Source of the DNA: Pseudomonas helmanticensis
Lineage (GTDB): Bacteria > Pseudomonadota > Gammaproteobacteria > Pseudomonadales > Pseudomonadaceae
Direction: 5' to 3'
NCBI RefSeq assembly: GCF_900182985.1
Contig: NZ_FXUY01000001.1
Span: 1,984,001 to 2,048,000, forward strand
Length of the DNA stretch: 64,000 nucleotides
The translations under genes and the position numbers were made by a program. This document shows positions 1-64,000 of this stretch, in pieces (the first letter of the stretch is position 1; each line of letters starts with the position of its first letter). Under the pieces are notes generated by a model. The model saw nothing but the letters and a program-made list of their open reading frames with translations. It was not told the origin of the DNA and made no database searches.

Positions 1-432
1 ACTCGCGGCGAGATTGATCGTCCCGTCGATCGCCAACAGCTGCGAATGACCGGCATCGGTGTACAAGTCGTACGGGACATAATTGGCCACGCCGTCAAAC
101 AGGGCGCGCGTGCCACCCGGTGATTTGCCGTCGTTGGCACCGGCGCGCACCTTGACCGTCGGCGTGGTGCCGCTGGAGCAAAGAATCGACAACGCCCCGC
201 CGCCACCGCCGAGCACTTGCCCGGTGGCCGTGGTGAACAGGCTGTTGGCGGTGCCGAAGCTCAATGCACCGAAGTTCAGCCCGGTGGAACCACCGGCACC
301 GTTGACCTGACAGCTGCTGATCAGGATCAGGCTGGAAGTGATCTGGCCGGTGACCGTGGTGGCGGCGTTGGCACTGGAAACCAGCGCCAGACCGAGCAGC
401 GGCAAAGCTATCCTTGATGCAAACATACGCAT
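1..432 (-). CDS. Spore coat U domain pilin subunit (3' part off the window)
   Basis: Secreted Csu/CupE-type pilin, truncated by the left edge. The visible part has an N-terminal signal peptide (MRMFASRIALPLLGLALVSSA, cleaved near NAA) and then a beta-rich SCPU domain. Its first cysteine (ISSCQV) and second cysteine (SILCSS) fit the disulfide of this family, followed by Gly/Ser-rich strands. It is the third of three such genes in one direction, 20 bp after the previous stop. In archaic chaperone-usher loci the chaperone, usher and adhesin genes follow the pilins, so they are expected beyond the left edge; this is inference. The ATG at 432 gives a complete signal peptide. Confidence 0.8.
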   Translation of the reverse strand, partial: MRMFASRIALPLLGLALVSSANAATTVTGQITSSLILISSCQVNGAGGSTGLNFGALSFGTANSLFTTATGQVLGGGGGALSILCSSGTTPTVKVRAGANDGKSPGGTRALFDGVANYVPYDLYTDAGHSQLLAIDGTINLAAS

Positions 433-452
433 GGTGTCCGTCCTCTACGGGG

Positions 453-986
453 TTACCAGTCGAGCGTCACCGTCAGGGTGTCGGTATAGACCCCAGCCGG
501 AACCGCGCGGGTATTCGCCACCACTGAGCCAAATACCGGAATGGGTATCTGCGCACCGCTGGTGACAGCGAAATTGTGTTGTTGGCCGATGCTGTAGCTC
601 CGGGCGCCGGAGGGATCGACGAACAGTTGATAGGGAATGGTCTGGCGGCCATTGCTCAGGCGCCGGGTATTGCCGTCACCGTGGGTGCCGCCGTCGATAG
701 TGACGGTGAAGCCGGTGACCGAAGGATTGCAGGCGACATTGAGTTTGCCGCTGCTGTCGCCGTCGAGACTGGCCTTGATCGGCGCATTCCAGGTGGGTCC
801 CTGAAGACCGAAATCAAGTGTGCCAAGCTCACCCACCGGGCTGGCGGGATTGGAGGAGTTGGTGACTTCGCAGCCGGCAATCAGGATCAGCCGCGCGTGG
901 ATCTGCCCGCTGACAGCCGCCTGCGCGTCGTCGGCGAGTAATGCCAGCGTACCTGCTGCCATGACCATCCAGTGTTTGCCTGTCAT
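453..986 (-). CDS. Spore coat U domain-containing pilin subunit
   Basis: A 177-residue secreted protein of the SCPU family, the pilin family of archaic chaperone-usher pili. It has a signal peptide (residues 1 to about 23, ending DAQA), two cysteines (LIAGCEV and LNVACNP) and the usual C-terminal strand ending TLTVTLDW. An upstream TTG at 1019 would add 11 residues before the signal peptide. I prefer the ATG at 986, which puts the hydrophobic stretch near the terminus and has a purine-rich stretch upstream. It is the second gene of the operon. Neighbouring pilins are diverged in sequence, as expected for different subunits of one pilus. Confidence 0.8.
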   Translation of the reverse strand: MTGKHWMVMAAGTLALLADDAQAAVSGQIHARLILIAGCEVTNSSNPASPVGELGTLDFGLQGPTWNAPIKASLDGDSSGKLNVACNPSVTGFTVTIDGGTHGDGNTRRLSNGRQTIPYQLFVDPSGARSYSIGQQHNFAVTSGAQIPIPVFGSVVANTRAVPAGVYTDTLTVTLDW

Positions 987-1090
987 TGCGCCCGTCCCTA
1001 CTCCTTCAGGTGACTCCAACCCTTGCGTTCATCATTGAACGTCTTGACTGCACAACCCGAAACTTCCGGGTTGCCGGTAAAACCTCGCGA

Positions 1091-1612
1091 TCACCAGGTG
1101 ACCGTGACCTTGACCAGATCCGAATAACGGCTGACTCGCGGCACCTCGGTCAAACGCTCGATCCGTGCGTACAACGGCAACTCCACCGTGCCGCTGTCCG
1201 GCACGCGCCCGCTGACCGGCACATTCACCACCAGCGGCACACGCCGCGCGGCGTCCTGATACAGGCGATACGGAATCGGCTTGCTGTCAGCCGTACCGGC
1301 CAGGTAGCGAACCTCGCCGACGCCACCGTGCAGACCGCCATCGACACGCATTTGATACGGCGTGTCCGGATTGCATTCCAGCCGTGGCAAGCGTTGATTG
1401 GTCAGCGCTGCAGCCAATGGCCCGGCCGGGTCGTCGAGACGCGCGGTGCTGCCGAAATCGAGGACACCCAGTTGCTCGATGCCGGCCTCGCGCTGCTGGC
1501 CGATCAATTGGCAGCCGCGTTGCACATCGACGCGCACTTCGACCTGAAGATCCGCCGCGTATGCCGGTGCGCAAAACACTCCCAGCAGGCCCATGACCAC
1601 TCGTGCATTCAC
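1091..1612 (-). CDS. Spore coat U domain-containing pilin subunit (first gene of operon)
   Basis: A 173-residue secreted SCPU-type pilin: signal peptide ending APAYA near residue 19, cysteines in RGCQLIG and RLECNPD, and a terminal strand ending VKVTVTW. It starts with GTG at 1612; an internal ATG at 1594 would leave too short a signal peptide. It lies first in the minus-strand operon, divergent from the ZapE-like gene, with a 286-bp gap that must carry the promoters. By analogy with Csu and CupE loci, the three pilins would be exported by Sec and assembled by a chaperone and usher that are not visible here. Confidence 0.78.
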   Translation of the reverse strand: MNARVVMGLLGVFCAPAYAADLQVEVRVDVQRGCQLIGQQREAGIEQLGVLDFGSTARLDDPAGPLAAALTNQRLPRLECNPDTPYQMRVDGGLHGGVGEVRYLAGTADSKPIPYRLYQDAARRVPLVVNVPVSGRVPDSGTVELPLYARIERLTEVPRVSRYSDLVKVTVTW

Positions 1613-1898
1613 TGCCCCATTCCTTGTCAGGGATCGCTTGCGTTGGCGTTACTGTGTTTCAGGTTAGCAACGGACGGCGATTGCGCCAGTCGATTGGATC
1701 CACTGAACGGCCGGGATATGTTTCGAAAGGTTGGCAACAGGGCGAATCATGTCGCTGAAAATAGCTGTACAGCCCGCAGAATATTGTTCAGTAACCGCCC
1801 ATTCTCGATGCTCCGTGGTGGTCGCCCCGCTGAACGTCTGGTTACACTACCCCGCCGCGCTCAGTGGAGCCGGTTCGACCTGCCCGGAGTAACCCAGA

Positions 1899-3050
1899 GT
1901 GCCCGCCCGACTGCCCGACCGATCGCGACTGAGCCAGCGCTGGCCGGCGTTGCGCCGCTTGTTCGGCAAGGGCATGGCCGCCAGCGCCGGGCATGACGCC
2001 AGCGCGCAGTCGATCCGCGATTACTTCCGCAGCAAGGCCCACGAGCAGGGTTACACCCTCAGCGCCAGCCAAAAACAGGTAATCAATTGCATGGCACAGC
2101 AGGCCAGCCTGTTGCTCGGCGCCACACCACAGACAGCGCCGAGCCTGTATTTGTATGGCGCCGTCGGGCGCGGCAAGAGCTGGCTGCTTGATGGCTTTTT
2201 TCAGGCTCTGCCGATCACGCGCAAACGCCGCCTGCATTTCCATCAGTTCTTTGCGCAATTGCATCAGGGCATGTTCCGCCATCGCGAGCGCGATGATGCC
2301 CTCGAAACCAGCCTCGACGAGCTGTTACAGGACTGTCAGGTGCTGTGTTTCGACGAGTTTCATGTGCATGACATCGGCGATGCGATGCTCATCACCCGGC
2401 TGTTCAAAGCGCTGTTCAAGCGCGGGATATTGCTGTTGGTGACGTCCAACTACGCACCCGAAGGCCTGTTGCCCAACCCGCTCTATCACGCGCGGTTCAA
2501 ACCGGTGATCGAACTGATCAATACGCGCATGCAGGTGATGGAAGTCGGCGGCCCGCATGATTACCGCAGTGTGGCGCGCAACCATGAACATCAAGTGTTT
2601 ACCCACGGCCATTATGTGTGGCCGGGCACGCCGGCGCAGCGCCAGGCGCTGACTCTGCCAACTGAGGATGCTCCGCCGCTGTCGCTGGCGGTCGGTACCC
2701 GGCATTTTCGTGCACGTCTGATTGAAGGCCGACGTGTGGCTTTTACTTTCGCTGATCTGTGTGAACAGCCAACCGCGGTGATGGATTATCTGGAGTTGTG
2801 TCGGCGTTTCGACCACTGGGTGATTGACGATTTACCACTGCTGGGCGACTGCTCGATTGCCGCGCAACAACGCTTCATCAATCTGATCGACGTGCTCTAC
2901 GACCAGGACAAACACCTGACGCTGATGGGTCGACTGTCGCTTTGCGAAAGCCTCGGCGGCGATGCGATCGACCTCGGGCGCACGCGTAGCCGGTTGGGAC
3001 AATTGCAGGTTATTGCCCCTCTGTCTGACACCCCCGCTGAAAAAATCTGA
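1899..3050 (+). CDS. zapE: ZapE/AFG1-family AAA+ ATPase (paralogue)
   Basis: A 383-residue cytoplasmic P-loop ATPase of the ZapE/AFG1 family; E. coli ZapE is a cell-division factor that acts on the Z-ring. The Walker A motif GAVGRGKS lies at residues 87-94, the Walker B region VLCFDEFHVHDIGDA follows near 146-160, and the family's C-terminal region with a conserved FxFxxLC-like stretch (FTFADLCEQP) is present. It starts with GTG at 1899, preceded by a CGGAG Shine-Dalgarno; an ATG at 1974 is an alternative. Pseudomonads usually carry another ZapE elsewhere, so this is probably a second copy, and its target is unknown. Confidence 0.85.
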   Translation: MPARLPDRSRLSQRWPALRRLFGKGMAASAGHDASAQSIRDYFRSKAHEQGYTLSASQKQVINCMAQQASLLLGATPQTAPSLYLYGAVGRGKSWLLDGFFQALPITRKRRLHFHQFFAQLHQGMFRHRERDDALETSLDELLQDCQVLCFDEFHVHDIGDAMLITRLFKALFKRGILLLVTSNYAPEGLLPNPLYHARFKPVIELINTRMQVMEVGGPHDYRSVARNHEHQVFTHGHYVWPGTPAQRQALTLPTEDAPPLSLAVGTRHFRARLIEGRRVAFTFADLCEQPTAVMDYLELCRRFDHWVIDDLPLLGDCSIAAQQRFINLIDVLYDQDKHLTLMGRLSLCESLGGDAIDLGRTRSRLGQLQVIAPLSDTPAEKI

Positions 3051-3137
3051 TCTGGCCGCAAATCGCCGCTTTGCCGTTATCATGTCGCCCATTCCGAGCG
3101 CTTCGCGTCTCTGCACCTTTCAAAAGTGAACACTGAC

Positions 3138-4451
3138 ATGCACACCCTTGCTCAACTGCGCGCCGGCGAGTTGTCGGGCATCACGCGGCTGGATCTGTCT
3201 TGCGGGCTGACCGAGTTTCCGCGCGAGATCTTCGAGCTGGCCGACACCCTCGAAATCCTTAACCTCAGCGGCAATGAACTCAGTAGCCTGCCGGACGATC
3301 TGCATCGCCTGACTCGGCTGCGCGTGCTGTTCTGTTCCGACAACCATTTCACTGAGCTGCCAGCCTGCCTCGGCCAATGCGCGGCGCTGACAATGATCGG
3401 CTTCAAGGCCAATCGCATCGTCGAGGTACCCGGCGCCGCGCTGCCGCCGCTGCTGCGCTGGCTGATCCTCACTGACAACCGCATTGACACCCTGCCGACT
3501 GAACTGGGCGAGCGCCCTTATCTGCAAAAACTCATGCTGTCGGGCAATTGTCTGCAAGCTCTGCCTGAATCGCTGCGCGACTGCCATCGACTGGAACTGC
3601 TGCGCATCTCGGTCAACCAGTTCAGCGAACTGCCGCAGTGGCTGCTGAGCTTGCCGAGCCTGACATGGCTGGCCTACGCCGGTAATCCGCTGGAAACCGA
3701 AGCCGACGCCGCCGCGCTGGAAGCCACGCCGCTGATTGATTGGTCGGCATTGCGCCTGGAGCAAAAACTCGGCGAAGGCGCCTCCGGGGTGATTTCCCGG
3801 GCGAACTGGCAGCACGCCGATGGCTCGCTGAAACCGGTCGCGGTGAAGTTGTATAAAGGTGAAATGACCAGCGACGGCTCGCCGTTACACGAAATGAACG
3901 CCTGCATCACCGCCGGCCTGCACCCGAACCTGATCCGCGTTGAAGGGCGTATCACCGCTCATCCCGACGGCCAGCAAGGGCTGGTGATGCAACTGATTGA
4001 CCCGAGTTTTCGCAACCTCGCCGGATTGCCAAGCCTGGCCTCGTGTTCGCGGGATGTGTACGCCGATGATCTGCGCTTTACCGCCGACGTTGCCTTGCGC
4101 ATTGCCAAGGGCATTGCCTCGGCAGCCGAGCATCTGCATGCGCAAGGCATCACCCACGGCGACCTGTACGGGCACAACATTTTGTTGAACGAACGGGGCG
4201 ATTGCCTGCTGGGGGACTTTGGCGGGGCGTCGTTCCATGCCACGACGGATACCGCGCAGACGCGGGCACTGCAACGCATCGAGGTGCGTGCGTTTGGCGT
4301 GTTGCTGGGGGAATTGCTGGCGCGCATCGACTCGGGGTTGAGTGCAGAGCGGCGTTTACATTGGGAAGCGCTGGAACGGTGTTGCTGCCAGGCGGATGTG
4401 CGGGCGCGACCGGGGTTCAGTGAAGTGTTGCGCGAACTTGAAAATCTGTGA
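3138..4451 (+). CDS. Leucine-rich repeat protein with C-terminal Ser/Thr-type protein kinase domain
   Basis: A 437-residue cytoplasmic protein with no signal peptide or membrane segment. Residues about 15-190 hold seven or eight leucine-rich repeats (LxxLxLxxNxLxxLP). Residues about 205-435 form a Hanks-type kinase: glycine loop GEGASG, VAVKLYK with the ATP-binding Lys at 237, catalytic loop HGDLYGHN (Asp 342, Asn 347) and DFG at about 360. HRD is replaced by HGD, but the essential Asp and Asn remain, so activity is plausible. Substrates are unknown. It follows the ZapE-like gene by 87 bp on the same strand. A GTG at 3126 is an alternative start; neither start has a strong ribosome site. Confidence 0.85.
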   Translation: MHTLAQLRAGELSGITRLDLSCGLTEFPREIFELADTLEILNLSGNELSSLPDDLHRLTRLRVLFCSDNHFTELPACLGQCAALTMIGFKANRIVEVPGAALPPLLRWLILTDNRIDTLPTELGERPYLQKLMLSGNCLQALPESLRDCHRLELLRISVNQFSELPQWLLSLPSLTWLAYAGNPLETEADAAALEATPLIDWSALRLEQKLGEGASGVISRANWQHADGSLKPVAVKLYKGEMTSDGSPLHEMNACITAGLHPNLIRVEGRITAHPDGQQGLVMQLIDPSFRNLAGLPSLASCSRDVYADDLRFTADVALRIAKGIASAAEHLHAQGITHGDLYGHNILLNERGDCLLGDFGGASFHATTDTAQTRALQRIEVRAFGVLLGELLARIDSGLSAERRLHWEALERCCCQADVRARPGFSEVLRELENL

Positions 4452-4465
4452 CCGCGGCGCGGTCA

Positions 4466-4555
4466 ATCGCGGGCAAGCCCGCTCCCACAGTGTCCGTGTC
4501 GTGCACAAAATATGTGAACTGCGCAAAAACCTGTGGGAGCGGGCTTGCCCGCGAT
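4466..4555. repeat. REP doublet (GGGAGCGGGCTTGCCCGC type)
   Basis: Two 25-bp arms in perfect inverted orientation (arm read from 4531: CTGTGGGAGCGGGCTTGCCC then GCGAT) separated by a 40-bp centre. It lies between the convergent LRR-kinase and YebC-like genes, a usual position for Pseudomonas REP doublets, and may act as a two-way transcript end. Confidence 0.85.
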
Positions 4556-4578
4556 GAGGCCATCACTGGCGAAACAGA

Positions 4579-5283
4579 TCAGCCAGCCAGACCGACGAAC
4601 ATGTCCTGCACGTCATCATGGTTGTCGAGGCCTTCGAGGAACGCTTCAACTTCAGCCATCTGCTCGTCGCTCAGGCCGCTGACCGGGTTCTTCGGCTGGT
4701 AGCCAAGCTTGGCCGACAAGACCGTGAAGCCTTGCTCGGGCAGGGATTTCTGCACGGCGTCGAGGTCAGTCGGGTCGGTCAGGAACAGCGTCGCACCGTC
4801 TTCACCTTCTTCAAAATCCTGGGCACCGGCTTCGATCGCGGCCATTTCCGGATCGGCGTCCGGGGTGTCCGGCGAGGCTTCGATCATGCCGACGTGGTTG
4901 AAGTCCCAGGCCACGGAGCCGGAAGCGCCCAATTGGCCCTTGCGGAACGCCACGCGGATCTCCGCCACGGTGCGGTTGACGTTGTCGGTCACGCACTCGA
5001 CGATCAGCGGCACCTGATGCGGGGCGAAGCCTTCGTAGGTCACGCGATGGTATTGCACCGCTTCACCCAGCAGGCCCGCGCCTTTCTTGATCGCGCGATC
5101 AAGGGTTTCTTTCGGCATCGAGGCTTTCTTGGCCTGTTCGACCACCAGACGCAAGTGTGCGTTGGTGGCGGTATCGGCACCGTTGCGTGCAGCAATGGTG
5201 ATTTCTTTCACCAGTTTGCCGAAGATTTTGCCCCTGGCGTTGGCTGCCGCTTCTTTGTGTTTAACCTTCCACTGTGCGCCCAT
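4579..5283 (-). CDS. YebC/PmpR-family protein, YeeN-like paralogue
   Basis: A 234-residue member of the YebC/TACO1 family, whose members act as transcriptional regulators or relieve ribosome stalling on proline runs. The N-terminus ([19 protein letters not shown]) replaces the canonical MAGHSKWANIKHRK stretch, while [11 protein letters not shown], the [16 protein letters not shown] core and the acidic C-terminal domain ([14 protein letters not shown]) are kept. It therefore resembles the second YebC paralogue (YeeN type) rather than the copy beside ruvC. It is a single gene, convergent with the LRR kinase across a REP doublet. Its role is not evident from context. Confidence 0.85.
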
Positions 5284-5504
5284 TACTCACTCTCTTGATC
5301 TGTGGCGCCGAGACATCTATTGGCCGACGCGTGGCGCCAAGTTTATACGGCCTAAAGTCGGCAATCGACCAAAAAAATCGTAATGCTGAATCGACATTTT
5401 CGCCAGAGCGTGTAGGGCTATTCTGAAAAGCCGCTTTGCCATAAGCATTCGGCGCTGCGGTTTCGTACCCTCTGGGGCCGTATTGCCAGACAGAGCCTGT
5501 GCGA

Positions 5505-6887
5505 ATGCTCAATGACATGGAAAGTCCCTTCACGCTGACCCTGACCGACAGTGGATTGCAAATGCCGGTGTTGCGCTTTCGCGGTGAGGAAGCGCTCAAC
5601 CAGCCCTACCGCTTCGACATCGAACTGATCAGCCTCGGCCCGGCCATGACGCCAGGCACGCTGTTGCAGCAACCGGCATTCCTGCATCTGAGTGATCATC
5701 ACGGGGTTCACGGGCGCATCGACAGCGCCAGTTGCGAACATCGCGGTGCGCATCGGGTCGGCTATCGAGTGGTGCTGGTGCCCTCCCTTCAACAACTCGC
5801 GCAAGCACAAAAACGCCGCGTCTTTGTGCACTTGAGCGTGCCGCAGATTCTCCAACAGTTACTCGAGGAAAACGCGCTGCCGGTCGACAGTTACCGAATG
5901 GAAGTGATCGTCGGCCAATACCCCCAGCGCGAGTTCTGCATTCAATATGAGGAAAGCGATCTGGCCCTGCTGCACCGCTTGTGCGAGGAAGAAGGCATTC
6001 ATTACCACTTCGAACATGGCCCGGACGGGCATGTCGTGGTGTTCGCCGACGACAGTCTGAGTTTGCCGCAAGAGCCCACGCTGCTGCCGTTCAGCCTCGA
6101 TGACGAGGCGCCCTCGCCGCACATCGCGACGCTGTTCCAGCGGCATGACGCGGTGCCAGTCGCACCGCAACGTCATGTACGCAATCGCGGGCAACGAGAC
6201 CTGCGCGAGGATGCCGCGAACCAGAGCATAACGGGGCCGACAACAACGCTGTCCCAGCCACATCGCTATGCCGAACAACGCAGCCGTCGTCATCTGCAAC
6301 GTCAGCGCTGCGAATATCGCTCGATCCATGGCCGCAGCGATTGCGTGGACCTGCTCAGCGGTCAATTGGTCCAGGTTGCGGAGCATCCGATCAACAGTTT
6401 CAACGAACAATGGTTGATCACCGAAATGCGCCATCACGGGCAACAGCCGTCGATTCTCGAGCCGACACCCAGCGTTTACCGCTACCACAACGATTTCGTT
6501 GCCCTGCCCTGGTCGACGGAATTTCGTCCGGCACTCAAACAGCCGCGACCGGCGATCCCCGGTTATCACCTGGCGCGCGTACTCGGCACGCCCGGGCAGC
6601 CGGCATCTCTCGATGACCAGGGCCGGATCAACGTCAGTCTGTGGTCTGTCGCAACGGTGCAGGCCGACGATGGAATATGGCTGCCAATTGCCCTGACCAA
6701 CGCCAATGGACGGATCGCCGCCAATGAACTGCCCTGTGCCGGCAGCGAGGTGTGGGTGAGTTTTCTCGACAGCGATCCGGATCGACCGATCCTCTGCCTG
6801 GGCACGCAAGGCGAACTGCCGCAGCAACAAATACCGCCCACTCAAGACAATCCCCAGTTACTCGACTGGCTCCTCTACCGCAACTAA
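5505..6887 (+). CDS. vgrG: Type VI secretion tip protein VgrG, short orphan
   Basis: A 460-residue VgrG-like protein. Residues 1 to about 340 match the gp27-like base (FTLTLTDSG, LRFRGEEALNQPYRFDIELIS, ESDLALLHRLCEEEGIHYHFEH). About 360-445 is the gp5-like OB domain (DDQGRINVSLW, GSEVWVSFLDSDPDRPILCLG). The protein ends just after it, whereas usual VgrGs of 600 or more residues continue into a beta-helix needle. No Hcp, PAAR, chaperone or effector gene is adjacent. A GTG at 5499 and an ATG at 5517 are alternative starts, none with a clear ribosome site. It may be a functional short tip that recruits a PAAR protein or a decaying remnant. The reading frame itself is intact. Confidence 0.83.
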   Translation: MLNDMESPFTLTLTDSGLQMPVLRFRGEEALNQPYRFDIELISLGPAMTPGTLLQQPAFLHLSDHHGVHGRIDSASCEHRGAHRVGYRVVLVPSLQQLAQAQKRRVFVHLSVPQILQQLLEENALPVDSYRMEVIVGQYPQREFCIQYEESDLALLHRLCEEEGIHYHFEHGPDGHVVVFADDSLSLPQEPTLLPFSLDDEAPSPHIATLFQRHDAVPVAPQRHVRNRGQRDLREDAANQSITGPTTTLSQPHRYAEQRSRRHLQRQRCEYRSIHGRSDCVDLLSGQLVQVAEHPINSFNEQWLITEMRHHGQQPSILEPTPSVYRYHNDFVALPWSTEFRPALKQPRPAIPGYHLARVLGTPGQPASLDDQGRINVSLWSVATVQADDGIWLPIALTNANGRIAANELPCAGSEVWVSFLDSDPDRPILCLGTQGELPQQQIPPTQDNPQLLDWLLYRN

Positions 6888-6896
6888 AAAACCCCG

Positions 6897-6981
6897 TGTA
6901 GGAGCTGCCGCAGGCTGCGATCTTTTGATCTGGTCTTTTACAAACAAGATCAAAAGATCGCAGCCTGCGGCCGCTCCTACA
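6897..6981. repeat. REP doublet (GTAGGAGCTGCCGCAGGCTGCGATC type)
   Basis: Inverted arms TGTAGGAGCTGCCGCAGGCT... and its complement, extended by a GATCTTTTGATC/GATCAAAAGATC inner stem, lying between two convergent genes. This is the commonest REP class in the window. Confidence 0.85.
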
Positions 6982-6991
6982 TGAGGGGGAG

Positions 6992-8383
6992 TCAGGCTTT
7001 GTCGGCCTTGCCCGCCGCCGCAGCGAATTTCGCCAGCCGTACGTCCAGGTGCCGTGGCAGCCGACCGTGGTCTTCAGCGCGCTCCTTGCGCCGGATGGCG
7101 TTGCGCACCATCAGCGAACCCAGATAACGGATCGGCTCCGGCGGAAAGTAGCCCAGCGGGCCGTTGACCAGCGGCGAGCGCGTCCACGGGTTATCCAGGC
7201 CTTGCACCAGCGACGCGAGAATCTGCCCGCCCATGTGACACGGGCCAACGCCGCTGCCGGAATAGCCGAAACCGTAGAACACATTGCCGCTGCTGCTCAT
7301 CTGCCCGAAAAACGGCAGGCCGGTCACCGAGCGATCCGAAGGACCGTTCCAGGTCGCGTCGACTTTGACCTCGGCAAACGCCGGAAAAAAATCGCCGAGA
7401 CTGCGCTTGAGTAATCCGGCGTACGGCGACGGCTGATCGAACACCGGCAGCATTCGCCCACCAAAGGCAAACGTGTTACCGCCCTTGCCAAGCATGATCC
7501 GGCCGTCCGGGGTGTTGTGGTAGTAGTGCACGAAGATCCGCGAATCGAGCACGGTGACACCACTGGTCAAGCCGATTTCCTGCAGCAGTTCCGGGCGCGG
7601 CTCGGTGATCAGCATGTCGCTGGAAACGATCGCCACGCTGCGTTCGAACTGCGGGAAAGCGCGGGCCATCCACGCATTCATCGCCAGCACCACGCGGTCG
7701 GCGACAACCCTGCCGGTGGCGGTATGAATGCGCGCCGGGCGGCCCTCTTCAAGGCCGGTCATCGCCGTGTTTTCATGGATCTTCACGCCGAGCTGCAAGG
7801 CCACACGGCGTAATCCGCGCACCAGTTTGCCCGGTTGCACACTGGCCGCCGCCGGCGAGAACCAGCCTTCCAGATGCTTGGCGGAACCGGCCATGCGCTG
7901 CACATCGGCGAGCGGGCGCTGGCTGAACGAGTTGATGCCATTGCGCTCCAGCGCCGCGATCACTGCGTCGGTCGAGCCGACCTGCGCACGATTGGTCGCG
8001 GTGTACAGCGTGCCGTCGAGCCGGTAATCGGCATCGACGCCGTACTGTTCGCAGAACTCGCCGATGGCATGAATGCTGCGCTCAGATTCCTTGACCAGGC
8101 GCACTGCTTCCTCGACGCCGAACAGGCGCTCCAGGGTGAAATACTTGGCCGACCACGACAACGCGCAGCCACCGTTGCGCCCACTGGCACCAGCGCCGCA
8201 GATGTCGGCCTCGATCAGCAACACATCGAGCTCCGGGTTCTGCTGCTTGAGCATGATCGCTGTCCACAACCCGGTGTAACCGCCGCCGACGATGCACACG
8301 TCAGTGCGCACTTCGCCTTGCAGCGGTGCACAGGTTTCAGACGTGTCGGTGTGCAGGGCCTGCTCCAGCCAAAACGGTCTCAT
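6992..8383 (-). CDS. FAD-dependent amine oxidoreductase (DAO family), AEP-cluster associated
   Basis: A 463-residue flavoprotein of the D-amino-acid-oxidase-like fold, with dinucleotide motif IVGGGYTGLWTA at residues 31-42 and GASGRNGGC following. It resembles gamma-glutamylputrescine-oxidase-type enzymes. I chose the ATG at 8383 because GGAG lies 9 bp upstream. The next gene upstream in the same direction, 72 bp away, is an organophosphate-type MFS carrier, and phnW-phnX plus two phosphonate-type LysR regulators lie within 6 kb. Recurrent FAD oxidases near phnWX in other bacteria have been reported to oxidise AEP or N-methyl-AEP to phosphonoacetaldehyde. A similar role here is inference from family and location; polyamine or amino-acid amine oxidation is the alternative. 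Confidence 0.75.
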   Translation of the reverse strand: MRPFWLEQALHTDTSETCAPLQGEVRTDVCIVGGGYTGLWTAIMLKQQNPELDVLLIEADICGAGASGRNGGCALSWSAKYFTLERLFGVEEAVRLVKESERSIHAIGEFCEQYGVDADYRLDGTLYTATNRAQVGSTDAVIAALERNGINSFSQRPLADVQRMAGSAKHLEGWFSPAAASVQPGKLVRGLRRVALQLGVKIHENTAMTGLEEGRPARIHTATGRVVADRVVLAMNAWMARAFPQFERSVAIVSSDMLITEPRPELLQEIGLTSGVTVLDSRIFVHYYHNTPDGRIMLGKGGNTFAFGGRMLPVFDQPSPYAGLLKRSLGDFFPAFAEVKVDATWNGPSDRSVTGLPFFGQMSSSGNVFYGFGYSGSGVGPCHMGGQILASLVQGLDNPWTRSPLVNGPLGYFPPEPIRYLGSLMVRNAIRRKERAEDHGRLPRHLDVRLAKFAAAAGKADKA

Positions 8384-8455
8384 GGGTTTTCTCCAGTCAG
8401 TTGGCCACGCCACAGCCTGCCGCGTGCGTCGCAGCAGGCCGCGAGGCAAGGGTTT

Positions 8456-9781
8456 TCAGGAACGCAGGGGTTTGATCGTCAACGGGCAATTGGGGATGGA
8501 GGCGCGTGGTTCCATCACACCGACCGGGCGGCTGTTCCAGTGCGGAATCAGCACCAGCGCCGAAAACAGCGCGCAACCGGCAAACACGATGAACACCGTG
8601 ACTGAGTCGAAGTAACCCGGCAACAAGCCACCGAGCACCGCACCGACCGATCCGCAGCCGTTGACGAAACCGGCCGCCGTGGCACCGGCCTTGGCTTTGC
8701 CGAAGTCGATGGCCGCTGCGCCGCTGATCATCGAATCCGGGCCGTACAGGGTCAGGCCCATGACAAACAGCAGTGCGACCACCAGCAAAACACTACCGGT
8801 GTGCAGAGCGCCCATGAACAGCGCCAGCGTCACGGTCAGTGCGAGCAGACTAAGCACGCAGGCCGGCATGCGCCGGGCGCCGAAGAGCTTGTCCGAGGCC
8901 AGGCCAATCATGATCGGCCCAAGCAGACCGGCCAGCTCGAACGAGGTCGGAATGATTGCCGCACCGACCTTGCCAACGCTGGGCATTTGCTCGAAGACAA
9001 TCACCGGGCCCCACAGCAGAATCGCGTAACGCGCCGGTTTCAGCATGAAATACGCCAGGCCCAGCACCAGCACCGTGCGATTGCGCAGGATTTCCTTTAA
9101 CGGTTCCCAGACGCTGAGTTTGCTGTTGGCTTCGGTCTCCTCTGCGCTGAGTTCCGGCTCCGGCTCGACCGCCGGCAGGCCAACATCTTCCGGTTTGTTG
9201 CGCTGGAAGATGAAGAACACCACCGCCACCACCGCGACCACCGCTGCGCTGGAAATAAACGCCGCGTGCCAACTGCCCACCAGCGTATACGCCCACCAGC
9301 CGGCAAACGGCGAAGCCACCAGACCACCGAAGGCGTAGCAGGAACTCCATAAACCGAGCACCCGCCCGCGCTGTTGCGCAGGGAAGAAACTGCCAAGGTT
9401 TTTACACAACCCCGACCACCCGGTGGACTGCGCCAGGCCCTGAATCAACATGCAGGTAGCGAAGATTGGTAGTGTCGCGTAGCTACCCATCACCAGCGCC
9501 GCTGCGGCGGAAATCAGCAAACCGCCAAGCACCACGACCCGTGGGCCAAAGCGGTCGGCGAGCATGCCCCAGGTGAATTGGCCGATGGCGTAAGCCGCCA
9601 GATAGATCGCATCAAGGTTGGCCATGGCCATCTTGTCGAGCATGAAGGTGGGGTCTTCGGCGATGCCGAGTTTGGCCACCGAGAAAGCTTTGCGGGTGAA
9701 GTAGAAAGCGGCGTACGCGAGCCAGGTGACAGCGAAGATCTGCACGCGCCAACGCGCAATGGTGCCGATGTGCTTGTTCAT
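8456..9781 (-). CDS. MFS transporter, organophosphate/phosphonate type
   Basis: A 441-residue inner-membrane carrier with about 12 hydrophobic helices and a charged central loop (RNKPEDVGLP, acidic stretch near 215). It resembles the GlpT/UhpT/PgtP organophosphate:phosphate antiporter family (TRKAFSVAK near the N-terminus, DRFGPR between helices 2 and 3, WSGLCKNLGSFF). The start at 9781 has GAGGT about 10 bp upstream; a longer reading to 9931 is not supported. It lies directly before the FAD oxidase gene and divergently from a LysR gene. Uptake of AEP or a related aminophosphonate is the likely job, inferred from context. Confidence 0.78.
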   Translation of the reverse strand: MNKHIGTIARWRVQIFAVTWLAYAAFYFTRKAFSVAKLGIAEDPTFMLDKMAMANLDAIYLAAYAIGQFTWGMLADRFGPRVVVLGGLLISAAAALVMGSYATLPIFATCMLIQGLAQSTGWSGLCKNLGSFFPAQQRGRVLGLWSSCYAFGGLVASPFAGWWAYTLVGSWHAAFISSAAVVAVVAVVFFIFQRNKPEDVGLPAVEPEPELSAEETEANSKLSVWEPLKEILRNRTVLVLGLAYFMLKPARYAILLWGPVIVFEQMPSVGKVGAAIIPTSFELAGLLGPIMIGLASDKLFGARRMPACVLSLLALTVTLALFMGALHTGSVLLVVALLFVMGLTLYGPDSMISGAAAIDFGKAKAGATAAGFVNGCGSVGAVLGGLLPGYFDSVTVFIVFAGCALFSALVLIPHWNSRPVGVMEPRASIPNCPLTIKPLRS

Positions 9782-9995
9782 GGTGGTTCTGACCTCAGGG
9801 TGTGAGTGTGCCGGCAGAATCGTTAAGAAAAACGCCTGTGTTTTTATTGTTGAGCACTGCGATATCCCCCCATCCCTATGGCGATACCGGTCAGATGAGT
9901 CCTGCTGTTGCACGCACAGGCTCATGGCCATTGCTGCTCCCGAACGAGCAGTCAGCGATGGCGTGAGCCGATCAAAGCAATTACTGTTTAATAAA

Positions 9996-10008
9996 TAAAA
10001 TCGATTTA
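9996..10008. promoter_or_regulatory. Candidate LysR box between the MFS gene and its divergent regulator
   Basis: A T-N11-A element with a perfect 10-bp palindromic core (AAATCGATTT), inside the 268-bp divergent gap, 42 bp before the LysR start. The shape and position fit a LysR-type operator, but a single site is weak evidence. Confidence 0.35.
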
Positions 10009-10049
10009 TCGTATTTCACACATAAGCTCAGCTTGTTACTGGAGCATTC

Positions 10050-10922
10050 ATGTCCGTCTCCCACGCCCAGCTCAAAGCCTTCCATGCCGTGGCCGTGCAT
10101 GGAAGCTTCACCAAAGCCGCCGAGCGGCTTTTTCTCACGCAACCGGCGATATCCGACCAGGTGCGCAAACTGGAGGAGCGTTTCGGCGTTCTGCTGTTTC
10201 ACCGCAATAAGCGTTCCGTGCGCCTGACCGATCTTGGTGAGCGCTTGCTGGCGATCACCCAGCGCCTGTTCGTGATTGAAGCCGAAGCGCAGGAATTGTT
10301 GCAGGAATCCCAGGCCCTGCAGACCGGCAGCCTGATTCTGGCAGTCGATGCGCCGGTGCACGTGTTGCCGCAGATCGCGCGGTTCTGTGAGCGTTATCCG
10401 GGGATCAGCGTGAAAATCGAGACTGGCAACACCGATGAATCGCTGTTTCGCCTGTTCAACTATCAGGCCGATCTGGCGTTGCTCGGGCGCGATGTCAGTG
10501 ACGAGCGTTTGCTCTGCGTGCCGCTGCGCAACGACCCGATGGTCGCATTCGTCTCACGCCATCACCCGTGGGCCGAGCGTGAATCGATTTGCCTGGCGGA
10601 CCTCGATGACACGCCGTTGGTGTTGCGCGAACACGGCTCGGTGACACGGCAGACGCTGGAGGAAGAAATGGCCCGCGCCGGGTTTCGCATTCGCCCGGCG
10701 ATTCAGGTTGAAGGCCGCGAAGCCGCGCGCGAGGCGGTGGTGGTGGGGATTGGCGTGGGGGTGGTGTCGGCGGCAGAGTTTGGTGCGGATTCGCGGGTCT
10801 GCGCATTGCCAATCATTGATTGCACGCGCCGGCTGACGGAGACGCTGGTGTGCCTGCGCGAGCAGAGTTCGCGGCGGGTGGTGGCGACGTTTTTGCAGAT
10901 GGTGCGCGAGAGTCTGGTGTAG
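10050..10922 (+). CDS. LysR-family regulator, phosphonate-catabolism type
   Basis: A 290-residue LysR regulator: N-terminal winged helix (LKAFHAVAVHGSFTKAAERL, QPAISDQVRKLEERFGVLLF) and a periplasmic-binding-like effector domain. It is divergent from the MFS/FAD-oxidase genes, so it probably controls them. Its sequence is visibly related to the second LysR at 11803-12663, which is divergent from phnW. Both look like the LysR subgroup associated with aminoethylphosphonate catabolism. The effector is unknown; AEP or phosphonoacetaldehyde is a guess. Confidence 0.82.
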   Translation: MSVSHAQLKAFHAVAVHGSFTKAAERLFLTQPAISDQVRKLEERFGVLLFHRNKRSVRLTDLGERLLAITQRLFVIEAEAQELLQESQALQTGSLILAVDAPVHVLPQIARFCERYPGISVKIETGNTDESLFRLFNYQADLALLGRDVSDERLLCVPLRNDPMVAFVSRHHPWAERESICLADLDDTPLVLREHGSVTRQTLEEEMARAGFRIRPAIQVEGREAAREAVVVGIGVGVVSAAEFGADSRVCALPIIDCTRRLTETLVCLREQSSRRVVATFLQMVRESLV

Positions 10923-11047
10923 CTGTGCCCTGACCTGAACGTCAGCTACACTGGCGCCTTGCCATCTGTCACAAAAAATTTCGCAGCATCACCGTCTGAG
11001 ACGCATCGAGCCTGTCGCGGCTCGACCATGGAATCGAAGTACGCATC

Positions 11048-11776
11048 GTGAAGAAAATAATAAATTCAGTTCGGAATCATTTCTGGAAAAAATCCATTCG
11101 CCAGCATGCCTGCAAAGTCGCCGGCGGGATTTTTTCGTTGCACAAGCGATCGACACTGACGCTCGAAGAACACGTCAGCATCGGCCACGTGGTGATCGAG
11201 TCGAAACACCTCGCCATCGGTGCGCACACCTACATCAGAAGTGATTGCGTACTGTCTGCGGTTTCCTCCATTGGCCGCTTCTGCTCGATCAGTACCCGCT
11301 GCTTTATCGGCCAGCAAAAGAGCTCTCATCCAACCGACTGGCTCAGTTCTCACCCCTTTCAGTACACCGATACCGCCCTGATCTTCGACCCGGTGGTGGC
11401 CGACGTCACGATCGGTCACGACGTGTGGATCGGCCACAGCGCGATGATCCTCGAAGGCGTGCAGGTCGGCACCGGCGCAATCATCGCGACGCGCGCGCTG
11501 GTGACCCAGGATGTTCCGCCTTACGCAATCGTTGCCGGCACCCCGGCGAAAATCATCAAATACCGGCATGACCCGCACACCATTGCACGCTTGCTTGACA
11601 GTCAGTGGTGGAACCTCGATGTGCAATTGCTGCAGACGCTGCCATTGAATGATCCTGCCGCCGCGCTGGACCAACTGGAGAGCATGCAGCTGAAGCAGGC
11701 GAATTACCCAAGAATCGAAATCACCCGAAAAAGTACCGCGATCCTGCCGGCTCAGCCGCAATTGACCATGGCCTGA
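11048..11776 (+). CDS. CatB-like hexapeptide-repeat O-acetyltransferase
   Basis: A 242-residue left-handed beta-helix acyltransferase with repeated hexapeptides ([70 protein letters not shown]). The HP...F loop ([14 protein letters not shown]) and the GHDVWIG motif match xenobiotic/CatB-type and colanic-acid-type acetyltransferases that use acetyl-CoA. It starts with GTG at 1104811048 less certainly than usual: the first 60 bases are unusually A-rich and have no strong ribosome site. It sits between the two phosphonate-type LysR genes but has no evident link to phosphonate metabolism. The substrate could be a surface glycan or a small molecule. Confidence 0.75.
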
Positions 11777-11802
11777 ACTGGATGCCGCGACTGCGCCTGA
11801 GG

Positions 11803-12663
11803 TCAGCCAGGCGCCAACGCGAAAAACGCCTGGATCAAACGCAAATCCCGGCGCCGCTCCATGCAGCCGATCATGTGCCGGTTGACCAGGCCGTCGCCGA
11901 TGATCGGAATCGCCACCACGCGCGGGTCATGGCTGACTTCCACCGATGACACCACACCGACACCCAGCTCAGCGGCGACGGCTTCCGTCACCGCCTCACG
12001 GCTATCGAGTTCCAATAACACCCGTGGATGAATCGAGGCCTGTTCACACGCTTGATCAAAGGTACGCCGGGTGATCGAACTCGGTTCACGCAGCACCATG
12101 ATCACCTGATCCAGCTCCTTGAGCTTGACCTCCCCCGCGCGCGTCGCCCAGGCATGCGTTGCCGGCACCAACGCGCAAATCCGCGATTCGCTCAAGCCTT
12201 GCAGGTGCAGGCCTTTGCGCGGTTCGACTTCAGTCAGCACCGCCACATCGGCATGCTCGGACAACAGCGCCGCGAGGGTTTCCTGCGCATTGCCCAAGCG
12301 CAGATTCACGGTAATCCCCGGATACCGCGCGCGCAGGCTGGCGAGCATCGGCATGACCATGTGCGGGCCGTCCGCCGCCACTTCCAGACGCCCGGTAAGC
12401 AATTGTCGATTGGCCTCAAGCAGCACCTGCGCCTCTTCCGCGAGGCCGAACATCGCCCGGGTGATCGCCGCCAGTTTTGTGCCCTCCTCGGTCAGCTCCA
12501 CTCGTCGCGCGGTGCGCCGCAGCAAGGTGATCTGGTAGTGCTCCTCCAGCGCCTTGATGTGCCCGGTGACCGCCGGCTGACTGATGAATAACCGCGCAGC
12601 AGCCCGGGTAAAGCTGCCTTCGCGGGCCACGGCGTCGAAGGCGCGCAGCTGAAACAGATTCAT
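11803..12663 (-). CDS. LysR-family regulator divergent from phnW
   Basis: A 286-residue LysR protein: helix-turn-helix LRAFDAVAREGSFTRAAARL and QPAVTGHIKALEEHYQITLL, then the effector domain (ADGPHMVMPMLASLRARYPG). It is head-to-head with phnW across 112 bp, the normal layout for a LysR activator of phnW-phnX. It matches the LysR subgroup linked to aminoethylphosphonate catabolism. The intergenic region has TTGATGCAA and TTGCAA elements that may be parts of its operator. It overlaps no other gene; the convergent acetyltransferase ends 26 bp away. Confidence 0.85.
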   Translation of the reverse strand: MNLFQLRAFDAVAREGSFTRAAARLFISQPAVTGHIKALEEHYQITLLRRTARRVELTEEGTKLAAITRAMFGLAEEAQVLLEANRQLLTGRLEVAADGPHMVMPMLASLRARYPGITVNLRLGNAQETLAALLSEHADVAVLTEVEPRKGLHLQGLSESRICALVPATHAWATRAGEVKLKELDQVIMVLREPSSITRRTFDQACEQASIHPRVLLELDSREAVTEAVAAELGVGVVSSVEVSHDPRVVAIPIIGDGLVNRHMIGCMERRRDLRLIQAFFALAPG

Positions 12664-12775
12664 GAATAGCTCTCGCTGATGGCTGGCATAACAACAAACA
12701 ATTTGATTGATGCAACGCCGAATTGCAACGTATGCCCCGTAGCTTCATCCCACAGCGCTATCCGAGGACACACGA

Positions 12776-13885
12776 ATGAGTATCGCCGAACCCATCCTGC
12801 TCACTCCCGGCCCGTTGACCACTTCGGCCCGCACCCGTCAGGCGATGATGGTCGACTGGGGATCATGGGATGACCGCTTCAATCAACTGACCGCCAGCCT
12901 GTGCGAACAATTGCTGGCGATCCTCAACGGCGCGGCCACTCACCATTGCGTGCCGTTGCAGGGCAGCGGCACCTTCGCCGTCGAGGCGGCGATCGGTACT
13001 CTGGTGCCGCGTGACGGCAAAGTCCTGGTGCTGATCAACGGTGCCTACGGCAAGCGTCTGGCGAAGATCTGCGAAGTGCTCGGCCGCTCGTTCAGCACTT
13101 TTGAAACCGCTGAAGATGAACCGACCACCGCCGCCGACGTCGACCGTCTGCTGCGCGCCGACAGCGACATCACTCACGTCGCGCTGATCCACTGCGAAAC
13201 CAGCACCGGGATTCTTAATCCTTTGGCGGAAATCGCCGAAGTCGTTGAGCAACACGGCAAACGCCTGATCATCGATGCCATGAGTTCCTTCGGAGCGTTG
13301 CCGGTGGATGCGCAAAAAGTCCCGTTCGATGCCTTGATCGCGGCCTCCGGTAAATGCCTGGAAGGCGTGCCGGGAATGGGTTTTGTCTTCGCCCGCAAAG
13401 AGTCGCTGGCGGCTGCCGCCGGCAATTCGCATTCGTTGGCGATGGATCTGTTCGACCAGCACGCCTACATGATGAAAACCGGCCAATGGCGCTTCACCCC
13501 GCCGACCCACGTGGTCGCGGCGCTGCACGAAGCATTGCTGCAATACAACGAAGAAGGTGGCCTGCCGGCGCGGCATGCGCGCTACGCCGCCAACTGTCAG
13601 GCACTGATGGAAGAGATGGCCAAACTCGGTTTGCGCAGCTTCCTGCCGGCGGCGATTCAGGCGCCAATCATCGCCACGTTCCATGCGCCGAACGATCCGC
13701 GGTACCAGTTCAAGGACTTCTACGAACGGGTCAAGGCCAAGGGTTACATCCTCTATCCCGGCAAACTGACTCAGGTCGAAACCTTCCGCGTCGGCTGCAT
13801 CGGCCACGTCAGCCCGGACGAAATGCGCCAGGCCGTCGCGGCGGTGGGCGAAGTGCTGCGCGAAATGGAAGTCCTCGACATCTAA
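12776..13885 (+). CDS. phnW: 2-aminoethylphosphonate--pyruvate transaminase
   Basis: A 369-residue fold-type I PLP aminotransferase that converts AEP plus pyruvate to phosphonoacetaldehyde plus L-alanine. Recognisable features are [10 protein letters not shown] at the N-terminus, the DWGSWD stretch, [11 protein letters not shown] (PLP phosphate loop), Asp in IIDAMSSFG and the Schiff-base Lys at 193 in [11 protein letters not shown]. The length is normal for PhnW. GAGGA lies about 10 bp before the ATG. It is first in the phnW-phnX unit and is divergent from a LysR regulator that probably activates it. Confidence 0.95.
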
Positions 13886-13903
13886 AACCCACCCTAAATC
13901 CCC

Positions 13904-13994
13904 TGTAGGAGTGAGCCTGCTTGCGATAGCGGTCGAACATTCAACATTTTTTGTCGACTGACACGCCCTCATCGCGAGCAGGCTCACTCCCACA
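13904..13994. repeat. REP doublet inside the phnW-phnX operon
   Basis: Inverted arms TGTAGGAGTGAGCCTGCTTG... and ...GCGAGCAGGCTCACTCCCACA around a 45-bp centre, lying in the 146-bp gap between two cotranscribed-looking genes rather than at a transcript end. Confidence 0.85.
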
Positions 13995-14031
13995 GTTTGA
14001 ATTGCATTGCCAAATCAGGAATTTAATTGCC

Positions 14032-14859
14032 ATGAACTACGTCAATCCAAGCAAGCTGCAAGCCGCGATCCTCGACTGGGCCGGCACCGTGGTCGATTTC
14101 GGTTCTTTCGCGCCGACGCAGATTTTCGTCGAAGCCTTCGCCGAATTCGATGTACAGGTTTCCATCGAAGAAGCCCGCGGGCCGATGGGCATGGGCAAGT
14201 GGGATCACATCCGTACCCTCTGCGATCAGCCGCAAGTCGCCGAGCGTTATCGCAAAGTCTTCGGCCGCACGCCGACCGACGATGACGTCACCGCGATCTA
14301 CAAGCGTTTCATGCCCCTGCAGATCGAGAAGATTGCCGAACACTCGGCGCTGATTCCCGGCGCCCTGGAAACCATCGCCAAGCTGCGCGAGCAAGGGATC
14401 AAGATCGGTTCGTGCTCCGGCTACCCGAAACAGGTCATGGATAAAGTCGTCGAACTGGCCGCCAGCAACGGTTATGTCGCCGACCACGTGGTCGCCACCG
14501 ACGAAGTGCCGAACGGTCGCCCATGGCCGGCTCAAGCACTGGCCAACGTAATTGCACTGGGCATCGACGATGTCGGTGCCTGCGTGAAGATCGACGACAC
14601 CGTGCCCGGCATCCTCGAAGGCCGCCGCGCCGGGATGTGGACGGTCGCGCTGATCTGCTCCGGCAATGCGCTGGGCCTGGATTACGCCGGTTTCCGCGCC
14701 TTGGGCAGCGATGAACTGGCCAGCGAACGCAAACGCATTCACGCACTGTTCGAAAGCTCGCGCCCGCACTATATGATCGACACCATCACTGACTTGCCGG
14801 AAGTGATTGCCGACATCAACAAGCGTCTGGCCAAGGGTGAGATGCCGCAGACGAGCTGA
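14032..14859 (+). CDS. phnX: Phosphonoacetaldehyde hydrolase (phosphonatase)
   Basis: A 275-residue HAD-superfamily enzyme that cleaves the C-P bond of phosphonoacetaldehyde to acetaldehyde and phosphate. The nucleophile Asp 15 lies in ILDWAGT, and Lys 55 in GMGKWDHIR is the cap-domain Schiff-base lysine of phosphonatases. SCSGYPKQ and [18 protein letters not shown] supply the remaining HAD motifs. The start at 14032 is chosen over an in-frame start at 13951, which would run through the REP doublet. It is followed by a strong terminator. Confidence 0.95.
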
Positions 14860-14880
14860 TTGCGTTATGCGCGGCAAACA

Positions 14881-14917
14881 AAAACGCCAGTGTCTGACCG
14901 ACACTGGCGTTTTTTTA
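14881..14917 (+). terminator. Rho-independent terminator of phnW-phnX
   Basis: Perfect stem AACGCCAGTGTC/GACACTGGCGTT followed by seven T. Confidence 0.9.
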
Positions 14918-15047
14918 GGTAGAACCCCTGACTCAGAGCATTGAAAGTCCGATCAGCTTCAGGCAAATCCGCCAAAGCGGATTACAGTTAAAGCATGCCG
15001 TCGCACAAGAACGGCCGTTTTGACCCTGATCTGTGAGGAAACACCGT

Positions 15048-15596
15048 ATGCCGTGGACAAGTTCAGAATCGCGCTACAGCACTGTGTCGGTGCTGCTGCA
15101 CTGGCTGATGCTGGTGTTGTTGGTGCTGGTGTACGCCAGCATGGAATTGCGCGGTTTCTTCCCCAAAGGCAGCGGCGGCCGCACGCTGATCCGCGAAGTG
15201 CATTACATGCTTGGCCTGACCGTGTTCGTGCTGGTGTGGTTTCGCCTGCTCGCGCGCAGCCTCGGCCCGGCACCGAAGATCTTCCCCGCTTCGCCGCAAT
15301 GGCAAACCGTGCTGGCGCGGCTGATGCACTGGGCGCTGTACCTGTTCATGATCAGCATGCCGATTCTCGGCTGGCTGATTACCAGCGCCGAGGGGCATCA
15401 GGTGATGTTTTATGGCTTTGATCTGCCGCTGCTGGTTGCGGAGAACAAGGATTTCGCCAAGCAGGTCGAGCACTGGCACGTGCTGATCGGCACGATCGGA
15501 TACTGGCTGATCGGGCTGCATGCGCTGGCGGGGATCTATCACCATTACGTGGTAGGCGATAACACGCTGCTGCGGATGATGCCCAAGCGCGGGTGA
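15048..15596 (+). CDS. Cytochrome b561 family protein
   Basis: A 182-residue inner-membrane b-type cytochrome with four hydrophobic helices. Histidines at the expected places (VLLHWLML, REVHYML, EHWHVLIG, IGLHALAGIYHH) would bind two haems. It belongs to the CybB-like group, which passes electrons from quinol or to superoxide. The start at 15048 has GAGG about 10 bp upstream; 15033 is an alternative. It is a single gene between the phnX terminator and a repeat-rich gap. Confidence 0.88.
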   Translation: MPWTSSESRYSTVSVLLHWLMLVLLVLVYASMELRGFFPKGSGGRTLIREVHYMLGLTVFVLVWFRLLARSLGPAPKIFPASPQWQTVLARLMHWALYLFMISMPILGWLITSAEGHQVMFYGFDLPLLVAENKDFAKQVEHWHVLIGTIGYWLIGLHALAGIYHHYVVGDNTLLRMMPKRG

Positions 15597-15616
15597 AACC
15601 ACCGGGATCTCACTGT

Positions 15617-15773
15617 GGCAATACATCCATTGTTGCTGGCATTTATCTGAGGCACTGCAAACCATTGTGGCTGGCAATGGGATCTATCTGAGGCAATACA
15701 GATCACTGTGGCTGGCAATGGAATCTATCTGTGGCACTGCAAACCACTGTGGCGAGGGGATTTATCCCCGTTG
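15617..15773. repeat. Degenerate 41-bp tandem repeats running into a REP doublet
   Basis: Four units beginning at 15617, 15651, 15692 and 15733. Units 2 and 3 are exactly 41 bp and the first is shortened to 34 bp. Each contains CACTGTGGCTGGCAATGG-like sequence and the first three end in TATCTG. The last unit merges with the left arm of the REP doublet at 15748. They resemble repeatedly duplicated, diverged REP half-arms. No open reading frame is conserved across them. Confidence 0.7.
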
Positions 15774-15880
15774 GGCTGCGAAGCAGCCCCAAAACCTCAA
15801 AACGCGGTGTGTCAGACTGAACAGTGTGGGCTGAATTGGGGCTGCTTCGCAGCCCAGCGGGGATAAATCCCCTCGCCACA
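15748..15880. repeat. REP doublet (TGTGGCGAGGGGATTTATCCCC type)
   Basis: Arms TGTGGCGAGGGGATTTATCC... and complement with inner GGGCTGCGAAGCAGCCC stems on each side, 133 bp in all, between convergent genes. Confidence 0.85.
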
Positions 15881-15912
15881 ATGAATCTCCATATGACAGA
15901 AATAGGGTGCGG

Positions 15913-16818
15913 TCAGGGACAGGTGCTGAAACCGCGTCTGCCCTGCAGGCCGCCGGTGTGGACGACGATCAGTCGTGTGCCGCTGGCAAATCTGCCTGCT
16001 TCTATCTGTTCCTTGAGGGCCATCAGCGCTTTGCCGGTATAGAGCGGTTCCAAGGGCACACCGCTAGCCTGTTCGGTCTGCTCAATAAACGCGAGCAACG
16101 CCGAATCAACCCTGGCAAAACCACCACGGCTGGCCTCGATCAACTCGTAGCCCGCATTCGCCAATCCTGCTGCTTGCAGGATCGCCTCGATGTGCGGCGC
16201 CACACCGTGATCCTCCGGCACCGCCAGTGCGCCAAACACCGGATGCGCCCCCGCCTCCGCCAGCACTAACCCGGCCAATGTCGTGCCGGTGCCGCAGGCC
16301 AGCCACCAGCCGTGGTAATCGCTCCAGCCGAGCGTGGGCAATTGTGTATCGAGTTGCTGTTTGAGCGCAGCGCAACCCAGCGCGCCGGCCAATCCACCGC
16401 CGCCCTCCGGCACCGCATACAGTTGCGGGTACTGCGCCTGCCAAGGTTCCCAGAACCCCGGCTCATTCCGCGCGCGGTAGCCGCCGTAACCCAACCAGTG
16501 CAACTGCATGCCGAACGCTTGCAAATCCTGCACGGTCGGCGTTTCCTGCGCATGCCCACGCAACAGCCCGACAGTCTTGAATCCCAACCGTTTGCCCGCC
16601 GCCGCCAACGCATGCAGATGATTGGAGTGAGCACCACCGAGACTGATGATGCCTTCAGCACCGGCACCCTCGGCGGCTTTGAGGTGTTCAGAGAGTTTGA
16701 ACCATTTATTGCCGCTGATCAGCGGGTCAATCTGGTCGAGGCGCAGGATCGCGACCTCAATGCCGGCAGCGCTGAGCCAGTCCAGATGAAGGTGTTCGAG
16801 GGGGGCGTGGGCAAACAT
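15913..16818 (-). CDS. ACC deaminase / D-cysteine desulfhydrase family PLP enzyme
   Basis: A 301-residue fold-type II PLP enzyme. SGNKWFKL holds the PLP lysine, followed by GGAHSNHLHALAAAG (substrate/PLP loop) and GTGTTLAGL (phosphate-binding loop). The family contains 1-aminocyclopropane-1-carboxylate deaminases and D-cysteine desulfhydrases. Residues separating the two cannot be assigned with confidence here, and true ACC deaminases are usually about 338 residues, so desulfhydrase-like activity is likelier. A GTG at 16845 would lengthen it by nine residues; neither start has a good ribosome site. It is flanked by REP doublets on both sides. Confidence 0.8.
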   Translation of the reverse strand: MFAHAPLEHLHLDWLSAAGIEVAILRLDQIDPLISGNKWFKLSEHLKAAEGAGAEGIISLGGAHSNHLHALAAAGKRLGFKTVGLLRGHAQETPTVQDLQAFGMQLHWLGYGGYRARNEPGFWEPWQAQYPQLYAVPEGGGGLAGALGCAALKQQLDTQLPTLGWSDYHGWWLACGTGTTLAGLVLAEAGAHPVFGALAVPEDHGVAPHIEAILQAAGLANAGYELIEASRGGFARVDSALLAFIEQTEQASGVPLEPLYTGKALMALKEQIEAGRFASGTRLIVVHTGGLQGRRGFSTCP

Positions 16819-16851
16819 GAGCAGAGCATGATCTGAAAAAAACACATACTA

Positions 16852-16935
16852 GTAGGAGCTGCCACAGGCTGCGATCTTTTGATCCTGTTTTTGAAAACCC
16901 AGATCAAAAGATCGCAGCCTGCGGCAGCTCCTGCA
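16852..16935. repeat. REP doublet (GTAGGAGCTGCC type)
   Basis: Inverted arms GTAGGAGCTGCCACAGGCTG... and ...CAGCCTGCGGCAGCTCCTGC with a GATC-rich inner stem; arms carry two differences. It lies between two genes on the same strand. Confidence 0.8.
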
Positions 16936-16942
16936 GGGGTGT

Positions 16943-19003
<2,061 letters not shown>

Positions 19004-19190
19004 TCACGGAAAAAGTGCGGGAGCTCTGCGTCCCCCGTCAGTCATGTGGCACAGACTAAGAGTCGCACCGTTGTCACTCAATGACCGTAACTGACAACTT
19101 ATTGATCCAAATGCGCAGCGCCTCTTGGCAATCGGCGCCATGGGCCCTACCCTAGTCGCCACACCCTGTACCCGGCTGTTGTTGGTTTTC

Positions 19191-20321
19191 ATGCGCAAAC
19201 TTTTGTACCTGACATTTTCCATGGCCATCGTGGCCGTCCTGACCACCTACGCCATGTGGGCGGCAGACCGGCCGGCGGGCCATTACCTGTCGGACCTGCG
19301 CATCAAACTGGCGGTCGATGAGGGCACGCCTGCCGACCGCGGCAACCTGCTGGGCATCCAGCCCGAACTGTTCCCCACCGACTATCAAAGCCCCGAACGC
19401 CTGCACCGCAAACTCGCGGCGTATCTGCAACAGGCTCAGGATCAAGGCTTGTTGAACGAGAAAACCGTAGTGGTGTTGCCGGAGCATGTCGGCACGTGGC
19501 TGATGATCAGCGGCGAGAAAGACGAGCTGTATCAGGCGCCGACCCTCGCCGAAGCGATGAACTGGCTGGCCGCGAGCAACCCGCTGTTGTTCGCCCGTGC
19601 CTGGCTCAGCGCCAAGGGCAATAGTCGTCTCGATGACGCCCATCTACGTATGAAATCCAAGGCGATGGCCAAGGATTATCAGGCGCTGTTCGGTGGCTTG
19701 GCCAAGGAATTTCATGTGACGCTGGTGGCCGGCTCGATCGTCTTGCCGGAGCCAAGCATTCGCGATGGCCAGCTCAAACCCGGCAGCGGCGCACTGTTCA
19801 ACAGCAGCGTGGTGTTTGGTCGCGATGGCGTGCCGTTGGGGCAACCGCAGCGGCAGATGCACCCGATCTTCGATCAACGCGATGTGATCGAGGGCGAAGA
19901 TCAACACGCGATCAACGTCGTCGACACGCCCGCCGGGCGCTTGGGCATCCTCATCGGCAGTGACAGCTGGTATCCGGACAATTACCGCAAACTCAACGAG
20001 CAAGGTGCGCAACTGGTCGCGGTGCCGGCGTTCGTGGTGGGTCATGGCGTGTGGAATCAACCGTGGGGCGGCTATAAAGGTTCGAGCACGCCGGGCTCGG
20101 TCAGCCTCAAGCCCGGTGAAGTCAGTGAAGGCCAGGCCTGGCATCGCCTGACCCTCACTGCGCAGCCGCCGAGCAGTCGCGCGATCGCTGGCGTGAGCGT
20201 GTTCCTGCGCGGGCAGTTCTGGGACAAGTCGAGTTCCGGGCAAAGCTTTCTCAGCAGCAACGGCCAGCAGTTTGCCGACGGCGAAGCGCGTGGCGCGCGT
20301 TTGCTGAATGTCTGGTTGTAA
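19191..20321 (+). CDS. Membrane-anchored nitrilase-fold protein lacking catalytic Lys and Cys
   Basis: A 376-residue protein with one N-terminal membrane segment (residues about 5-24) and a carbon-nitrogen hydrolase domain outside the cytoplasm. Of the Glu-Lys-Cys triad only Glu 98 (VVVLPEHVG) remains. The position of Lys is Gln 222 (QRQMHPIF), and where the catalytic Cys should be the sequence reads GILIGSDSWYPD, with Gly 256 in its place. Neighbouring strands are well kept, so this looks like a stable pseudoenzyme rather than decay. The ATG at 19191 is preferred over 19125. The AraC-type gene follows after 3 bp, so the two are cotranscribed. Confidence 0.82.
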   Translation: MRKLLYLTFSMAIVAVLTTYAMWAADRPAGHYLSDLRIKLAVDEGTPADRGNLLGIQPELFPTDYQSPERLHRKLAAYLQQAQDQGLLNEKTVVVLPEHVGTWLMISGEKDELYQAPTLAEAMNWLAASNPLLFARAWLSAKGNSRLDDAHLRMKSKAMAKDYQALFGGLAKEFHVTLVAGSIVLPEPSIRDGQLKPGSGALFNSSVVFGRDGVPLGQPQRQMHPIFDQRDVIEGEDQHAINVVDTPAGRLGILIGSDSWYPDNYRKLNEQGAQLVAVPAFVVGHGVWNQPWGGYKGSSTPGSVSLKPGEVSEGQAWHRLTLTAQPPSSRAIAGVSVFLRGQFWDKSSSGQSFLSSNGQQFADGEARGARLLNVWL

Positions 20322-20324
20322 ATC

Positions 20325-21365
20325 ATGAAACCGCTGCCGATGCGCCTTGGCGATTTGTCGGTGGGTTTCGTTCACAGCCTCGCCGACGCGGTGCGCAGCC
20401 ATGCTGCCGATCCGCAGCCGCTGCTTGAGCAATACGGCCTCGATGCCGCCCGTCTGGCCGAGGCCGGGGCACGATTGTCGATTCCGCGTTACATGCGCCT
20501 GGGGCACGCGGCGATCCAGCTGACCGAAGACCCGGCGTTGGGCCTGCGAATGGGCCAACTGAGTCGCCTCAGCCAGGCCGGACTGGCCGGGGTCACCGCC
20601 GCGCAAGCGCCGACCGTGCGCGAAGCCGCCCGTTGCCTGATCCGTTTCGAACCACTGTACGGCTCCAACTATCGCGGGCAGTCGAGCTTTCACGAAGATG
20701 CCAACGGCGCATGGCTGCGTTTCTATTCGATCAGCCCGTACAACGCCTACAACCGCTTTGTGGTGGATTCGATCATTGCCGGCTGGTTGCAGCAGCTGTC
20801 CAGCGTCAGTCGCGAAACGCTGCGCGCTGAACGCATCGAAATCGAATTCGCCGAGCCGGATTACCGCGAAGCGTACGCGGTGCTGGGGGATTGCCCGATC
20901 CTGTTCGGCGCCGAACGTAATCAACTACGCCTGAGCCTGAACAGCCTCGCGCAACGCAACCCCGAACACTGCCCAAGCACCTGGCGGCATCTGCTGCAAT
21001 TGTGTGAGCGCGAACTGGAACAGCTGACGCGCACCCGCAGCCTGCGCGAACGCATCACGCAATTGCTCGGGCCGTTGCTCAATGGTGGTCGCGAACCGGA
21101 TCTGGAGGAAGTGGCGGCACGCCTGAAGCTGCCAACCTGGACACTGCGGCGCAAACTGGCCGAGGAAGGCACGCAGTTTCGCGCGATCCTCAACGACACT
21201 CGCCGTGATCTGGCGATGACCTACATTCGCGACACCGAACTGGCATTCGGTGAGATCGCTTATCTGCTCGGCTTTGCTTCAGCCGAAGCTTTCCAGCGAG
21301 CGTTCAAGCGCTGGACGGGACAGACACCCGGCGAATTTCGTCGCAGCCATCGCCAGACGGCATAG
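20325..21365 (+). CDS. AraC-family transcriptional regulator
   Basis: A 346-residue regulator: residues 1 to about 215 form the arabinose-binding-like domain found in OruR/ArgR-like AraC proteins (LLEQYGLDAARLAEAGARLSI). Residues about 245-340 form the double helix-turn-helix (LEEVAARLKLPTWTLRRKLAEEG, FGEIAYLLGFASAEAFQRAFKRWTGQTP). It begins 3 bp after the stop of the nitrilase-like gene, suggesting translational coupling and a shared function. No target operon is evident. Confidence 0.88.
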   Translation: MKPLPMRLGDLSVGFVHSLADAVRSHAADPQPLLEQYGLDAARLAEAGARLSIPRYMRLGHAAIQLTEDPALGLRMGQLSRLSQAGLAGVTAAQAPTVREAARCLIRFEPLYGSNYRGQSSFHEDANGAWLRFYSISPYNAYNRFVVDSIIAGWLQQLSSVSRETLRAERIEIEFAEPDYREAYAVLGDCPILFGAERNQLRLSLNSLAQRNPEHCPSTWRHLLQLCERELEQLTRTRSLRERITQLLGPLLNGGREPDLEEVAARLKLPTWTLRRKLAEEGTQFRAILNDTRRDLAMTYIRDTELAFGEIAYLLGFASAEAFQRAFKRWTGQTPGEFRRSHRQTA

Positions 21366-21381
21366 GGCTACAAGCTAAAGC

Positions 21382-21468
21382 TCACAGCTCGGTGGCGTCT
21401 TCCGCAGGTTCCGGTTGATCCAGTTCAAAGGCCTGGAATTCGAGCAGCTCTTCTTGATAGTCATCCAT
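21382..21468 (-). CDS. 28-residue acidic small protein
   Basis: The open frame MDDYQEELLEFQAFELDQP... ends EDATEL. It is preceded by the strong ribosome site AGGGGGAT with 6-7 bp spacing to the ATG, and it lies convergent to the AraC gene, 16 bp away. The codon pattern and the Shine-Dalgarno support translation. The composition (9 acidic residues) suggests an amphipathic helix with a disordered tail. I recall similar short proteins in other pseudomonads, but I cannot check this. Function unknown. Confidence 0.6.
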   Translation of the reverse strand: MDDYQEELLEFQAFELDQPEPAEDATEL

Positions 21469-21642
21469 TGCGTAATCCCCCTGCTGCTCTCTTGAATGGG
21501 CCTGAGCAAATGCCCAGTGCCTCGAGCATAAACTGCCCGTATGAAGGAAAAGTGAAACCCGGCCTTCATCAATAAAACGTAGCAGGTGGTCAGGAATTTA
21601 TCGCGGGATTTTTGTCAGGGGAATGTAAAGAAATTTTCCCAG

Positions 21643-21724
21643 GTAGGAGCTGCCGCAGGCTGCGATCTTTTGATCCTGGTTTTTAAATCAAGATCAACAG
21701 ATCGCAGCCTGCGGCAGCTCCTAC
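21643..21724. repeat. REP doublet (GTAGGAGCTGCCGCAGGCTGCGATC type)
   Basis: Near-perfect inverted arms around TTTTAAAT. It is the last REP doublet before a 16.6-kb stretch without any. Confidence 0.85.
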
Positions 21725-21739
21725 AGGGATCAGGCGGGA

Positions 21740-22588
21740 TTACTGGCCTGAGGATGGCATCGCCGGAATCGGCTCGGAGGGCGGCGGGATGTCCGGATTG
21801 ACCGGTGGTGTGATGGTTTCCGTGGCCGGTGCAGGCTCGGCACTCGGCGCGGGAGTGATCGGCGCCGACTCCGCTGGCGGTACAACCGGCTCGGAAATCA
21901 CGGGGGCCACTTCAGCAGGTGCCGGCGCCGGTTCTGCAGCAGGTGCAGGCGCGGGAGTCGCGGCCGGCTCGGCGGCGGGTGTCGGCGTCAGTGGCGCAGG
22001 CTTCGGTTCCGGCATCCCCAAATCGGCCTTGGGTTTCTCTTCGATGTGCGCAGCCTTCTTCGCATCAGCCGGCAGGAACTGCTCGACCAAGGTGAAAAAG
22101 CGCTCGTAGAACTTCTGCGAAATCACCGTTTCACTGGCAACCTTGACCATCGAATCGTCCGACGAGCCGATCGGCATCGACACCGAACCCAATACGCCGA
22201 CACCCAGGCTGGCCGAGTTATTGGTCTTCTTCAGCGCGTAGCGATCCTGCAGGGCGTTGGCGAACATCGTCGCGTGATGCTTGCCGCTGCTGTCTTCGGC
22301 GCAGACCACGTTGAAGCTGATCTCAAGGTGCGTATCGCCGGTCTGCTGGAAGCTCTTGTGGCCACTGACCAGTTTCGGGTCACTGCTGGTGATGATGTAA
22401 CCCTGACTGAGCAATGCGCGCCGGGCAGCTTCGCAACTGGCAGTATCGGCCACCGGGTAATTGCGCGAAAACATACCGGAGTCGTCGAAATTCTCATGCT
22501 CATACATCGGCTTGTCTTTCGAACAGCCGGCGACAGCAGCCACCAACAACGCCAACCCGACAACACGCAAGGGAGTGGAAATCAACAT
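21740..22588 (-). CDS. DUF2242-type lipoprotein with Pro/Ala-rich tail
   Basis: A 282-residue lipoprotein: signal peptide with lipobox VAGC (Cys 22), a folded domain to about residue 175 (FSRNYPVADTASCEAARRALLSQGY, TVISQKFYERFFTLVEQFL) resembling DUF2242, then a long low-complexity tail of Pro, Ala and Glu (repeated PAPAAEPA). The residue after the lipid-anchored Cys is Ser, which fits outer-membrane sorting. The tail may span periplasm or contact peptidoglycan. No operon partner is present and the function is unknown. Confidence 0.8.
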   Translation of the reverse strand: MLISTPLRVVGLALLVAAVAGCSKDKPMYEHENFDDSGMFSRNYPVADTASCEAARRALLSQGYIITSSDPKLVSGHKSFQQTGDTHLEISFNVVCAEDSSGKHHATMFANALQDRYALKKTNNSASLGVGVLGSVSMPIGSSDDSMVKVASETVISQKFYERFFTLVEQFLPADAKKAAHIEEKPKADLGMPEPKPAPLTPTPAAEPAATPAPAPAAEPAPAPAEVAPVISEPVVPPAESAPITPAPSAEPAPATETITPPVNPDIPPPSEPIPAMPSSGQ

Positions 22589-22680
22589 TAAACATCCTGA
22601 GGGAAAACAGTCCGGGGCGTATTGTGCAACAGATCGCGGCCCTGCGGAGTACGGATTAGTGTCTTAAAACGCTTACAACT

Positions 22681-23580
22681 CTATCGACCATCCTTTGCGG
22701 GAAAAAGTCGCTGCGAAATATGATCGATGAACACCCGCAGTTTGGCCGCGGCATGGCGACTTGATGGCCACAATACCCAAAACTGCCCGTCATGCTCCAC
22801 ATATGCATCGAGCACCCGCCGCAATCGACCTTGGCGGACCGCCTCGGCGACCATGAAATCCGGCAGACAGGCAATCCCCATCCCGGCCAACGCCGCGTGG
22901 CTCACCGCCTCGATCGACGTGCTGACCAGCCGCGTCGGCAAAACCGGCTCTGCGCTCCCTTCCTCGCGCCGCAAGGGCCACGCTTCGAGTTTTCCGGTGG
23001 CGTGAAAGGTGTGGCGCAGGCAAGCGTGATCAGCCAGATCGGCCGGAATCTGCGGCGCGCCGTGCTGATCGAGATAAACGGCACTGGCCACCAGCACCAG
23101 ATGAAACTCGCCCAACGGTCGCGCCATCAGTCGCGAATCTTTCGGCTTGCCCGTGCGAATCACCGCGTCGAAGCCCTCGTCGACGACATCGACCATGCGA
23201 TCGGTGAGATCGAGGTCCAGCTCGATCTGCGGGTACAACGCCATGAACTCGATCAGGACCGGCATCACTAGGTCATGCACCTGCGGCAGGCTGATGCGCA
23301 ATTTGCCGTGGGGCGCCGAGGCGGCGTTGCACAACTCGAACTCGGCGGCTTCGACCTCCGCCAGAATCTTCCGGCAGCGCTCCAGAAACAACGCCCCCTC
23401 TGCGGTGAGGGTGATGCTGCGGGTGCTGCGATGAAACAGCCGCACACCGAGCCGCGCCTCCAGACGCGCAATACTCTTGCCGATCGCCGACGACGAAACC
23501 CCTTGCAGGCGCCCGGCCTCGGTAAAACTCCGGGTTTCGGCGGCCTGTACGAACACTGAAATACTGCCGAGGCTGTCCAT
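22681..23580 (-). CDS. LysR-family transcriptional regulator
   Basis: A 299-residue LysR protein of the CrgA/DmlR-like subgroup (LGSISVFVQAAETRSFTEAGRL, SSSAIGKSIARLEARLGVRLFHRSTRS). The ATG at 23580 is chosen because GGAG lies 6-9 bp upstream; 23628 would add 16 residues. It is divergent from the MFS gene at 23702 with a 121-bp gap, so it probably regulates that pump. The effector is unknown. Confidence 0.88.
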   Translation of the reverse strand: MDSLGSISVFVQAAETRSFTEAGRLQGVSSSAIGKSIARLEARLGVRLFHRSTRSITLTAEGALFLERCRKILAEVEAAEFELCNAASAPHGKLRISLPQVHDLVMPVLIEFMALYPQIELDLDLTDRMVDVVDEGFDAVIRTGKPKDSRLMARPLGEFHLVLVASAVYLDQHGAPQIPADLADHACLRHTFHATGKLEAWPLRREEGSAEPVLPTRLVSTSIEAVSHAALAGMGIACLPDFMVAEAVRQGRLRRVLDAYVEHDGQFWVLWPSSRHAAAKLRVFIDHISQRLFPAKDGR

Positions 23581-23701
23581 TTTCACTCCGGGATTGGCGA
23601 CATCAATGTCCGATATGTTCGGAACCATAACCGGTTTTTCCTGAATGCGCAGCGCCCTACCCTATGGCCTTCGTCTCTCCCTTCGAAATGGACGCTGGAT
23701 C

Positions 23702-24904
23702 ATGAACGATGCGCAACTCACCTCCCCACCCCTGATACAAGCCGCCGCCAACCGCGAACACCTGCCGCTGGGTGCGCTGTTGGCGCTGGCCACCGCCGGG
23801 TTCATCACGGTGCTCACCGAGGCCATGCCCGCCGGACTATTGCCCCAAATGAGCGCCGGCCTGAACGTCTCGCAGGCGCTGATCGGCCAACTGGTCACGC
23901 TCTATGCCGTCGGTTCGCTGCTCGCGGCGATTCCCCTGACCATCGCCACACGCGGCTGGCGACGACGGCCGCTGCTGTTGTCGGCCATTGGCGGATTCGC
24001 GCTGGCGAACAGTATTACCGCGCTGTCAGACCTGTACTGGCTGACGCTGATCGCGCGGTTGATTGCCGGCGTGTTTGCAGGCCTGCTCTGGGCGCTGCTG
24101 GCCGGTTACGCCAGCCGCATGGTCGCGCCCCATCTGCAAGGTCGCGCCATCACCGTCGCCATGCTCGGCGCACCGCTGGCGCTGTCGCTCGGCATACCGG
24201 CAGGCACGCTGTTAGGCACCATGGTCGGCTGGCGCCTGAGCTTTGCGATCATGACCGGGCTGACCCTGTTGCTAGTGATCTGGGTGCGCTGGCAAGTGCC
24301 GGACTTTGCCGGCGAACGTGCAGGAAAACGCCTGCCCTTGCGTCAGGTGTTCACCCTTCCCGGGGTGCGACCGGTGTTGTTCGTGACGTTGACCTACGTG
24401 GTGGCCCACAACCTTCTTTACACCTACATCGCGCCGTTTCTGCAGCCCTCGGGATTGGCAGACGACATCGACCGCGTGCTGCTGGCGTTCGGTCTCGCCT
24501 CGGTACTGAGCCTGTGGATCGTCGGTAGCCTGATTGATCGCTGGCTGCGCGAACTGGTGTTGATCAGCACAGCCCTGTTCATGCTCTCGGCGCTGACCCT
24601 GGCCGTGTGGCGCGATTCAGCCGGCGTGGTCTATGTCGCCGTGGTTGTCTGGGGGCTGGCGTTCGGGGCTATGCCGTCGCTGTTGCAGACCGCTTCGGCG
24701 AAAGCGGCGGGAGCTGCTGCCGATACGGCGCAATCAATGCTGGTGACCCTGTGGAATGTCGGGATTGCCGGCGGCGGGCTGGCGGGTGGTCTATTGCTGG
24801 ATAACCCTGGCGTTGGGGCGTTTCCGTGGATTGTCGCAGCGCTACTGGTGCTGACCCTGCTTGCAAGCCTTGCTCCTACAAGGACCGTGGTGGGAACGGA
24901 ATAA
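23702..24904 (+). CDS. MFS efflux transporter (AraJ/SotB-like)
   Basis: A 400-residue, 12-helix carrier with the DHA1-type signature regions (TEAMPAGLLPQMSAGL, IARLIAGVFAGLLWALLAGYASR, GAPLALSLGIPAGTLLG). The start at 23702 gives the normal family length. It resembles drug or sugar efflux carriers and is clearly related to the MFS at 62466-63680 in this window. It is divergent from a LysR gene that likely controls it. Substrate unknown. Confidence 0.85.
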   Translation: MNDAQLTSPPLIQAAANREHLPLGALLALATAGFITVLTEAMPAGLLPQMSAGLNVSQALIGQLVTLYAVGSLLAAIPLTIATRGWRRRPLLLSAIGGFALANSITALSDLYWLTLIARLIAGVFAGLLWALLAGYASRMVAPHLQGRAITVAMLGAPLALSLGIPAGTLLGTMVGWRLSFAIMTGLTLLLVIWVRWQVPDFAGERAGKRLPLRQVFTLPGVRPVLFVTLTYVVAHNLLYTYIAPFLQPSGLADDIDRVLLAFGLASVLSLWIVGSLIDRWLRELVLISTALFMLSALTLAVWRDSAGVVYVAVVVWGLAFGAMPSLLQTASAKAAGAAADTAQSMLVTLWNVGIAGGGLAGGLLLDNPGVGAFPWIVAALLVLTLLASLAPTRTVVGTE

Positions 24905-24935
24905 AAAAAACCCCGGCGTTGCGGCCGGGGCTTTT
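24903..24935. terminator. Bidirectional terminator between the MFS gene and ppiD
   Basis: GC-rich stem CCCCGGC/GGCCGGGG. Read on the minus strand it ends in eight T, so it is strongest for ppiD. Confidence 0.85.
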
Positions 24936-24957
24936 GGTCTTGCTGCTCAGTCAGGCA

Positions 24958-26829
24958 TCAGTAACGCTTGATTTCGGCCTGAGCTTCCAACTGCTTGCGG
25001 TACGCCGCGAAGTCTTGCTGACCCTCACGGGACGCGAGGAAGCGACGGTATTGAGCCTTCTCTTCATCGGTCGGTGCCGCTGCTTCGTTGACGCCGTTCA
25101 GGCGCACAATCATCAGACTGCCGTCCGGCAGCGTCACGTTGCTGAACGTCGGCTTGTCTTTGGCCGCCGGCTTCGGCATGCGGAACAATGCCTGCAACAC
25201 GGCCGGATCAACACCGTCCTGCGCACGGGTGGCCGCTGCGGTGGCTTTCCAGTTCTGACCGTCAACCGCCTTGTCCAGCGGCGCCTTGCCATCGCGCAGA
25301 TCAGCGATCAGCTTCTCGGCCTTGGTCTTGGCAGCAGCGCTGGCGTGCTCTTTGGTCAGCTGAGTGCGGATGGCCGCGTTCACGCTTTCCAGAGGCAGTT
25401 GCGCAGGCTTCAGGTGTTCCTTGGAGCGCAGCACGATCACGGTTTCCGGATCCAGCTCGATGGCGGTGCTGTTGGCGCCTTCATCAATCACTTCGGTGCT
25501 GAATGCTGCAGTGACCACGGCACGGTTGGCCGCAACGCCTTCACCACCTTCACGGCCGAATGGCTTGGAGGTGTGCACGGTCAGCTTCAGATCTGCCGCT
25601 GGCTGGGCCAGGTCAGACGCTTCGAACGCAGAGTCTTCCAATTGCTTGGTCGCCTCGACGAAACGCTGCTCGACCTGCGCGGCTTTCAGCTCGCGGGTCA
25701 GCTTGTCTTTCAGGCTGGCCAGTGTCGGCACTTCCGGCGCTTCGACACCCAGCAGCTTGATCAGGTGGAAACCGAAGTCGGTGCGAACCGGCGCGGAAAC
25801 CTGATCTTTATTCAGCGAGTACAAGGCTTTTTCGAAAGCTGGATCGTAAACGCCAGGACCTGCATAACCGAGGTCACCGCCATTGTTGGCCGAGCCCGGG
25901 TCCTGCGAGAACTCTTTGGCCAGCGCTTCGAATTTCTCGCCCTTGGCCAGACGCGCCTCGACTTCTTCGATTTTCGCCTTGGCCTGAGCTTCGGTGGTCT
26001 TGTCGTTCACTTCGATCAGGATGTGCGCGGCACGACGCTGTTCCGACAGGTTGGCGATCTCTTTCTGATACGCCGCCTGCAGGTCTTCGTCCTTGACCGC
26101 AACCTGGTCGAAGAACGACGACTTCTTCAGCTCGAGGTAATCGATGACCACTTGATCAGGGGTCATGAATTCCTTGGCGTGTTCGTCGTAGTAAGCCTTG
26201 ACCTCATCGTCGGTCAGCTTCACCGCAGCCGGATCGGCCTTGATGTTCAGGGTGGCGAAATCGCGGGTCTGTTTTTCCAGACGGGCGAAAGCCAGCACTT
26301 CGGCGTCAGTGACGAAACCGCTGCCCGCTACACCGGCACGCAGTTGGCCGATCAGCATTTCCTGAGCCAGCATCTGGCGGAATTGCATGCGGCTGTAACC
26401 CAGTTGACGGATTACCTGATCGAAACGCTCGGAGCTGAACTTGCCGTCAACCTGGAATTCAGGCGTCAGCAGGATCACTTGGTCCAACGCGCCTTCGGAG
26501 AAAGCGAACTTCGATTGTTCAGCGCCTTGCAACAGCAGCTTGCGATCAATCAGACCTTTGAGGGCAGATTCGCGGAGCATTTTTTCGTCGAGCAAGGAAG
26601 CATCGAAGTCCTTGCCCAGCTGTTGCATCAGCTGACGGCGTTGCATGTCAACGGCCTGGCTCAGCTCGTTCTGGCTGATTTCTTCACCATTGACCTTGGC
26701 CGCTTCGTTCGTGTGCGTCGTGGCCTTGAAAATGGCGTCGAAACCGGTCAGGGCCATCAGTGCAACGATGACCCCAATAATGGTCTTGGCAATCCAGCCT
26801 TGTGAATTGTCCCTGATATTCTGCAGCAT
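24958..26829 (-). CDS. ppiD: Periplasmic folding factor PpiD (SurA_N and parvulin domains)
   Basis: A 623-residue inner-membrane-anchored chaperone that helps proteins leaving the Sec translocon. One membrane helix (residues about 12-33, IAKTIIGVIVALMALTGF) is followed by a SurA-like N-terminal chaperone region and one parvulin domain at about 265-355 (AAHILIEV, GGDLGYAGPGVYDPAFEKAL, FGFHLIKLL). The C-terminal region carries further parvulin-like sequence without clear active-site features. Length and position after hupB match the conserved Pseudomonas order lon-hupB-tRNA-ppiD. Confidence 0.93.
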   Translation of the reverse strand: MLQNIRDNSQGWIAKTIIGVIVALMALTGFDAIFKATTHTNEAAKVNGEEISQNELSQAVDMQRRQLMQQLGKDFDASLLDEKMLRESALKGLIDRKLLLQGAEQSKFAFSEGALDQVILLTPEFQVDGKFSSERFDQVIRQLGYSRMQFRQMLAQEMLIGQLRAGVAGSGFVTDAEVLAFARLEKQTRDFATLNIKADPAAVKLTDDEVKAYYDEHAKEFMTPDQVVIDYLELKKSSFFDQVAVKDEDLQAAYQKEIANLSEQRRAAHILIEVNDKTTEAQAKAKIEEVEARLAKGEKFEALAKEFSQDPGSANNGGDLGYAGPGVYDPAFEKALYSLNKDQVSAPVRTDFGFHLIKLLGVEAPEVPTLASLKDKLTRELKAAQVEQRFVEATKQLEDSAFEASDLAQPAADLKLTVHTSKPFGREGGEGVAANRAVVTAAFSTEVIDEGANSTAIELDPETVIVLRSKEHLKPAQLPLESVNAAIRTQLTKEHASAAAKTKAEKLIADLRDGKAPLDKAVDGQNWKATAAATRAQDGVDPAVLQALFRMPKPAAKDKPTFSNVTLPDGSLMIVRLNGVNEAAAPTDEEKAQYRRFLASREGQQDFAAYRKQLEAQAEIKRY

Positions 26830-26898
26830 GCGTCCCCCAGAAACGGTTGAACTTCAAAAATTAGGCAACCGTGGAGCGTGGGTAGAATCCGGATAGAA

Positions 26899-26926
26899 GA
26901 AAGGCGCATCCGAGGATGCGCCTTCT
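26899..26926 (-). terminator. Terminator between the tRNA remnant and ppiD
   Basis: Stem AAGGCGCATCC/GGATGCGCCTT with loop TC or GA, followed on the minus strand by TTTC. It may also work in the other direction. Confidence 0.7.
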
Positions 26927-26932
26927 CGTAAC

Positions 26933-27008
26933 TGGCGGAGCGGACAGGGCTCGAACCCTCGATCCCGGCGTTACAGGCAGCTGTTTCAGCGACCTGCTCT
27001 ACCGCTCC
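26933..27008 (-). pseudogene. Degenerate tRNA-Asp-like gene with GTA anticodon
   Basis: 76 nt with a perfect acceptor stem (GGAGCGG/CCGCTCC), discriminator G and encoded CCA, clearly the tRNA-Asp acceptor sequence. Inside it is damaged. The anticodon loop reads CTGTAAC (GTA, Tyr-type) where tRNA-Asp has CTGTCAC (GTC). The anticodon stem GCTGC/GCCGG has two mismatches. The D arm is rearranged, the T stem has an A-G mismatch and two G-T pairs, and the variable loop is one base short. It lies where pseudomonads carry intact tRNA genes between hupB and ppiD. I read it as a tRNA-Asp pseudogene; a functional unusual tRNA is unlikely. Confidence 0.7.
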
Positions 27009-27060
27009 GCTGCCAAGTCAGGGATGACCCCGACCCGGATGGGTAAAAACTTGTAACGAC

Positions 27061-27333
27061 TTAGTTGACCGCTTCTTTCAGTGCTTTACCGGCTTTGAAA
27101 CCTGGTTTTTTAGCAGCAGCGATCTGCAGCGTCTTGCCGGTCTGTGGGTTACGACCAACGCGAGCTGGACGATCAGTCACGGAGAAAGTACCGAAACCAA
27201 CCAGAACAACGGAGTCGCCAGCCTTGAGAGCGCCAGTGACGGATTCGATTACAGCGTCCAGCGCACGGCCAGCAGCAGCTTTCGGGATATCAGCGGATGC
27301 AGCGATAGCATCAATCAGTTCCGACTTGTTCAC
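27061..27333 (-). CDS. hupB: Nucleoid protein HU, beta subunit
   Basis: A 90-residue DNA-bending protein of the HU family: N-terminal helices ([25 protein letters not shown]), beta arm with [25 protein letters not shown] and the DNA-intercalating Pro in RNPQTG, and C-terminal [15 protein letters not shown]. It starts with GTG, preceded by AAGGGGA. It lies directly downstream of lon on the same strand, the usual order in gammaproteobacteria. Confidence 0.96.
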
Positions 27334-27481
27334 TCTAAGTCCCCTTATATCTATTTTGAGATGATTCTAAGTTTTTTGGTGAAAGCAAAAACGAGTGCTG
27401 AATGGCCTACAGACACTTAAGAGCCGCTTTATAACAAGGGCTCTAAAAAGCTGTCAAGGAAGCCCCCCAGGCAAAAACGTA

Positions 27482-29878
27482 TTAATGCGTGCTAATTCTT
27501 TCCTTAGAGTCAGACTCACGTTTTTCGTCCTTGGCAACTATCTCCGGAGCCACATCCGGCAAGGGCTCCGGCGCGTATTGCAGCGCAATTTGCAGGACCT
27601 CGTCAATCCATTTAACCGGTTTAATCTGCAGATCCTGCTTGATATTGTCAGGAATCTCCTTGAGATCGCGCACGTTCTCTTCCGGAATAATCACAATCTT
27701 GATTCCGCCGCGATGCGCCGCCAGCAGTTTTTCCTTCAGGCCGCCAATCGCCAGCACCTGACCACGCAGGGTGATTTCACCGGTCATGGCGACATCGGCG
27801 CGCACCGGAATCCCGGTCAGGGCCGACACCAGGGCCGTGCACATGCCGACACCGGCGCTAGGACCGTCCTTCGGCGTGGCACCTTCCGGCATGTGAATGT
27901 GCGTGTCGCGCTTCTCGTGGAAGTCCACGGGAATGCCCAGACTCTTGGCACGGCTGCGGACAACAGTCAGCGCTGCGGTGATCGATTCGACCATCACATC
28001 GCCCAGCGAACCGGTCTTGATCAGTTGGCCTTTGCCCGGTACCACAGCGGCTTCGATGGTCAGCAATTCGCCGCCAACCTGAGTCCAGGCAAGGCCGGTG
28101 ACTTGACCGATCTGATCCTGTTGCTCGGCCAGACCGTAGCGGAATTTACGCACACCGAGGAAGTGCTCCAGCAAGTCAGCTGTCACTTTTACCGAGAAGC
28201 GTTTTTCCAGCGCGTGCTCTTTAACAGCCTTGCGGCAGACCTTGGCGATCTGACGTTCGAGGCCACGCACACCGGCTTCGCGGGTGTAGTAACGAATGAT
28301 GTCGCGGATCGCTTCTTCATCAAATTCAATCTCGCCCTTCTTCAGACCGTTAGCGGTGATCTGTTTTGGCGAAAGGTATTTGACGGCGATATTGATCTTT
28401 TCGTCTTCGGTGTAGCCCGGCAGACGGATGACTTCCATGCGGTCGAGCAGTGCTGGCGGGATGTTCATCGAGTTCGAGGTGCACAGGAACATCACATCCG
28501 ACAGGTCGTAATCGACTTCCAGATAGTGGTCGTTGAAGTTGTGGTTTTGCTCAGGATCGAGCACTTCCAGCAACGCCGACGCCGGATCGCCACGCATGTC
28601 GCTGCCCATCTTGTCGATTTCATCGAGCAGGAACAGCGGATTGCGAACGCCGACCTTTGTCATCTTTTGAATCAATCTTCCCGGCATCGAACCAATGTAA
28701 GTCCGGCGATGACCGCGAATTTCCGCTTCATCACGCACGCCACCGAGGGCCATACGTACGAATTTGCGGTTGGTGGCGTGCGCAATCGACTCTGCCAGCG
28801 AGGTTTTACCCACGCCAGGAGGCCCCACCAGGCACAACACCGGGCCACGGATTTTCTTCACGCGCTTTTGCACGGCGAGGTATTCAAGGATGCGCTCCTT
28901 GACCTCTTCGAGACCGTAGTGATCGGCATCGAGAATGTCTTCTGCACGCGCCAGGTCAAGGCGCACTTTGCTCTGTGCCTTCCACGGCACTTGCACCAGC
29001 CAGTCGATGTAGGAGCGCACCACGGTGGCTTCGGCGGACATCGGCGACATTTGCTTGAGCTTGTTCAGCTCGGCGTTCGCCTTGGTCAGCGCGTCTTTCG
29101 GCAGGCCGGCAGCATCGATGCGCTTTTTCAGCTCTTCGATTTCGTTGTGACCTTCGTCACCGTCGCCCAGCTCTTTCTGAATGGCCTTCATCTGCTCATT
29201 CAGGTAGTACTCGCGCTGGCTGCGCTCCATTTGCTTTTTGACGCGGCCGCGAATGCGTTTTTCGACTTGCAGCAGGTCGATCTCGGCATCCAGCAACGCC
29301 AGAACGTGCTCGACCCGAGCCGACAAATCGATGATTTCGAGGATTTCCTGCTTCTGCTCGATTTTCAGCGCCATGTGCGCAGCCATGGTGTCGACCAGAC
29401 GACCCGGCTCATCGATGCTGTTGAGCGACGACAGGACTTCAGCCGGGACTTTCTTGCCCAGCTGCACATATTGTTCGAACTGCGACAGCAGCGTACGTAC
29501 GAAGACTTCGGACTCGCGCTCGGCGGCGTCGACTTCTTCAATCAACGAAACTTCTGCACGGCAGTGGCCATCGACTTCGCTGAAGCGTTCGACGGTGCCG
29601 CGCTGCTCACCCTCGACCAGAACCTTAACGGTGCCATCAGGCAGCTTCAGCAGCTGCAGGACAGTGGCAATGGTACCTACGCGATAGAGAGCGTCTTCAC
29701 CGGGATCATCGTCAGCCGGGTTTCTCTGGGCCAGCAGCAGTATCTGCTTGTCGCCCGTCATCGCTGCCTCGAGGGCTTCGATGGATTTCTCGCGCCCCAC
29801 GAACAGCGGGATAACCATGTGCGGATAAACCACGACATCACGCAATGGCAGGAGAGGCAATTCGATGGTTGTCTTCAT
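27482..29878 (-). CDS. lon: ATP-dependent protease Lon
   Basis: A 798-residue cytoplasmic AAA+ serine protease for misfolded and regulatory proteins. The order is: N-terminal substrate-recognition domain ([20 protein letters not shown]), coiled coil to about 320, Walker A GPPGVGKT, Walker [11 protein letters not shown], sensor regions, and protease domain with the catalytic Ser in KDGPSAG (about residue 678) and Lys in [14 protein letters not shown]. The start ATG has GAGG upstream. A sigma-32-like promoter lies about 60 bp before the gene. A GAGCC/GGCTC hairpin at about 27419-27447 follows the stop but lacks a good T run. Confidence 0.97.
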
Positions 29879-29936
29879 GATTTCGCCTCTACGGCGGCCA
29901 TATGGCCGTAATCAGATGGAATTGAGCTTGAAACCA

Positions 29937-29965
29937 AGATGGGGGCTGCCTTGAAAAAAAACAAG
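29937..29965 (-). promoter_or_regulatory. Sigma-32-like promoter of lon
   Basis: On the minus strand CTTGTTT, a 14-bp spacer and CCCCATCT. The -10 matches the heat-shock consensus CCCCATNT fully and the -35 keeps CTTG. It ends 59 bp upstream of the lon start. Confidence 0.6.
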
Positions 29966-29991
29966 CGCAAAGCGGATGTAAAAAACGACAT

Positions 29992-30020
29992 AAAAAAAAA
30001 GAGGCCCGAAGGCCCCTTCT
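29992..30020 (-). terminator. Terminator downstream of clpX
   Basis: Minus strand GGGGCC-TTCG-GGCCTC stem with a UUCG-type loop, followed by nine T. Confidence 0.85.
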
Positions 30021-30041
30021 TTGTTGCGGCGCGGTGGACGC

Positions 30042-31325
30042 TTACGCGTCCGGCGCTGCCTTGGCAGCCGGCTCACTGTTTTCGTAGATATACAGTGGCT
30101 TGGACTTGCCTTCGATCACGCTTTCATCGATCACGACTTTGCTCACCTCGGACTGCGAGGGGATTTCATACATCGTGTCGAGCAATACACCTTCGAGAAT
30201 CGAGCGCAGGCCACGAGCACCGGTTTTACGTTCCAGGGCACGCTTGGCGACCGATTTCAGTGCGTCGGAACGGAATTCCAGATCGACGCCTTCCATCTCG
30301 AACAGCTTGGCATACTGTTTGGTCAGAGCATTTTTCGGCTCGGTGAGAATCTGCATCAATGCAGCTTCATCGAGCTCGTCCAGCGTCGCGAGGACCGGCA
30401 GACGACCGACGAATTCCGGGATCAGACCGAACTTGACCAGATCGTCAGGCTCGACTTCACGCAGGGATTCACCGACTTTCTTGCCTTCTTCCTTGCTGCG
30501 CACTTCTGCGTTGAAACCGATGCCGCCTTTGGTGGAACGGTTTTGAATAACCTTTTCCAGACCAGAGAACGCACCACCGCAGATGAACAGGATGTTACGG
30601 GTGTCGACCTGCAGGAATTCCTGCTGCGGATGCTTGCGGCCACCTTGCGGTGGAACGGAAGCGACCGTGCCTTCGATCAACTTCAGCAAGGCCTGCTGCA
30701 CGCCTTCACCGGAAACATCGCGGGTGATCGACGGGTTGTCGGACTTGCGGGAAATCTTGTCGATTTCGTCGATGTAGACAATGCCCATCTGGGCTTTTTC
30801 TACGTCGTAATCGCACTTCTGCAACAGCTTCTGAATGATGTTCTCGACATCTTCACCCACGTAACCCGCCTCGGTGAGGGTGGTTGCGTCGGCAATGGTG
30901 AACGGAACGTTCAGCAAGCGGGCCAGCGTTTCGGCCAGCAGGGTTTTACCCGAGCCGGTCGGGCCGATCAGCAGGATGTTGCTCTTGCCGAGTTCGACGT
31001 CGTCAGCCTTTTTGTCACGCTGGTTCAGGCGCTTGTAGTGGTTGTACACCGCTACGGCCAGAACCTTCTTTGCACGCTCCTGACCAATGACGTATTGATC
31101 AAGGATGCCGCTGATTTCTTTGGGCGAAGGCAATTTATGCGCGCTGCTTTCAGCCTGGGCTTCCTGCACCTCCTCACGGATGATGTCATTGCACAGGTCG
31201 ACGCACTCGTCGCAGATAAAGACCGAGGGGCCGGCAATCAATTTGCGCACTTCATGCTGGCTTTTGCCACAGAAGGAGCAATAGAGCAGCTTGCCGTTGT
31301 CCTCGCCGTTGCGGGTGTCAGTCAT
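30042..31325 (-). CDS. clpX: ClpX, ATPase and specificity subunit of ClpXP
   Basis: A 427-residue AAA+ unfoldase that feeds substrates to ClpP. The N-terminal zinc-binding domain has Cys 16, 19, 38 and 41 (YCSFC, ICDEC). Then come Walker A GPTGSGKT, Walker [10 protein letters not shown], the RKH-type loop (GGRKHPQQ) and the IGF loop for ClpP docking (GIGFNAEV). The start at 31325 is preferred to 31358 because it gives the family N-terminus MTDTRNG. It follows clpP by 113 bp on the same strand. Confidence 0.97.
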
Positions 31326-31359
31326 TCGTTCGATCCAAATCCGATAGGCTTGCAACACA

Positions 31360-31388
31360 AGATGAAGGCTATTGCGGGCTTTTTCAAG
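31360..31388 (-). promoter_or_regulatory. Possible sigma-32-like promoter before clpX
   Basis: Minus strand CTTGAAA, 14-bp spacer, CTTCATCT: a full -35 match and a 6 of 8 match at -10. The -35 overlaps a GCGGGCTT/AAGCCCGC hairpin that could instead be an attenuator after clpP, so promoter function is uncertain. Confidence 0.4.
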
Positions 31389-31438
31389 CCCGCCGCTGAT
31401 CAGACCAGCCGACCAAGCCTATTTTGAGCTGCTTATTT

Positions 31439-32074
31439 TTAAGCTGGACGCTGGTTGATCACTTCATCGATCAAGCCATATTCCTTCGCAGCTTCTGCAC
31501 TCATGAAGTTGTCGCGGTTGGTATCGCGCTCGATTTCTTCCAGAGTGCGACCGCTGTGCTTGGCCATCAGCGTGTTCAGGCGCTCACGAATGAAGAGGAT
31601 TTCCTTGGCATGGATTTCGATATCCGATGCCTGGCCCTGGAAACCGCCCAGTGGCTGGTGAATCATCACTCGCGAGTTCGGCAGGCAGAAACGCTTGCCA
31701 GGAGCGCCTGCGGTCAGCAGGAACGCGCCCATGCTGCACGCCTGACCGATACAGGTGGTCGACACGTTGGGTTTGATGAACTGCATGGTGTCGTAGATCG
31801 ACATGCCCGCTGTCACCGAACCGCCCGGGGAGTTGATATAGAGATGGATGTCCTTGTCCGGGTTTTCCGCTTCAAGGAACAGCAGTTGCGCACAGATCAG
31901 GTTGGCCATGTAGTCCTCTACCGGACCAACCAGAAAGATCACTCGCTCCTTGAGAAGGCGCGAATAGATGTCGTAGGCGCGTTCGCCACGAGCGGACTGC
32001 TCGACAACCATCGGGACCAGGCCGCCTGCGGCCTGGATATCTGAGTTCTGCTGAATATACGAATTACGGAACAT
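31439..32074 (-). CDS. clpP: ATP-dependent Clp protease proteolytic subunit
   Basis: A 211-residue serine protease that forms the tetradecameric chamber served by ClpX and ClpA. The catalytic triad is visible as Ser 114 (GQACSMGAF), His 139 (MIHQPLGG) and Asp 188 (TNRDNFM), with the oxyanion-loop NSPGGSV at 81-87. The first residues ([18 protein letters not shown]) are the propeptide. It lies between tig and clpX in the conserved order. Confidence 0.97.
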
Positions 32075-32113
32075 GCTCTGCAGTCACTCCCAAATAGTTA
32101 TGTCTTGAATACG

Positions 32114-32141
32114 CATAAGCCAGCTCGAAGGCTGGCTTATG
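32114..32141. other. Hairpin without T run between tig and clpP
   Basis: A perfect 11-bp stem CATAAGCCAGC/GCTGGCTTATG with a 6-nt loop, in the 92-bp tig-clpP gap. With no T run on either side it is more likely an mRNA processing or partial attenuation element than a terminator. Confidence 0.5.
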
Positions 32142-32166
32142 TGTGTGCTTCTTAACGCAAAATCAA

Positions 32167-33477
32167 TCAGTCGGCTTTTGGAGCTTCTACCGGCTTGACC
32201 GCTTCTTCGTAAGAGACCGATTTGTCGGTCACGCTAGCTTTCTGCAGAACAGTATCCACAACTTGTTCTTCCAGCACAACCGAACGGACTTCGTTCAGTT
32301 GCTGGTCGTTCTTGTAGTACCAGGACACAACCTGCTCAGGCTCTTGGTAAGCCGAAGCCATTTCCTGAATCATTTCGCGAACGCGAGCTTCGTCAGGCTT
32401 GAGGTCGAACTGCTTGACCACTTCAGCCACGATCAGACCCAGCACTACACGGCGCTTGGCTTGCTCTTCGAACAGCTCGGCCGGCAGTTGATCAGGCTTG
32501 ATGTTGCCACCGAACTGCTGAACTGCCTGCACGCGCAGACGGTCAACTTCGTTGGACAGCAGGGCTTTTGGCACTTCGATCGGGTTGGTGGCCAGCAGAC
32601 CGTCCATTACCTGATTCTTGACCTTGGACTTGATCGCCTGACGCAGTTCACGCTCCATGTTCTTGCGAACTTCGGTGCGGAAGCCGTCGATGCCGCTTTC
32701 CTTGATGCCGAATTGCGCGAAGAACTCTTCGTTCAGCTCAGGCAGTTTTGGCTCGGATACGGTGTTGACGGTCACAGTGAACTCGGCGGTTTTGCCAGCC
32801 AGGTCCAGGTTCTGATAGTCCTCAGGGAAGGTCAGGTTCAGAACACGCTCTTCGCCGGCTTTAGCGCCAACCAGGCCTTCTTCGAAACCCGGGATCATGC
32901 GGCCGGAACCCAGTACCAGCTGAGTACCCTTGGCGGAACCGCCAGCGAACACTTCGCCGTCAACCTTGCCAACGAAATCGATGTTCAGCTGGTCTTCGTT
33001 CTGGGCAGCACGGTCGGCCACTTCAAAACGGGTGTTCTGCTTGCGCAGGATGTCGAGCATTTTGTCCAGGTCAGCGTCAGCCACGTCAGCGCTCAGACGC
33101 TCAACGGTGATGCCGTCGAAACCGGCAACGGTGAACTCAGGGAACACTTCGAACACCGCAACGTATTCCAGATCCTTGCCAGCTTCGAGCGACTTGGGCT
33201 CGATCGAAGGCGAACCGGCCGGGTTCAGCTTCTGCTCAACCACAGCTTCGTAGAAGGAGGACTGGATCACGTCGCCTACAGCTTCCTGACGAGCGTCGGC
33301 ACCGAAACGGCGCTTGATTTCGCTCATTGGCACTTTGCCTGGACGGAAGCCAGCAATCTTGGCCTTTTGGGCAGTCTGCTGCAGACGCTTGTTGACCTGA
33401 GTCTCGATGCGCTCAGCCGGCACGGTGACGCTCATGCGGCGCTCAAGAGCAGTAGTATTTTCAACAGAAACTTGCAT
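32167..33477 (-). CDS. tig: Trigger factor, ribosome-bound chaperone and PPIase
   Basis: A 436-residue chaperone acting on nascent chains at the ribosome exit. The N-terminal ribosome-binding domain has the signature GFRPGKVP (residues about 44-51). The FKBP-type PPIase domain follows at about 150-245 ([40 protein letters not shown]), then the helical C-terminal chaperone domain. GAGGA precedes the ATG at 33477; 33540 is a false longer start. It is the first gene of the tig-clpP-clpX-lon array. Confidence 0.96.
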
Positions 33478-33676
33478 GGATATTCCTCGTTGCACAGACG
33501 TTAGCCGGCCGTTTCCGACCCCAGAATCAAGGGCATGCATTCTAGTGGGTCAAACTCAAGAAGTCACCCTACTGAAAACGGGTAAAAAAGCAGCAGGCAA
33601 TTTAACGGGACCGATGCACGAATGCAGCGCATCCCACAGGCGAATACAACCAATCACGCCAGGGCTCTGCGCCAAC

Positions 33677-33696
33677 CGCTTCTATATATAGAAGCG
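33677..33696. repeat. Perfect 20-bp palindrome between the tRNA cluster and tig
   Basis: CGCTTCTATATATAGAAGCG is a perfect palindrome. It lies in a 402-bp gene-free stretch (33478-33879), 200 bp upstream of tig. The rest of that stretch holds only the tRNA terminator at 33838. It could be an operator for a dimeric protein or a cruciform; no T run follows. Confidence 0.6.
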
Positions 33697-33837
33697 ACTG
33701 CCAATCACTCCCTGACGGCCGTTCTTGCAAGCAAGTCCGGCAAGCAGCGCGGCATCATCGAGCAACATAAATACGACGAAGCGCCCTGCTCCTGCGTCCC
33801 GAAACCGACAATGGCCGGTTTTCAAAACCGCTAAAAC

Positions 33838-33872
33838 AAAAAAGGCGCCAGACTGTTAAATCTGGCGCCTTT
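33838..33872 (-). terminator. Terminator of the tRNA cluster
   Basis: Stem GGCGCCAGA/TCTGGCGCC, followed on the minus strand by TTTTTT. Confidence 0.85.
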
Positions 33873-33879
33873 CGAAATA

Positions 33880-33955
33880 TGGGGTGGACGATGGGGATCG
33901 AACCCACGACAACGGGAGTCACAATCCCGTGCTCTACCAACTGAGCTACGCCCAC
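33880..33955 (-). tRNA. tRNA-His (GTG)
   Basis: A 76-nt cloverleaf with anticodon loop TTGTGAC, TTCGATC T loop, encoded CCA and the extra 5' G typical of tRNA-His. It is identical to the copy at 34175-34250. Confidence 0.96.
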
Positions 33956-34032
33956 CATATTGCGTAACAAAAAAGCCAATTAACTTCTTTGTTGAAACCT
34001 CACCAGCCCGAAGACCCGAATGAAGCTTTAAT

Positions 34033-34117
34033 TGGTGCGGATGAAGAGACTCGAACTCTTACGCCTCGCGGCGCTGGAACCTAAATCCAGTGTGTCTACC
34101 AATTCCACCACATCCGC
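34033..34117 (-). tRNA. tRNA-Leu (TAG)
   Basis: An 85-nt type II tRNA with a long variable arm (CGCCGCGAGGCGT), anticodon loop ATTTAGG and encoded CCA. Confidence 0.95.
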
Positions 34118-34135
34118 GGATGAAGCTTTTAAAGC

Positions 34136-34167
34136 AAAGGCGCCAGACTGTTACATCTGGCGCCTTT
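34136..34167 (-). terminator. Internal copy of the tRNA terminator hairpin
   Basis: The same GGCGCCAGA/TCTGGCGCC hairpin as at 33838, now between tRNA-His and tRNA-Leu and followed only by TTTG on the minus strand. It was carried along with the duplicated tRNA-His and is probably a weak terminator or a processing site. Confidence 0.6.
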
Positions 34168-34174
34168 CGAAATA

Positions 34175-34250
34175 TGGGGTGGACGATGGGGATCGAACCC
34201 ACGACAACGGGAGTCACAATCCCGTGCTCTACCAACTGAGCTACGCCCAC
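34175..34250 (-). tRNA. tRNA-His (GTG), second copy
   Basis: Same 76-nt sequence as the tRNA-His at 33880-33955, within a duplicated block of about 125 bp. Confidence 0.96.
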
Positions 34251-34282
34251 CATATCGCGTTACTTGTGCCAAAGCTGCCTAA

Positions 34283-34359
34283 TGGCGCACCCGGCAGGAC
34301 TCGAACCTGCGACCATCCGCTTAGAAGGCGGATGCTCTATCCAGCTGAGCTACGGGCGC
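34283..34359 (-). tRNA. tRNA-Arg (TCT)
   Basis: A 77-nt cloverleaf with acceptor GCGCCCG/CGGGTGC, anticodon loop CTTCTAA and encoded CCA. It is first in the Arg-His-Leu-His cluster. Confidence 0.95.
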
Positions 34360-34477
34360 CTTATTAATCTGTACTCTTAAAGGACTACAAACTAAGTGCT
34401 TTCCAGCCTTCGCGAAATCGTAATCCCGCTCGACCTTCTTAACCAGTGCTAGGCTGTGCCCGACAAGTGCGACGAAT

Positions 34478-34504
34478 AGTATAGAGCGCTCCCAAGGTCG
34501 TCAA
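34478..34504 (-). promoter_or_regulatory. Sigma-70 promoter of the tRNA cluster
   Basis: Minus strand TTGACG, then TATACT after 15 bp (or TACTAT after 17 bp), about 118 bp upstream of tRNA-Arg. The strong match and position fit the single promoter of the four-tRNA transcript. Confidence 0.6.
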
Positions 34505-34635
34505 ATCTTTTTTGAAAAAAATTCATTTAATTAAAGGAGTTAGGGGAATTTGCTGACCAAGCGCCTTTGCCCTCACCGCCCGACATGCGAGAATGCGTTC
34601 TCTTTTTTTCCCCTCTCGATGGTTAATCACGCGCA

Positions 34636-35490
34636 ATGACTGCACAACTAATCGACGGCAAATCGATCGCCGCCAGCCTGCGCCAGCAGATCGCCAAACG
34701 AGTTGCCGAGCGTCGCCAGCAAGGCCTGCGCACTCCCGGCCTCGCGGTGATCCTGGTCGGCAGCGATCCTGCCTCTCAGGTTTATGTCTCGCACAAGCGT
34801 AAAGACTGTGAAGAGGTCGGCTTCCTCTCTCAAGCGTACGACCTGCCCTCTGAAACCACGCAACAAGCGCTGACCGATCTGATCGACCGTCTCAACGACG
34901 ACCCTGCGATCGACGGCATCCTGCTGCAACTGCCGCTGCCCGAGCACCTGGACGCCTCGAAACTGCTCGAACGCATCCGCCCGGACAAGGACGTCGACGG
35001 TTTCCATCCTTATAACGTCGGCCGCCTGGCCCAGCGCATTCCACTGCTGCGCCCGTGCACGCCCAAAGGGATCATGACGCTGCTGGAAAGCACTGGCGTT
35101 GACCTTTATGGACTGGACGCCGTGGTTGTCGGTGCGTCCAACATCGTCGGTCGCCCGATGGCCATGGAACTGCTGCTGGCCGGTTGCACCGTGACCGTGA
35201 CTCACCGCTTCACCAAGGATCTCGCCGGTCACGTCGGCCGTGCCGATCTGGTAGTAGTGGCCGCCGGCAAGCCAGGCCTGGTCAAAGGCGAGTGGATCAA
35301 GGAAGGCGCGATCGTGGTCGACGTCGGCATCAACCGTCAGGACGACGGCAAGCTGGTTGGTGACGTTGTCTACGAAACCGCCCTGCCCCGCGCCGGCTGG
35401 ATCACTCCAGTACCGGGCGGCGTTGGTCCGATGACCCGTGCCTGCCTCCTGGAGAACACCCTCTACGCCGCAGAAACCCTGCACGCCTGA
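34636..35490 (+). CDS. folD: Methylenetetrahydrofolate dehydrogenase/cyclohydrolase
   Basis: A 284-residue bifunctional enzyme that interconverts 5,10-methylene-, methenyl- and 10-formyl-tetrahydrofolate with NADP. Motifs are [14 protein letters not shown] (catalytic Lys), [22 protein letters not shown], the dinucleotide-binding [11 protein letters not shown], and the C-terminal [13 protein letters not shown]. The length is normal. It is divergent from the tRNA cluster and followed by a terminator. Confidence 0.97.
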
Positions 35491-35512
35491 GGCGGTTTTT
35501 CCGCTGCGCTAG

Positions 35513-35536
35513 AACCCCGCCTCGTGCGGGGTTTTT
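35513..35536 (+). terminator. Terminator of folD
   Basis: AACCCCGC-CTCGT-GCGGGGTT stem followed by TTT. Confidence 0.85.
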
Positions 35537-35720
35537 CATGCCTGAGAAAAAACTGTAACCGTTCGCCGGAAACCCCTCTTTTTACAGGCCTTTTCACGAG
35601 ATTTTCAGGCTCTTCAAACAACCATCGACAGATCTTCAGCCATACTCCTAGAATGCGACGCTTTGAAGAAATAACCCGTTACAAACTAACGGAATATCCA
35701 ACCTTTATGAGTTCGCCCGC

Positions 35721-36659
35721 GTGAAAATTCGTCTTTCGATTCTGAGCCTGTTTTTTGCTTTTGCAGGCACATTCATCACGCCAACGATCAACGCTGCGGA
35801 AACCACCGCTGCCCCGCGTGACGCTTCGACACTGAAGATCGCTTCCGGCAGCGCCCTGCTCATGGATATGCAGACCAACAAAGTCATTTATTCCAGCAAC
35901 CCTGACGTGATCGTGCCGATCGCCTCCGTCAGTAAGCTGATGACTGGACTGGTAGTGGTTGAAGCCCGGCAAAACATGGACGAATGGATCAATGTCGATA
36001 TCAGCAACACACCGGAAATGAAGGGTGTGTTCTCCCGAGTCAAACTGAAAAGCGAACTGCCGCGCCGCGAGATGCTGCTGATTGCCTTGATGTCCTCGGA
36101 AAACCGCGCGGCTGCCAGCCTCGCGCACCACTACCCGGGTGGTTACGCAGCCTTTATTGCGGCGATGAACGCCAAGGCCAAGGCACTGGGCATGACCAAC
36201 ACTCACTATGTCGAGCCGACGGGTCTGTCCGAGCGCAACGTCTCCACCGCTCGCGACCTGAGCAAGTTGCTGGTAGCGGCAAGCAAATACCCGATCCTCA
36301 GCGAACTCACCACCACCAAAGAAAAAACCGTGTCGTTCCGCAAACCCAACTACACCCTGGGTTTCCGCAACACCGATCACCTGGTCAACAAAGCCGACTG
36401 GGACATCAAGATCACCAAAACCGGCTTCACCAATCCTGCCGGGCATTGCCTGGTTCTGGTGACGAAAATGGGTAACCGCCCTGTCGCGCTGGTGATTCTC
36501 GACGCCTTTGGCAAATACACTCATTTTGCCGACGCCAGCCGTATCCGCAGTTGGGTGGAAACCGGCCGCAGCACCAACGTTCCAGCGGTTGCGCAACAGT
36601 ACAAGGCCGAGAAAAACCTCAAGTCGCGTCAGAGCGGCGTGGTCGAAGCCTCCAAGTAA
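35721..36659 (+). CDS. pbpG: D-alanyl-D-alanine endopeptidase (PBP7)
   Basis: A 312-residue periplasmic low-molecular-weight penicillin-binding protein that cuts peptidoglycan cross-links. Signal peptide to about residue 25 (ending INA). Active-site motifs are S69-V-S-K72, S126-E-N128 and K233-T-G235, all intact. It starts with GTG at 35721. The short frame MSSPA ending at that GTG overlaps it and could help translational coupling. A strong terminator follows. Confidence 0.93.
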
Positions 36660-36672
36660 CTTGCCGCACAAG

Positions 36673-36702
36673 AAAAAGCCCCGAAACTTCGGGGCTTTTT
36701 TT
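36673..36702. terminator. Terminator after pbpG
   Basis: AAAGCCCCGAA/TTCGGGGCTTT stem with an A run before it and a T run after it, so it can serve both convergent genes. Confidence 0.88.
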
Positions 36703-36712
36703 CGCCTGACCA

Positions 36713-36919
36713 TCAGTCATTCGGCAGCGGCATCTGATCATCATCAGGAATGCCATCCCCCGCACTCGGATCCCGCGAGGGTTCCGGCGTCAGCACATTG
36801 GGCCGGGCCAGCGGATCGCGCAGCGGGCTGTCCGGGTCCAGCACCGGATCAATTTCCGGCTCAGGCGTAGTCGGCACACTGTCCGGTTTTTGGTCGTCGA
36901 AGCTTGAATCGGTACTCAT
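36713..36919 (-). CDS. Small acidic Pro/Asp-rich protein, predicted disordered
   Basis: 68 residues (MSTDSSFDDQKPDSVPTTP...) with no hydrophobic core, signal or known domain. Asp, Glu and Pro make up about 40 percent. The start is at 36919. It lies 12 bp after the stop of the next small protein upstream, so the two are probably cotranscribed. Function unknown. Confidence 0.6.
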   Translation of the reverse strand: MSTDSSFDDQKPDSVPTTPEPEIDPVLDPDSPLRDPLARPNVLTPEPSRDPSAGDGIPDDDQMPLPND

Positions 36920-36931
36920 ACGCACCTCACA

Positions 36932-37138
36932 TCAAGGTTTCAGATTGGCCAGCGGGTCATAGGGTTTTGCCGGCTTCTTGTCATCTTCGCCGGGTTTGAC
37001 GTCTTTCGGCGCTTTAGCCGGGCCGACGGGATCGACCTGAGGATCAGCAACGTCCGGAGAGTCCGGGTCAAAGCCCAGGTCATGACCTGAGGAGTGCTCG
37101 GACGAATGCGGGCCTTTCGGGGATAGGGGATCTGCCAT
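36932..37138 (-). CDS. Small Asp/Pro/Lys-rich protein, predicted disordered
   Basis: 68 residues beginning MADPLSPKGPHSSEHSSGHD, with a perfect AGGAGG ribosome site 5-6 bp before the ATG at 37138, which argues it is translated well. The composition is disordered and without hydrophobic segments. It shares style and short motifs (PDSP, DPL) with the neighbouring protein and with the one at 53434-53664. Function unknown. Confidence 0.65.
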   Translation of the reverse strand: MADPLSPKGPHSSEHSSGHDLGFDPDSPDVADPQVDPVGPAKAPKDVKPGEDDKKPAKPYDPLANLKP

Positions 37139-37226
37139 GTTCGCCTCCTGATTCACCCGAAAAGCGGGCTCTATGCGTAAGAGGCTTGCCGGGCGCAGTC
37201 GTGCCCGGCAGATGACGAACGGAGAC

Positions 37227-37898
37227 TCAGTGCGCGGCCAACGCCTTGCGCGCTTGTGCCGCTTCATTTTCCTGGCCGGCCTGCGCGAGTTCGTCGGCAG
37301 CCTTCAGCCAGCGCTGACGATCGACTGCCGCGGGGATCTGCGTAGGTTTCTGAATCAGGATGGCCCAGCCGCCAGACTTTTCCAGCGCGGACTCAAAGGC
37401 GCTGAAACTCATCAATTCGCGGCGGTTCATGCCGGCGCGCAGCAGCACTTTCTGCTTGTTGCGGTCGTAACCGGAGAGGATTGCGTAGCGCGGTTCTGCC
37501 CAGAATGCAGAGCCTTCGCTGAAGCGCACCATCACCGGGTAACCCGCAGCGACTTGGGTCAACAGTGCCGGCAGATTGCTGTCCAGCGGGTAAACGACCA
37601 TGCCGTATTCACGCGCGAGGTTTTGCAGGTTCTGCTGCAACTGGTCTTCGGCACCCGGCAAATGCAGGGGTTTTTCCAGCAGGCCCGGGGTAATCACAAT
37701 GCCCTGCTGTGACAGCAGACTGGCCAGCACTTGTGGCGCGCTCTGATTGGCCTGGCCACGATAGAACGTGCCACTCAGCTCGACCCGCTCCGGCAGACGC
37801 TTGACCTCCGGCGCCACGCTGCCGGCACAACCGGCCAACGCCACTGCACAACCGGCCACCAGCAGCGCTCCACGAATTCGAGAAAATACCTGCACCAT
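37227..37898 (-). CDS. Lipoprotein with C39-like peptidase fold lacking active-site Cys and His
   Basis: 223 residues. Signal peptide with lipobox LAGC (Cys 24), then a papain-like C39 domain: VELSGTFYRGQANQSAPQVLASLL, VITPGLLEKPLHLPG, GYPVMVRF, YAILSGYDRNKQKVLLRAG and GGWAIL. In related peptidases the first stretch holds QCGPAAL; here Ser 53 occupies the Cys position. The usual HYAVV reads RYAIL (Arg 137). The protein thus keeps the fold and loses the catalytic pair. A helical C-terminus resembles a TPR-like tail. It may be a binding protein at the outer membrane. Confidence 0.75.
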   Translation of the reverse strand: MVQVFSRIRGALLVAGCAVALAGCAGSVAPEVKRLPERVELSGTFYRGQANQSAPQVLASLLSQQGIVITPGLLEKPLHLPGAEDQLQQNLQNLAREYGMVVYPLDSNLPALLTQVAAGYPVMVRFSEGSAFWAEPRYAILSGYDRNKQKVLLRAGMNRRELMSFSAFESALEKSGGWAILIQKPTQIPAAVDRQRWLKAADELAQAGQENEAAQARKALAAH

Positions 37899-38134
37899 CG
37901 TCACTCTCTGTTCAGACGCCGGTCATCGTGTTCCGGCAACGCCAGCGATCATAGGGCCGCGCACGGCTGCGGTATAGCCTTAAACCGTAGACGCATCGCT
38001 TGCATAGAGCGAACTGATTGGTCACTACCGACCTTTGGTCAATAGTCTGAAACACCCCGGCGACTAGACTGTCACTGAAACAGAGCGAATTGAAAAAAAG
38101 TGGGCGCCCGAAGCAGGGCAAAGAGGAGGCACTG

Positions 38135-38293
38135 ATGAGCCTGACCATGACCATTGTAATGTTGATTGCCGGCTGGCTGGCCGTTGCCGCCGCCATGCTG
38201 TGGGGCGTTTTGCGCATTTCCCGTCGTCACCATCACCCTCCGATCCAGCCCAAACCCGAGAAACATAGTACCCGGCACGCAACCGCACACTGA
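38135..38293 (+). CDS. Small single-span membrane protein
   Basis: 52 residues beginning MSLTMTIVMLIAGWLAVAAA: one membrane helix (residues about 4-25) followed by a basic, His-rich tail (RISRRHHHPP). A strong AGGAGG lies 6 bp before the ATG. It lies alone between divergent and convergent genes. Function unknown. Confidence 0.65.
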   Translation: MSLTMTIVMLIAGWLAVAAAMLWGVLRISRRHHHPPIQPKPEKHSTRHATAH

Positions 38294-38312
38294 CCTACGG
38301 ATAAAAATCCCC

Positions 38313-38385
38313 TGTCGGAGCTGCCGAAGGCTGCGATCTGTTGATTTTAAAAGTCAAAAGATCGCAGCCTTCGGCAGCTCCTACA
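38313..38385. repeat. REP doublet (GGAGCTGCCGAAGGCTGCGATC type)
   Basis: Inverted arms with short centre TTGATTTTAAAAGTCAA. It is the first REP doublet after the REP-free core. Confidence 0.82.
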
Positions 38386-38416
38386 CAAAGCACGCAAAGC
38401 ACACAAAGCACACAAA
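38382..38416. repeat. 9-bp tandem repeat (ACAAAGCAC)
   Basis: About three and a half copies of ACAAAGCAC/GCAAAGCAC between the REP doublet and the terC terminator. Confidence 0.7.
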
Positions 38417-38454
38417 AAAAGGCCGCCTGACTTCAACAGTTCAGGCGGCCTTTT
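38414..38454 (-). terminator. Terminator of the terC operon
   Basis: Stem AGGCCGCCTGA/TCAGGCGGCCT, followed on the minus strand by seven T. Confidence 0.88.
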
Positions 38455-38467
38455 GACTTATTGCATC

Positions 38468-39217
38468 TTACGCAGCAGCGTTGAGCTTCTTCTGCTTCGC
38501 GCGACGAGACAGCATGTTCAGCACTTCGATACCCGCCGAGAACGCCATGGCCGCGTACACATAACCTTTCGGTACATGGGCGCCGAAGCCTTCGGCGATC
38601 AGCGTCATGCCGATCATGATCAGGAAGCCCAGCGCCAGCATCACCACCGTCGGGTTGTCGTTGATGAACTTGGCCAGCGGTTCAGCTGCAAACAACATCA
38701 CCAGTACCGACACGACTACCGCGATCACCATGATCGGCAAGTGTTCGGTCATGCCGACCGCGGTAATGATGCTGTCGATCGAGAACACCATGTCGAGCAT
38801 CAGGATCTGCCCGATGGCAGCGGCGAAACCGAGGGTAACGGTCGACGTCGCGGTCTTCGGATCTTCCGGTGCCGGATCCATGCTGTGGTGGATCTCGGTC
38901 GTCGCTTTCCACACCAGGAACAGACCACCGGCAATCAGGATCATGTCCTTCCACGAGAAGGCCTGGCCGAGAATCTCGATGACCGGCGCGGTCAACTGGA
39001 CGATGAAAGCGATGGTGCTCAACAGCGCCAGACGCAGGATCAACGCCATGCCGATACCGATGCGGCGGGCCTTCTGCTGATACTGCTTGGGCAGCTTGTT
39101 GGTCAGGATCGAGATAAAGATCAGGTTATCGATGCCGAGCACGATTTCCATCACCACCAGTGTGGCCAGAGCCACCCAAGCGGCGGGGCTGGCGGCGAGT
39201 TGTAACAGATATTCCAT
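38468..39217 (-). CDS. TerC-family integral membrane protein
   Basis: A 249-residue membrane protein with seven predicted helices. The family's acidic helices are present: [15 protein letters not shown] and [15 protein letters not shown], whose Asp and Glu residues are thought to bind metal. TerC-family members have been linked to tellurite resistance and to manganese export. It is followed by a strong terminator and preceded 29 bp upstream by a small lipoprotein gene on the same strand. The exact substrate cannot be told from sequence. Confidence 0.9.
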
Positions 39218-39246
39218 GGGTCAGTCCTGACTCTGTGTAAGACGGT

Positions 39247-39489
39247 TTAAATGGTCTTGGAGGAAGATTCGGATGTTTCCGGGTCTTTTTCCGGTGCTTC
39301 TTTCTTCTCGATCAAGCCACCGGTGGCGTCGCTGAGCGCTTGTTCAGCGGCCTTGTGGGTGTCGTCGATCGCTTGCTTGGCGCTTTCGGCGGCTTTGCCC
39401 ATCAACTGCTGGGCGCTTTTTTCGACCTGGTCGCAACCGGCCAGAAGCAGTAAAGACGTAAACATCAACGCAGGCATTGTGTATTTCAT
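39247..39489 (-). CDS. Small lipoprotein
   Basis: 80 residues: signal peptide with lipobox LAGC (Cys 18), then an amphipathic Ala/Lys-rich helix (KSAQQLMGKAAESAKQAIDD) and an acidic tail (EKDPETSESSSKTI). Asp follows the lipidated Cys, which in enterobacteria signals inner-membrane retention; in Pseudomonas this is less certain. It is probably cotranscribed with terC. Function unknown. Confidence 0.75.
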   Translation of the reverse strand: MKYTMPALMFTSLLLLAGCDQVEKSAQQLMGKAAESAKQAIDDTHKAAEQALSDATGGLIEKKEAPEKDPETSESSSKTI

Positions 39490-39626
39490 GTGGCTTCCTT
39501 CGAATGAACAGACAGGGTCACAGACCGGCCGTCGATGGCTGGGCATTCTAGGGAGACAAACACTTCAGGAAAATTCGTATTTTTAGCGGCTATACTTCGG
39601 TTTTTACGAACTCACACACTATTCAA

Positions 39627-39710
39627 TGCAGGAGCTGCTGCACGCTGCGATCCTTTGATGTTGGCTTTTTAAAAAAAGTCAAAAGATCGCAGCCTGCGGC
39701 AGCTCCTACG
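39627..39710. repeat. REP doublet (GGAGCTGC...GCGATC type)
   Basis: Left arm diverged (GCAGGAGCTGCTGCACGCTG), right arm canonical. It ends 15 bp before nhaR, so it lies within that gene's promoter or leader region. Confidence 0.8.
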
Positions 39711-39724
39711 GGGGCGCGCGGCGG

Positions 39725-40624
39725 ATGCTTAATTATCGACAACTGCATTATTTCTGGGTGGTGGCGAAGACCGGCAGCATCGTGCGCGCCTGCGAGCAAC
39801 TGAACCTGACGCCACAGACCATCAGCGGGCAGATATCGCTGCTCGAACAAACCTACGGCATAGAGTTGTTTCGACGCGTCGGCCGACAACTTGAGCTCAC
39901 TGAGGCCGGGCGCCAGGCCCTGCCCTACGCCGAGCAGATGTTTCAGCTCGGCGGCGAACTGGAATTGATGCTGCGCGCCCAGCCCAACGAACAGCAGATC
40001 CTCTTCCGTGTCGGTGTGGCGGACGTGGTGCCGAAATCCATCGTCTATCGCCTGATCGCACCAACCATGGAGCTGAACGAGCCACTGCGCATCACTTGCC
40101 GCGAAGACAAACTTGAACGACTACTCGCCGATCTGGCGATCCAGCGTCTCGACCTGGTGATCTCCGACAGCCCAATGCCCTCGCACCTCGACATCAAAGG
40201 CTACAGCCAGAAGCTCGGGGAATGCGGGATCAGTTTCTTTGCCACCGCCGAGCTGGCGGCGCGTTACGGTCAGGATTTTCCACGCAGCCTGCACGGCGCG
40301 CCGCTGTTGATTCCCGGCGCCGAAACCGTGGTGCGCAGTCGTTTGCAGCGCTGGTTTGCCGAGCAGCAGATCCAGCCGCAAATCGTCGGTGAGTTCGATG
40401 ACAGCGCCTTGATGCAGGCATTCGGCCAATCCGGCAGCGGGATTTTTATCGGCCCGAGCGTGATTGCCGATGAAGTGAAGCGCCAGTACGGCGTCGAGCT
40501 GATTGGCCAGACTGACGCGGTGACCGAGTCGTTCTATGCCATTTCGGTAGAACGCAAGGTCAAGCACCCCGGCATCGTTGCGATTACCGAAGGTGCCCGA
40601 CGCGAGCTGTTTACCGCGTTATGA
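39725..40624 (+). CDS. nhaR: LysR-family NhaR-type transcriptional activator
   Basis: A 299-residue LysR protein with the NhaR-type N-terminus (MLNYRQLHYFWVVAKTGSIVRACEQLNLTPQTISGQISLLEQTYG) and effector domain to the end. In enteric bacteria NhaR activates the Na+/H+ antiporter gene nhaA in response to sodium. No nhaA is adjacent here, so the target is unknown. The stop overlaps the convergent MFS gene by 6 bp. Confidence 0.88.
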   Translation: MLNYRQLHYFWVVAKTGSIVRACEQLNLTPQTISGQISLLEQTYGIELFRRVGRQLELTEAGRQALPYAEQMFQLGGELELMLRAQPNEQQILFRVGVADVVPKSIVYRLIAPTMELNEPLRITCREDKLERLLADLAIQRLDLVISDSPMPSHLDIKGYSQKLGECGISFFATAELAARYGQDFPRSLHGAPLLIPGAETVVRSRLQRWFAEQQIQPQIVGEFDDSALMQAFGQSGSGIFIGPSVIADEVKRQYGVELIGQTDAVTESFYAISVERKVKHPGIVAITEGARRELFTAL

Positions 40625-41782
40625 AGCCTCGGCGCACATGTCGCGCGGCTTCAGCGTCATCAGCACCATGGCGAGGAATACCGACAGCAGGATGAACCCG
40701 GCGGCGGCAAACCCGAGGAAGCCCAGGCCCGCACTGTCGATGACCCGGCCACCGACCATGGCGCCAAGACCGATGCCCAGATTGGCCCCGGCGATATTCA
40801 GCGACGCGGCAAACGCTGGCGCTTCCGGCGCGGCTTTCATCAGGCGCACATGGCTGACCAGGAACAACGCGGCCTGGGTAATACCCCAGATCCCCATCGC
40901 CACCGCCAAACCCAATGGCGAATGAATGTTCGGCACCAGCGAGACCATGCCGGCAATCATGAATGCGCAGAACAACACCGAGGCCCCCAGCGGATGCCGG
41001 TCCACCGCACGTCCGCCGAGCGAGTTGCCGATCAACCCGACCGCGCCGAAGCCCATCAGGCACCAGCCGACCACGGCGCCGTTGAACCCGGCGAGGCGCT
41101 CAAGAATGTCGGCCAGATAGGTGTAGGCAGTAAACATGCCGCTGAACACCAGGATCGACAGGACGATATGGCCAATCATCAACGGGCTGCGCAGGATCTT
41201 GAACTGCGACGCGAAGCTGACCTGATGTTGGTGCAGGCTGGTTTTCGGCAGGTAAACAAACAGCAGCAACGCCTTGGCAAACGCGATCACCGCCAAAATG
41301 CCGAACGCACTGCGCCAGCCGAATGCATCGGAAATCAGCGTGCCGACGGGAATGCCGAACACCGTGGCGCAAACAATGCCGAAACCGATCTTGGCAATCG
41401 CGCGACCGGCGAAATCCGGGCCGACGATGTCTACGGCAGTTTCACTGGCCAACGCCCAGAACACGGGTAAACCCAGCGCCGGGATCAATCGGGCAATCGC
41501 CATCACCCAGATGTTCGGCGCCAGTGCGGCCACGGTATTGGCCAGGCCAAACATGATCAGGATGCTGATGAACAACTTGCGCCGTTCAAAGCGGGCGAAA
41601 TATGCAGTCAAGAATGGCCCGAACAACGCCACCGTGAAAGCGAATAGAGTCACCAGCAGGCCGGCCTGTGGAATGGTGACTTCAAGGTCTCGGGCAATCG
41701 CCGGCAACAGGCCGACAATGACGAATTCCGTGGTCAGCACCGTGAAACCGGCGGCGGACAACAGAAGAATGGGCAACAGCAT
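40619..41782 (-). CDS. MFS transporter (DHA1/AraJ-like)
   Basis: A 387-residue carrier with 12 helices. TEFVIVGLLPAIARDL in helix 1 and FARFERRKLF in loop 2-3 place it in the DHA1 efflux group. The start at 41782 is supported by GGAG upstream; the long frame to 41893 adds a non-membrane extension and is rejected. It is convergent with nhaR, overlapping by 6 bp. Substrate unknown. Confidence 0.82.
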   Translation of the reverse strand: MLLPILLLSAAGFTVLTTEFVIVGLLPAIARDLEVTIPQAGLLVTLFAFTVALFGPFLTAYFARFERRKLFISILIMFGLANTVAALAPNIWVMAIARLIPALGLPVFWALASETAVDIVGPDFAGRAIAKIGFGIVCATVFGIPVGTLISDAFGWRSAFGILAVIAFAKALLLFVYLPKTSLHQHQVSFASQFKILRSPLMIGHIVLSILVFSGMFTAYTYLADILERLAGFNGAVVGWCLMGFGAVGLIGNSLGGRAVDRHPLGASVLFCAFMIAGMVSLVPNIHSPLGLAVAMGIWGITQAALFLVSHVRLMKAAPEAPAFAASLNIAGANLGIGLGAMVGGRVIDSAGLGFLGFAAAGFILLSVFLAMVLMTLKPRDMCAEAS

Positions 41783-42119
41783 GCGCAACTCCAGCAAAAC
41801 GACGACACCAGCGTTGACCCGGAGGCCCGCTGGCAGAACTTGAAAATAAGGATGCGCAATCTTAACAGAGTGTGTCCGGGCTGACTTGCACAAACCTGCC
41901 GACTTTGTTGCCCGAACCGGTGGCAGATCGTCACAGGTCTGAAGGATGAGGCCTGTGCTGTGATAAAGTCCGCGCCCTTAAAAACGTACAGCCTATTCAA
42001 CGACCAGTTTATTGGCGTTGATGTAGCGTCAACACTTTCGGTTCGTAGCGCTGGTCTGCCCCTGTTTTTGCCGCCGCTTGCACGCACCTTGCACCCAATA
42101 AAAAATCAGAGATGCCGTT
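41783..42119. other. Divergent gap between the MFS gene and sstT
   Basis: 337 bp without a gene. It must carry the promoters of both divergent genes. TTGATGTAGCGTCAAC near 42018 contains a partial inverted repeat. I see no convincing operator, riboswitch or small RNA. Confidence 0.4.
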
Positions 42120-43349
42120 ATGACTGCTTCATCCCCTTCTCTATTGCAACGCCTGAAGAACCTGAGCCTGGTCGCACAGATCCTTATCGGCCTGATTGCC
42201 GGTATCGCCCTGGCGCTGTTCGCCCCGGAAGTGGCAAAAAGCACTGCGTTCATCGGTAAAGTGTTTGTTTCAGCGTTGAAAGCCGTGGCGCCGATCCTGG
42301 TGTTCGTGCTGGTGATGGCTTCGATCGCCAACCACAAGCACGGTCAGGAAACCCACATCCGTCCGATTCTGTTCCTCTATCTGCTGGGCACTTTCGCCGC
42401 CGCAGTTGTTGCCGTGATCGCCAGCATGGCGTTCCCGTCGCATCTGGTGCTGGCGACCGAAAACGTCGCAGTGACAGCGCCAGGCGGCATCGCTGAGGTG
42501 CTACAAAGCTTGCTGCTGAGCGTGGTGGATAACCCGGTCAACGCACTGATCAACGCCAACTTCATCGGCATTCTGGCCTGGGCCATCGGTATGGGCGTCG
42601 CGATTCGCCATGCCGGCGACACCACCCGCGAAGTGCTGGGTGATCTATCCAATGGCGTGACCGTGATCGTTCGGGTAGTGATTCGCTTCGCGCCGCTGGG
42701 TATTTTCGGTCTGGTCGCTTCGACTCTCGCCACCTCCGGTTTCGGCGCGCTGATCGGTTACGCGCACCTGCTGGCCGTGCTGCTCGGCTGCATGCTGTTC
42801 GTGGCGCTGGTGATGAATCCGTTGATCGTGTTCTGGAAGCTGCGTCGCAACCCCTACCCGCTGACCCTCAAGTGCCTGCGCGAGAGCGGCATCACCGCAT
42901 TCTTCACCCGCAGCTCGGCGGCGAACATTCCGGTCAATCTGGAGTTGAGCAAACGTCTGGGCCTGCATGAAGACACTTATTCGGTATCGATCCCGCTGGG
43001 CGCGACCATCAACATGGCCGGCGCGGCGATCACCATTACCGTGCTGAGCCTGGCAGCGGTGCATACGCTGGGCATTGCCGTGGATATTCCGACGGCAATC
43101 CTGCTCAGCGTTGTCGCCGCGATTTGTGCCTGTGGCGCCTCGGGCGTGGCCGGTGGTTCGTTGCTGCTGATTCCGTTGGCGTGCAGCCTGTTCGGCATCC
43201 CGAGCGAGATCGCCATGCAGGTCGTGGCAGTCGGCTTCATTATTGGTGTGTTGCAGGATTCGGCGGAGACGGCGCTGAATTCGTCGACTGACGTGCTGTT
43301 TACCGCAGCGGCTTGCCTGGGCGAAGAAGCCAAAGCCCAACGCGCTTGA
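42120..43349 (+). CDS. sstT: Serine/threonine:Na+ symporter
   Basis: A 409-residue inner-membrane carrier of the dicarboxylate/amino acid:cation symporter (SDF) family. The SstT pattern is clear: [34 protein letters not shown], and the re-entrant-loop motif [13 protein letters not shown]. Substrate-site regions are [11 protein letters not shown] and [16 protein letters not shown]. It takes up L-serine and L-threonine with sodium. The length is normal. A single gene followed by a REP doublet and a terminator. Confidence 0.94.
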
Positions 43350-43354
43350 AGATC

Positions 43355-43430
43355 AAAAGATCGCAGCCTGCGGCAGCTCCTACATCTGGAATGCGTTCCC
43401 GGTAGGAGCTGCCGCAGGCTGCGATCTTTT
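43355..43430. repeat. REP doublet, reversed arm order
   Basis: AAAAGATCGCAGCCTGCGGC... precedes its complement, so the GATC ends face outward, opposite to most doublets here. The arms are perfect over 29 bp. Confidence 0.85.
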
Positions 43431-43442
43431 GCCTCAGCCATG

Positions 43443-43480
43443 AAAAGCCCGCCAAGGCGCAAACCTTGGCGGGCTTTTTT
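43443..43480 (+). terminator. Terminator after sstT
   Basis: AAAAGCCCGCCAAGG/CCTTGGCGGGCTTTT stem with six T. Confidence 0.88.
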
Positions 43481-43496
43481 GTGGCGGAGATCTTTT

Positions 43497-43655
43497 CCCC
43501 TCACCCCAACCCTCTCCCCCATGGGGGCGAGGGGGAAAGGGGCAGACCGAGTGCTGTTCAAAACCTGAGTTCGACTGGATATTTCACTTCGGTGCAGCTC
43601 GAACAAACAACCAGATCAGTCCGCTCTCCCTCCGGGAGAGGGCTAGGGTGAGGGG
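43497..43655. repeat. Imperfect long inverted repeat (CCCTCACCC...CCCTCTCCC type)
   Basis: CCCCTCACCCCAACCCTCTC at the left and GAGAGGGCTAGGGTGAGGGG at the right, around a centre with its own CCCCCATGGGGG hairpin. It is another dispersed repeat class, differing from the other REPs. Confidence 0.75.
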
Positions 43656-43666
43656 CTTTGGGTGTT

Positions 43667-44176
43667 TTAGAACGCGCCCATGTAATCGCGTTTACCCACT
43701 TCAACACCGTTGTGACGCAGCAGCGCGTAAGTGGTGGTGACGTGGAAGAAGAACTGCGGCAGGCCATAAGTCAGCAGGTAAGCCTGACCGCTGAAGCGCT
43801 TCTCTTTCGGCGTGCCCGGACGGGTAACGATTTCGATGCCTTCCTTGCCGTCGATCTGCTCTGGCTTGATCTCGCCGATGTAGGCCAGAACCTTGGCAAT
43901 CAGGGCTTGCAGCTCGGCGAAGGTGGTTTCGGTGTCGTCGTACTTCGGCACTTCGACTTCAGCCAGACGCGAGGAAACGCCTTTGGCGAAGTCCACGGCG
44001 ATCTGGACCTGACGGGTCAGCGGGAACATGTCCGGGTACAGACGCGCTTGCAGGAAAGCGTTCGGGTCGATGTTTTTCTCGGTAGCGTGAGCTTCAGCCT
44101 TTTTCAGGACATCGCTCAAAGCGTTGAGCATTTGTTGAAAAACCGGGACGGATGCGGCGTACAGGGAAATGGTCAT
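43667..44176 (-). CDS. DUF1993 family protein
   Basis: A 169-residue cytoplasmic helical protein of the DUF1993 family, a DinB-like four-helix bundle (SLYAASVPVFQQMLNALSDVL, ARLYPDMFPLTRQVQIA, FHVTTTYALLRHNGVEVGKRDYMG). The C-terminal His and the LRHNGV motif are typical. The catalytic role of this family is unknown. A single gene, divergent from the YceH gene. Confidence 0.88.
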   Translation of the reverse strand: MTISLYAASVPVFQQMLNALSDVLKKAEAHATEKNIDPNAFLQARLYPDMFPLTRQVQIAVDFAKGVSSRLAEVEVPKYDDTETTFAELQALIAKVLAYIGEIKPEQIDGKEGIEIVTRPGTPKEKRFSGQAYLLTYGLPQFFFHVTTTYALLRHNGVEVGKRDYMGAF

Positions 44177-44301
44177 GGCAGTCTCGTGTGGTGGCTGGGT
44201 GGAACAAGGAGGCGATTATAGCCATCCTTGATGACCACACGGCTTGCCTTTTGTTTGGCAAGGATTAGGCTAGTCGGCTTCGACTGCAGAGGGAACGCGC
44301 G

Positions 44302-44949
44302 ATGACCACCGAACATGAATCCACCTTCGACGAACCACGGCTGAACGCCACGGAAATCCGCATTCTCGGTGCGTTGATCGAGAAACAGGCGACCAGCCCG
44401 GAAACCTATCCGCTGACCCTCAATGCTTTAGTTCTTGCCTGTAATCAGAAGACCAGCCGCGAACCGGTGATGAACCTCACTCAGGGCCAGGTCGGCCAAA
44501 GCCTGCGCGCCCTCGAAGGTCACGGTTACGCCAAGCTGGTGATGGGCAGCCGCGCCGACCGCTGGGAACACAAGGTCGACAAAGCGCTGGAACTGGTGCC
44601 GGCACAGGTGATTCTGACTGGATTGATGTTTCTGCGCGGCCCGCAAACCGTCAATGAGCTGCTGACCCGCAGCGGACGCATGCATGAATTCGAAGATGCC
44701 GAACAGGTGGTGCATCAGCTTGAGCGTTTGATCGCGCGCGGGCTGGCGGTATTGATTCCACGTCAGGCCGGGCAGCGCGAAGACCGCTATACCCATGCGC
44801 TGGGCGATCCGGCGGATATCGAGGCGATCATGGCTGCGCGGCAAAATCCGCAGGAACGCGGCGCTAGCAGTGGCGTGTCGGTCGAGCGCATCGAAGAGCT
44901 GGAAGCACGGATCGCAGCGCTGGAAGAACGCCTGGCGCGCCTCGAATAA
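44302..44949 (+). CDS. YceH family protein (DUF480)
   Basis: A 215-residue protein with the characteristic paired winged-helix domains of YceH ([58 protein letters not shown]). It ends in a coiled-coil tail ([20 protein letters not shown]). The fold suggests DNA or protein binding, but the cellular role is not established. A single gene followed by a REP doublet. Confidence 0.92.
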
Positions 44950-44963
44950 CCCCGCCGTTTTAT

Positions 44964-45052
44964 TGTGGGAGCGAGCCTGCTCGCGAAGAGGTTGTGTCAG
45001 CTACATCATTTTTGAATGACACACCGCATTCGCGAGCAGGCTCGCTCCCACA
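44964..45052. repeat. REP doublet (TGTGGGAGCGAGCCTGCTCGCGA type)
   Basis: Near-perfect inverted arms around 43 bp, between the convergent YceH and cupin genes. Confidence 0.87.
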
Positions 45053-45083
45053 GGGGTTATTCATCAGGTTTTATATCCTGAGA

Positions 45084-45602
45084 TTACTCGCCATCCCAGT
45101 AATCGACGCCATCCGCCTGCCGCGCTACCGCAACAAAGCCTGAAGCATTGCCCTCAGCATCGACCGTGAAGCTGTCCATCACCGCATATTTGTTCGAATC
45201 CGGGTATTCGCAAATCTCCGGCTGCTGCTGGGTGCTCACCGCCAGATAACGCAGTTCGGCCTGGCTGGTATTGATGATCTGATGCGCCTTTTCCGGACCG
45301 CCCGGCGGACAGGCGATCACGTCACCTTCGCGGATCGGGAAACGCTCGGTGCCGAGACGCACCTCGCCTTCCCCGGCCACCACGTAAAACATTTCTTCAT
45401 TGACCCGATGACTGTGAAACGGACTGCCGCGCATGCCCGGCGGTAACACGTACAGGCGATAACCGAGTTTCTGCGCGCCGAGTTGCTGGCCAATCCGCGC
45501 CATGCGCTGCTGATAGCGCCCGGCGGTTTCGCCCTGCGGGGCCAGGGCTTCGGGCAAAGGTTCGAGTTCGACCTGATGCAGGTTGAGGATGGGCGGGTGC
45601 AT
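45084..45602 (-). CDS. Cupin domain-containing protein
   Basis: A 172-residue protein with one cupin barrel. Motif 1 reads GSPFHSHRVNEEMFYVVAGEG (His 63, His 65, Glu 69 or 70 as likely metal ligands) and motif 2 reads GDVIACPPGGPEKAHQIINT. The metal and substrate are unknown; the family includes sugar epimerases, dioxygenases and binding proteins. It is single, between two REP doublets. Confidence 0.83.
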   Translation of the reverse strand: MHPPILNLHQVELEPLPEALAPQGETAGRYQQRMARIGQQLGAQKLGYRLYVLPPGMRGSPFHSHRVNEEMFYVVAGEGEVRLGTERFPIREGDVIACPPGGPEKAHQIINTSQAELRYLAVSTQQQPEICEYPDSNKYAVMDSFTVDAEGNASGFVAVARQADGVDYWDGE

Positions 45603-45689
45603 GGCGGGCCTCGGTCACGGTTTTTGTGGAGGGCAAGTCTGTGCTTGCTGGTGGGGCAGTATAGGCAGCAGGATAAACCGAGGTGGATT

Positions 45690-45781
45690 CATCGCTGGCA
45701 AGCCAGCTCCCACAGGTATCGGGCTGGAACACCAGATTGTGGACAGCCCCAGATCATGTGGGAGCTGGCTTGCCAGCGATG
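45690..45781. repeat. REP doublet (GTGGGAGCTGGCTTGCCAGCGAT type)
   Basis: Perfect 25-bp arms beginning CATCGCTGGCAAGCCAGCTC, between two same-strand genes. Confidence 0.85.
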
Positions 45782-45812
45782 GGGCCAGTCAACTCACCGC
45801 ATAATCTCAGAA

Positions 45813-46631
45813 TCAGCTCCGGGCAAACGCTACCGCCGCCGCAAACTGCGCTTCATTCGGGCGCACTCCGGTGTACAGCACAAACTGCTCCAGCGCCTGG
45901 ATCGCAATCACCTCAAGCCCGGTGATGACCTTTTTACCCTCAGCCCGGCCACGCACGATCAACGGCGTCTCCGACGGAATCGCCACCACATCAAACACCG
46001 TATCCGCCGCTTTGATCAGCTCAGGCGCAAACGCCAACTGCCCCGCCTCCGGACCGCCATCCATCCCCACCGGCGTGACGTTGACCAGCATCTGCGGCCG
46101 CTCGTCGCCCTGTTCAGCCTGCCAGCGATAACCCAGCGAATCCGCCAGCGCCCGCCCTGCCCGCTCATTTCGCGCAACGATCAGACCGTTTTTATAGCCG
46201 CCATCCCGCAAGGCACTGGCCACCGCTTTGGCCATGCCGCCGCTACCGCGCAGGGCGAAGGTGGTTTCCTTGGGCACCGCGTGGGTTTTCAGCAACTGCT
46301 CGATGGCGATGTAATCAGTGTTGTAAGCCTTCAGATGGCCGTTGGTGTTGACGATGGTATTGATTGACTGGATGGCCGCCGCAGAGGCATCCAGCTCATC
46401 AACCAAGGCAATGCTGGCCTCCTTGAACGGCATCGACACGCCGCAACCACGAATGCCCAAGGCGCGGATCCCGCCGACTGCACCATTGAGGTCCTGGCTG
46501 CTGAACGCCTTGTAATAGAAATTCAGGCCCAATTGCTCATACAAATGGTTATGAAAACGCAGACCGAAATTCCCGGGGCGCCCGGACAGGGACATGCACA
46601 GCTGGGTGTCTTTGTTGGGGTTCATCTGCAT
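45813..46631 (-). CDS. Shikimate 5-dehydrogenase-like protein (AroE paralogue)
   Basis: A 272-residue NAD(P)-dependent dehydrogenase of the AroE/YdiB fold. The substrate side has SLSGRPGN, and MPFKEA and YNTDY supply the catalytic Lys and Asp. The nucleotide side has LRGSGGMAKAVASAL, a variant of GAGGAxRA with Arg-Gly-Ser. The start at 46631 has GGAG about 8 bp upstream. The altered substrate motif suggests a substrate other than shikimate or a quinate-type role. It is a stand-alone gene; canonical aroE normally lies elsewhere in pseudomonads. Confidence 0.82.
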   Translation of the reverse strand: MQMNPNKDTQLCMSLSGRPGNFGLRFHNHLYEQLGLNFYYKAFSSQDLNGAVGGIRALGIRGCGVSMPFKEASIALVDELDASAAAIQSINTIVNTNGHLKAYNTDYIAIEQLLKTHAVPKETTFALRGSGGMAKAVASALRDGGYKNGLIVARNERAGRALADSLGYRWQAEQGDERPQMLVNVTPVGMDGGPEAGQLAFAPELIKAADTVFDVVAIPSETPLIVRGRAEGKKVITGLEVIAIQALEQFVLYTGVRPNEAQFAAAVAFARS

Positions 46632-46887
46632 AAAACTTCTCCTTCAAACGCACTTTCGGATGGACGGGATTAGCCAGCCCATCGGGTTCTGAACGATCAT
46701 AGAGGCCTGTTTTAAACGTATCGCGCGGCCCTTGCACGGCCCGGTAAAGAAGCCGGTACAGACCTTACACAAAATTTACCCAGCGGCTGTGCTGATTTTC
46801 AGAATTTCGCTGTCTTAGAAGTATCCCCGCGACAACTGTGGGCCTGGTGCAGGCCCTGCCGCCGGGTCGAAGAACCGAGGATTTATC

Positions 46888-47244
46888 ATGATTCGTAAAC
46901 TCCCTATCGTGGCCCTGCTGATTGGTGCATTTGCTGTCGCAGGGCAAGCAGAAGCCCATGGCGGCAACTACTGGCAAGGCCCAGCGTTGTTTGGCGCGAT
47001 CGTCGGCTCGGCCATCATCGGCTCGGCGCTTATCAACCAGGATCGCCCGGTGTATGTCCAGCAGGCGCCGGTGTATGCCGCTCCGCCACCACCGGTTTAT
47101 GTGCAACAACCACCGCCTCCGGTCTATTACCAGCCCGCGCCGGTGTACGTGCAACAACCGGTCTACGTGCCAGCCCCGGTGTATTACGGCCCACCCCGCG
47201 GCTATTACGGCCGGCCGTATCCTTACCATTACGGCCGCTGGTAA
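46888..47244 (+). CDS. Secreted Tyr/Pro/Val-rich repeat protein
   Basis: 118 residues: signal peptide (1 to about 23, ending AEA), a short Gly/Ala membrane-like segment (LFGAIVGSAIIGSALI), then degenerate repeats of PVYVQQ / PPVYYQPA and a C-terminus ending PYHYGRW. The low-complexity half has about ten Tyr in a Pro-Gln-Val background. It may be an envelope or surface protein; function unknown. GAGGA precedes the ATG and a terminator follows. Confidence 0.75.
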   Translation: MIRKLPIVALLIGAFAVAGQAEAHGGNYWQGPALFGAIVGSAIIGSALINQDRPVYVQQAPVYAAPPPPVYVQQPPPPVYYQPAPVYVQQPVYVPAPVYYGPPRGYYGRPYPYHYGRW

Positions 47245-47254
47245 CAGAAAGACC

Positions 47255-47283
47255 AAAGCCCTGCTTTATAGCGGGGCTTTTTT
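47255..47283 (+). terminator. Terminator of the Tyr/Pro-rich protein gene
   Basis: AAAGCCC(T)GC/GC(G)GGGCTTT stem followed by TTTT. Confidence 0.82.
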
Positions 47284-47475
47284 ATGACCGTTGGTCGGCC
47301 AGCGTCTGAAAAAATCTCGCCAAGGTCGCTGTGAGGACAGTTCCACCGGCTAAAGTCGGCATGATTGATTCGACCGTTGTATACATTTGCACAAAACGGT
47401 CATTTCTTTGTCATGACGGAACGGCAATCTGAATCCGTCCGCTAACAACAGGTTGATAACAACAAGGACGACTGT

Positions 47476-47670
47476 ATGCCTACACAAAATCCACACCGCA
47501 TCGTCGGCTTGTGCACCTCCAGCAAGGTGTACAGCGCGCTGACCGAGCTCAAGCACCTGGAAGGCCACCGCTGCGCCAAGCTTCTTTCGCTGCTGGCGGA
47601 AAACCTCGTGCACAAAGGCCTGCTCAACGAGCGCGAAGTGATGCACATGCTCGATCAAGTGGTCGACTGA
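47476..47670 (+). CDS. 64-residue conserved-looking small protein
   Basis: MPTQNPHRIVGLCTSSKVYS... is a mostly helical, soluble small protein with a Leu-rich core (ELKHLEGHRCAKLLSLLAENLV) and a C-terminal helix (NEREVMHMLDQVVD). AAGGA lies upstream of the ATG. It may be a small regulator or adaptor; no domain is recognised. It lies in a row of three short genes on the plus strand. Confidence 0.6.
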   Translation: MPTQNPHRIVGLCTSSKVYSALTELKHLEGHRCAKLLSLLAENLVHKGLLNEREVMHMLDQVVD

Positions 47671-47773
47671 CGCCAGACCTCACTGGCATCAATGACCACT
47701 ATCGAAACTGTTGATTGTCGCTGAAACCGGCGAGCCCCTAAGGTAGCTCCATAGATTGATGGAGGTACTTGTC

Positions 47774-47956
47774 ATGGCTCAGGTTCAAATCATGTCCGTT
47801 GTCGGCAGCGCCGTTCCCGCCTCGCTCAGAGAGCTGGGCTTGCTTGCCTGCTGGTATCTGGTGCGCGACGGCGAGGCAATCAGCGGCCCGCTCACCTCGT
47901 TGCCCGCCGCCCAGGCGTTGTCACAACAACTGGTCGCCCACCCGTTCCACGCCTAA
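47774..47956 (+). CDS. 60-residue small protein
   Basis: MAQVQIMSVVGSAVPASLRE... with GGAGGT about 8 bp before the ATG at 47774, which decides the start over 47756. The middle (YLVRDGEAISGPLTSLPAAQALSQ) resembles a short modifier-type domain in which a displayed sequence follows GPL. Function unknown. Its stop overlaps the convergent AI-2E-family gene by 4 bp. Confidence 0.6.
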   Translation: MAQVQIMSVVGSAVPASLRELGLLACWYLVRDGEAISGPLTSLPAAQALSQQLVAHPFHA

Positions 47957-49014
47957 GGTAATTGCACCTTCGGTTTGGTCTCGATGAACAGCGCCCAGCT
48001 CGACATGAACAATGCAGCGATCAATGGCCCGATCACAAAGCCGTTAAGGCCGAATACCGCCAGACCGCCGAGGGTCGAGATCAGAATCATGTAGTCCGGC
48101 ATCCGTGTGTCCTTACCGACCAGAATCGGGCGCAACACGTTGTCCACCAGACCGATCACGAAGACCCCGAACAAACCCAGCACCACGCCTTGCCAGATCA
48201 TCCCGCTGAGCAGGAAGTACGCCGCCACCGGCGCCCAGACAATCCCCGCGCCCACCGCTGGCAACAGCGACAGAAACGCCATCAATACCGCCCACAGCAA
48301 CGCGCTGGGGATATCGAGAAACCAGAAAATCGCCCCGCCCAATGCGCCCTGCGTGATCGCCACGACCAGGTTGCCTTTGACGGTCGCCCGTACCACCCGA
48401 TTGAACTTCAATTGCAGCCGCCGCTTGTGATGTTCCTCCAGCGGCACCGCAATGCGGATCTTGCGCACCAGCTCGGCGCCATCGCGCAGGAAGAAAAACA
48501 GCAGGTAGAGCATGATGAAAAAACTCACCACGAATTCGAACGTACCCTGACCAAAACTGAATGCCTGACTCGCCAGCACCTGGCTGCCCTGCATTGCCGC
48601 TTTGACGATTTTCTCGCGCAAGCCGTTGAGTTCGCCCATGCCGAAGCGATCGAGCAGATGCTGGAAATATTGCGGCAGGCTGTGCTTGAACTGCGCCAGA
48701 TAGGCGGCGATATCGAGCTCGCCGCTTTCGATGTTCTTGTAGACCGTCGCCCCTTCCTGCACCAGCAACACACTGAGAATGATCACCGGCAGAATCGCGA
48801 TCACCAGACAGATGCCCAGGGTAAACAGCGACGTCAGATTGCGTTGCCAGCCAAATTTGACCTGCAACCGGCGTTGCATCGGCGCAAACAGAATGCCGAG
48901 GATCACCGCCCAGAACACCGCACCGTAAAACGGCAACAGAATCCAGATGAAGGCCACGGTGACCAACAGCAGCAAGACTGTCAGCGATTTGAATTGAAGA
49001 CTTTTTACGTTCAT
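47953..49014 (-). CDS. AI-2E family transporter (PerM-like permease)
   Basis: A 353-residue membrane protein with about eight helices in the AI-2E/PerM pattern: two N-terminal helices (VLLLLVTVAFIWILLPFYGAV), a hydrophilic middle (FKHSLPQYFQHLLDRFGMGEL) and a C-terminal bundle with FGVFVIGLVDNVLRPILVGK and LGGLAVFGLNGFVIGPLIAAL. The family includes the AI-2 exporter TqsA and Na+/H+ antiporters, so the substrate cannot be named. A single gene. Confidence 0.88.
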   Translation of the reverse strand: MNVKSLQFKSLTVLLLLVTVAFIWILLPFYGAVFWAVILGILFAPMQRRLQVKFGWQRNLTSLFTLGICLVIAILPVIILSVLLVQEGATVYKNIESGELDIAAYLAQFKHSLPQYFQHLLDRFGMGELNGLREKIVKAAMQGSQVLASQAFSFGQGTFEFVVSFFIMLYLLFFFLRDGAELVRKIRIAVPLEEHHKRRLQLKFNRVVRATVKGNLVVAITQGALGGAIFWFLDIPSALLWAVLMAFLSLLPAVGAGIVWAPVAAYFLLSGMIWQGVVLGLFGVFVIGLVDNVLRPILVGKDTRMPDYMILISTLGGLAVFGLNGFVIGPLIAALFMSSWALFIETKPKVQLP

Positions 49015-49125
49015 GTCCGGTCCATGTCAGTCAGGCGTCATGCACGCCCCGAACCTTAGTCAGCCGGGGCGTGCGCGAGTGCCATCTTTATTCATGGAGC
49101 ATAGTTGCCGATTGGCCCGAGCCTG

Positions 49126-49812
49126 TTATGGAACCGGCAGCTTGATGATCTGATCGGTGGTCAGCACGTCGCCGAAGGTGTCTTCCACTTCCGCCAGCGC
49201 CGCTTTATGCAGCGAATCCTTGTCGATCGAGGCACCGTTGGCGCGGGTGATCGCGCGGGTCGCCGAGGCATCGGAGGCAACAATCACGCTGTAGCCGAGC
49301 GGCGCTGCATCACGCGCGGCACCGGCGACACAGGCGTGAGTCATCAGCCCCGCGACGATGAGCGTGTTAATGCCAGACTGCTTCAGCCGTTCGTTCAGAT
49401 CGGTACTGCCGAATACGCTGACGGTGGTTTTTTGCAGAACCACATCCTTGGCCCTAGGCTGCATGTCCTTGTGAAACTTCACCGTTTCGCCGTCGATGGC
49501 AAACACTGGCGACCCGGCTGGCGCAACGTGCTGAACGTGATAAACCGGAATGTCATGACGATCGGCGAAGGCTATCAGCTCGCGGGTGTTAGCCAGCGCT
49601 GCGGCGCCGTCGGGGATCGGCATCCGGCCGCTGAAGTATTCGTTCTGGAAATCGATCACCAGCAGCGCCGACTTGCCTGCGGGCAACTGACTGACCGGCG
49701 TCGCGCCCGACATTGCGCGGATAGTTGGATGGCTGTCGGCGACAGCAGCGGTGCTGGCCAATACACCGGAAAATGCACAGGCAGCGAGCAAGCGACGGGT
49801 AAAACGTTGCAT
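49126..49812 (-). CDS. Secreted isochorismatase-family cysteine hydrolase
   Basis: 228 residues: signal peptide (1-25, SGVLASTAAVA) and an isochorismatase-like domain with the full catalytic triad, Asp in ALLVIDFQNEYF, Lys in VLQKTTVSVF and Cys in LMTHACVAGAARDA. The export signal is unusual, because most family members are cytoplasmic. The reaction could be nicotinamide or other amide hydrolysis in the periplasm, which is inference. It is divergent from trhP by 180 bp. Confidence 0.82.
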   Translation of the reverse strand: MQRFTRRLLAACAFSGVLASTAAVADSHPTIRAMSGATPVSQLPAGKSALLVIDFQNEYFSGRMPIPDGAAALANTRELIAFADRHDIPVYHVQHVAPAGSPVFAIDGETVKFHKDMQPRAKDVVLQKTTVSVFGSTDLNERLKQSGINTLIVAGLMTHACVAGAARDAAPLGYSVIVASDASATRAITRANGASIDKDSLHKAALAEVEDTFGDVLTTDQIIKLPVP

Positions 49813-49992
49813 GGGTGGCTCCTTCTGATTTGAGTGGATGAGCCAAGATTAAGCAGCTTGTTCCACGCCGAACACAGGGGTTTGGGCACATCATCTGTGC
49901 TGTTTCTGCACAGATGACCAAACATAGATCCAGATCAACAACCCCAGCCCGCGAGCGCTTTACCCTGCCGCACTTTTGCCAGCGACGCCGCC

Positions 49993-51330
49993 ATGACCCT
50001 CACGCCTGATCTCGCCGCCCCGGAACTGCTCGCCCCCGCCGGCACCCTGAAAAACATGCGCTACGCCTTCGCCTACGGTGCCGATGCGGTATACGCCGGG
50101 CAACCGCGCTACAGCCTGCGCGTGCGCAACAACGAATTCGATCACGCCAACCTGGCGCTGGGCATTCGCGAGGCGCAAGCGCAAGGCAAGCGCTTCTATG
50201 TCGTGGTCAATATCGCGCCGCACAACGCCAAGCTGAAGACCTTTCTCAAAGACCTCGCGCCGGTGATCGAGATGGCCCCGGATGCGCTGATCATGTCCGA
50301 CCCGGGCCTGATCATGCTGGTGCGTCGACATTTTCCGCAGATGCCGATCCATCTTTCGGTGCAAGCCAATACGGTGAACTGGGCGAGTGTCGAGTTCTGG
50401 CAGCAACAAGGGCTGAGCCGGATCATCCTGTCGCGCGAACTGTCGCTGGAAGAGATCGCGGAGATCCGCGAGCACGTGCCGGAAATGGAGCTGGAAGTGT
50501 TCGTTCATGGCGCATTGTGCATGGCCTATTCCGGGCGCTGCCTGCTCTCCGGCTACATGAACAAACGTGATGCCAACCAAGGCAGCTGCACCAATGCCTG
50601 TCGCTGGAAATACTCGGCGCAGCCAGCCACGGAAAATCAGCTCGGCGAGATCGTGCAGACTTTTCAGCCCGAGCCGACCCTGGGCATCGGCACCCCGACC
50701 GATCAAGTGTTCCTGTTGCAGGAGGCCAATCGCCCGGACGAATTGATGCCCGCCTTCGAAGACGAGCACGGCACCTACATCATGAACGCCAAGGACCTGC
50801 GCGCGGTGCAGCACGTCGAGCGTCTGACGCGCATGGGCGTGCACTCACTGAAGATTGAAGGCCGGACCAAATCGCACTTCTATTGCGCACGCACCACCCA
50901 GGTTTATCGCCGGGCCATCGATGATGCAGTGGCAGGACGCGAGTTTGATCGCAGCCTGATGAACGATCTCGAATCACTGGCCCAGCGCGGCTACACCGAA
51001 GGTTTTCTGCGTCGGCATGTGCATGACGAATACCAGAATTATCAGCACGGCAGTTCGGTCTCGGAGCGCCAGCAGTTTGTCGGCGAGCTGACCGGCGAGC
51101 GACGTGAGCGTCTGGCCGAGGTCAAGGTGAAGAACCGTTTTGCCCTCGGCGATCATCTGGAACTGATGACGCCCAAGGGCAATTTCCACTTTGATCTGCA
51201 GCAGTTGCACAACGCCAAGGGCGAACCCATCGAGGTGGCGCCGGGGGATGGCCACACGGTGTATCTGCCGATTCCGGATGCGGTGGATTTGCGCTTCGGC
51301 TTGCTGATGCGCGACCTCGGCACACCATAA
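49993..51330 (+). CDS. trhP: U32-family tRNA uridine-34 hydroxylase (YegQ/TrhP)
   Basis: A 445-residue protein of the U32 'peptidase' family. The E. coli homologue TrhP (YegQ) makes 5-hydroxyuridine at tRNA position 34 using prephenate, the first step to cmo5U. It has an N-terminal barrel (ELLAPAGTLKNMRYAFAYGADAVYAGQ) and the U32 signature EVFVHGALCMAYSGRCLLSGY. Further Cys residues in GSCTNACRW fit an iron-sulfur site. Length fits YegQ rather than the smaller UbiU/UbiV. A single gene ending 4 bp before a REP doublet. Confidence 0.9.
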   Translation: MTLTPDLAAPELLAPAGTLKNMRYAFAYGADAVYAGQPRYSLRVRNNEFDHANLALGIREAQAQGKRFYVVVNIAPHNAKLKTFLKDLAPVIEMAPDALIMSDPGLIMLVRRHFPQMPIHLSVQANTVNWASVEFWQQQGLSRIILSRELSLEEIAEIREHVPEMELEVFVHGALCMAYSGRCLLSGYMNKRDANQGSCTNACRWKYSAQPATENQLGEIVQTFQPEPTLGIGTPTDQVFLLQEANRPDELMPAFEDEHGTYIMNAKDLRAVQHVERLTRMGVHSLKIEGRTKSHFYCARTTQVYRRAIDDAVAGREFDRSLMNDLESLAQRGYTEGFLRRHVHDEYQNYQHGSSVSERQQFVGELTGERRERLAEVKVKNRFALGDHLELMTPKGNFHFDLQQLHNAKGEPIEVAPGDGHTVYLPIPDAVDLRFGLLMRDLGTP

Positions 51331-51334
51331 TCCC

Positions 51335-51418
51335 TGTAGGAGCTGCCGCAGGCTGCGATCTTTTGATCTGGATTTTAAGAACAACATCAAAAGATCGCAG
51401 CCTGCGGCAGCTCCTACA
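51335..51418. repeat. REP doublet (GTAGGAGCTGCCGCAGGCTGCGATC type)
   Basis: Near-perfect arms immediately after the trhP stop, ending 19 bp before the convergent LysR gene. Confidence 0.87.
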
Positions 51419-51436
51419 TTGATGGGGGTGCGGTTT

Positions 51437-52306
51437 TCAGGTGAATTCTTCACGCAACATCGCCACAAACGCTTCACGCGCCGGGTGTACCCCGGCGTTT
51501 TCGTGCCAGTAAAACAGATTGTCGACGGCCGTCAGTTCGGGAAATTCGAACCCGACGCAACCGGCACCTTTGGCGTACTGCTCAAAGACGCCTTTGGGCA
51601 CCAGCGCCACCCCGGCCCCGGCACTTACGCAGCCAACAATCGCCCCGTAACTGGCCAGACTGACGATCGGCAACGCCAGCCCCTGACGCAACAACCAATG
51701 CTCCAGCGCCGCGCGGTAAGGGCAACCCTGCGGCCACATGAACACGGTCTTGTCTTGCAGATCATTGATGTCGCGCACCGGCCCGAAGGAAGTGGAGGCA
51801 ATCAGCAGCAACTCCTCGCGGTACATCGGCGTGCGTTTGAGCTGCGAACGCTCGACGTCCACCGCCACAATCGCCCCGTCGAGACGATGGCTGACGGTGT
51901 CATCGAGCAACTGCCCCCAAGTGCCGGTAGTCAGTTCCAGCGCGACCTGCGGATAGCGCTTGTGAAACTTCGCCAGCAAGCGCGGCAATCGCCCGGTCGC
52001 CGAAGATTCGATGGCACCGATGCGCAGCGGCCCCGACGGTTCGGACGAAGGATCGACCGCGCGCTTGGCCTCGGCGGTCAACGCGAGGATTTTCTCGGCA
52101 TAGACGAGGAAAGTCTGCCCCGCCGGGCTGATGCGCAACCCGCGCCCTTCACGCAAAAACAGCGCAACGCCCAATTCCGCCTCCAGCGCCTTGATGCGCG
52201 CGGTGATGTTCGACGGTACGCAAAACAGCTTTTGGGCCGCACGGGCAATGCTGCCGACCTCGGCCACGGTCTTGAACATGCGGATCTGTGCCAGCTCCAT
52301 ACTCAT
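51437..52306 (-). CDS. LysR-family transcriptional regulator (PtrR-like)
   Basis: A 289-residue LysR protein (MELAQIRMFKTVAEVGSIARAAQKLFCVPSNITARIKALEAELG). The FCVPSNIT recognition helix resembles the putrescine-utilisation regulators of the PtrR group. The ATG at 52306 or 52300 could be the start. It is divergent from the DMT transporter gene with a 94-bp gap, so it probably regulates that gene. Confidence 0.85.
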   Translation of the reverse strand: MSMELAQIRMFKTVAEVGSIARAAQKLFCVPSNITARIKALEAELGVALFLREGRGLRISPAGQTFLVYAEKILALTAEAKRAVDPSSEPSGPLRIGAIESSATGRLPRLLAKFHKRYPQVALELTTGTWGQLLDDTVSHRLDGAIVAVDVERSQLKRTPMYREELLLIASTSFGPVRDINDLQDKTVFMWPQGCPYRAALEHWLLRQGLALPIVSLASYGAIVGCVSAGAGVALVPKGVFEQYAKGAGCVGFEFPELTAVDNLFYWHENAGVHPAREAFVAMLREEFT

Positions 52307-52400
52307 CACTCTGAGTGAACATTCAGCACAGTATAAGTCAGTTGTGGCGAATGATTGCGCGCCCGGATACTCGGCGCATCACCCTTCTGGTAGCGCGATC

Positions 52401-53297
52401 ATGCCGTCCACTTCTTCTTTCAAAATCATCCTGGCGATGGCGTTCGTCGTCGCCTGCTGGGCGTATTCGCCGACCGGTATTCACCTCGGCCTGCAAGCCT
52501 ACGACCCCGGGCATCTGGCGCTGTTGCGCTTTCTTCTGGCGTCGCTATTGATGGCCGTGCTGGCCGCATTCAAGGGCATTCGCCTGCCGCAACTGCGCGA
52601 TATGCCGTTGCTGCTGGCCTTGGGTTTCTTCGCCGTCAGCCTGCATCACGTGGCGCTGAACATCGGCCAGCAAAGTGTCAGTGCCGGTGCCTCGAGTGTG
52701 CTGGCGCAATCGAGTCCGCTGTTCAGCACGCTGCTCGCGCGGTTCCTGTTCAAGGATCAGGTCAGCGCATGGCGTTGGGGTTGTGTGTTGCTCGGGTTTG
52801 TCGGCGTGGTGATTGTGGTCAGCGGCGACAAGGGCTTGGGCGATATTGACGCGCATGCCCTGCTGATCCTGCTGGCGGCGGTTTCGTGGAGCATCTATTT
52901 CGCCCTGCAAAAGCATCATGCACGGCGTTACGACGGGTTCAGTCTGGCGTGTTACGCGGTATGGTCGGGGACGTTGTTGCTGCTGATTTATTTGCCGGGG
53001 CTGGCCGAAAGGGTCATGCAGGCGCCGCTGCGGGTGCAGTGGGCGGTGTTGGCGCTCGGGGTGTTTCCCAGTGCGCTCGCGTATCTGGCGTGGGGATTTG
53101 TGCTCAAGCATGTGGATCTGAGCCGGGCGACGATGACCTTGTACCTGATACCGCCGACAGCAATGGGGATTGCTTCGGTGGGGTTGGGCGAGCGGCCGAC
53201 ATTGATGGTGCTGGCGGGGTCGGCAGTGGTGCTGATCAGTGTGTTGGCGTTGAATCTGGAGCGGCGGATCGGGGTTGTTCGGACGGCTGCGGCCTGA
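52401..53297 (+). CDS. EamA/DMT-family transporter
   Basis: A 298-residue permease with ten helices in two EamA halves (LAMAFVVACWAYSPTGIHLGLQAYDP; LLILLAAVSWSIYFALQKHHARRY). The start at 52401 gives normal length; longer in-frame starts overlap the LysR gene. Family members export amino acids, nucleosides or other metabolites. It is paired with the divergent LysR regulator. Confidence 0.87.
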   Translation: MPSTSSFKIILAMAFVVACWAYSPTGIHLGLQAYDPGHLALLRFLLASLLMAVLAAFKGIRLPQLRDMPLLLALGFFAVSLHHVALNIGQQSVSAGASSVLAQSSPLFSTLLARFLFKDQVSAWRWGCVLLGFVGVVIVVSGDKGLGDIDAHALLILLAAVSWSIYFALQKHHARRYDGFSLACYAVWSGTLLLLIYLPGLAERVMQAPLRVQWAVLALGVFPSALAYLAWGFVLKHVDLSRATMTLYLIPPTAMGIASVGLGERPTLMVLAGSAVVLISVLALNLERRIGVVRTAAA

Positions 53298-53326
53298 TCG
53301 GACATCTGATTTGAAGCTGATGCCGT

Positions 53327-53393
53327 CTTCGCGAGCAAGCCCGCTCTCGCATTGGAATGCATTTCAAATGTGGGAGCGGGCTTGCTCGCGAAG
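53327..53393. repeat. REP doublet (GAGCGGGCTTGCTCGCGAAG type)
   Basis: Inverted arms CTTCGCGAGCAAGCCCGCTC and complement around 27 bp. Confidence 0.85.
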
Positions 53394-53433
53394 AGGCCAG
53401 AACAAACAACATTAAACCCGAGTCAGTACCCTC

Positions 53434-53664
53434 TCAGCGCCGATCATCCGACAACGGTGTCGGCTCATCCGCCGGCGGCACATCCTCGTCCGCTCCCGGA
53501 TCCTTCCAGTCATCCGGCCGGTCGGCGTCGCTCAGCGGATCGCGCCCAGGAGGCATGCCCATCGGTGAATCATGATCGGCCAGCGTCGGTTCATCAGTAC
53601 CGGGCATTGGCCGGGTGGGGTCGGTGGGAAGAACACCACCCTGAAACAGCAAATCATTCGCCAT
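53434..53664 (-). CDS. Small acidic Asp/Pro-rich protein, predicted disordered
   Basis: 76 residues beginning MANDLLFQGGVLPTDPTRPM and ending ADEPTPLSDDRR, without hydrophobic core or known domain. GAGGT lies near the ATG at 53664. Short Pro-Asp-rich elements (DPL, PDD, DEPT) recall the two small proteins at 36.7-37.1 kb, so the three may be one loose family. Function unknown. Confidence 0.6.
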   Translation of the reverse strand: MANDLLFQGGVLPTDPTRPMPGTDEPTLADHDSPMGMPPGRDPLSDADRPDDWKDPGADEDVPPADEPTPLSDDRR

Positions 53665-53756
53665 GACACACCTCACGAAGGAGGTCCGGAAATCCCGGGC
53701 CGTACAGGTTGGAAGCGCACCGGTGTCCGGCGTGCTGTCGAACAGACCAGCGGCGA

Positions 53757-54470
53757 TCAGCCCTGCGCACTGAAGCGATCGCGGCTGTTGCTCAGGTGCA
53801 GCCACATCGCCGCGCGCGCTGCGTCGGCATCCTGACGCTTGATCGCATTGAAAATCGCCTCGTGTTCGAGATTGGCCAACTGCCCGAGCTTGCTCAGGTC
53901 CGCCGCGCCACGCTCGGCGGCGTTGAGCCGGTGACGCGGAATCATCGCGCTGCCCAAGTGCTGCATGATCTCGCTGAAGCAGACGTTGCCGGTGGCCTCG
54001 GCGATCAGCAGATGAAAACGCCTGTCGGCTTCAACGCAACTGTCGTTGTTGGCCAGCAGACGTTGATAGTCGTCCAGCGCCTGACGCATCTGCAGCAGTT
54101 GCTGTTCGCTGCGACGCTGCGCCGCCAATGCCGCTGCCTGGGTTTCCAGCCCCAGGCGCAGTTCGAGAATGCTGCGCACGCCAAGTGCCGTGTCGACATT
54201 CAGACGCAAGCCCTGCTCGGCTGCGCGTTCGATCACGAATGTACCGATGCCGTGCCGTGTCTCGACCAGCCCCGACGCCTGCAATTTCGAGATCGCTTCG
54301 CGCACCACCGTACGGCTGACCCCGTGTTCCTGAACGATGGCGTTCTCCGACGGCAGCTTGTCGCCGGGCGACAGCTGGCCGAGCAGAATGCTCTGGGTGA
54401 GCTTCTCCACCAGGTCATGGGCAAGGTTGTGCGCGCGTTTGCGGGCGGGGGCGTCGAGGTCTTCTTGCAT
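53757..54470 (-). CDS. GntR/FadR-subfamily regulator of glucarate genes
   Basis: A 237-residue regulator: N-terminal GntR winged helix (KLTQSILLGQLSPGDKLPSENAIVQEHGVSRTVVREAISKLQASGLVETRHGIGTFV) and helical FCD effector domain with metal-binding His (RRFHLLIAEATGN, NLEHEAIFNAI). It is divergent from the glucarate transporter and dehydratase, so it is their likely repressor, released by glucarate or a pathway product. Candidate operators lie in the gap. Confidence 0.85.
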   Translation of the reverse strand: MQEDLDAPARKRAHNLAHDLVEKLTQSILLGQLSPGDKLPSENAIVQEHGVSRTVVREAISKLQASGLVETRHGIGTFVIERAAEQGLRLNVDTALGVRSILELRLGLETQAAALAAQRRSEQQLLQMRQALDDYQRLLANNDSCVEADRRFHLLIAEATGNVCFSEIMQHLGSAMIPRHRLNAAERGAADLSKLGQLANLEHEAIFNAIKRQDADAARAAMWLHLSNSRDRFSAQG

Positions 54471-54557
54471 GGTCGATTCCGGTCATCGTGGCCTGCGGAT
54501 CGTAGCACCGCACGGGCGCCGGGCCCGATTGATTTTAGTGCTAAATTGCCATTCAAC

Positions 54558-54568
54558 TTGTATGACAA
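54558..54568. promoter_or_regulatory. Candidate GntR operator, gene-proximal to the regulator
   Basis: TTGTATGACAA, a TTGT-N3-ACAA palindrome, 88 bp upstream of the GntR start. It fits autoregulation. Confidence 0.5.
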
Positions 54569-54734
54569 CACTCAATACCGAAAACAACCAATTCAATCAT
54601 CCGGTAGCAGAAAACCCTGAAAGCCTGTGCGCCGGCACACGAACCTCTGAACAAACCATCAACAAACACGGGCTTATTACGCACAAAAGCATAAAAAACT
54701 GCGCTTTCATAAATATTTATTCGGCCCCCGCCAC

Positions 54735-54766
54735 TTGTAGGACAAAAAATTCAGGTTGTATGATGT
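54735..54766. promoter_or_regulatory. Candidate tandem GntR operators upstream of the glucarate transporter
   Basis: TTGTAGGACAA at 54735 and TTGTATGATGT at 54756, starting 21 bp apart (two helical turns), 60-90 bp before the transporter start. The first is a full TTGT-N3-ACAA palindrome; the second is a half site. The rest of the 356-bp gap is AT-rich and holds no gene. Confidence 0.5.
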
Positions 54767-54826
54767 CTATCAACAACGCAGCACCTGCCTTGCCCCGCAT
54801 AAAAATAATCAGTGGGAGAAAACCAA

Positions 54827-56173
54827 GTGAAAACCTCCGTCTCCGGGATGCACGAGGGCGTCGATTCGACACTCGCCTCGGCCATCTCGAAAGTCAAACG
54901 CCACGTCCTGCCGCTCTTCGTGATCATGTTCATCGTCAATTACATTGACCGGGTGAACATCGGTTTCGTCCGCACCCACATGGAACACGACCTCGGTATT
55001 GGTGCTGCCGCCTACGGCTTCGGCGCCGGTCTGTTCTTCATCGGTTACGCGCTGTTCGAAGTCCCCTCCAACATGCTCCTGCAAAAAGTCGGCGCGCGAA
55101 TCTGGCTGACACGGATCATGTTCACCTGGGGCCTGGTCGCCGCCGGCATGGCCTTCATCCAGAACGAAACCCACTTCTACGTGTTGCGCTTTCTGCTCGG
55201 CGTGGCCGAGGCCGGGTTCTTTCCCGGGGTGATCTACTACTTCACGCGCTGGTTGCCCGGCGTCGAGCGCGGCAAAGCGATTGCGATCTTCCTCAGCGGT
55301 TCGGCCGTGGCATCGCTGATCTCGGGTCCGCTGTCCGGCCTGCTCCTGCAAATCAACGGGCTGGGCCTGCACGGCTGGCAGTGGATGTACTTTATCGAGG
55401 GAATGTTTTCGGTAGGCCTGTGCGTGTTCGTCTGGTTCTGGCTCGACGCCAAACCCCATGACGCAAAATGGCTGACCCGTGCCGAACAGGACGCACTGGT
55501 CAACGCCATCGATGACGAACAAAAGGCGCGTGAAGCCGCGACACCGATCCGGCCGTCGATGGGCAAACTGCTCAAGGACCGGCAGATCATTCTGTTCTGC
55601 CTGATCTACTTCTTCATCCAGTTGACCATCTACGCGGCGACCTTCTGGCTGCCGAGCATCATCAAGAAAATGGGCGAGATGAGCGACTTCCAGGTCGGCC
55701 TGTACAACTCGATTCCGTGGCTGCTGTCGATCATCGGCATGTACGCCTTCGCCTCGTTCTCAGCCAAGTGGAAACACCAGCAGGCCTGGGTCGCGACCGC
55801 ACTGTTGATTGCGGCGGCGGGGATGTTCATGTCGACCACCGGCGGATCGGTCTTCGCCTTCGTCGCCATCTGTTTTGCCGCGTTGGGTTTCAAATCCGCT
55901 TCGTCGCTGTTCTGGCCAATTCCGCAGGCGTACCTGGATGCCCGGATCGCTGCGGCGGTGATTGCCCTGATCAACTCGGTGGGCAACCTCGGTGGCTTTG
56001 TCGCGCCGACCACGTTTGGCCTGCTCGAAGAACACACCGGTTCGATTCAGGGCGGCCTCTATGGCCTGGCCGCGACCTCGATCATCGCCGCGATCATTGT
56101 CTTCTTCGCGCGCACCACAGCAAAACCTGCTGCTGAACTACCCGTGGCCGACGCCGCGCCAAAGCACGCCTGA
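54827..56173 (+). CDS. gudP: MFS D-glucarate/galactarate-type transporter
   Basis: A 448-residue anion:cation symporter (ACS) family carrier with 12 helices. RHVLPLFVIMFIVNYIDRVNIGF in helix 1 and VPSNMLLQKVGARIW in loop 2-3 are typical of glucarate, galactarate and phthalate carriers. It starts with GTG at 54827, with GGAG 10 bp upstream. It is followed 39 bp later by glucarate dehydratase, which points to glucarate uptake. Confidence 0.87.
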   Translation: MKTSVSGMHEGVDSTLASAISKVKRHVLPLFVIMFIVNYIDRVNIGFVRTHMEHDLGIGAAAYGFGAGLFFIGYALFEVPSNMLLQKVGARIWLTRIMFTWGLVAAGMAFIQNETHFYVLRFLLGVAEAGFFPGVIYYFTRWLPGVERGKAIAIFLSGSAVASLISGPLSGLLLQINGLGLHGWQWMYFIEGMFSVGLCVFVWFWLDAKPHDAKWLTRAEQDALVNAIDDEQKAREAATPIRPSMGKLLKDRQIILFCLIYFFIQLTIYAATFWLPSIIKKMGEMSDFQVGLYNSIPWLLSIIGMYAFASFSAKWKHQQAWVATALLIAAAGMFMSTTGGSVFAFVAICFAALGFKSASSLFWPIPQAYLDARIAAAVIALINSVGNLGGFVAPTTFGLLEEHTGSIQGGLYGLAATSIIAAIIVFFARTTAKPAAELPVADAAPKHA

Positions 56174-56200
56174 CGTCCATTGTTAAAGATTGCGAATTAA

Positions 56201-57556
<1,356 letters not shown>

Positions 57557-57572
57557 TGTATCACTGATAACT

Positions 57573-57648
57573 GTAGGAGCTGCCGAAGGCTGCGATCTTT
57601 TGATTTTTTTTTGAAGATCAAAAGATCGCAGCCTTCGGCAGCTCCTAC
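57573..57648. repeat. REP doublet overlapping the end of ampR
   Basis: GTAGGAGCTGCCGAAGGCTG... inverted arms with TTGATTTTTTTTTGAAGATCAA centre. Its right arm includes the ampR stop codon (57645-57647). Confidence 0.87.
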
Positions 57649-58523
57649 GGGGTTTGCGTCATGTGCAGCAGCCAGTGTTTGAACGCACTCATCGCCGCCG
57701 TCTCCGGCCGCGACTGCAACCGCGTCAGCCAGTAACTGCCGGTGGTGATCTCGATCGCAAACGGCTGGCGAATCGCATCCGCCGCCAGTTGCCGGGCGAA
57801 CATCAGCGGTGGCGCCAAAGCCACCCCACTGCCCTGCAAGGCCGCTTCCATCATCGCCAGCGACGAGTCGAAGACGATGCTCTGCGGTGGCGCCGCTTGG
57901 GTTGCCAGCCCGGCCGCATGAAACCACTCCGGCCACTCATCAGTGCGATAGGAGCGCAGCAAGGTCTGCTGCAACAAATCCCCCGGCGCATGCAATTGCC
58001 GGGCGATTTCCGGCACGCACAACACCGACAGCGGCGCATCAAGCAAGCGTGTGGCTTCGATGCCATGCCACGCCCCGGCGCCGAAACGAATTGCGTAATC
58101 GAGGCCTTCAGCGGCCACATCGACGCGATTGTTGTTGGTCGACAGCCGCAAATCTATGAGCGGATGTTTCGCCCGAAAGTCCGCCAGCCTCGGCAACAAC
58201 CAGCCCACGGCGAACGTACCCACTGCACCGACGGTCAACATCTCGCGATATTGGCCACCGGCAAGACGTTCGAGAATCTGCGCAATGTGGTCGAACGAAG
58301 TGCTCAACACCGGCAGCAGGGTTTCACCTTCGCTGGTCAGCATCAGCCCGCGGGGCAGGCGTTTGAACAGCGTGACGTTGAGTTGCGCCTCAAGGCTTTT
58401 GACCTGATGGCTGACCGCCGCCTGCGTCACGCACAGCTCCACGGCCGCGCGAGTGAAGCTCAAATGGCGCGCCGAAGCTTCGAAGGCGCGCAGTGCGTTC
58501 AGCGGCAATTGCGGTCGAATCAT
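57645..58523 (-). CDS. ampR: LysR-family beta-lactamase regulator AmpR
   Basis: A 292-residue LysR regulator, very close to AmpR (MIRPQLPLNALRAFEASARHLSFTRAAVELCVTQAAVSHQVKSLE; LRLSTNNNRVDVAAEGLDYAIRFG). AmpR senses peptidoglycan-recycling products (anhydro-muropeptides and UDP-muropeptide) and controls ampC. It is divergent from ampC across 160 bp. CCCAAATTTTTCTA just upstream of ampR resembles part of the AmpR site. The stop lies in the REP doublet arm. Confidence 0.93.
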   Translation of the reverse strand: MIRPQLPLNALRAFEASARHLSFTRAAVELCVTQAAVSHQVKSLEAQLNVTLFKRLPRGLMLTSEGETLLPVLSTSFDHIAQILERLAGGQYREMLTVGAVGTFAVGWLLPRLADFRAKHPLIDLRLSTNNNRVDVAAEGLDYAIRFGAGAWHGIEATRLLDAPLSVLCVPEIARQLHAPGDLLQQTLLRSYRTDEWPEWFHAAGLATQAAPPQSIVFDSSLAMMEAALQGSGVALAPPLMFARQLAADAIRQPFAIEITTGSYWLTRLQSRPETAAMSAFKHWLLHMTQTP

Positions 58524-58683
58524 GCCCAGTCCCAAATTTTTCTAATGGCTCGTGCGAGTTTTCGTCGTTTGTCGATTAGCGGCCCGCTGACTAAATTGGC
58601 GGCGCTGAGCAGTTGCCCAACGAAGAAATCGCCCGCAGTGTAGCGGGATAACACCATCAACACTCATGGAGAGTGGTTCATTC

Positions 58684-59850
58684 ATGCCATCCATCTATTC
58701 AAGCAAAGTCATTTCGTGCGCCACTTTCGGCCTGCTTTTCGGCGCGACCTCGTGCATGGCCGCAGCGCCCACCGACGCGCAATTGCAAACACTGGTCAAC
58801 GACGCCGTCGCGCCAGTGATGCAACAACAGGGCATTCCTGGCCTGACCGTGGCGCTGACCATCAACGGCCAGGCGCATTACTTTAACTACGGCGTCGCGG
58901 CAAAAGACACCGGGCAGAAGGTCAGCGAAAACACCCTGTTTGAAATTGGCTCGGTGAGTAAAACCTTCACCGCCACCCTCGCCGGTTACGCGCAGGCCAC
59001 AGGCAAACTGGACCTGTCGACCAAAGCCAGCCAGCTCTGGCCTGAATTGAAAGGCAGCGCCTTCGACAACATCAGTGTGTTGCAATTGGGCACCTACAGC
59101 GCCGGTGGTTTGCCGCTGCAATTCCCCGACTACGCGGATTCGTCCGACAAGATGCTCGGCTATTTCCAACAATGGAAACCGCTTTATCCGGCGGGCAGCC
59201 ATCGCCAATATTCCAATCCAAGCCTTGGCTTGTTCGGTTATCTGGCGGCGAAAAGCCTCGGCCAGCCGTTCGATCAGGCGATGACGCAAACCCTGCTGCC
59301 GAAACTGGGCCTTGTCCACACCTACCTCAGCGTGCCCGCCGCACAAATGAATCTGTATGCGCAGGGCTATGACAAGAACGGCAAACCGGTGCGCGTCACA
59401 CCGGGCGCGCTCGACTCGCAAGCCTACGGCGTTAAAACCAGCGCGGTGGACATGCTGCGCTATGTTCAGGCCAACCTGAAACCGGGCACGCTTGAAACGG
59501 CTCTGCAAAAAACCATCGCCAACACCCACACCGGCTATTACACCGTTGGCGACATGACCCAAGGCCTGGGTTGGGAAATGTATCGCTACCCGATCAGCCT
59601 CGACCGCTTGCTGGCCGGCAACTCGACGGAAATGGCCATGGAGGCGTACAAGGTGCAGTGGCTGAATCCACCGCAGCCGCAACCGCAGAACGTGTTGATC
59701 AACAAGACCGGCTCTACCGGTGGTTTCGGCACTTACGTGGCGTTTGTGCCGAACAAGGACATTGGCATCGTGATCATGGCCAACAAGAATTTTCCGATTC
59801 CTGAGCGAGTAAAAATCGCCCATACAATTTTCAGCGCTATCGCTGACTGA
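58684..59850 (+). CDS. ampC: Class C beta-lactamase AmpC
   Basis: A 388-residue periplasmic serine beta-lactamase. Signal peptide to about residue 27 (ATSCMAA). Active-site motifs are S90-V-S-K93, Y176-S-N178 and K341-T-G343 (precursor numbering), all intact, so it should hydrolyse cephalosporins and penicillins. The start at 58684 is preferred over 58666 because it gives a compact signal peptide. Divergent ampR indicates inducible control. Confidence 0.95.
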   Translation: MPSIYSSKVISCATFGLLFGATSCMAAAPTDAQLQTLVNDAVAPVMQQQGIPGLTVALTINGQAHYFNYGVAAKDTGQKVSENTLFEIGSVSKTFTATLAGYAQATGKLDLSTKASQLWPELKGSAFDNISVLQLGTYSAGGLPLQFPDYADSSDKMLGYFQQWKPLYPAGSHRQYSNPSLGLFGYLAAKSLGQPFDQAMTQTLLPKLGLVHTYLSVPAAQMNLYAQGYDKNGKPVRVTPGALDSQAYGVKTSAVDMLRYVQANLKPGTLETALQKTIANTHTGYYTVGDMTQGLGWEMYRYPISLDRLLAGNSTEMAMEAYKVQWLNPPQPQPQNVLINKTGSTGGFGTYVAFVPNKDIGIVIMANKNFPIPERVKIAHTIFSAIAD

Positions 59851-59930
59851 AAAGATCGCAGCCTGCGGCAGCTCCTACAGGACCGGGTTTCACTCGGTTA
59901 TGTAGGAGCTGCCGCAGGCTGCGATCTTTT
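59850..59930. repeat. REP doublet, reversed arm order, after ampC
   Basis: AAAAGATCGCAGCCTGCGGC... then its complement, perfect over 30 bp; it begins at the last base of the ampC stop codon. Confidence 0.87.
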
Positions 59931-59999
59931 CGTTTCTACGTTTAATCTAGCGGTGGCTTCGGGACTTATGTGGCGAGCGGCTTTGGATAACGCAAAACA

Positions 60000-60089
60000 T
60001 GTGGGAGCGAGCCTGCTCGCGAAAGCGGTGCACCCATCAGCTTATGCACCGACTGATACACCGCTATCGCGAGCAGGCTCACTCCTACA
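60000..60089. repeat. REP doublet (TGTGGGAGCGAGCCTGCTCGCGA type)
   Basis: Second repeat in the 269-bp gap after ampC, with an inner stem GCGGTGCA...TGCACC/GATACACCGC. No gene is visible in the gap. Confidence 0.85.
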
Positions 60090-60119
60090 GGGGACGCGTT
60101 TTATTCAGTGACAGCGCGA

Positions 60120-60686
60120 TCAGTCATCCGGCATTTCCGGTGGCTTGGCCGGTTTTGCCGGTTTGCTCGGCTTAACACCTTTCGCGCCTTTCGCTGCCGG
60201 CTCTGTAGCTGCAGGTGTAGTCGCCACGGACGGCGGTGCGATGTCCTTCTCGGTTGCCGGCAATGCGTCAACGGTGTCTAAGATTTTCTTCAGATCAACC
60301 GACTTCGCCTCATCCCCCGAGGCCGTGAGTTTGGTCTCGCCGTCCTTGCCCACCAGGAACACTTTCGGATAGGCCCCGGCACCCAGCTTCAGCGAGCGCA
60401 GCAGCGCCATGGTGTCTTGCTGGCCCATGTCCTTGCCGTCGAGTTGGCCGGACATGTTGAGGATGGTGTAGACCTTGATGTTGCGGTCGGCGACGCCTTT
60501 TTTATTCGCTGGGTCTTCCAGCGACTTTTTCAGGCTGACCCAAACGGGGTCGACCGTGCTTTGGGCGATCACGATCAGCGGTCGGGCACGGCCCATATCC
60601 CCGGCGATGGGCGAATCGTTGTCAGCGGCGAACAAGGGGCCGGCAATCGCCAGCAAGAGTGTCAGGGTCAATGACCTGATGAGCAT
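60120..60686 (-). CDS. DUF4174-type exported protein
   Basis: 188 residues: signal peptide (MLIRSLTLTLLLAIAGPLFAA), a thioredoxin-like domain resembling DUF4174 (PLIVIAQSTVDPVWVSLKKSLED, AYPKVFLVGKDGETKLTASG) and a Lys/Pro/Ala-rich tail (GAKGVKPSKPAKPAKPPE). No CxxC motif is present, so redox activity is not expected. The ATG at 60686 is preferred because AAGGAG sits 6 bp upstream; the ATG at 60692 lies too close to it. Function unknown. Confidence 0.78.
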   Translation of the reverse strand: MLIRSLTLTLLLAIAGPLFAADNDSPIAGDMGRARPLIVIAQSTVDPVWVSLKKSLEDPANKKGVADRNIKVYTILNMSGQLDGKDMGQQDTMALLRSLKLGAGAYPKVFLVGKDGETKLTASGDEAKSVDLKKILDTVDALPATEKDIAPPSVATTPAATEPAAKGAKGVKPSKPAKPAKPPEMPDD

Positions 60687-60894
60687 GCGCATCTCCTTTT
60701 GATATCCACGCTCTAATGATTGCGCATCGTGGCGATTGTTCCGGGGCAACCCGGCAAATATCTGTCGCCTGGTCAGAAGCTTAGGACAGGCACGACATTG
60801 CGCAACATCATCGGCGTGATCGCAACCCGGATTTGATTACCTTTTATGACCGCATTAGGGTGGCGGTACTGCCAACGAAATGGAGTTCACCCGC

Positions 60895-61359
60895 ATGCAC
60901 ATCGATTACCTGTGCGATCACCCCGAATTGATTGAAGAACTGGCCACCCTCAACTTCAAGGAGTGGGGCGAATTTCGCCCAGGGCAAACCGTCGAGCACC
61001 GCATCGAACATATGCGCGCATCGTGTGGCAAAGGCGCGGTACCCAGCGTGGTCGTGGCGCTTGAAGGCTCACGACTGCTGGGCGGTGCATTGCTGATCGA
61101 AAACGATCTGAAGCTGCGGCCGAACCTGACGCCATGGCTGGCCGGGGTTTACGTGAAGGCTGAAGAGCGCGGACGCGGGATCGCATCGCAACTGGTCAAT
61201 CGAGTGGTTGCAGAAGCGACGGCGCTGGGTGTACGCGAGTTGTATCTGTACACCGACACGTCGCAGTCGCTGTATGCGCGACTAGGCTGGGAAGTGGTTG
61301 AAGAACTCGTCTACGATGATTTGCCGGTGACAGTGATGAAATACACCACCCGCCAGTAA
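60895..61359 (+). CDS. GNAT-family N-acetyltransferase
   Basis: A 154-residue acyl-CoA-dependent acetyltransferase. The acetyl-CoA loop is V-K-A-E-E-R-G-R-G-I-A (RGRGIA, a variant of Q/RxxGxG/A), followed by LVNRVVAEATALGVRELYLYT and LYARLGWEVVEE. The start at 60895 has GGAG 9 bp upstream; 60880 is an alternative. The substrate is unknown. It is between two REP doublets. Confidence 0.84.
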   Translation: MHIDYLCDHPELIEELATLNFKEWGEFRPGQTVEHRIEHMRASCGKGAVPSVVVALEGSRLLGGALLIENDLKLRPNLTPWLAGVYVKAEERGRGIASQLVNRVVAEATALGVRELYLYTDTSQSLYARLGWEVVEELVYDDLPVTVMKYTTRQ

Positions 61360-61367
61360 GAACACCC

Positions 61368-61444
61368 GTAGGAGCTGCCGAAGGCTGCGATCTTTTGATC
61401 TTTAAAAACAACATCAAGAGATCGCAGCCTCCGGCAGCTCCTAC
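61368..61444. repeat. REP doublet (GTAGGAGCTGCCGAAGGCTGCGATC type)
   Basis: Inverted arms, right arm with one change (CCTCCGGC), between convergent genes. Confidence 0.83.
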
Positions 61445-61470
61445 ATGAAACCGAATTTGGCAGGGCCGGA

Positions 61471-62256
61471 TCAGAACGCCAGTTTGTAGCCGATCAGCAC
61501 CAGCATCGTCGCCAGGCACGGGCGCAGGACTTCATCGGAGATGCGTCCGGTCAGGTGACTGCCAAGCCAGATGCCTGGCAACGAACCCACCAGCAAAAAG
61601 CCCAGCACGCCCCAGTCCATGTTGCCCATGCTCGCGTGGCCGAGGCCGGCGACCAGGGTCAGCGGCACGGCGTGGGCGATTTCGGTGCCGACCAGGCGAC
61701 GGGTCGGCAACAGCGGATAGAGGATGAACAACGCGACCGTGCCCAGTGCGCCGGCACCGATCGAGGTCAACGCGACCATGGTGCCCAGAATCAGACCGGT
61801 GATCACGGTCATCACGTTCAGCCGCGAACCACTCGGGTTGTAGTTGCCGCCGGCGCGTTTGTGGGCGAAGTCGAGCAGGCGTTTCTTGAAAAAAATCGCC
61901 AGCGCCGTGGCGAACAGGACAAAACCCAATGCCTGTTTGATGATGGCGTTCATCGCGTCCGGCGCGGTGTGCAGAGAGCTGAGGAACCACAAGGTCAGCG
62001 CCACCGCCGGCACGCTGCCGAGGGTCAGCCAGCCGGTGATGGCCCAATCGATGTTCTTGTTCTTGCGGTGAACGAGGACGCCACTGGATTTGGTAATGGC
62101 GGCGTACAACAGGTCAGTGCCGACCGCCGTTGCCGGGTTGATGCCGAACCACAACAGGATCGGCGTCATCAACGAACCACCGCCGACACCGGTCATGCCG
62201 ACAATAAAACCCACCACCAGCCCGGCAATCACCAGGCCGAAATTTGCCAATTCCAT
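61471..62256 (-). CDS. TauE/SafE-family membrane permease
   Basis: A 261-residue membrane protein with about eight helices and the family repeats GFIVGMTGVGGGSLMTPILLWFG and GTMVALTSIGAGALGTVALFILYP. The family exports sulfite, sulfoacetate or other organosulfur anions. No sulfur gene is adjacent, so the substrate is open. Confidence 0.87.
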   Translation of the reverse strand: MELANFGLVIAGLVVGFIVGMTGVGGGSLMTPILLWFGINPATAVGTDLLYAAITKSSGVLVHRKNKNIDWAITGWLTLGSVPAVALTLWFLSSLHTAPDAMNAIIKQALGFVLFATALAIFFKKRLLDFAHKRAGGNYNPSGSRLNVMTVITGLILGTMVALTSIGAGALGTVALFILYPLLPTRRLVGTEIAHAVPLTLVAGLGHASMGNMDWGVLGFLLVGSLPGIWLGSHLTGRISDEVLRPCLATMLVLIGYKLAF

Positions 62257-62368
62257 TAAACCGTCCAGAAAAACGACAGGAAAAATCTGGCCCGCAGCAT
62301 AGCGATTTTTCTTATAACCACATATATCGATGCGGTCTATCGTTATACCCGAATACCCATCCCACCCC

Positions 62369-62453
62369 TGTAGGAGCTGCCGCAGGCTGCGATCTTTTGA
62401 TCCGGATTTTAAAAAACAAGATCAAAAGATCGCAGCCTGCGGCAGCTCCTACA
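62369..62453. repeat. REP doublet (GTAGGAGCTGCCGCAGGCTGCGATC type)
   Basis: Perfect outer arms with GATCTTTTGATC/GATCAAAAGATC inner stems, between two same-strand genes. Confidence 0.87.
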
Positions 62454-62465
62454 GGGGGAGGTGGG

Positions 62466-63680
62466 TCAATGCAGTCTGCGGCCCGGTTTGAAGCTGTGGG
62501 TTTTGTTGAGCCACACCGTGGCCAGCGCGATGAGTGAGAGAATCAGCAGCGCCCACGGAAACGACATCGCTCCCGCCCGATCCAGCAATACGCCACCAAA
62601 CAATCCGCCACCGGCAATCGCAACGTTCCAGGAAGTGGTGAGCATCGCCTGCACCACGTCGACGTGATCACCTGCCGAGTCTGCTGCCGAGGTCAGCAAC
62701 AGGGTTGCCGAGCCGCCAAACGACAAGCCCCACACGGCCATGCAGGCGTAGATGATCCCTGCCGACGGGACGGCGAGCGCCAATACCAGTGCCGTCAGCG
62801 CAAACACCGCGAGGCTGATCAGCGTCAGCCAGCGCAACCAGCGATCCACCAGCATGCCAATGATCCAGATCCCCACCAGCGAACACAGGCCGAACACCAG
62901 CAGCACCAGGTCAACGCGCTCGGCCAGTCCGGCCTGCATCAGAAATGGCGCGATGTAGGTGTAGAGAATGTTGTGCCCAAGCATCCACGTCAGCACCACG
63001 AACAGCACCGGCCGCACGCCCGGCAGGCGCAAGGATTCGAGCAAGGGCAGGCGTTCGTCGCTGGCCTGCCCCGGACGATCCGGCACGGCGATGACGATCC
63101 ACGCGGCCAGCACCAGTGCCAGCGCCGACATGATCCCGAACGACGCACGCCAGCCGATCAGATTACCCAGCCAGGTTCCCGCCGGCGTCCCCAGCGACAA
63201 CGCCACCGGCGTGCCGAGCATGGCAATCGCCAGCGCTCGCCCCTGTTGATGCACCGGCACGATCCCGCGCGCATAGCCGGCCATGATCCCCCACGACAGC
63301 CCCGCCGCCATCCCGGCAAGAAAGCGCGAGGCCAGCGTCAAGCCGTAGTGGCTGGAGAACGTGGTGATGGTGTTGAAAACCAGAAAACCACCGACCGTCA
63401 TCAACAGCACCCGTCGCCGTGGCCAGCCGCGCGTGGCCACGGTCAGCGGAATCGCCGCGACAATCGAACCCAGCGCATACAGGGTGACCAGTTGCCCGGC
63501 AAGCACTTCGCTGACGTTGAGCCCGGCGCCGATTTGCGGCAGCAGCCCGGCTGGCAGGGTTTCGGTGAGGATGGCGATGAACCCGGTCATGGCGAACGCC
63601 AGCAACGCGGCGTAAGGCAGTTTGTCCGCACGAACAGTGCGATCAACGCGAGTGAAATCAGCGCTTGCGGGGTCGGTCAT
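62466..63680 (-). CDS. MFS efflux transporter (AraJ/SotB-like)
   Basis: A 404-residue 12-helix carrier, closely similar in layout to the one at 23702-24904 (LTETLPAGLLPQIGAGLNVSEVLAGQLVTLYALGS; GTPVALSLGTPAGTWLGNLIGWR). The start at 63680 is preferred to 63713. No regulator gene is adjacent. Sugar or drug efflux is the family role; substrate unknown. Confidence 0.85.
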   Translation of the reverse strand: MTDPASADFTRVDRTVRADKLPYAALLAFAMTGFIAILTETLPAGLLPQIGAGLNVSEVLAGQLVTLYALGSIVAAIPLTVATRGWPRRRVLLMTVGGFLVFNTITTFSSHYGLTLASRFLAGMAAGLSWGIMAGYARGIVPVHQQGRALAIAMLGTPVALSLGTPAGTWLGNLIGWRASFGIMSALALVLAAWIVIAVPDRPGQASDERLPLLESLRLPGVRPVLFVVLTWMLGHNILYTYIAPFLMQAGLAERVDLVLLVFGLCSLVGIWIIGMLVDRWLRWLTLISLAVFALTALVLALAVPSAGIIYACMAVWGLSFGGSATLLLTSAADSAGDHVDVVQAMLTTSWNVAIAGGGLFGGVLLDRAGAMSFPWALLILSLIALATVWLNKTHSFKPGRRLH

Positions 63681-63752
63681 GACGGGTGCGGCTCCTTTTG
63701 GATCTAGTTTCACAAAGAATTGTATACAAAATTACCAACCACAACTCTAACC

Positions 63753-63834
63753 TGTAGGAGCTGCCGCAGGCTGCGATCTTTTGACGTTGATCGTAAAAAA
63801 GATCAAAAGATCGCAGCCTTCGGCAGCTCCTACA
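63753..63834. repeat. REP doublet (GTAGGAGCTGCCGCAGGCTGCGATC type)
   Basis: Inverted arms differing at one pair (CGCAGG/CCTTCG), between the MFS gene and the partial gene at the window end. Confidence 0.85.
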
Positions 63835-63863
63835 CGGGCAGGTATTTACAGCCATCGTGGCGG

Positions 63864-64000
63864 TTACTGGACGGGCAGGAAATTCAGGAATAGCAGGCTC
63901 TGCGCGTAATTCAGGCCGATGCGCCGGTAGCGCTCATCGAGCATTTGCGTCAGCAGATCCAGGCGCGCGACGATTTTGCCGAATTCGGTGGCAAAACTGA
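63864..64000 (-). CDS. C-terminal fragment of an unidentified protein
   Basis: The last 44 residues of a minus-strand gene running off the right edge, ending SLLFLNFLPVQ. The visible part is amphipathic helix (FGKIVARLDLLTQMLDERYR) followed by a hydrophobic end. The frame is open to the edge with typical codon use. I do not recognise it. Confidence 0.55.
   Translation of the reverse strand, partial: SFATEFGKIVARLDLLTQMLDERYRRIGLNYAQSLLFLNFLPVQ

Follow-up and report, generated by a model that had tools for sequence, protein, structure and literature searches.

The oxidase and MFS transporter genes found together in a 64,000-nucleotide stretch of Pseudomonas helmanticensis DNA (the window) are likely to form an accessory module to the phosphonatase pathway that is complete in itself. 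In this module the AepP-like transporter would import an aminophosphonate, and a PbfB-like flavoenzyme would oxidize the C-N bond of N-methyl-AEP. The resulting imine would break down to methylamine and phosphonoacetaldehyde, and PhnX would convert the latter to acetaldehyde and phosphate; PhnW would yield phosphonoacetaldehyde from plain AEP. One LysR protein (LysR1) would control the module through a palindrome at positions 9991-10012, and a second (LysR2) would control phnWX through a different site. The analysis itself establishes the family score and tree placement of the oxidase, co-occurrence, adjacency, an alternative layout in which the genes lie in one run, and two distinct conserved sites. 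N-methyl-AEP as substrate and imported compound, LysR1 binding to its site, and the inducer are inferred.

Three N-methyl-AEP enzymes have been published, and PbfB is the least characterized among them, since purification failed for the only PbfB attempted. The widespread Pseudomonas form described here (49 of 149 genomes), with its fixed transporter partner and candidate operator, offers a tractable handle on a PbfB-type enzyme, on the substrate preference of AepP-like carriers and on what AepR proteins sense. The analysis also tells apart two modules that would otherwise be merged as one AEP regulon.

Gene layout and co-occurrence

An open reading frame check found the gene set of the original prediction to be intact, and gene starts were refined by start codon, ribosome-binding-like sequence and conservation in relatives. 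The oxidase gene (6992-8383, proposed name pbfB) and the MFS gene (8456-9781) both lie on the reverse strand, separated by 72 nt. The LysR1 gene (10050-10922, forward strand) is divergent from the MFS gene. The LysR2 gene (11803-12663, reverse strand) is divergent from phnW (12776-13885, forward strand), which encodes 2-aminoethylphosphonate-pyruvate transaminase and is followed on the same strand by phnX (14032-14859), encoding phosphonoacetaldehyde hydrolase. In family profile searches PhnW scored 558.7 bits against TIGR02326 (cut-off 400.8) and PhnX 329.2 bits against TIGR01422 (cut-off 220). The predicted arrangement, an oxidase-MFS unit divergent from one LysR gene and a second LysR gene divergent from phnW-phnX, was borne out in its open frames and families.

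The order phnX-phnW-LysR2-LysR1-MFS-oxidase is complete in 75 of 80 related loci, which are close kin because they are the best 80 of 249 matches. The other five (L037, L041, L046, L068 and L078) lack one to three genes and are all stretches starting at a contig end. Between the LysR genes of the window lies a hexapeptide acyltransferase-like gene (11048-11776, forward strand), absent from the original prediction and present in four of the 80 related loci.

Across 149 Pseudomonas genomes, in counts that include shared ancestry, the oxidase occurs in 49, every one of which also has phnX and an AepP-like MFS gene. The MFS gene is within 5 kb of the oxidase gene in 47 of the 49 genomes. phnX is within 15 kb in 33 and was not seen within that distance in 16. 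Neither oxidase nor MFS gene was found in any of the 46 genomes without phnX. The MFS gene occurs in 55 genomes, six of which have no oxidase, so the transporter must serve without the oxidase there. In two genomes (G374 and G497) a LysR1-like gene is divergent from a same-strand run of oxidase, PhnW-like, MFS and phnX genes; in G374 the oxidase gene is also preceded by one of RidA type, and phnX is followed by one for an aldehyde dehydrogenase.

Family and predicted substrate of the oxidase

The oxidase is an FAD-dependent oxidoreductase that scored 832.8 bits against TIGR03329 in a profile search, above the cut-off of 632.8 bits, and also matched PF01266. FAD enzymes from phnWX or phnWYA regions of V. 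campbellii, V. parahaemolyticus, Plesiomonas and Paraburkholderia scored 760.9-851.5 bits against TIGR03329, four relatives with annotated neighborhoods free of phn genes scored 417.8-517.3 bits, below the cut-off, and E. coli PuuB scored 182.9 bits. Against TIGR03364, the PbfD-type model, the oxidase scored 40.6 bits, under the cut-off of 285.1. A separate TIGR03364 gene is present elsewhere in the genome. A class-wide survey found TIGR03329 above cut-off in one of 370 genomes, the source genome itself.

The PbfB-like rows did not resolve in a first tree of 28 rows with long branches, among them PbfC, PbfD1, SolA and remote paralogues, and 10 long or distant rows were removed before rebuilding. 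In the 25-row tree the oxidase and the phn-region FAD enzymes of other genera form one 16-row clade (99/100) that excludes the six nearer relatives. The PbfC and PbfD1 rows were labeled from organism or genus and their place beside phnX rather than by accession, and the A. baumannii strain in the tree differs from the strain in PMC10590968. The six "other" rows of the 25-row tree have annotated neighborhoods (L130, L131, L208 and L209) or short flanks only (L094 and L095). Row L088, extracted as a 4-residue fragment, was left out of both trees. The Variovorax row L207, in which residue 11 of the sequence taken is an in-frame stop, was entered as read in the 25-row tree and in a residue comparison. 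That comparison listed positions peculiar to the PbfB-like rows, and no phosphonate-binding residue could be named among them. A structure model (mean pLDDT 41.6) was too poor for use.

Identity with PuuB was rejected: the oxidase is 30.7% identical to E. coli PuuB and stands on a separate branch of the 25-row tree. On the same grounds of score, identity and tree an amino-acid oxidase was rejected as well. The original prediction had proposed placing the oxidase against phosphonate FAD oxidases and PuuB-type enzymes, and its score, identity and 99/100 clade put it with the former. The oxidase sequence fits the PbfB type, a kind of enzyme already known. A polyamine or amino-acid oxidase lying near phnWX by chance could have the PF01266 fold and the observed identity to PuuB, and relatives at about 44% identity are found in hydantoinase, fructoselysine and other clusters. 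However, the genome has PuuB-like proteins of its own, 70.1% and 65.8% identical to E. coli PuuB, and the TIGR03329 score, co-occurrence and site data further argue against a chance neighbor, which we consider highly improbable.

The available portion of PMC10590968 reports cell-extract assays indicating that PbfB of V. vulnificus converts N-methyl-AEP to phosphonoacetaldehyde and does not use AEP, and presents it as the sole PbfB assayed, in extracts only and never purified in print. By analogy, the oxidase is predicted to convert N-methyl-AEP to phosphonoacetaldehyde and methylamine. A second entry route to phosphonoacetaldehyde beside PhnW, as originally proposed, is the best reading because the only published relatives with activity data, as given in that portion of the paper, make phosphonoacetaldehyde from N-methyl-AEP. 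We think it unlikely that the oxidase acts mainly on plain AEP or another aminophosphonate (N,N-dimethyl-AEP or hydroxylated AEP) or is fed by glyphosate-like amines. PbfD-type enzymes do oxidize AEP, and one of them N,N-dimethyl-AEP, and the one PbfB assay used extracts; but that PbfB released no phosphate from AEP (available portion of PMC10590968), PhnW already handles AEP in this genome, and the known enzyme for hydroxylated AEP, PbfA, is not an oxidase. The reading of the oxidase-MFS unit as a side branch is well supported, with the activity and the import as predictions.

Transporter, regulators and candidate operators

The MFS protein (PF07690) is nearest to organophosphate:phosphate antiporters and is above no NCBIfam cut-off among the matches listed, where the nearest model was TIGR00881 (214.3 bits, cut-off 407.75). 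Its identity to E. coli GlpT, 27.0% over 423 residues, is that of an OPA-family relative. Of R45, K80, H165 and R269, taken here as the phosphate-binding residues of GlpT, R45 and R269 are kept, K80 is replaced by Q and H165 by Y. Family, LysR partner and co-occurrence support an AepP-like protein in kind, and import of an aminophosphonate is predicted by that analogy. A sister group of MFS proteins with about 70% identity adjoins a HAD hydrolase gene and lacks the 22-bp site described below, and because of this group orthology to AepP of Pseudomonas putida BIRD-1 is not certain.

LysR1 (AepR-P-like, the predicted regulator of the MFS-oxidase unit) scored 422.8 bits against TIGR03339, "aminoethylphosphonate catabolism associated LysR", and LysR2 (AepR-WX-like, the predicted regulator of phnWX) 341.8 bits, barely above the cut-off of 341.1. 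The two are 38.7% identical over 279 residues, and LysR2 is 76.4% identical to the LysR protein adjoining P. aeruginosa phnW.

The 22-bp palindromic site at 9991-10012 (reverse strand), ACGATAAATCGATTTTATTTAT, with a core of the T-N11-A type, is a candidate LysR1 operator and looks new. Even when up to three mismatches are allowed, it occurs only once in the genome of 6.53 Mb. The 149 genomes hold 59 copies, and those that have the site are precisely the 55 carrying the MFS gene; 55 copies lie before the MFS gene and four before oxidase units. Among 85 kin it is not the best-conserved block of its region, stretches near the MFS start being conserved better. The candidate operator upstream of phnW at 12694-12712 (forward strand), ACAAACAATTTGATTGATG, occurs in 96 of the 149 genomes, once per genome, and in 93 of these it lies on the phnX strand, no more than 2.5 kb upstream of that gene.

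The original prediction had joined both units in one regulon, which would mean that one or both of the LysR proteins act on the two promoters. Consistent with this, both proteins belong to TIGR03339, the promoter regions align without gaps at a top score of 12, where shuffles average 9.2 and 3 in 100 attain 12, the matched blocks are at similar distances from the LysR starts, and all three BIRD-1 aminophosphonate promoters respond to AEP (available portion of PMC9311074). However, the units have different conserved palindromes. The MFS-side site was found before phnW neither in this genome at up to three mismatches nor among the 59 sites of the 149 genomes, and the phnW-side site is tied to phnX. 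In as many as 16 of the 49 oxidase genomes the units are separated and, according to the available portion of PMC9311074, loss of AepR-WX in BIRD-1 was not compensated by other AepR proteins. A single regulon is thus unlikely, and that part of the prediction was not supported. A search for a shared operator found none, with one MFS-type site in the genome at up to three mismatches and only the weak promoter likeness seen against the shuffles. Probably the two related LysR proteins run two separate modules, which may respond to similar inducers; cross-talk is possible because the two promoters are weakly alike.

More tentatively, and with rather less confidence than we have in an accessory module as such, we suggest a dedicated N-methyl-AEP import-and-oxidation module. 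Its own LysR protein would sense N-methyl-AEP or its product via one 22-bp operator that follows the relocated oxidase, and the methylated aminophosphonate would serve as a source of phosphorus, nitrogen and carbon apart from the phnWX AEP switch.

Comparison with known systems

The PhnWX pathway of P. aeruginosa has phnW, phnX and a divergent LysR gene arranged alike, with proteins 76-80% identical, and PhnWX with AepR-WX of BIRD-1 has the same arrangement, with nothing notable that differs. The available portions of PMC8316502 and PMC9311074 describe AepP of BIRD-1 as a permease of the OPA family that has a dedicated LysR protein and was shown to carry AEP, not N-methyl-AEP. The MFS protein is likened to it by this published description: identity to GlpT is 27.75% for AepP in print and 27.0% here, and a phosphonate LysR gene adjoins both. 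The terms FAD and oxidoreductase occur 0 times in the main texts of the two papers, whereas the MFS gene here adjoins that of an FAD enzyme.

The TIGR03364/PbfD and HpnW FAD oxidases have superfamily and proposed role in common with the oxidase, but its TIGR03364 score is far below cut-off. Like V. vulnificus PbfB (Zangelmi et al. 2023, available portion of PMC10590968), the oxidase is a PF01266 FAD enzyme linked to phnW/phnX. Identity to PuuB is 31.2% for that PbfB and 30.7% here, under differing alignment settings, and 29.2-33.4% for the Vibrio and Plesiomonas relatives in this analysis. The Vibrio relatives, from species other than V. vulnificus, also exceed the TIGR03329 cut-off and are about 53% identical to the oxidase. 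The partner transporter of V. vulnificus PbfB is an ABC transporter, whereas here it is an MFS protein, with a LysR partner. The word Pseudomonas is absent from the main text of PMC10590968. The enzyme type is known; what is added is a Pseudomonas member with a candidate operator.

Gene arrangement and the identity of the oxidase and carrier

The window occupies C1:1984001-2048000 of a 6.53-Mb genome in two contigs, whose closest relatives place it in Pseudomonas. Reading frames, family profile scores and related loci bore out the gene arrangement of the original prediction and showed the genes to be real. An FAD oxidase gene (6992-8383, minus strand) and an MFS gene (8456-9781, minus strand), with an intergenic gap of 72 nt, are divergent from a LysR gene (LysR1, 10050-10922, plus strand), and a second LysR gene (LysR2, 11803-12663, minus strand) is divergent from phnW (12776-13885, plus strand) and phnX (14032-14859, plus strand). 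Between the LysR genes lies a hexapeptide acyltransferase-like gene (11048-11776, plus strand), seen in 4 of 80 related loci, that looks like a recent insertion; its best family is TIGR03308, "phosphonate metabolism transferase" (119.6 bits, far under the cut-off of 201.65). The translation of another frame (5499-6887, plus strand) reads as a VgrG-like type VI secretion protein; roughly 100 nt separate its end from the stop codon of the oxidase gene. In the oxidase-less genomes G417 and G421, different genes come after the MFS gene at that place.

The oxidase scored 832.8 bits against TIGR03329, "putative aminophosphonate oxidoreductase" (cut-off 632.8; next family 115.4). Its relatives from phosphonate regions are 52.7-63.9% identical to it. 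The Plesiomonas relative lies immediately 3' of 2-aminoethylphosphonate (AEP) ABC transporter genes, the Paraburkholderia relative immediately 3' of phnW, the Variovorax relative (60%) downstream of phnA-phnY, and the Vibrio relatives at a distance of some 4 to 12 kb from phnX, with unrelated genes intervening in V. parahaemolyticus. Four tested phosphonate-region relatives exceeded the TIGR03329 cut-off (760.9-851.5 bits), four with annotated phn-free neighborhoods fell under it (417.8-517.3 bits), and E. coli PuuB reached 182.9 bits. The proposal that the oxidase belongs to AEP catabolism agrees with its phylogenetic placement: in a 25-row tree it groups with phosphonate-region FAD enzymes in a single clade (support 99/100), whose 16 rows come from phosphonate regions or from genomes with both oxidase and phnX, while a broader, long-branched tree of 28 rows gives no resolution at this clade. 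Zangelmi et al. 2023 (PMC10590968) names three FAD groups and reports that extracts with V. vulnificus PbfB yielded phosphate via PhnX from N-methyl-AEP and none from AEP. We take the window oxidase to be PbfB-like, and we infer that the Vibrio rows compared here, which match V. vulnificus PbfB in genus and gene region, represent the same enzyme.

Of four GlpT residues compared, R45 and R269 are present in the window MFS, and K80 and H165 are not. Identity to GlpT is 27.0%, compared with the 27.75% printed for the AepP permease of P. putida BIRD-1 (PMC8316502). MFS proteins with about 70% identity to that of the window form a sister group (L198, L199 and L211; found in G469, in G510 and on a plasmid of P. 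aeruginosa), which adjoins a HAD hydrolase, has no LysR1 site and is possibly another phosphonate or phosphoester carrier. BIRD-1 AepP may belong to either of the two groups. Transport of N-methyl-AEP by the window MFS is a guess from the operon.

Distribution among Pseudomonas genomes

Among 149 Pseudomonas genomes, an oxidase over the TIGR03329 cut-off was found in 49, the MFS in 55 (E 1e-60 or better) and phnX in 103 (E 1e-50 or better). All 49 oxidase genomes have both MFS and phnX, and at the same thresholds none of the 46 phnX-less genomes has oxidase or MFS. Three further genomes (G379, G440 and G514), two of them without phnX, have sub-cut-off oxidases alone. Fisher tests of oxidase co-occurrence gave p = 1.4e-10 with phnX and 4.3e-33 with MFS, values overstated by the shared ancestry of the genomes. 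The MFS lies within 5 kb of the oxidase in 47/49 genomes and phnX within 15 kb in 33/49; of the other 16, at least one (G390) may owe the separation to a contig break, because its phnW-type site sits on the MFS contig. The LysR1-MFS-oxidase and LysR2-phnW-phnX units of G470 are 1.27 Mb apart, each with its own LysR beside it. The six MFS genomes from which the oxidase is absent fit an optional role for this enzyme.

Candidate operators of the two units

Promoter alignments covered 85 loci for the LysR1-MFS region and 83 for the LysR2-phnW region. When LysR1-MFS regions were compared with the differently arranged units of G374 and G497, ACGNTAAATCGATTTTATTTAT (9991-10012, minus strand) was the standout block, scoring 24 against shuffle maxima of 13 (100 shuffles) and 14 (50 shuffles); among close kin it is not the top conserved block of its region. 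ACGNTAAATCGATTTTATTTAT occurs once in the window's genome (up to 3 mismatches) and at 59 sites in the 149 genomes (up to 2 mismatches), where the reversed control sequence had no match. The 55 site-bearing genomes and the 55 MFS genomes are identical sets. Fifty-five sites are upstream of that MFS and four upstream of oxidase units (G374, G497, G414 and G444). In G414 and G444, which may represent a single event, the oxidase is separated from the MFS and the site precedes the oxidase unit; no LysR1-like gene was found in the 12 kb surrounding the G414 oxidase. Four more MFS copies (about 70% identity) have no ACGNTAAATCGATTTTATTTAT site of their own. Because the site is closer to the LysR1 start (38-58 bp) than to the MFS start (about 210 bp), the role of the candidate operator may be partly LysR1 autoregulation.

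A separate palindrome, ACAAACAATTTGATTGATG (12694-12712, plus strand), belongs to phnW. It occurs once in each of 96 genomes, and 93 of these sites are on the same strand as phnX and no more than 2.5 kb upstream; 7 of the 103 phnX genomes lack it. The likeness between the two promoter regions is faint (its score was reached by 3 of 100 shuffles), as expected of paralogous regulators. PMC9311074 reports that the BIRD-1 aepP, aepXVW and phnWX promoters all require AEP for full expression, and that its authors suspect an own operon for each AepR (LysR) regulator. The different palindromes do not support the single regulon originally predicted for both units. The distinct sites, the faint likeness and the AEP dependence in BIRD-1 therefore point to two modules that probably respond to one kind of stimulus. 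By analogy with P. aeruginosa, for which OxyR binding at the phnW promoter is reported (PMC5720770), OxyR is a possible additional input at phnW.

AANAANAA motifs were seen on the coding strand before MFS (about 9835-9850, minus strand) and before phnW (12690-12697, plus strand). They are present in 85/85 and 80/83 aligned regions, respectively, the rows being close kin, and in 7/200 (MFS side) and 3/200 (phnW side) shuffled window rows. These motifs resemble Crc/Hfq catabolite-repression sites.

Variant units, other phosphonate loci and known systems

In G374 and G497 the oxidase, a PhnW-like transaminase, a second AepP-like MFS and phnX are on the same strand, with a LysR1-like gene divergent. 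Identities are 81-82% (oxidase), 51% (PhnW-like), 64-68% (MFS), 75-77% (phnX) and 67-68% (LysR1-like); the oxidase, transaminase and LysR of G374 and the oxidase of G497 exceed the cut-offs of their families. In G374 the run extends further on both sides, with a gene of RidA type (PF01042, 78.1 bits) upstream of the oxidase and a fragment of an aldehyde dehydrogenase close to ExaC (865.8 bits, cut-off 900) downstream of phnX. Since RidA proteins hydrolyze imines and ExaC-type enzymes oxidize acetaldehyde, the G374 run reads as a complete pathway from amine to acetate.

At C1:4744000-4758000 the window's genome encodes an ABC transporter for AEP (phnS2 535.5 bits, cut-off 392.75) and its third LysR of TIGR03339. 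Next come an FAD oxidase of TIGR03364 (456.5 bits, cut-off 285.1) and an oxygenase of the Phn-HD family (232.6 bits, cut-off 214.6), so that one genome holds two kinds of phosphonate FAD oxidase. The third phosphonate locus (C1:1666000-1684000) encodes a PhnD-type binding protein, an OPA-type MFS, a LysR, a second PhnX and a PsrA-type iron alcohol dehydrogenase (551.8 bits, cut-off 423.7), and no phnW was found in this stretch; it suggests entry from 2-hydroxyethylphosphonate to phosphonoacetaldehyde.

The type of enzyme (PbfB), the type of permease, PhnWX and the concept of AepR regulators have all been published, and the open-access papers searched contained no account of PbfB and AepP as one unit or of an operator for AepR. 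We therefore rate the candidate operator as the new piece and the remainder as known types.
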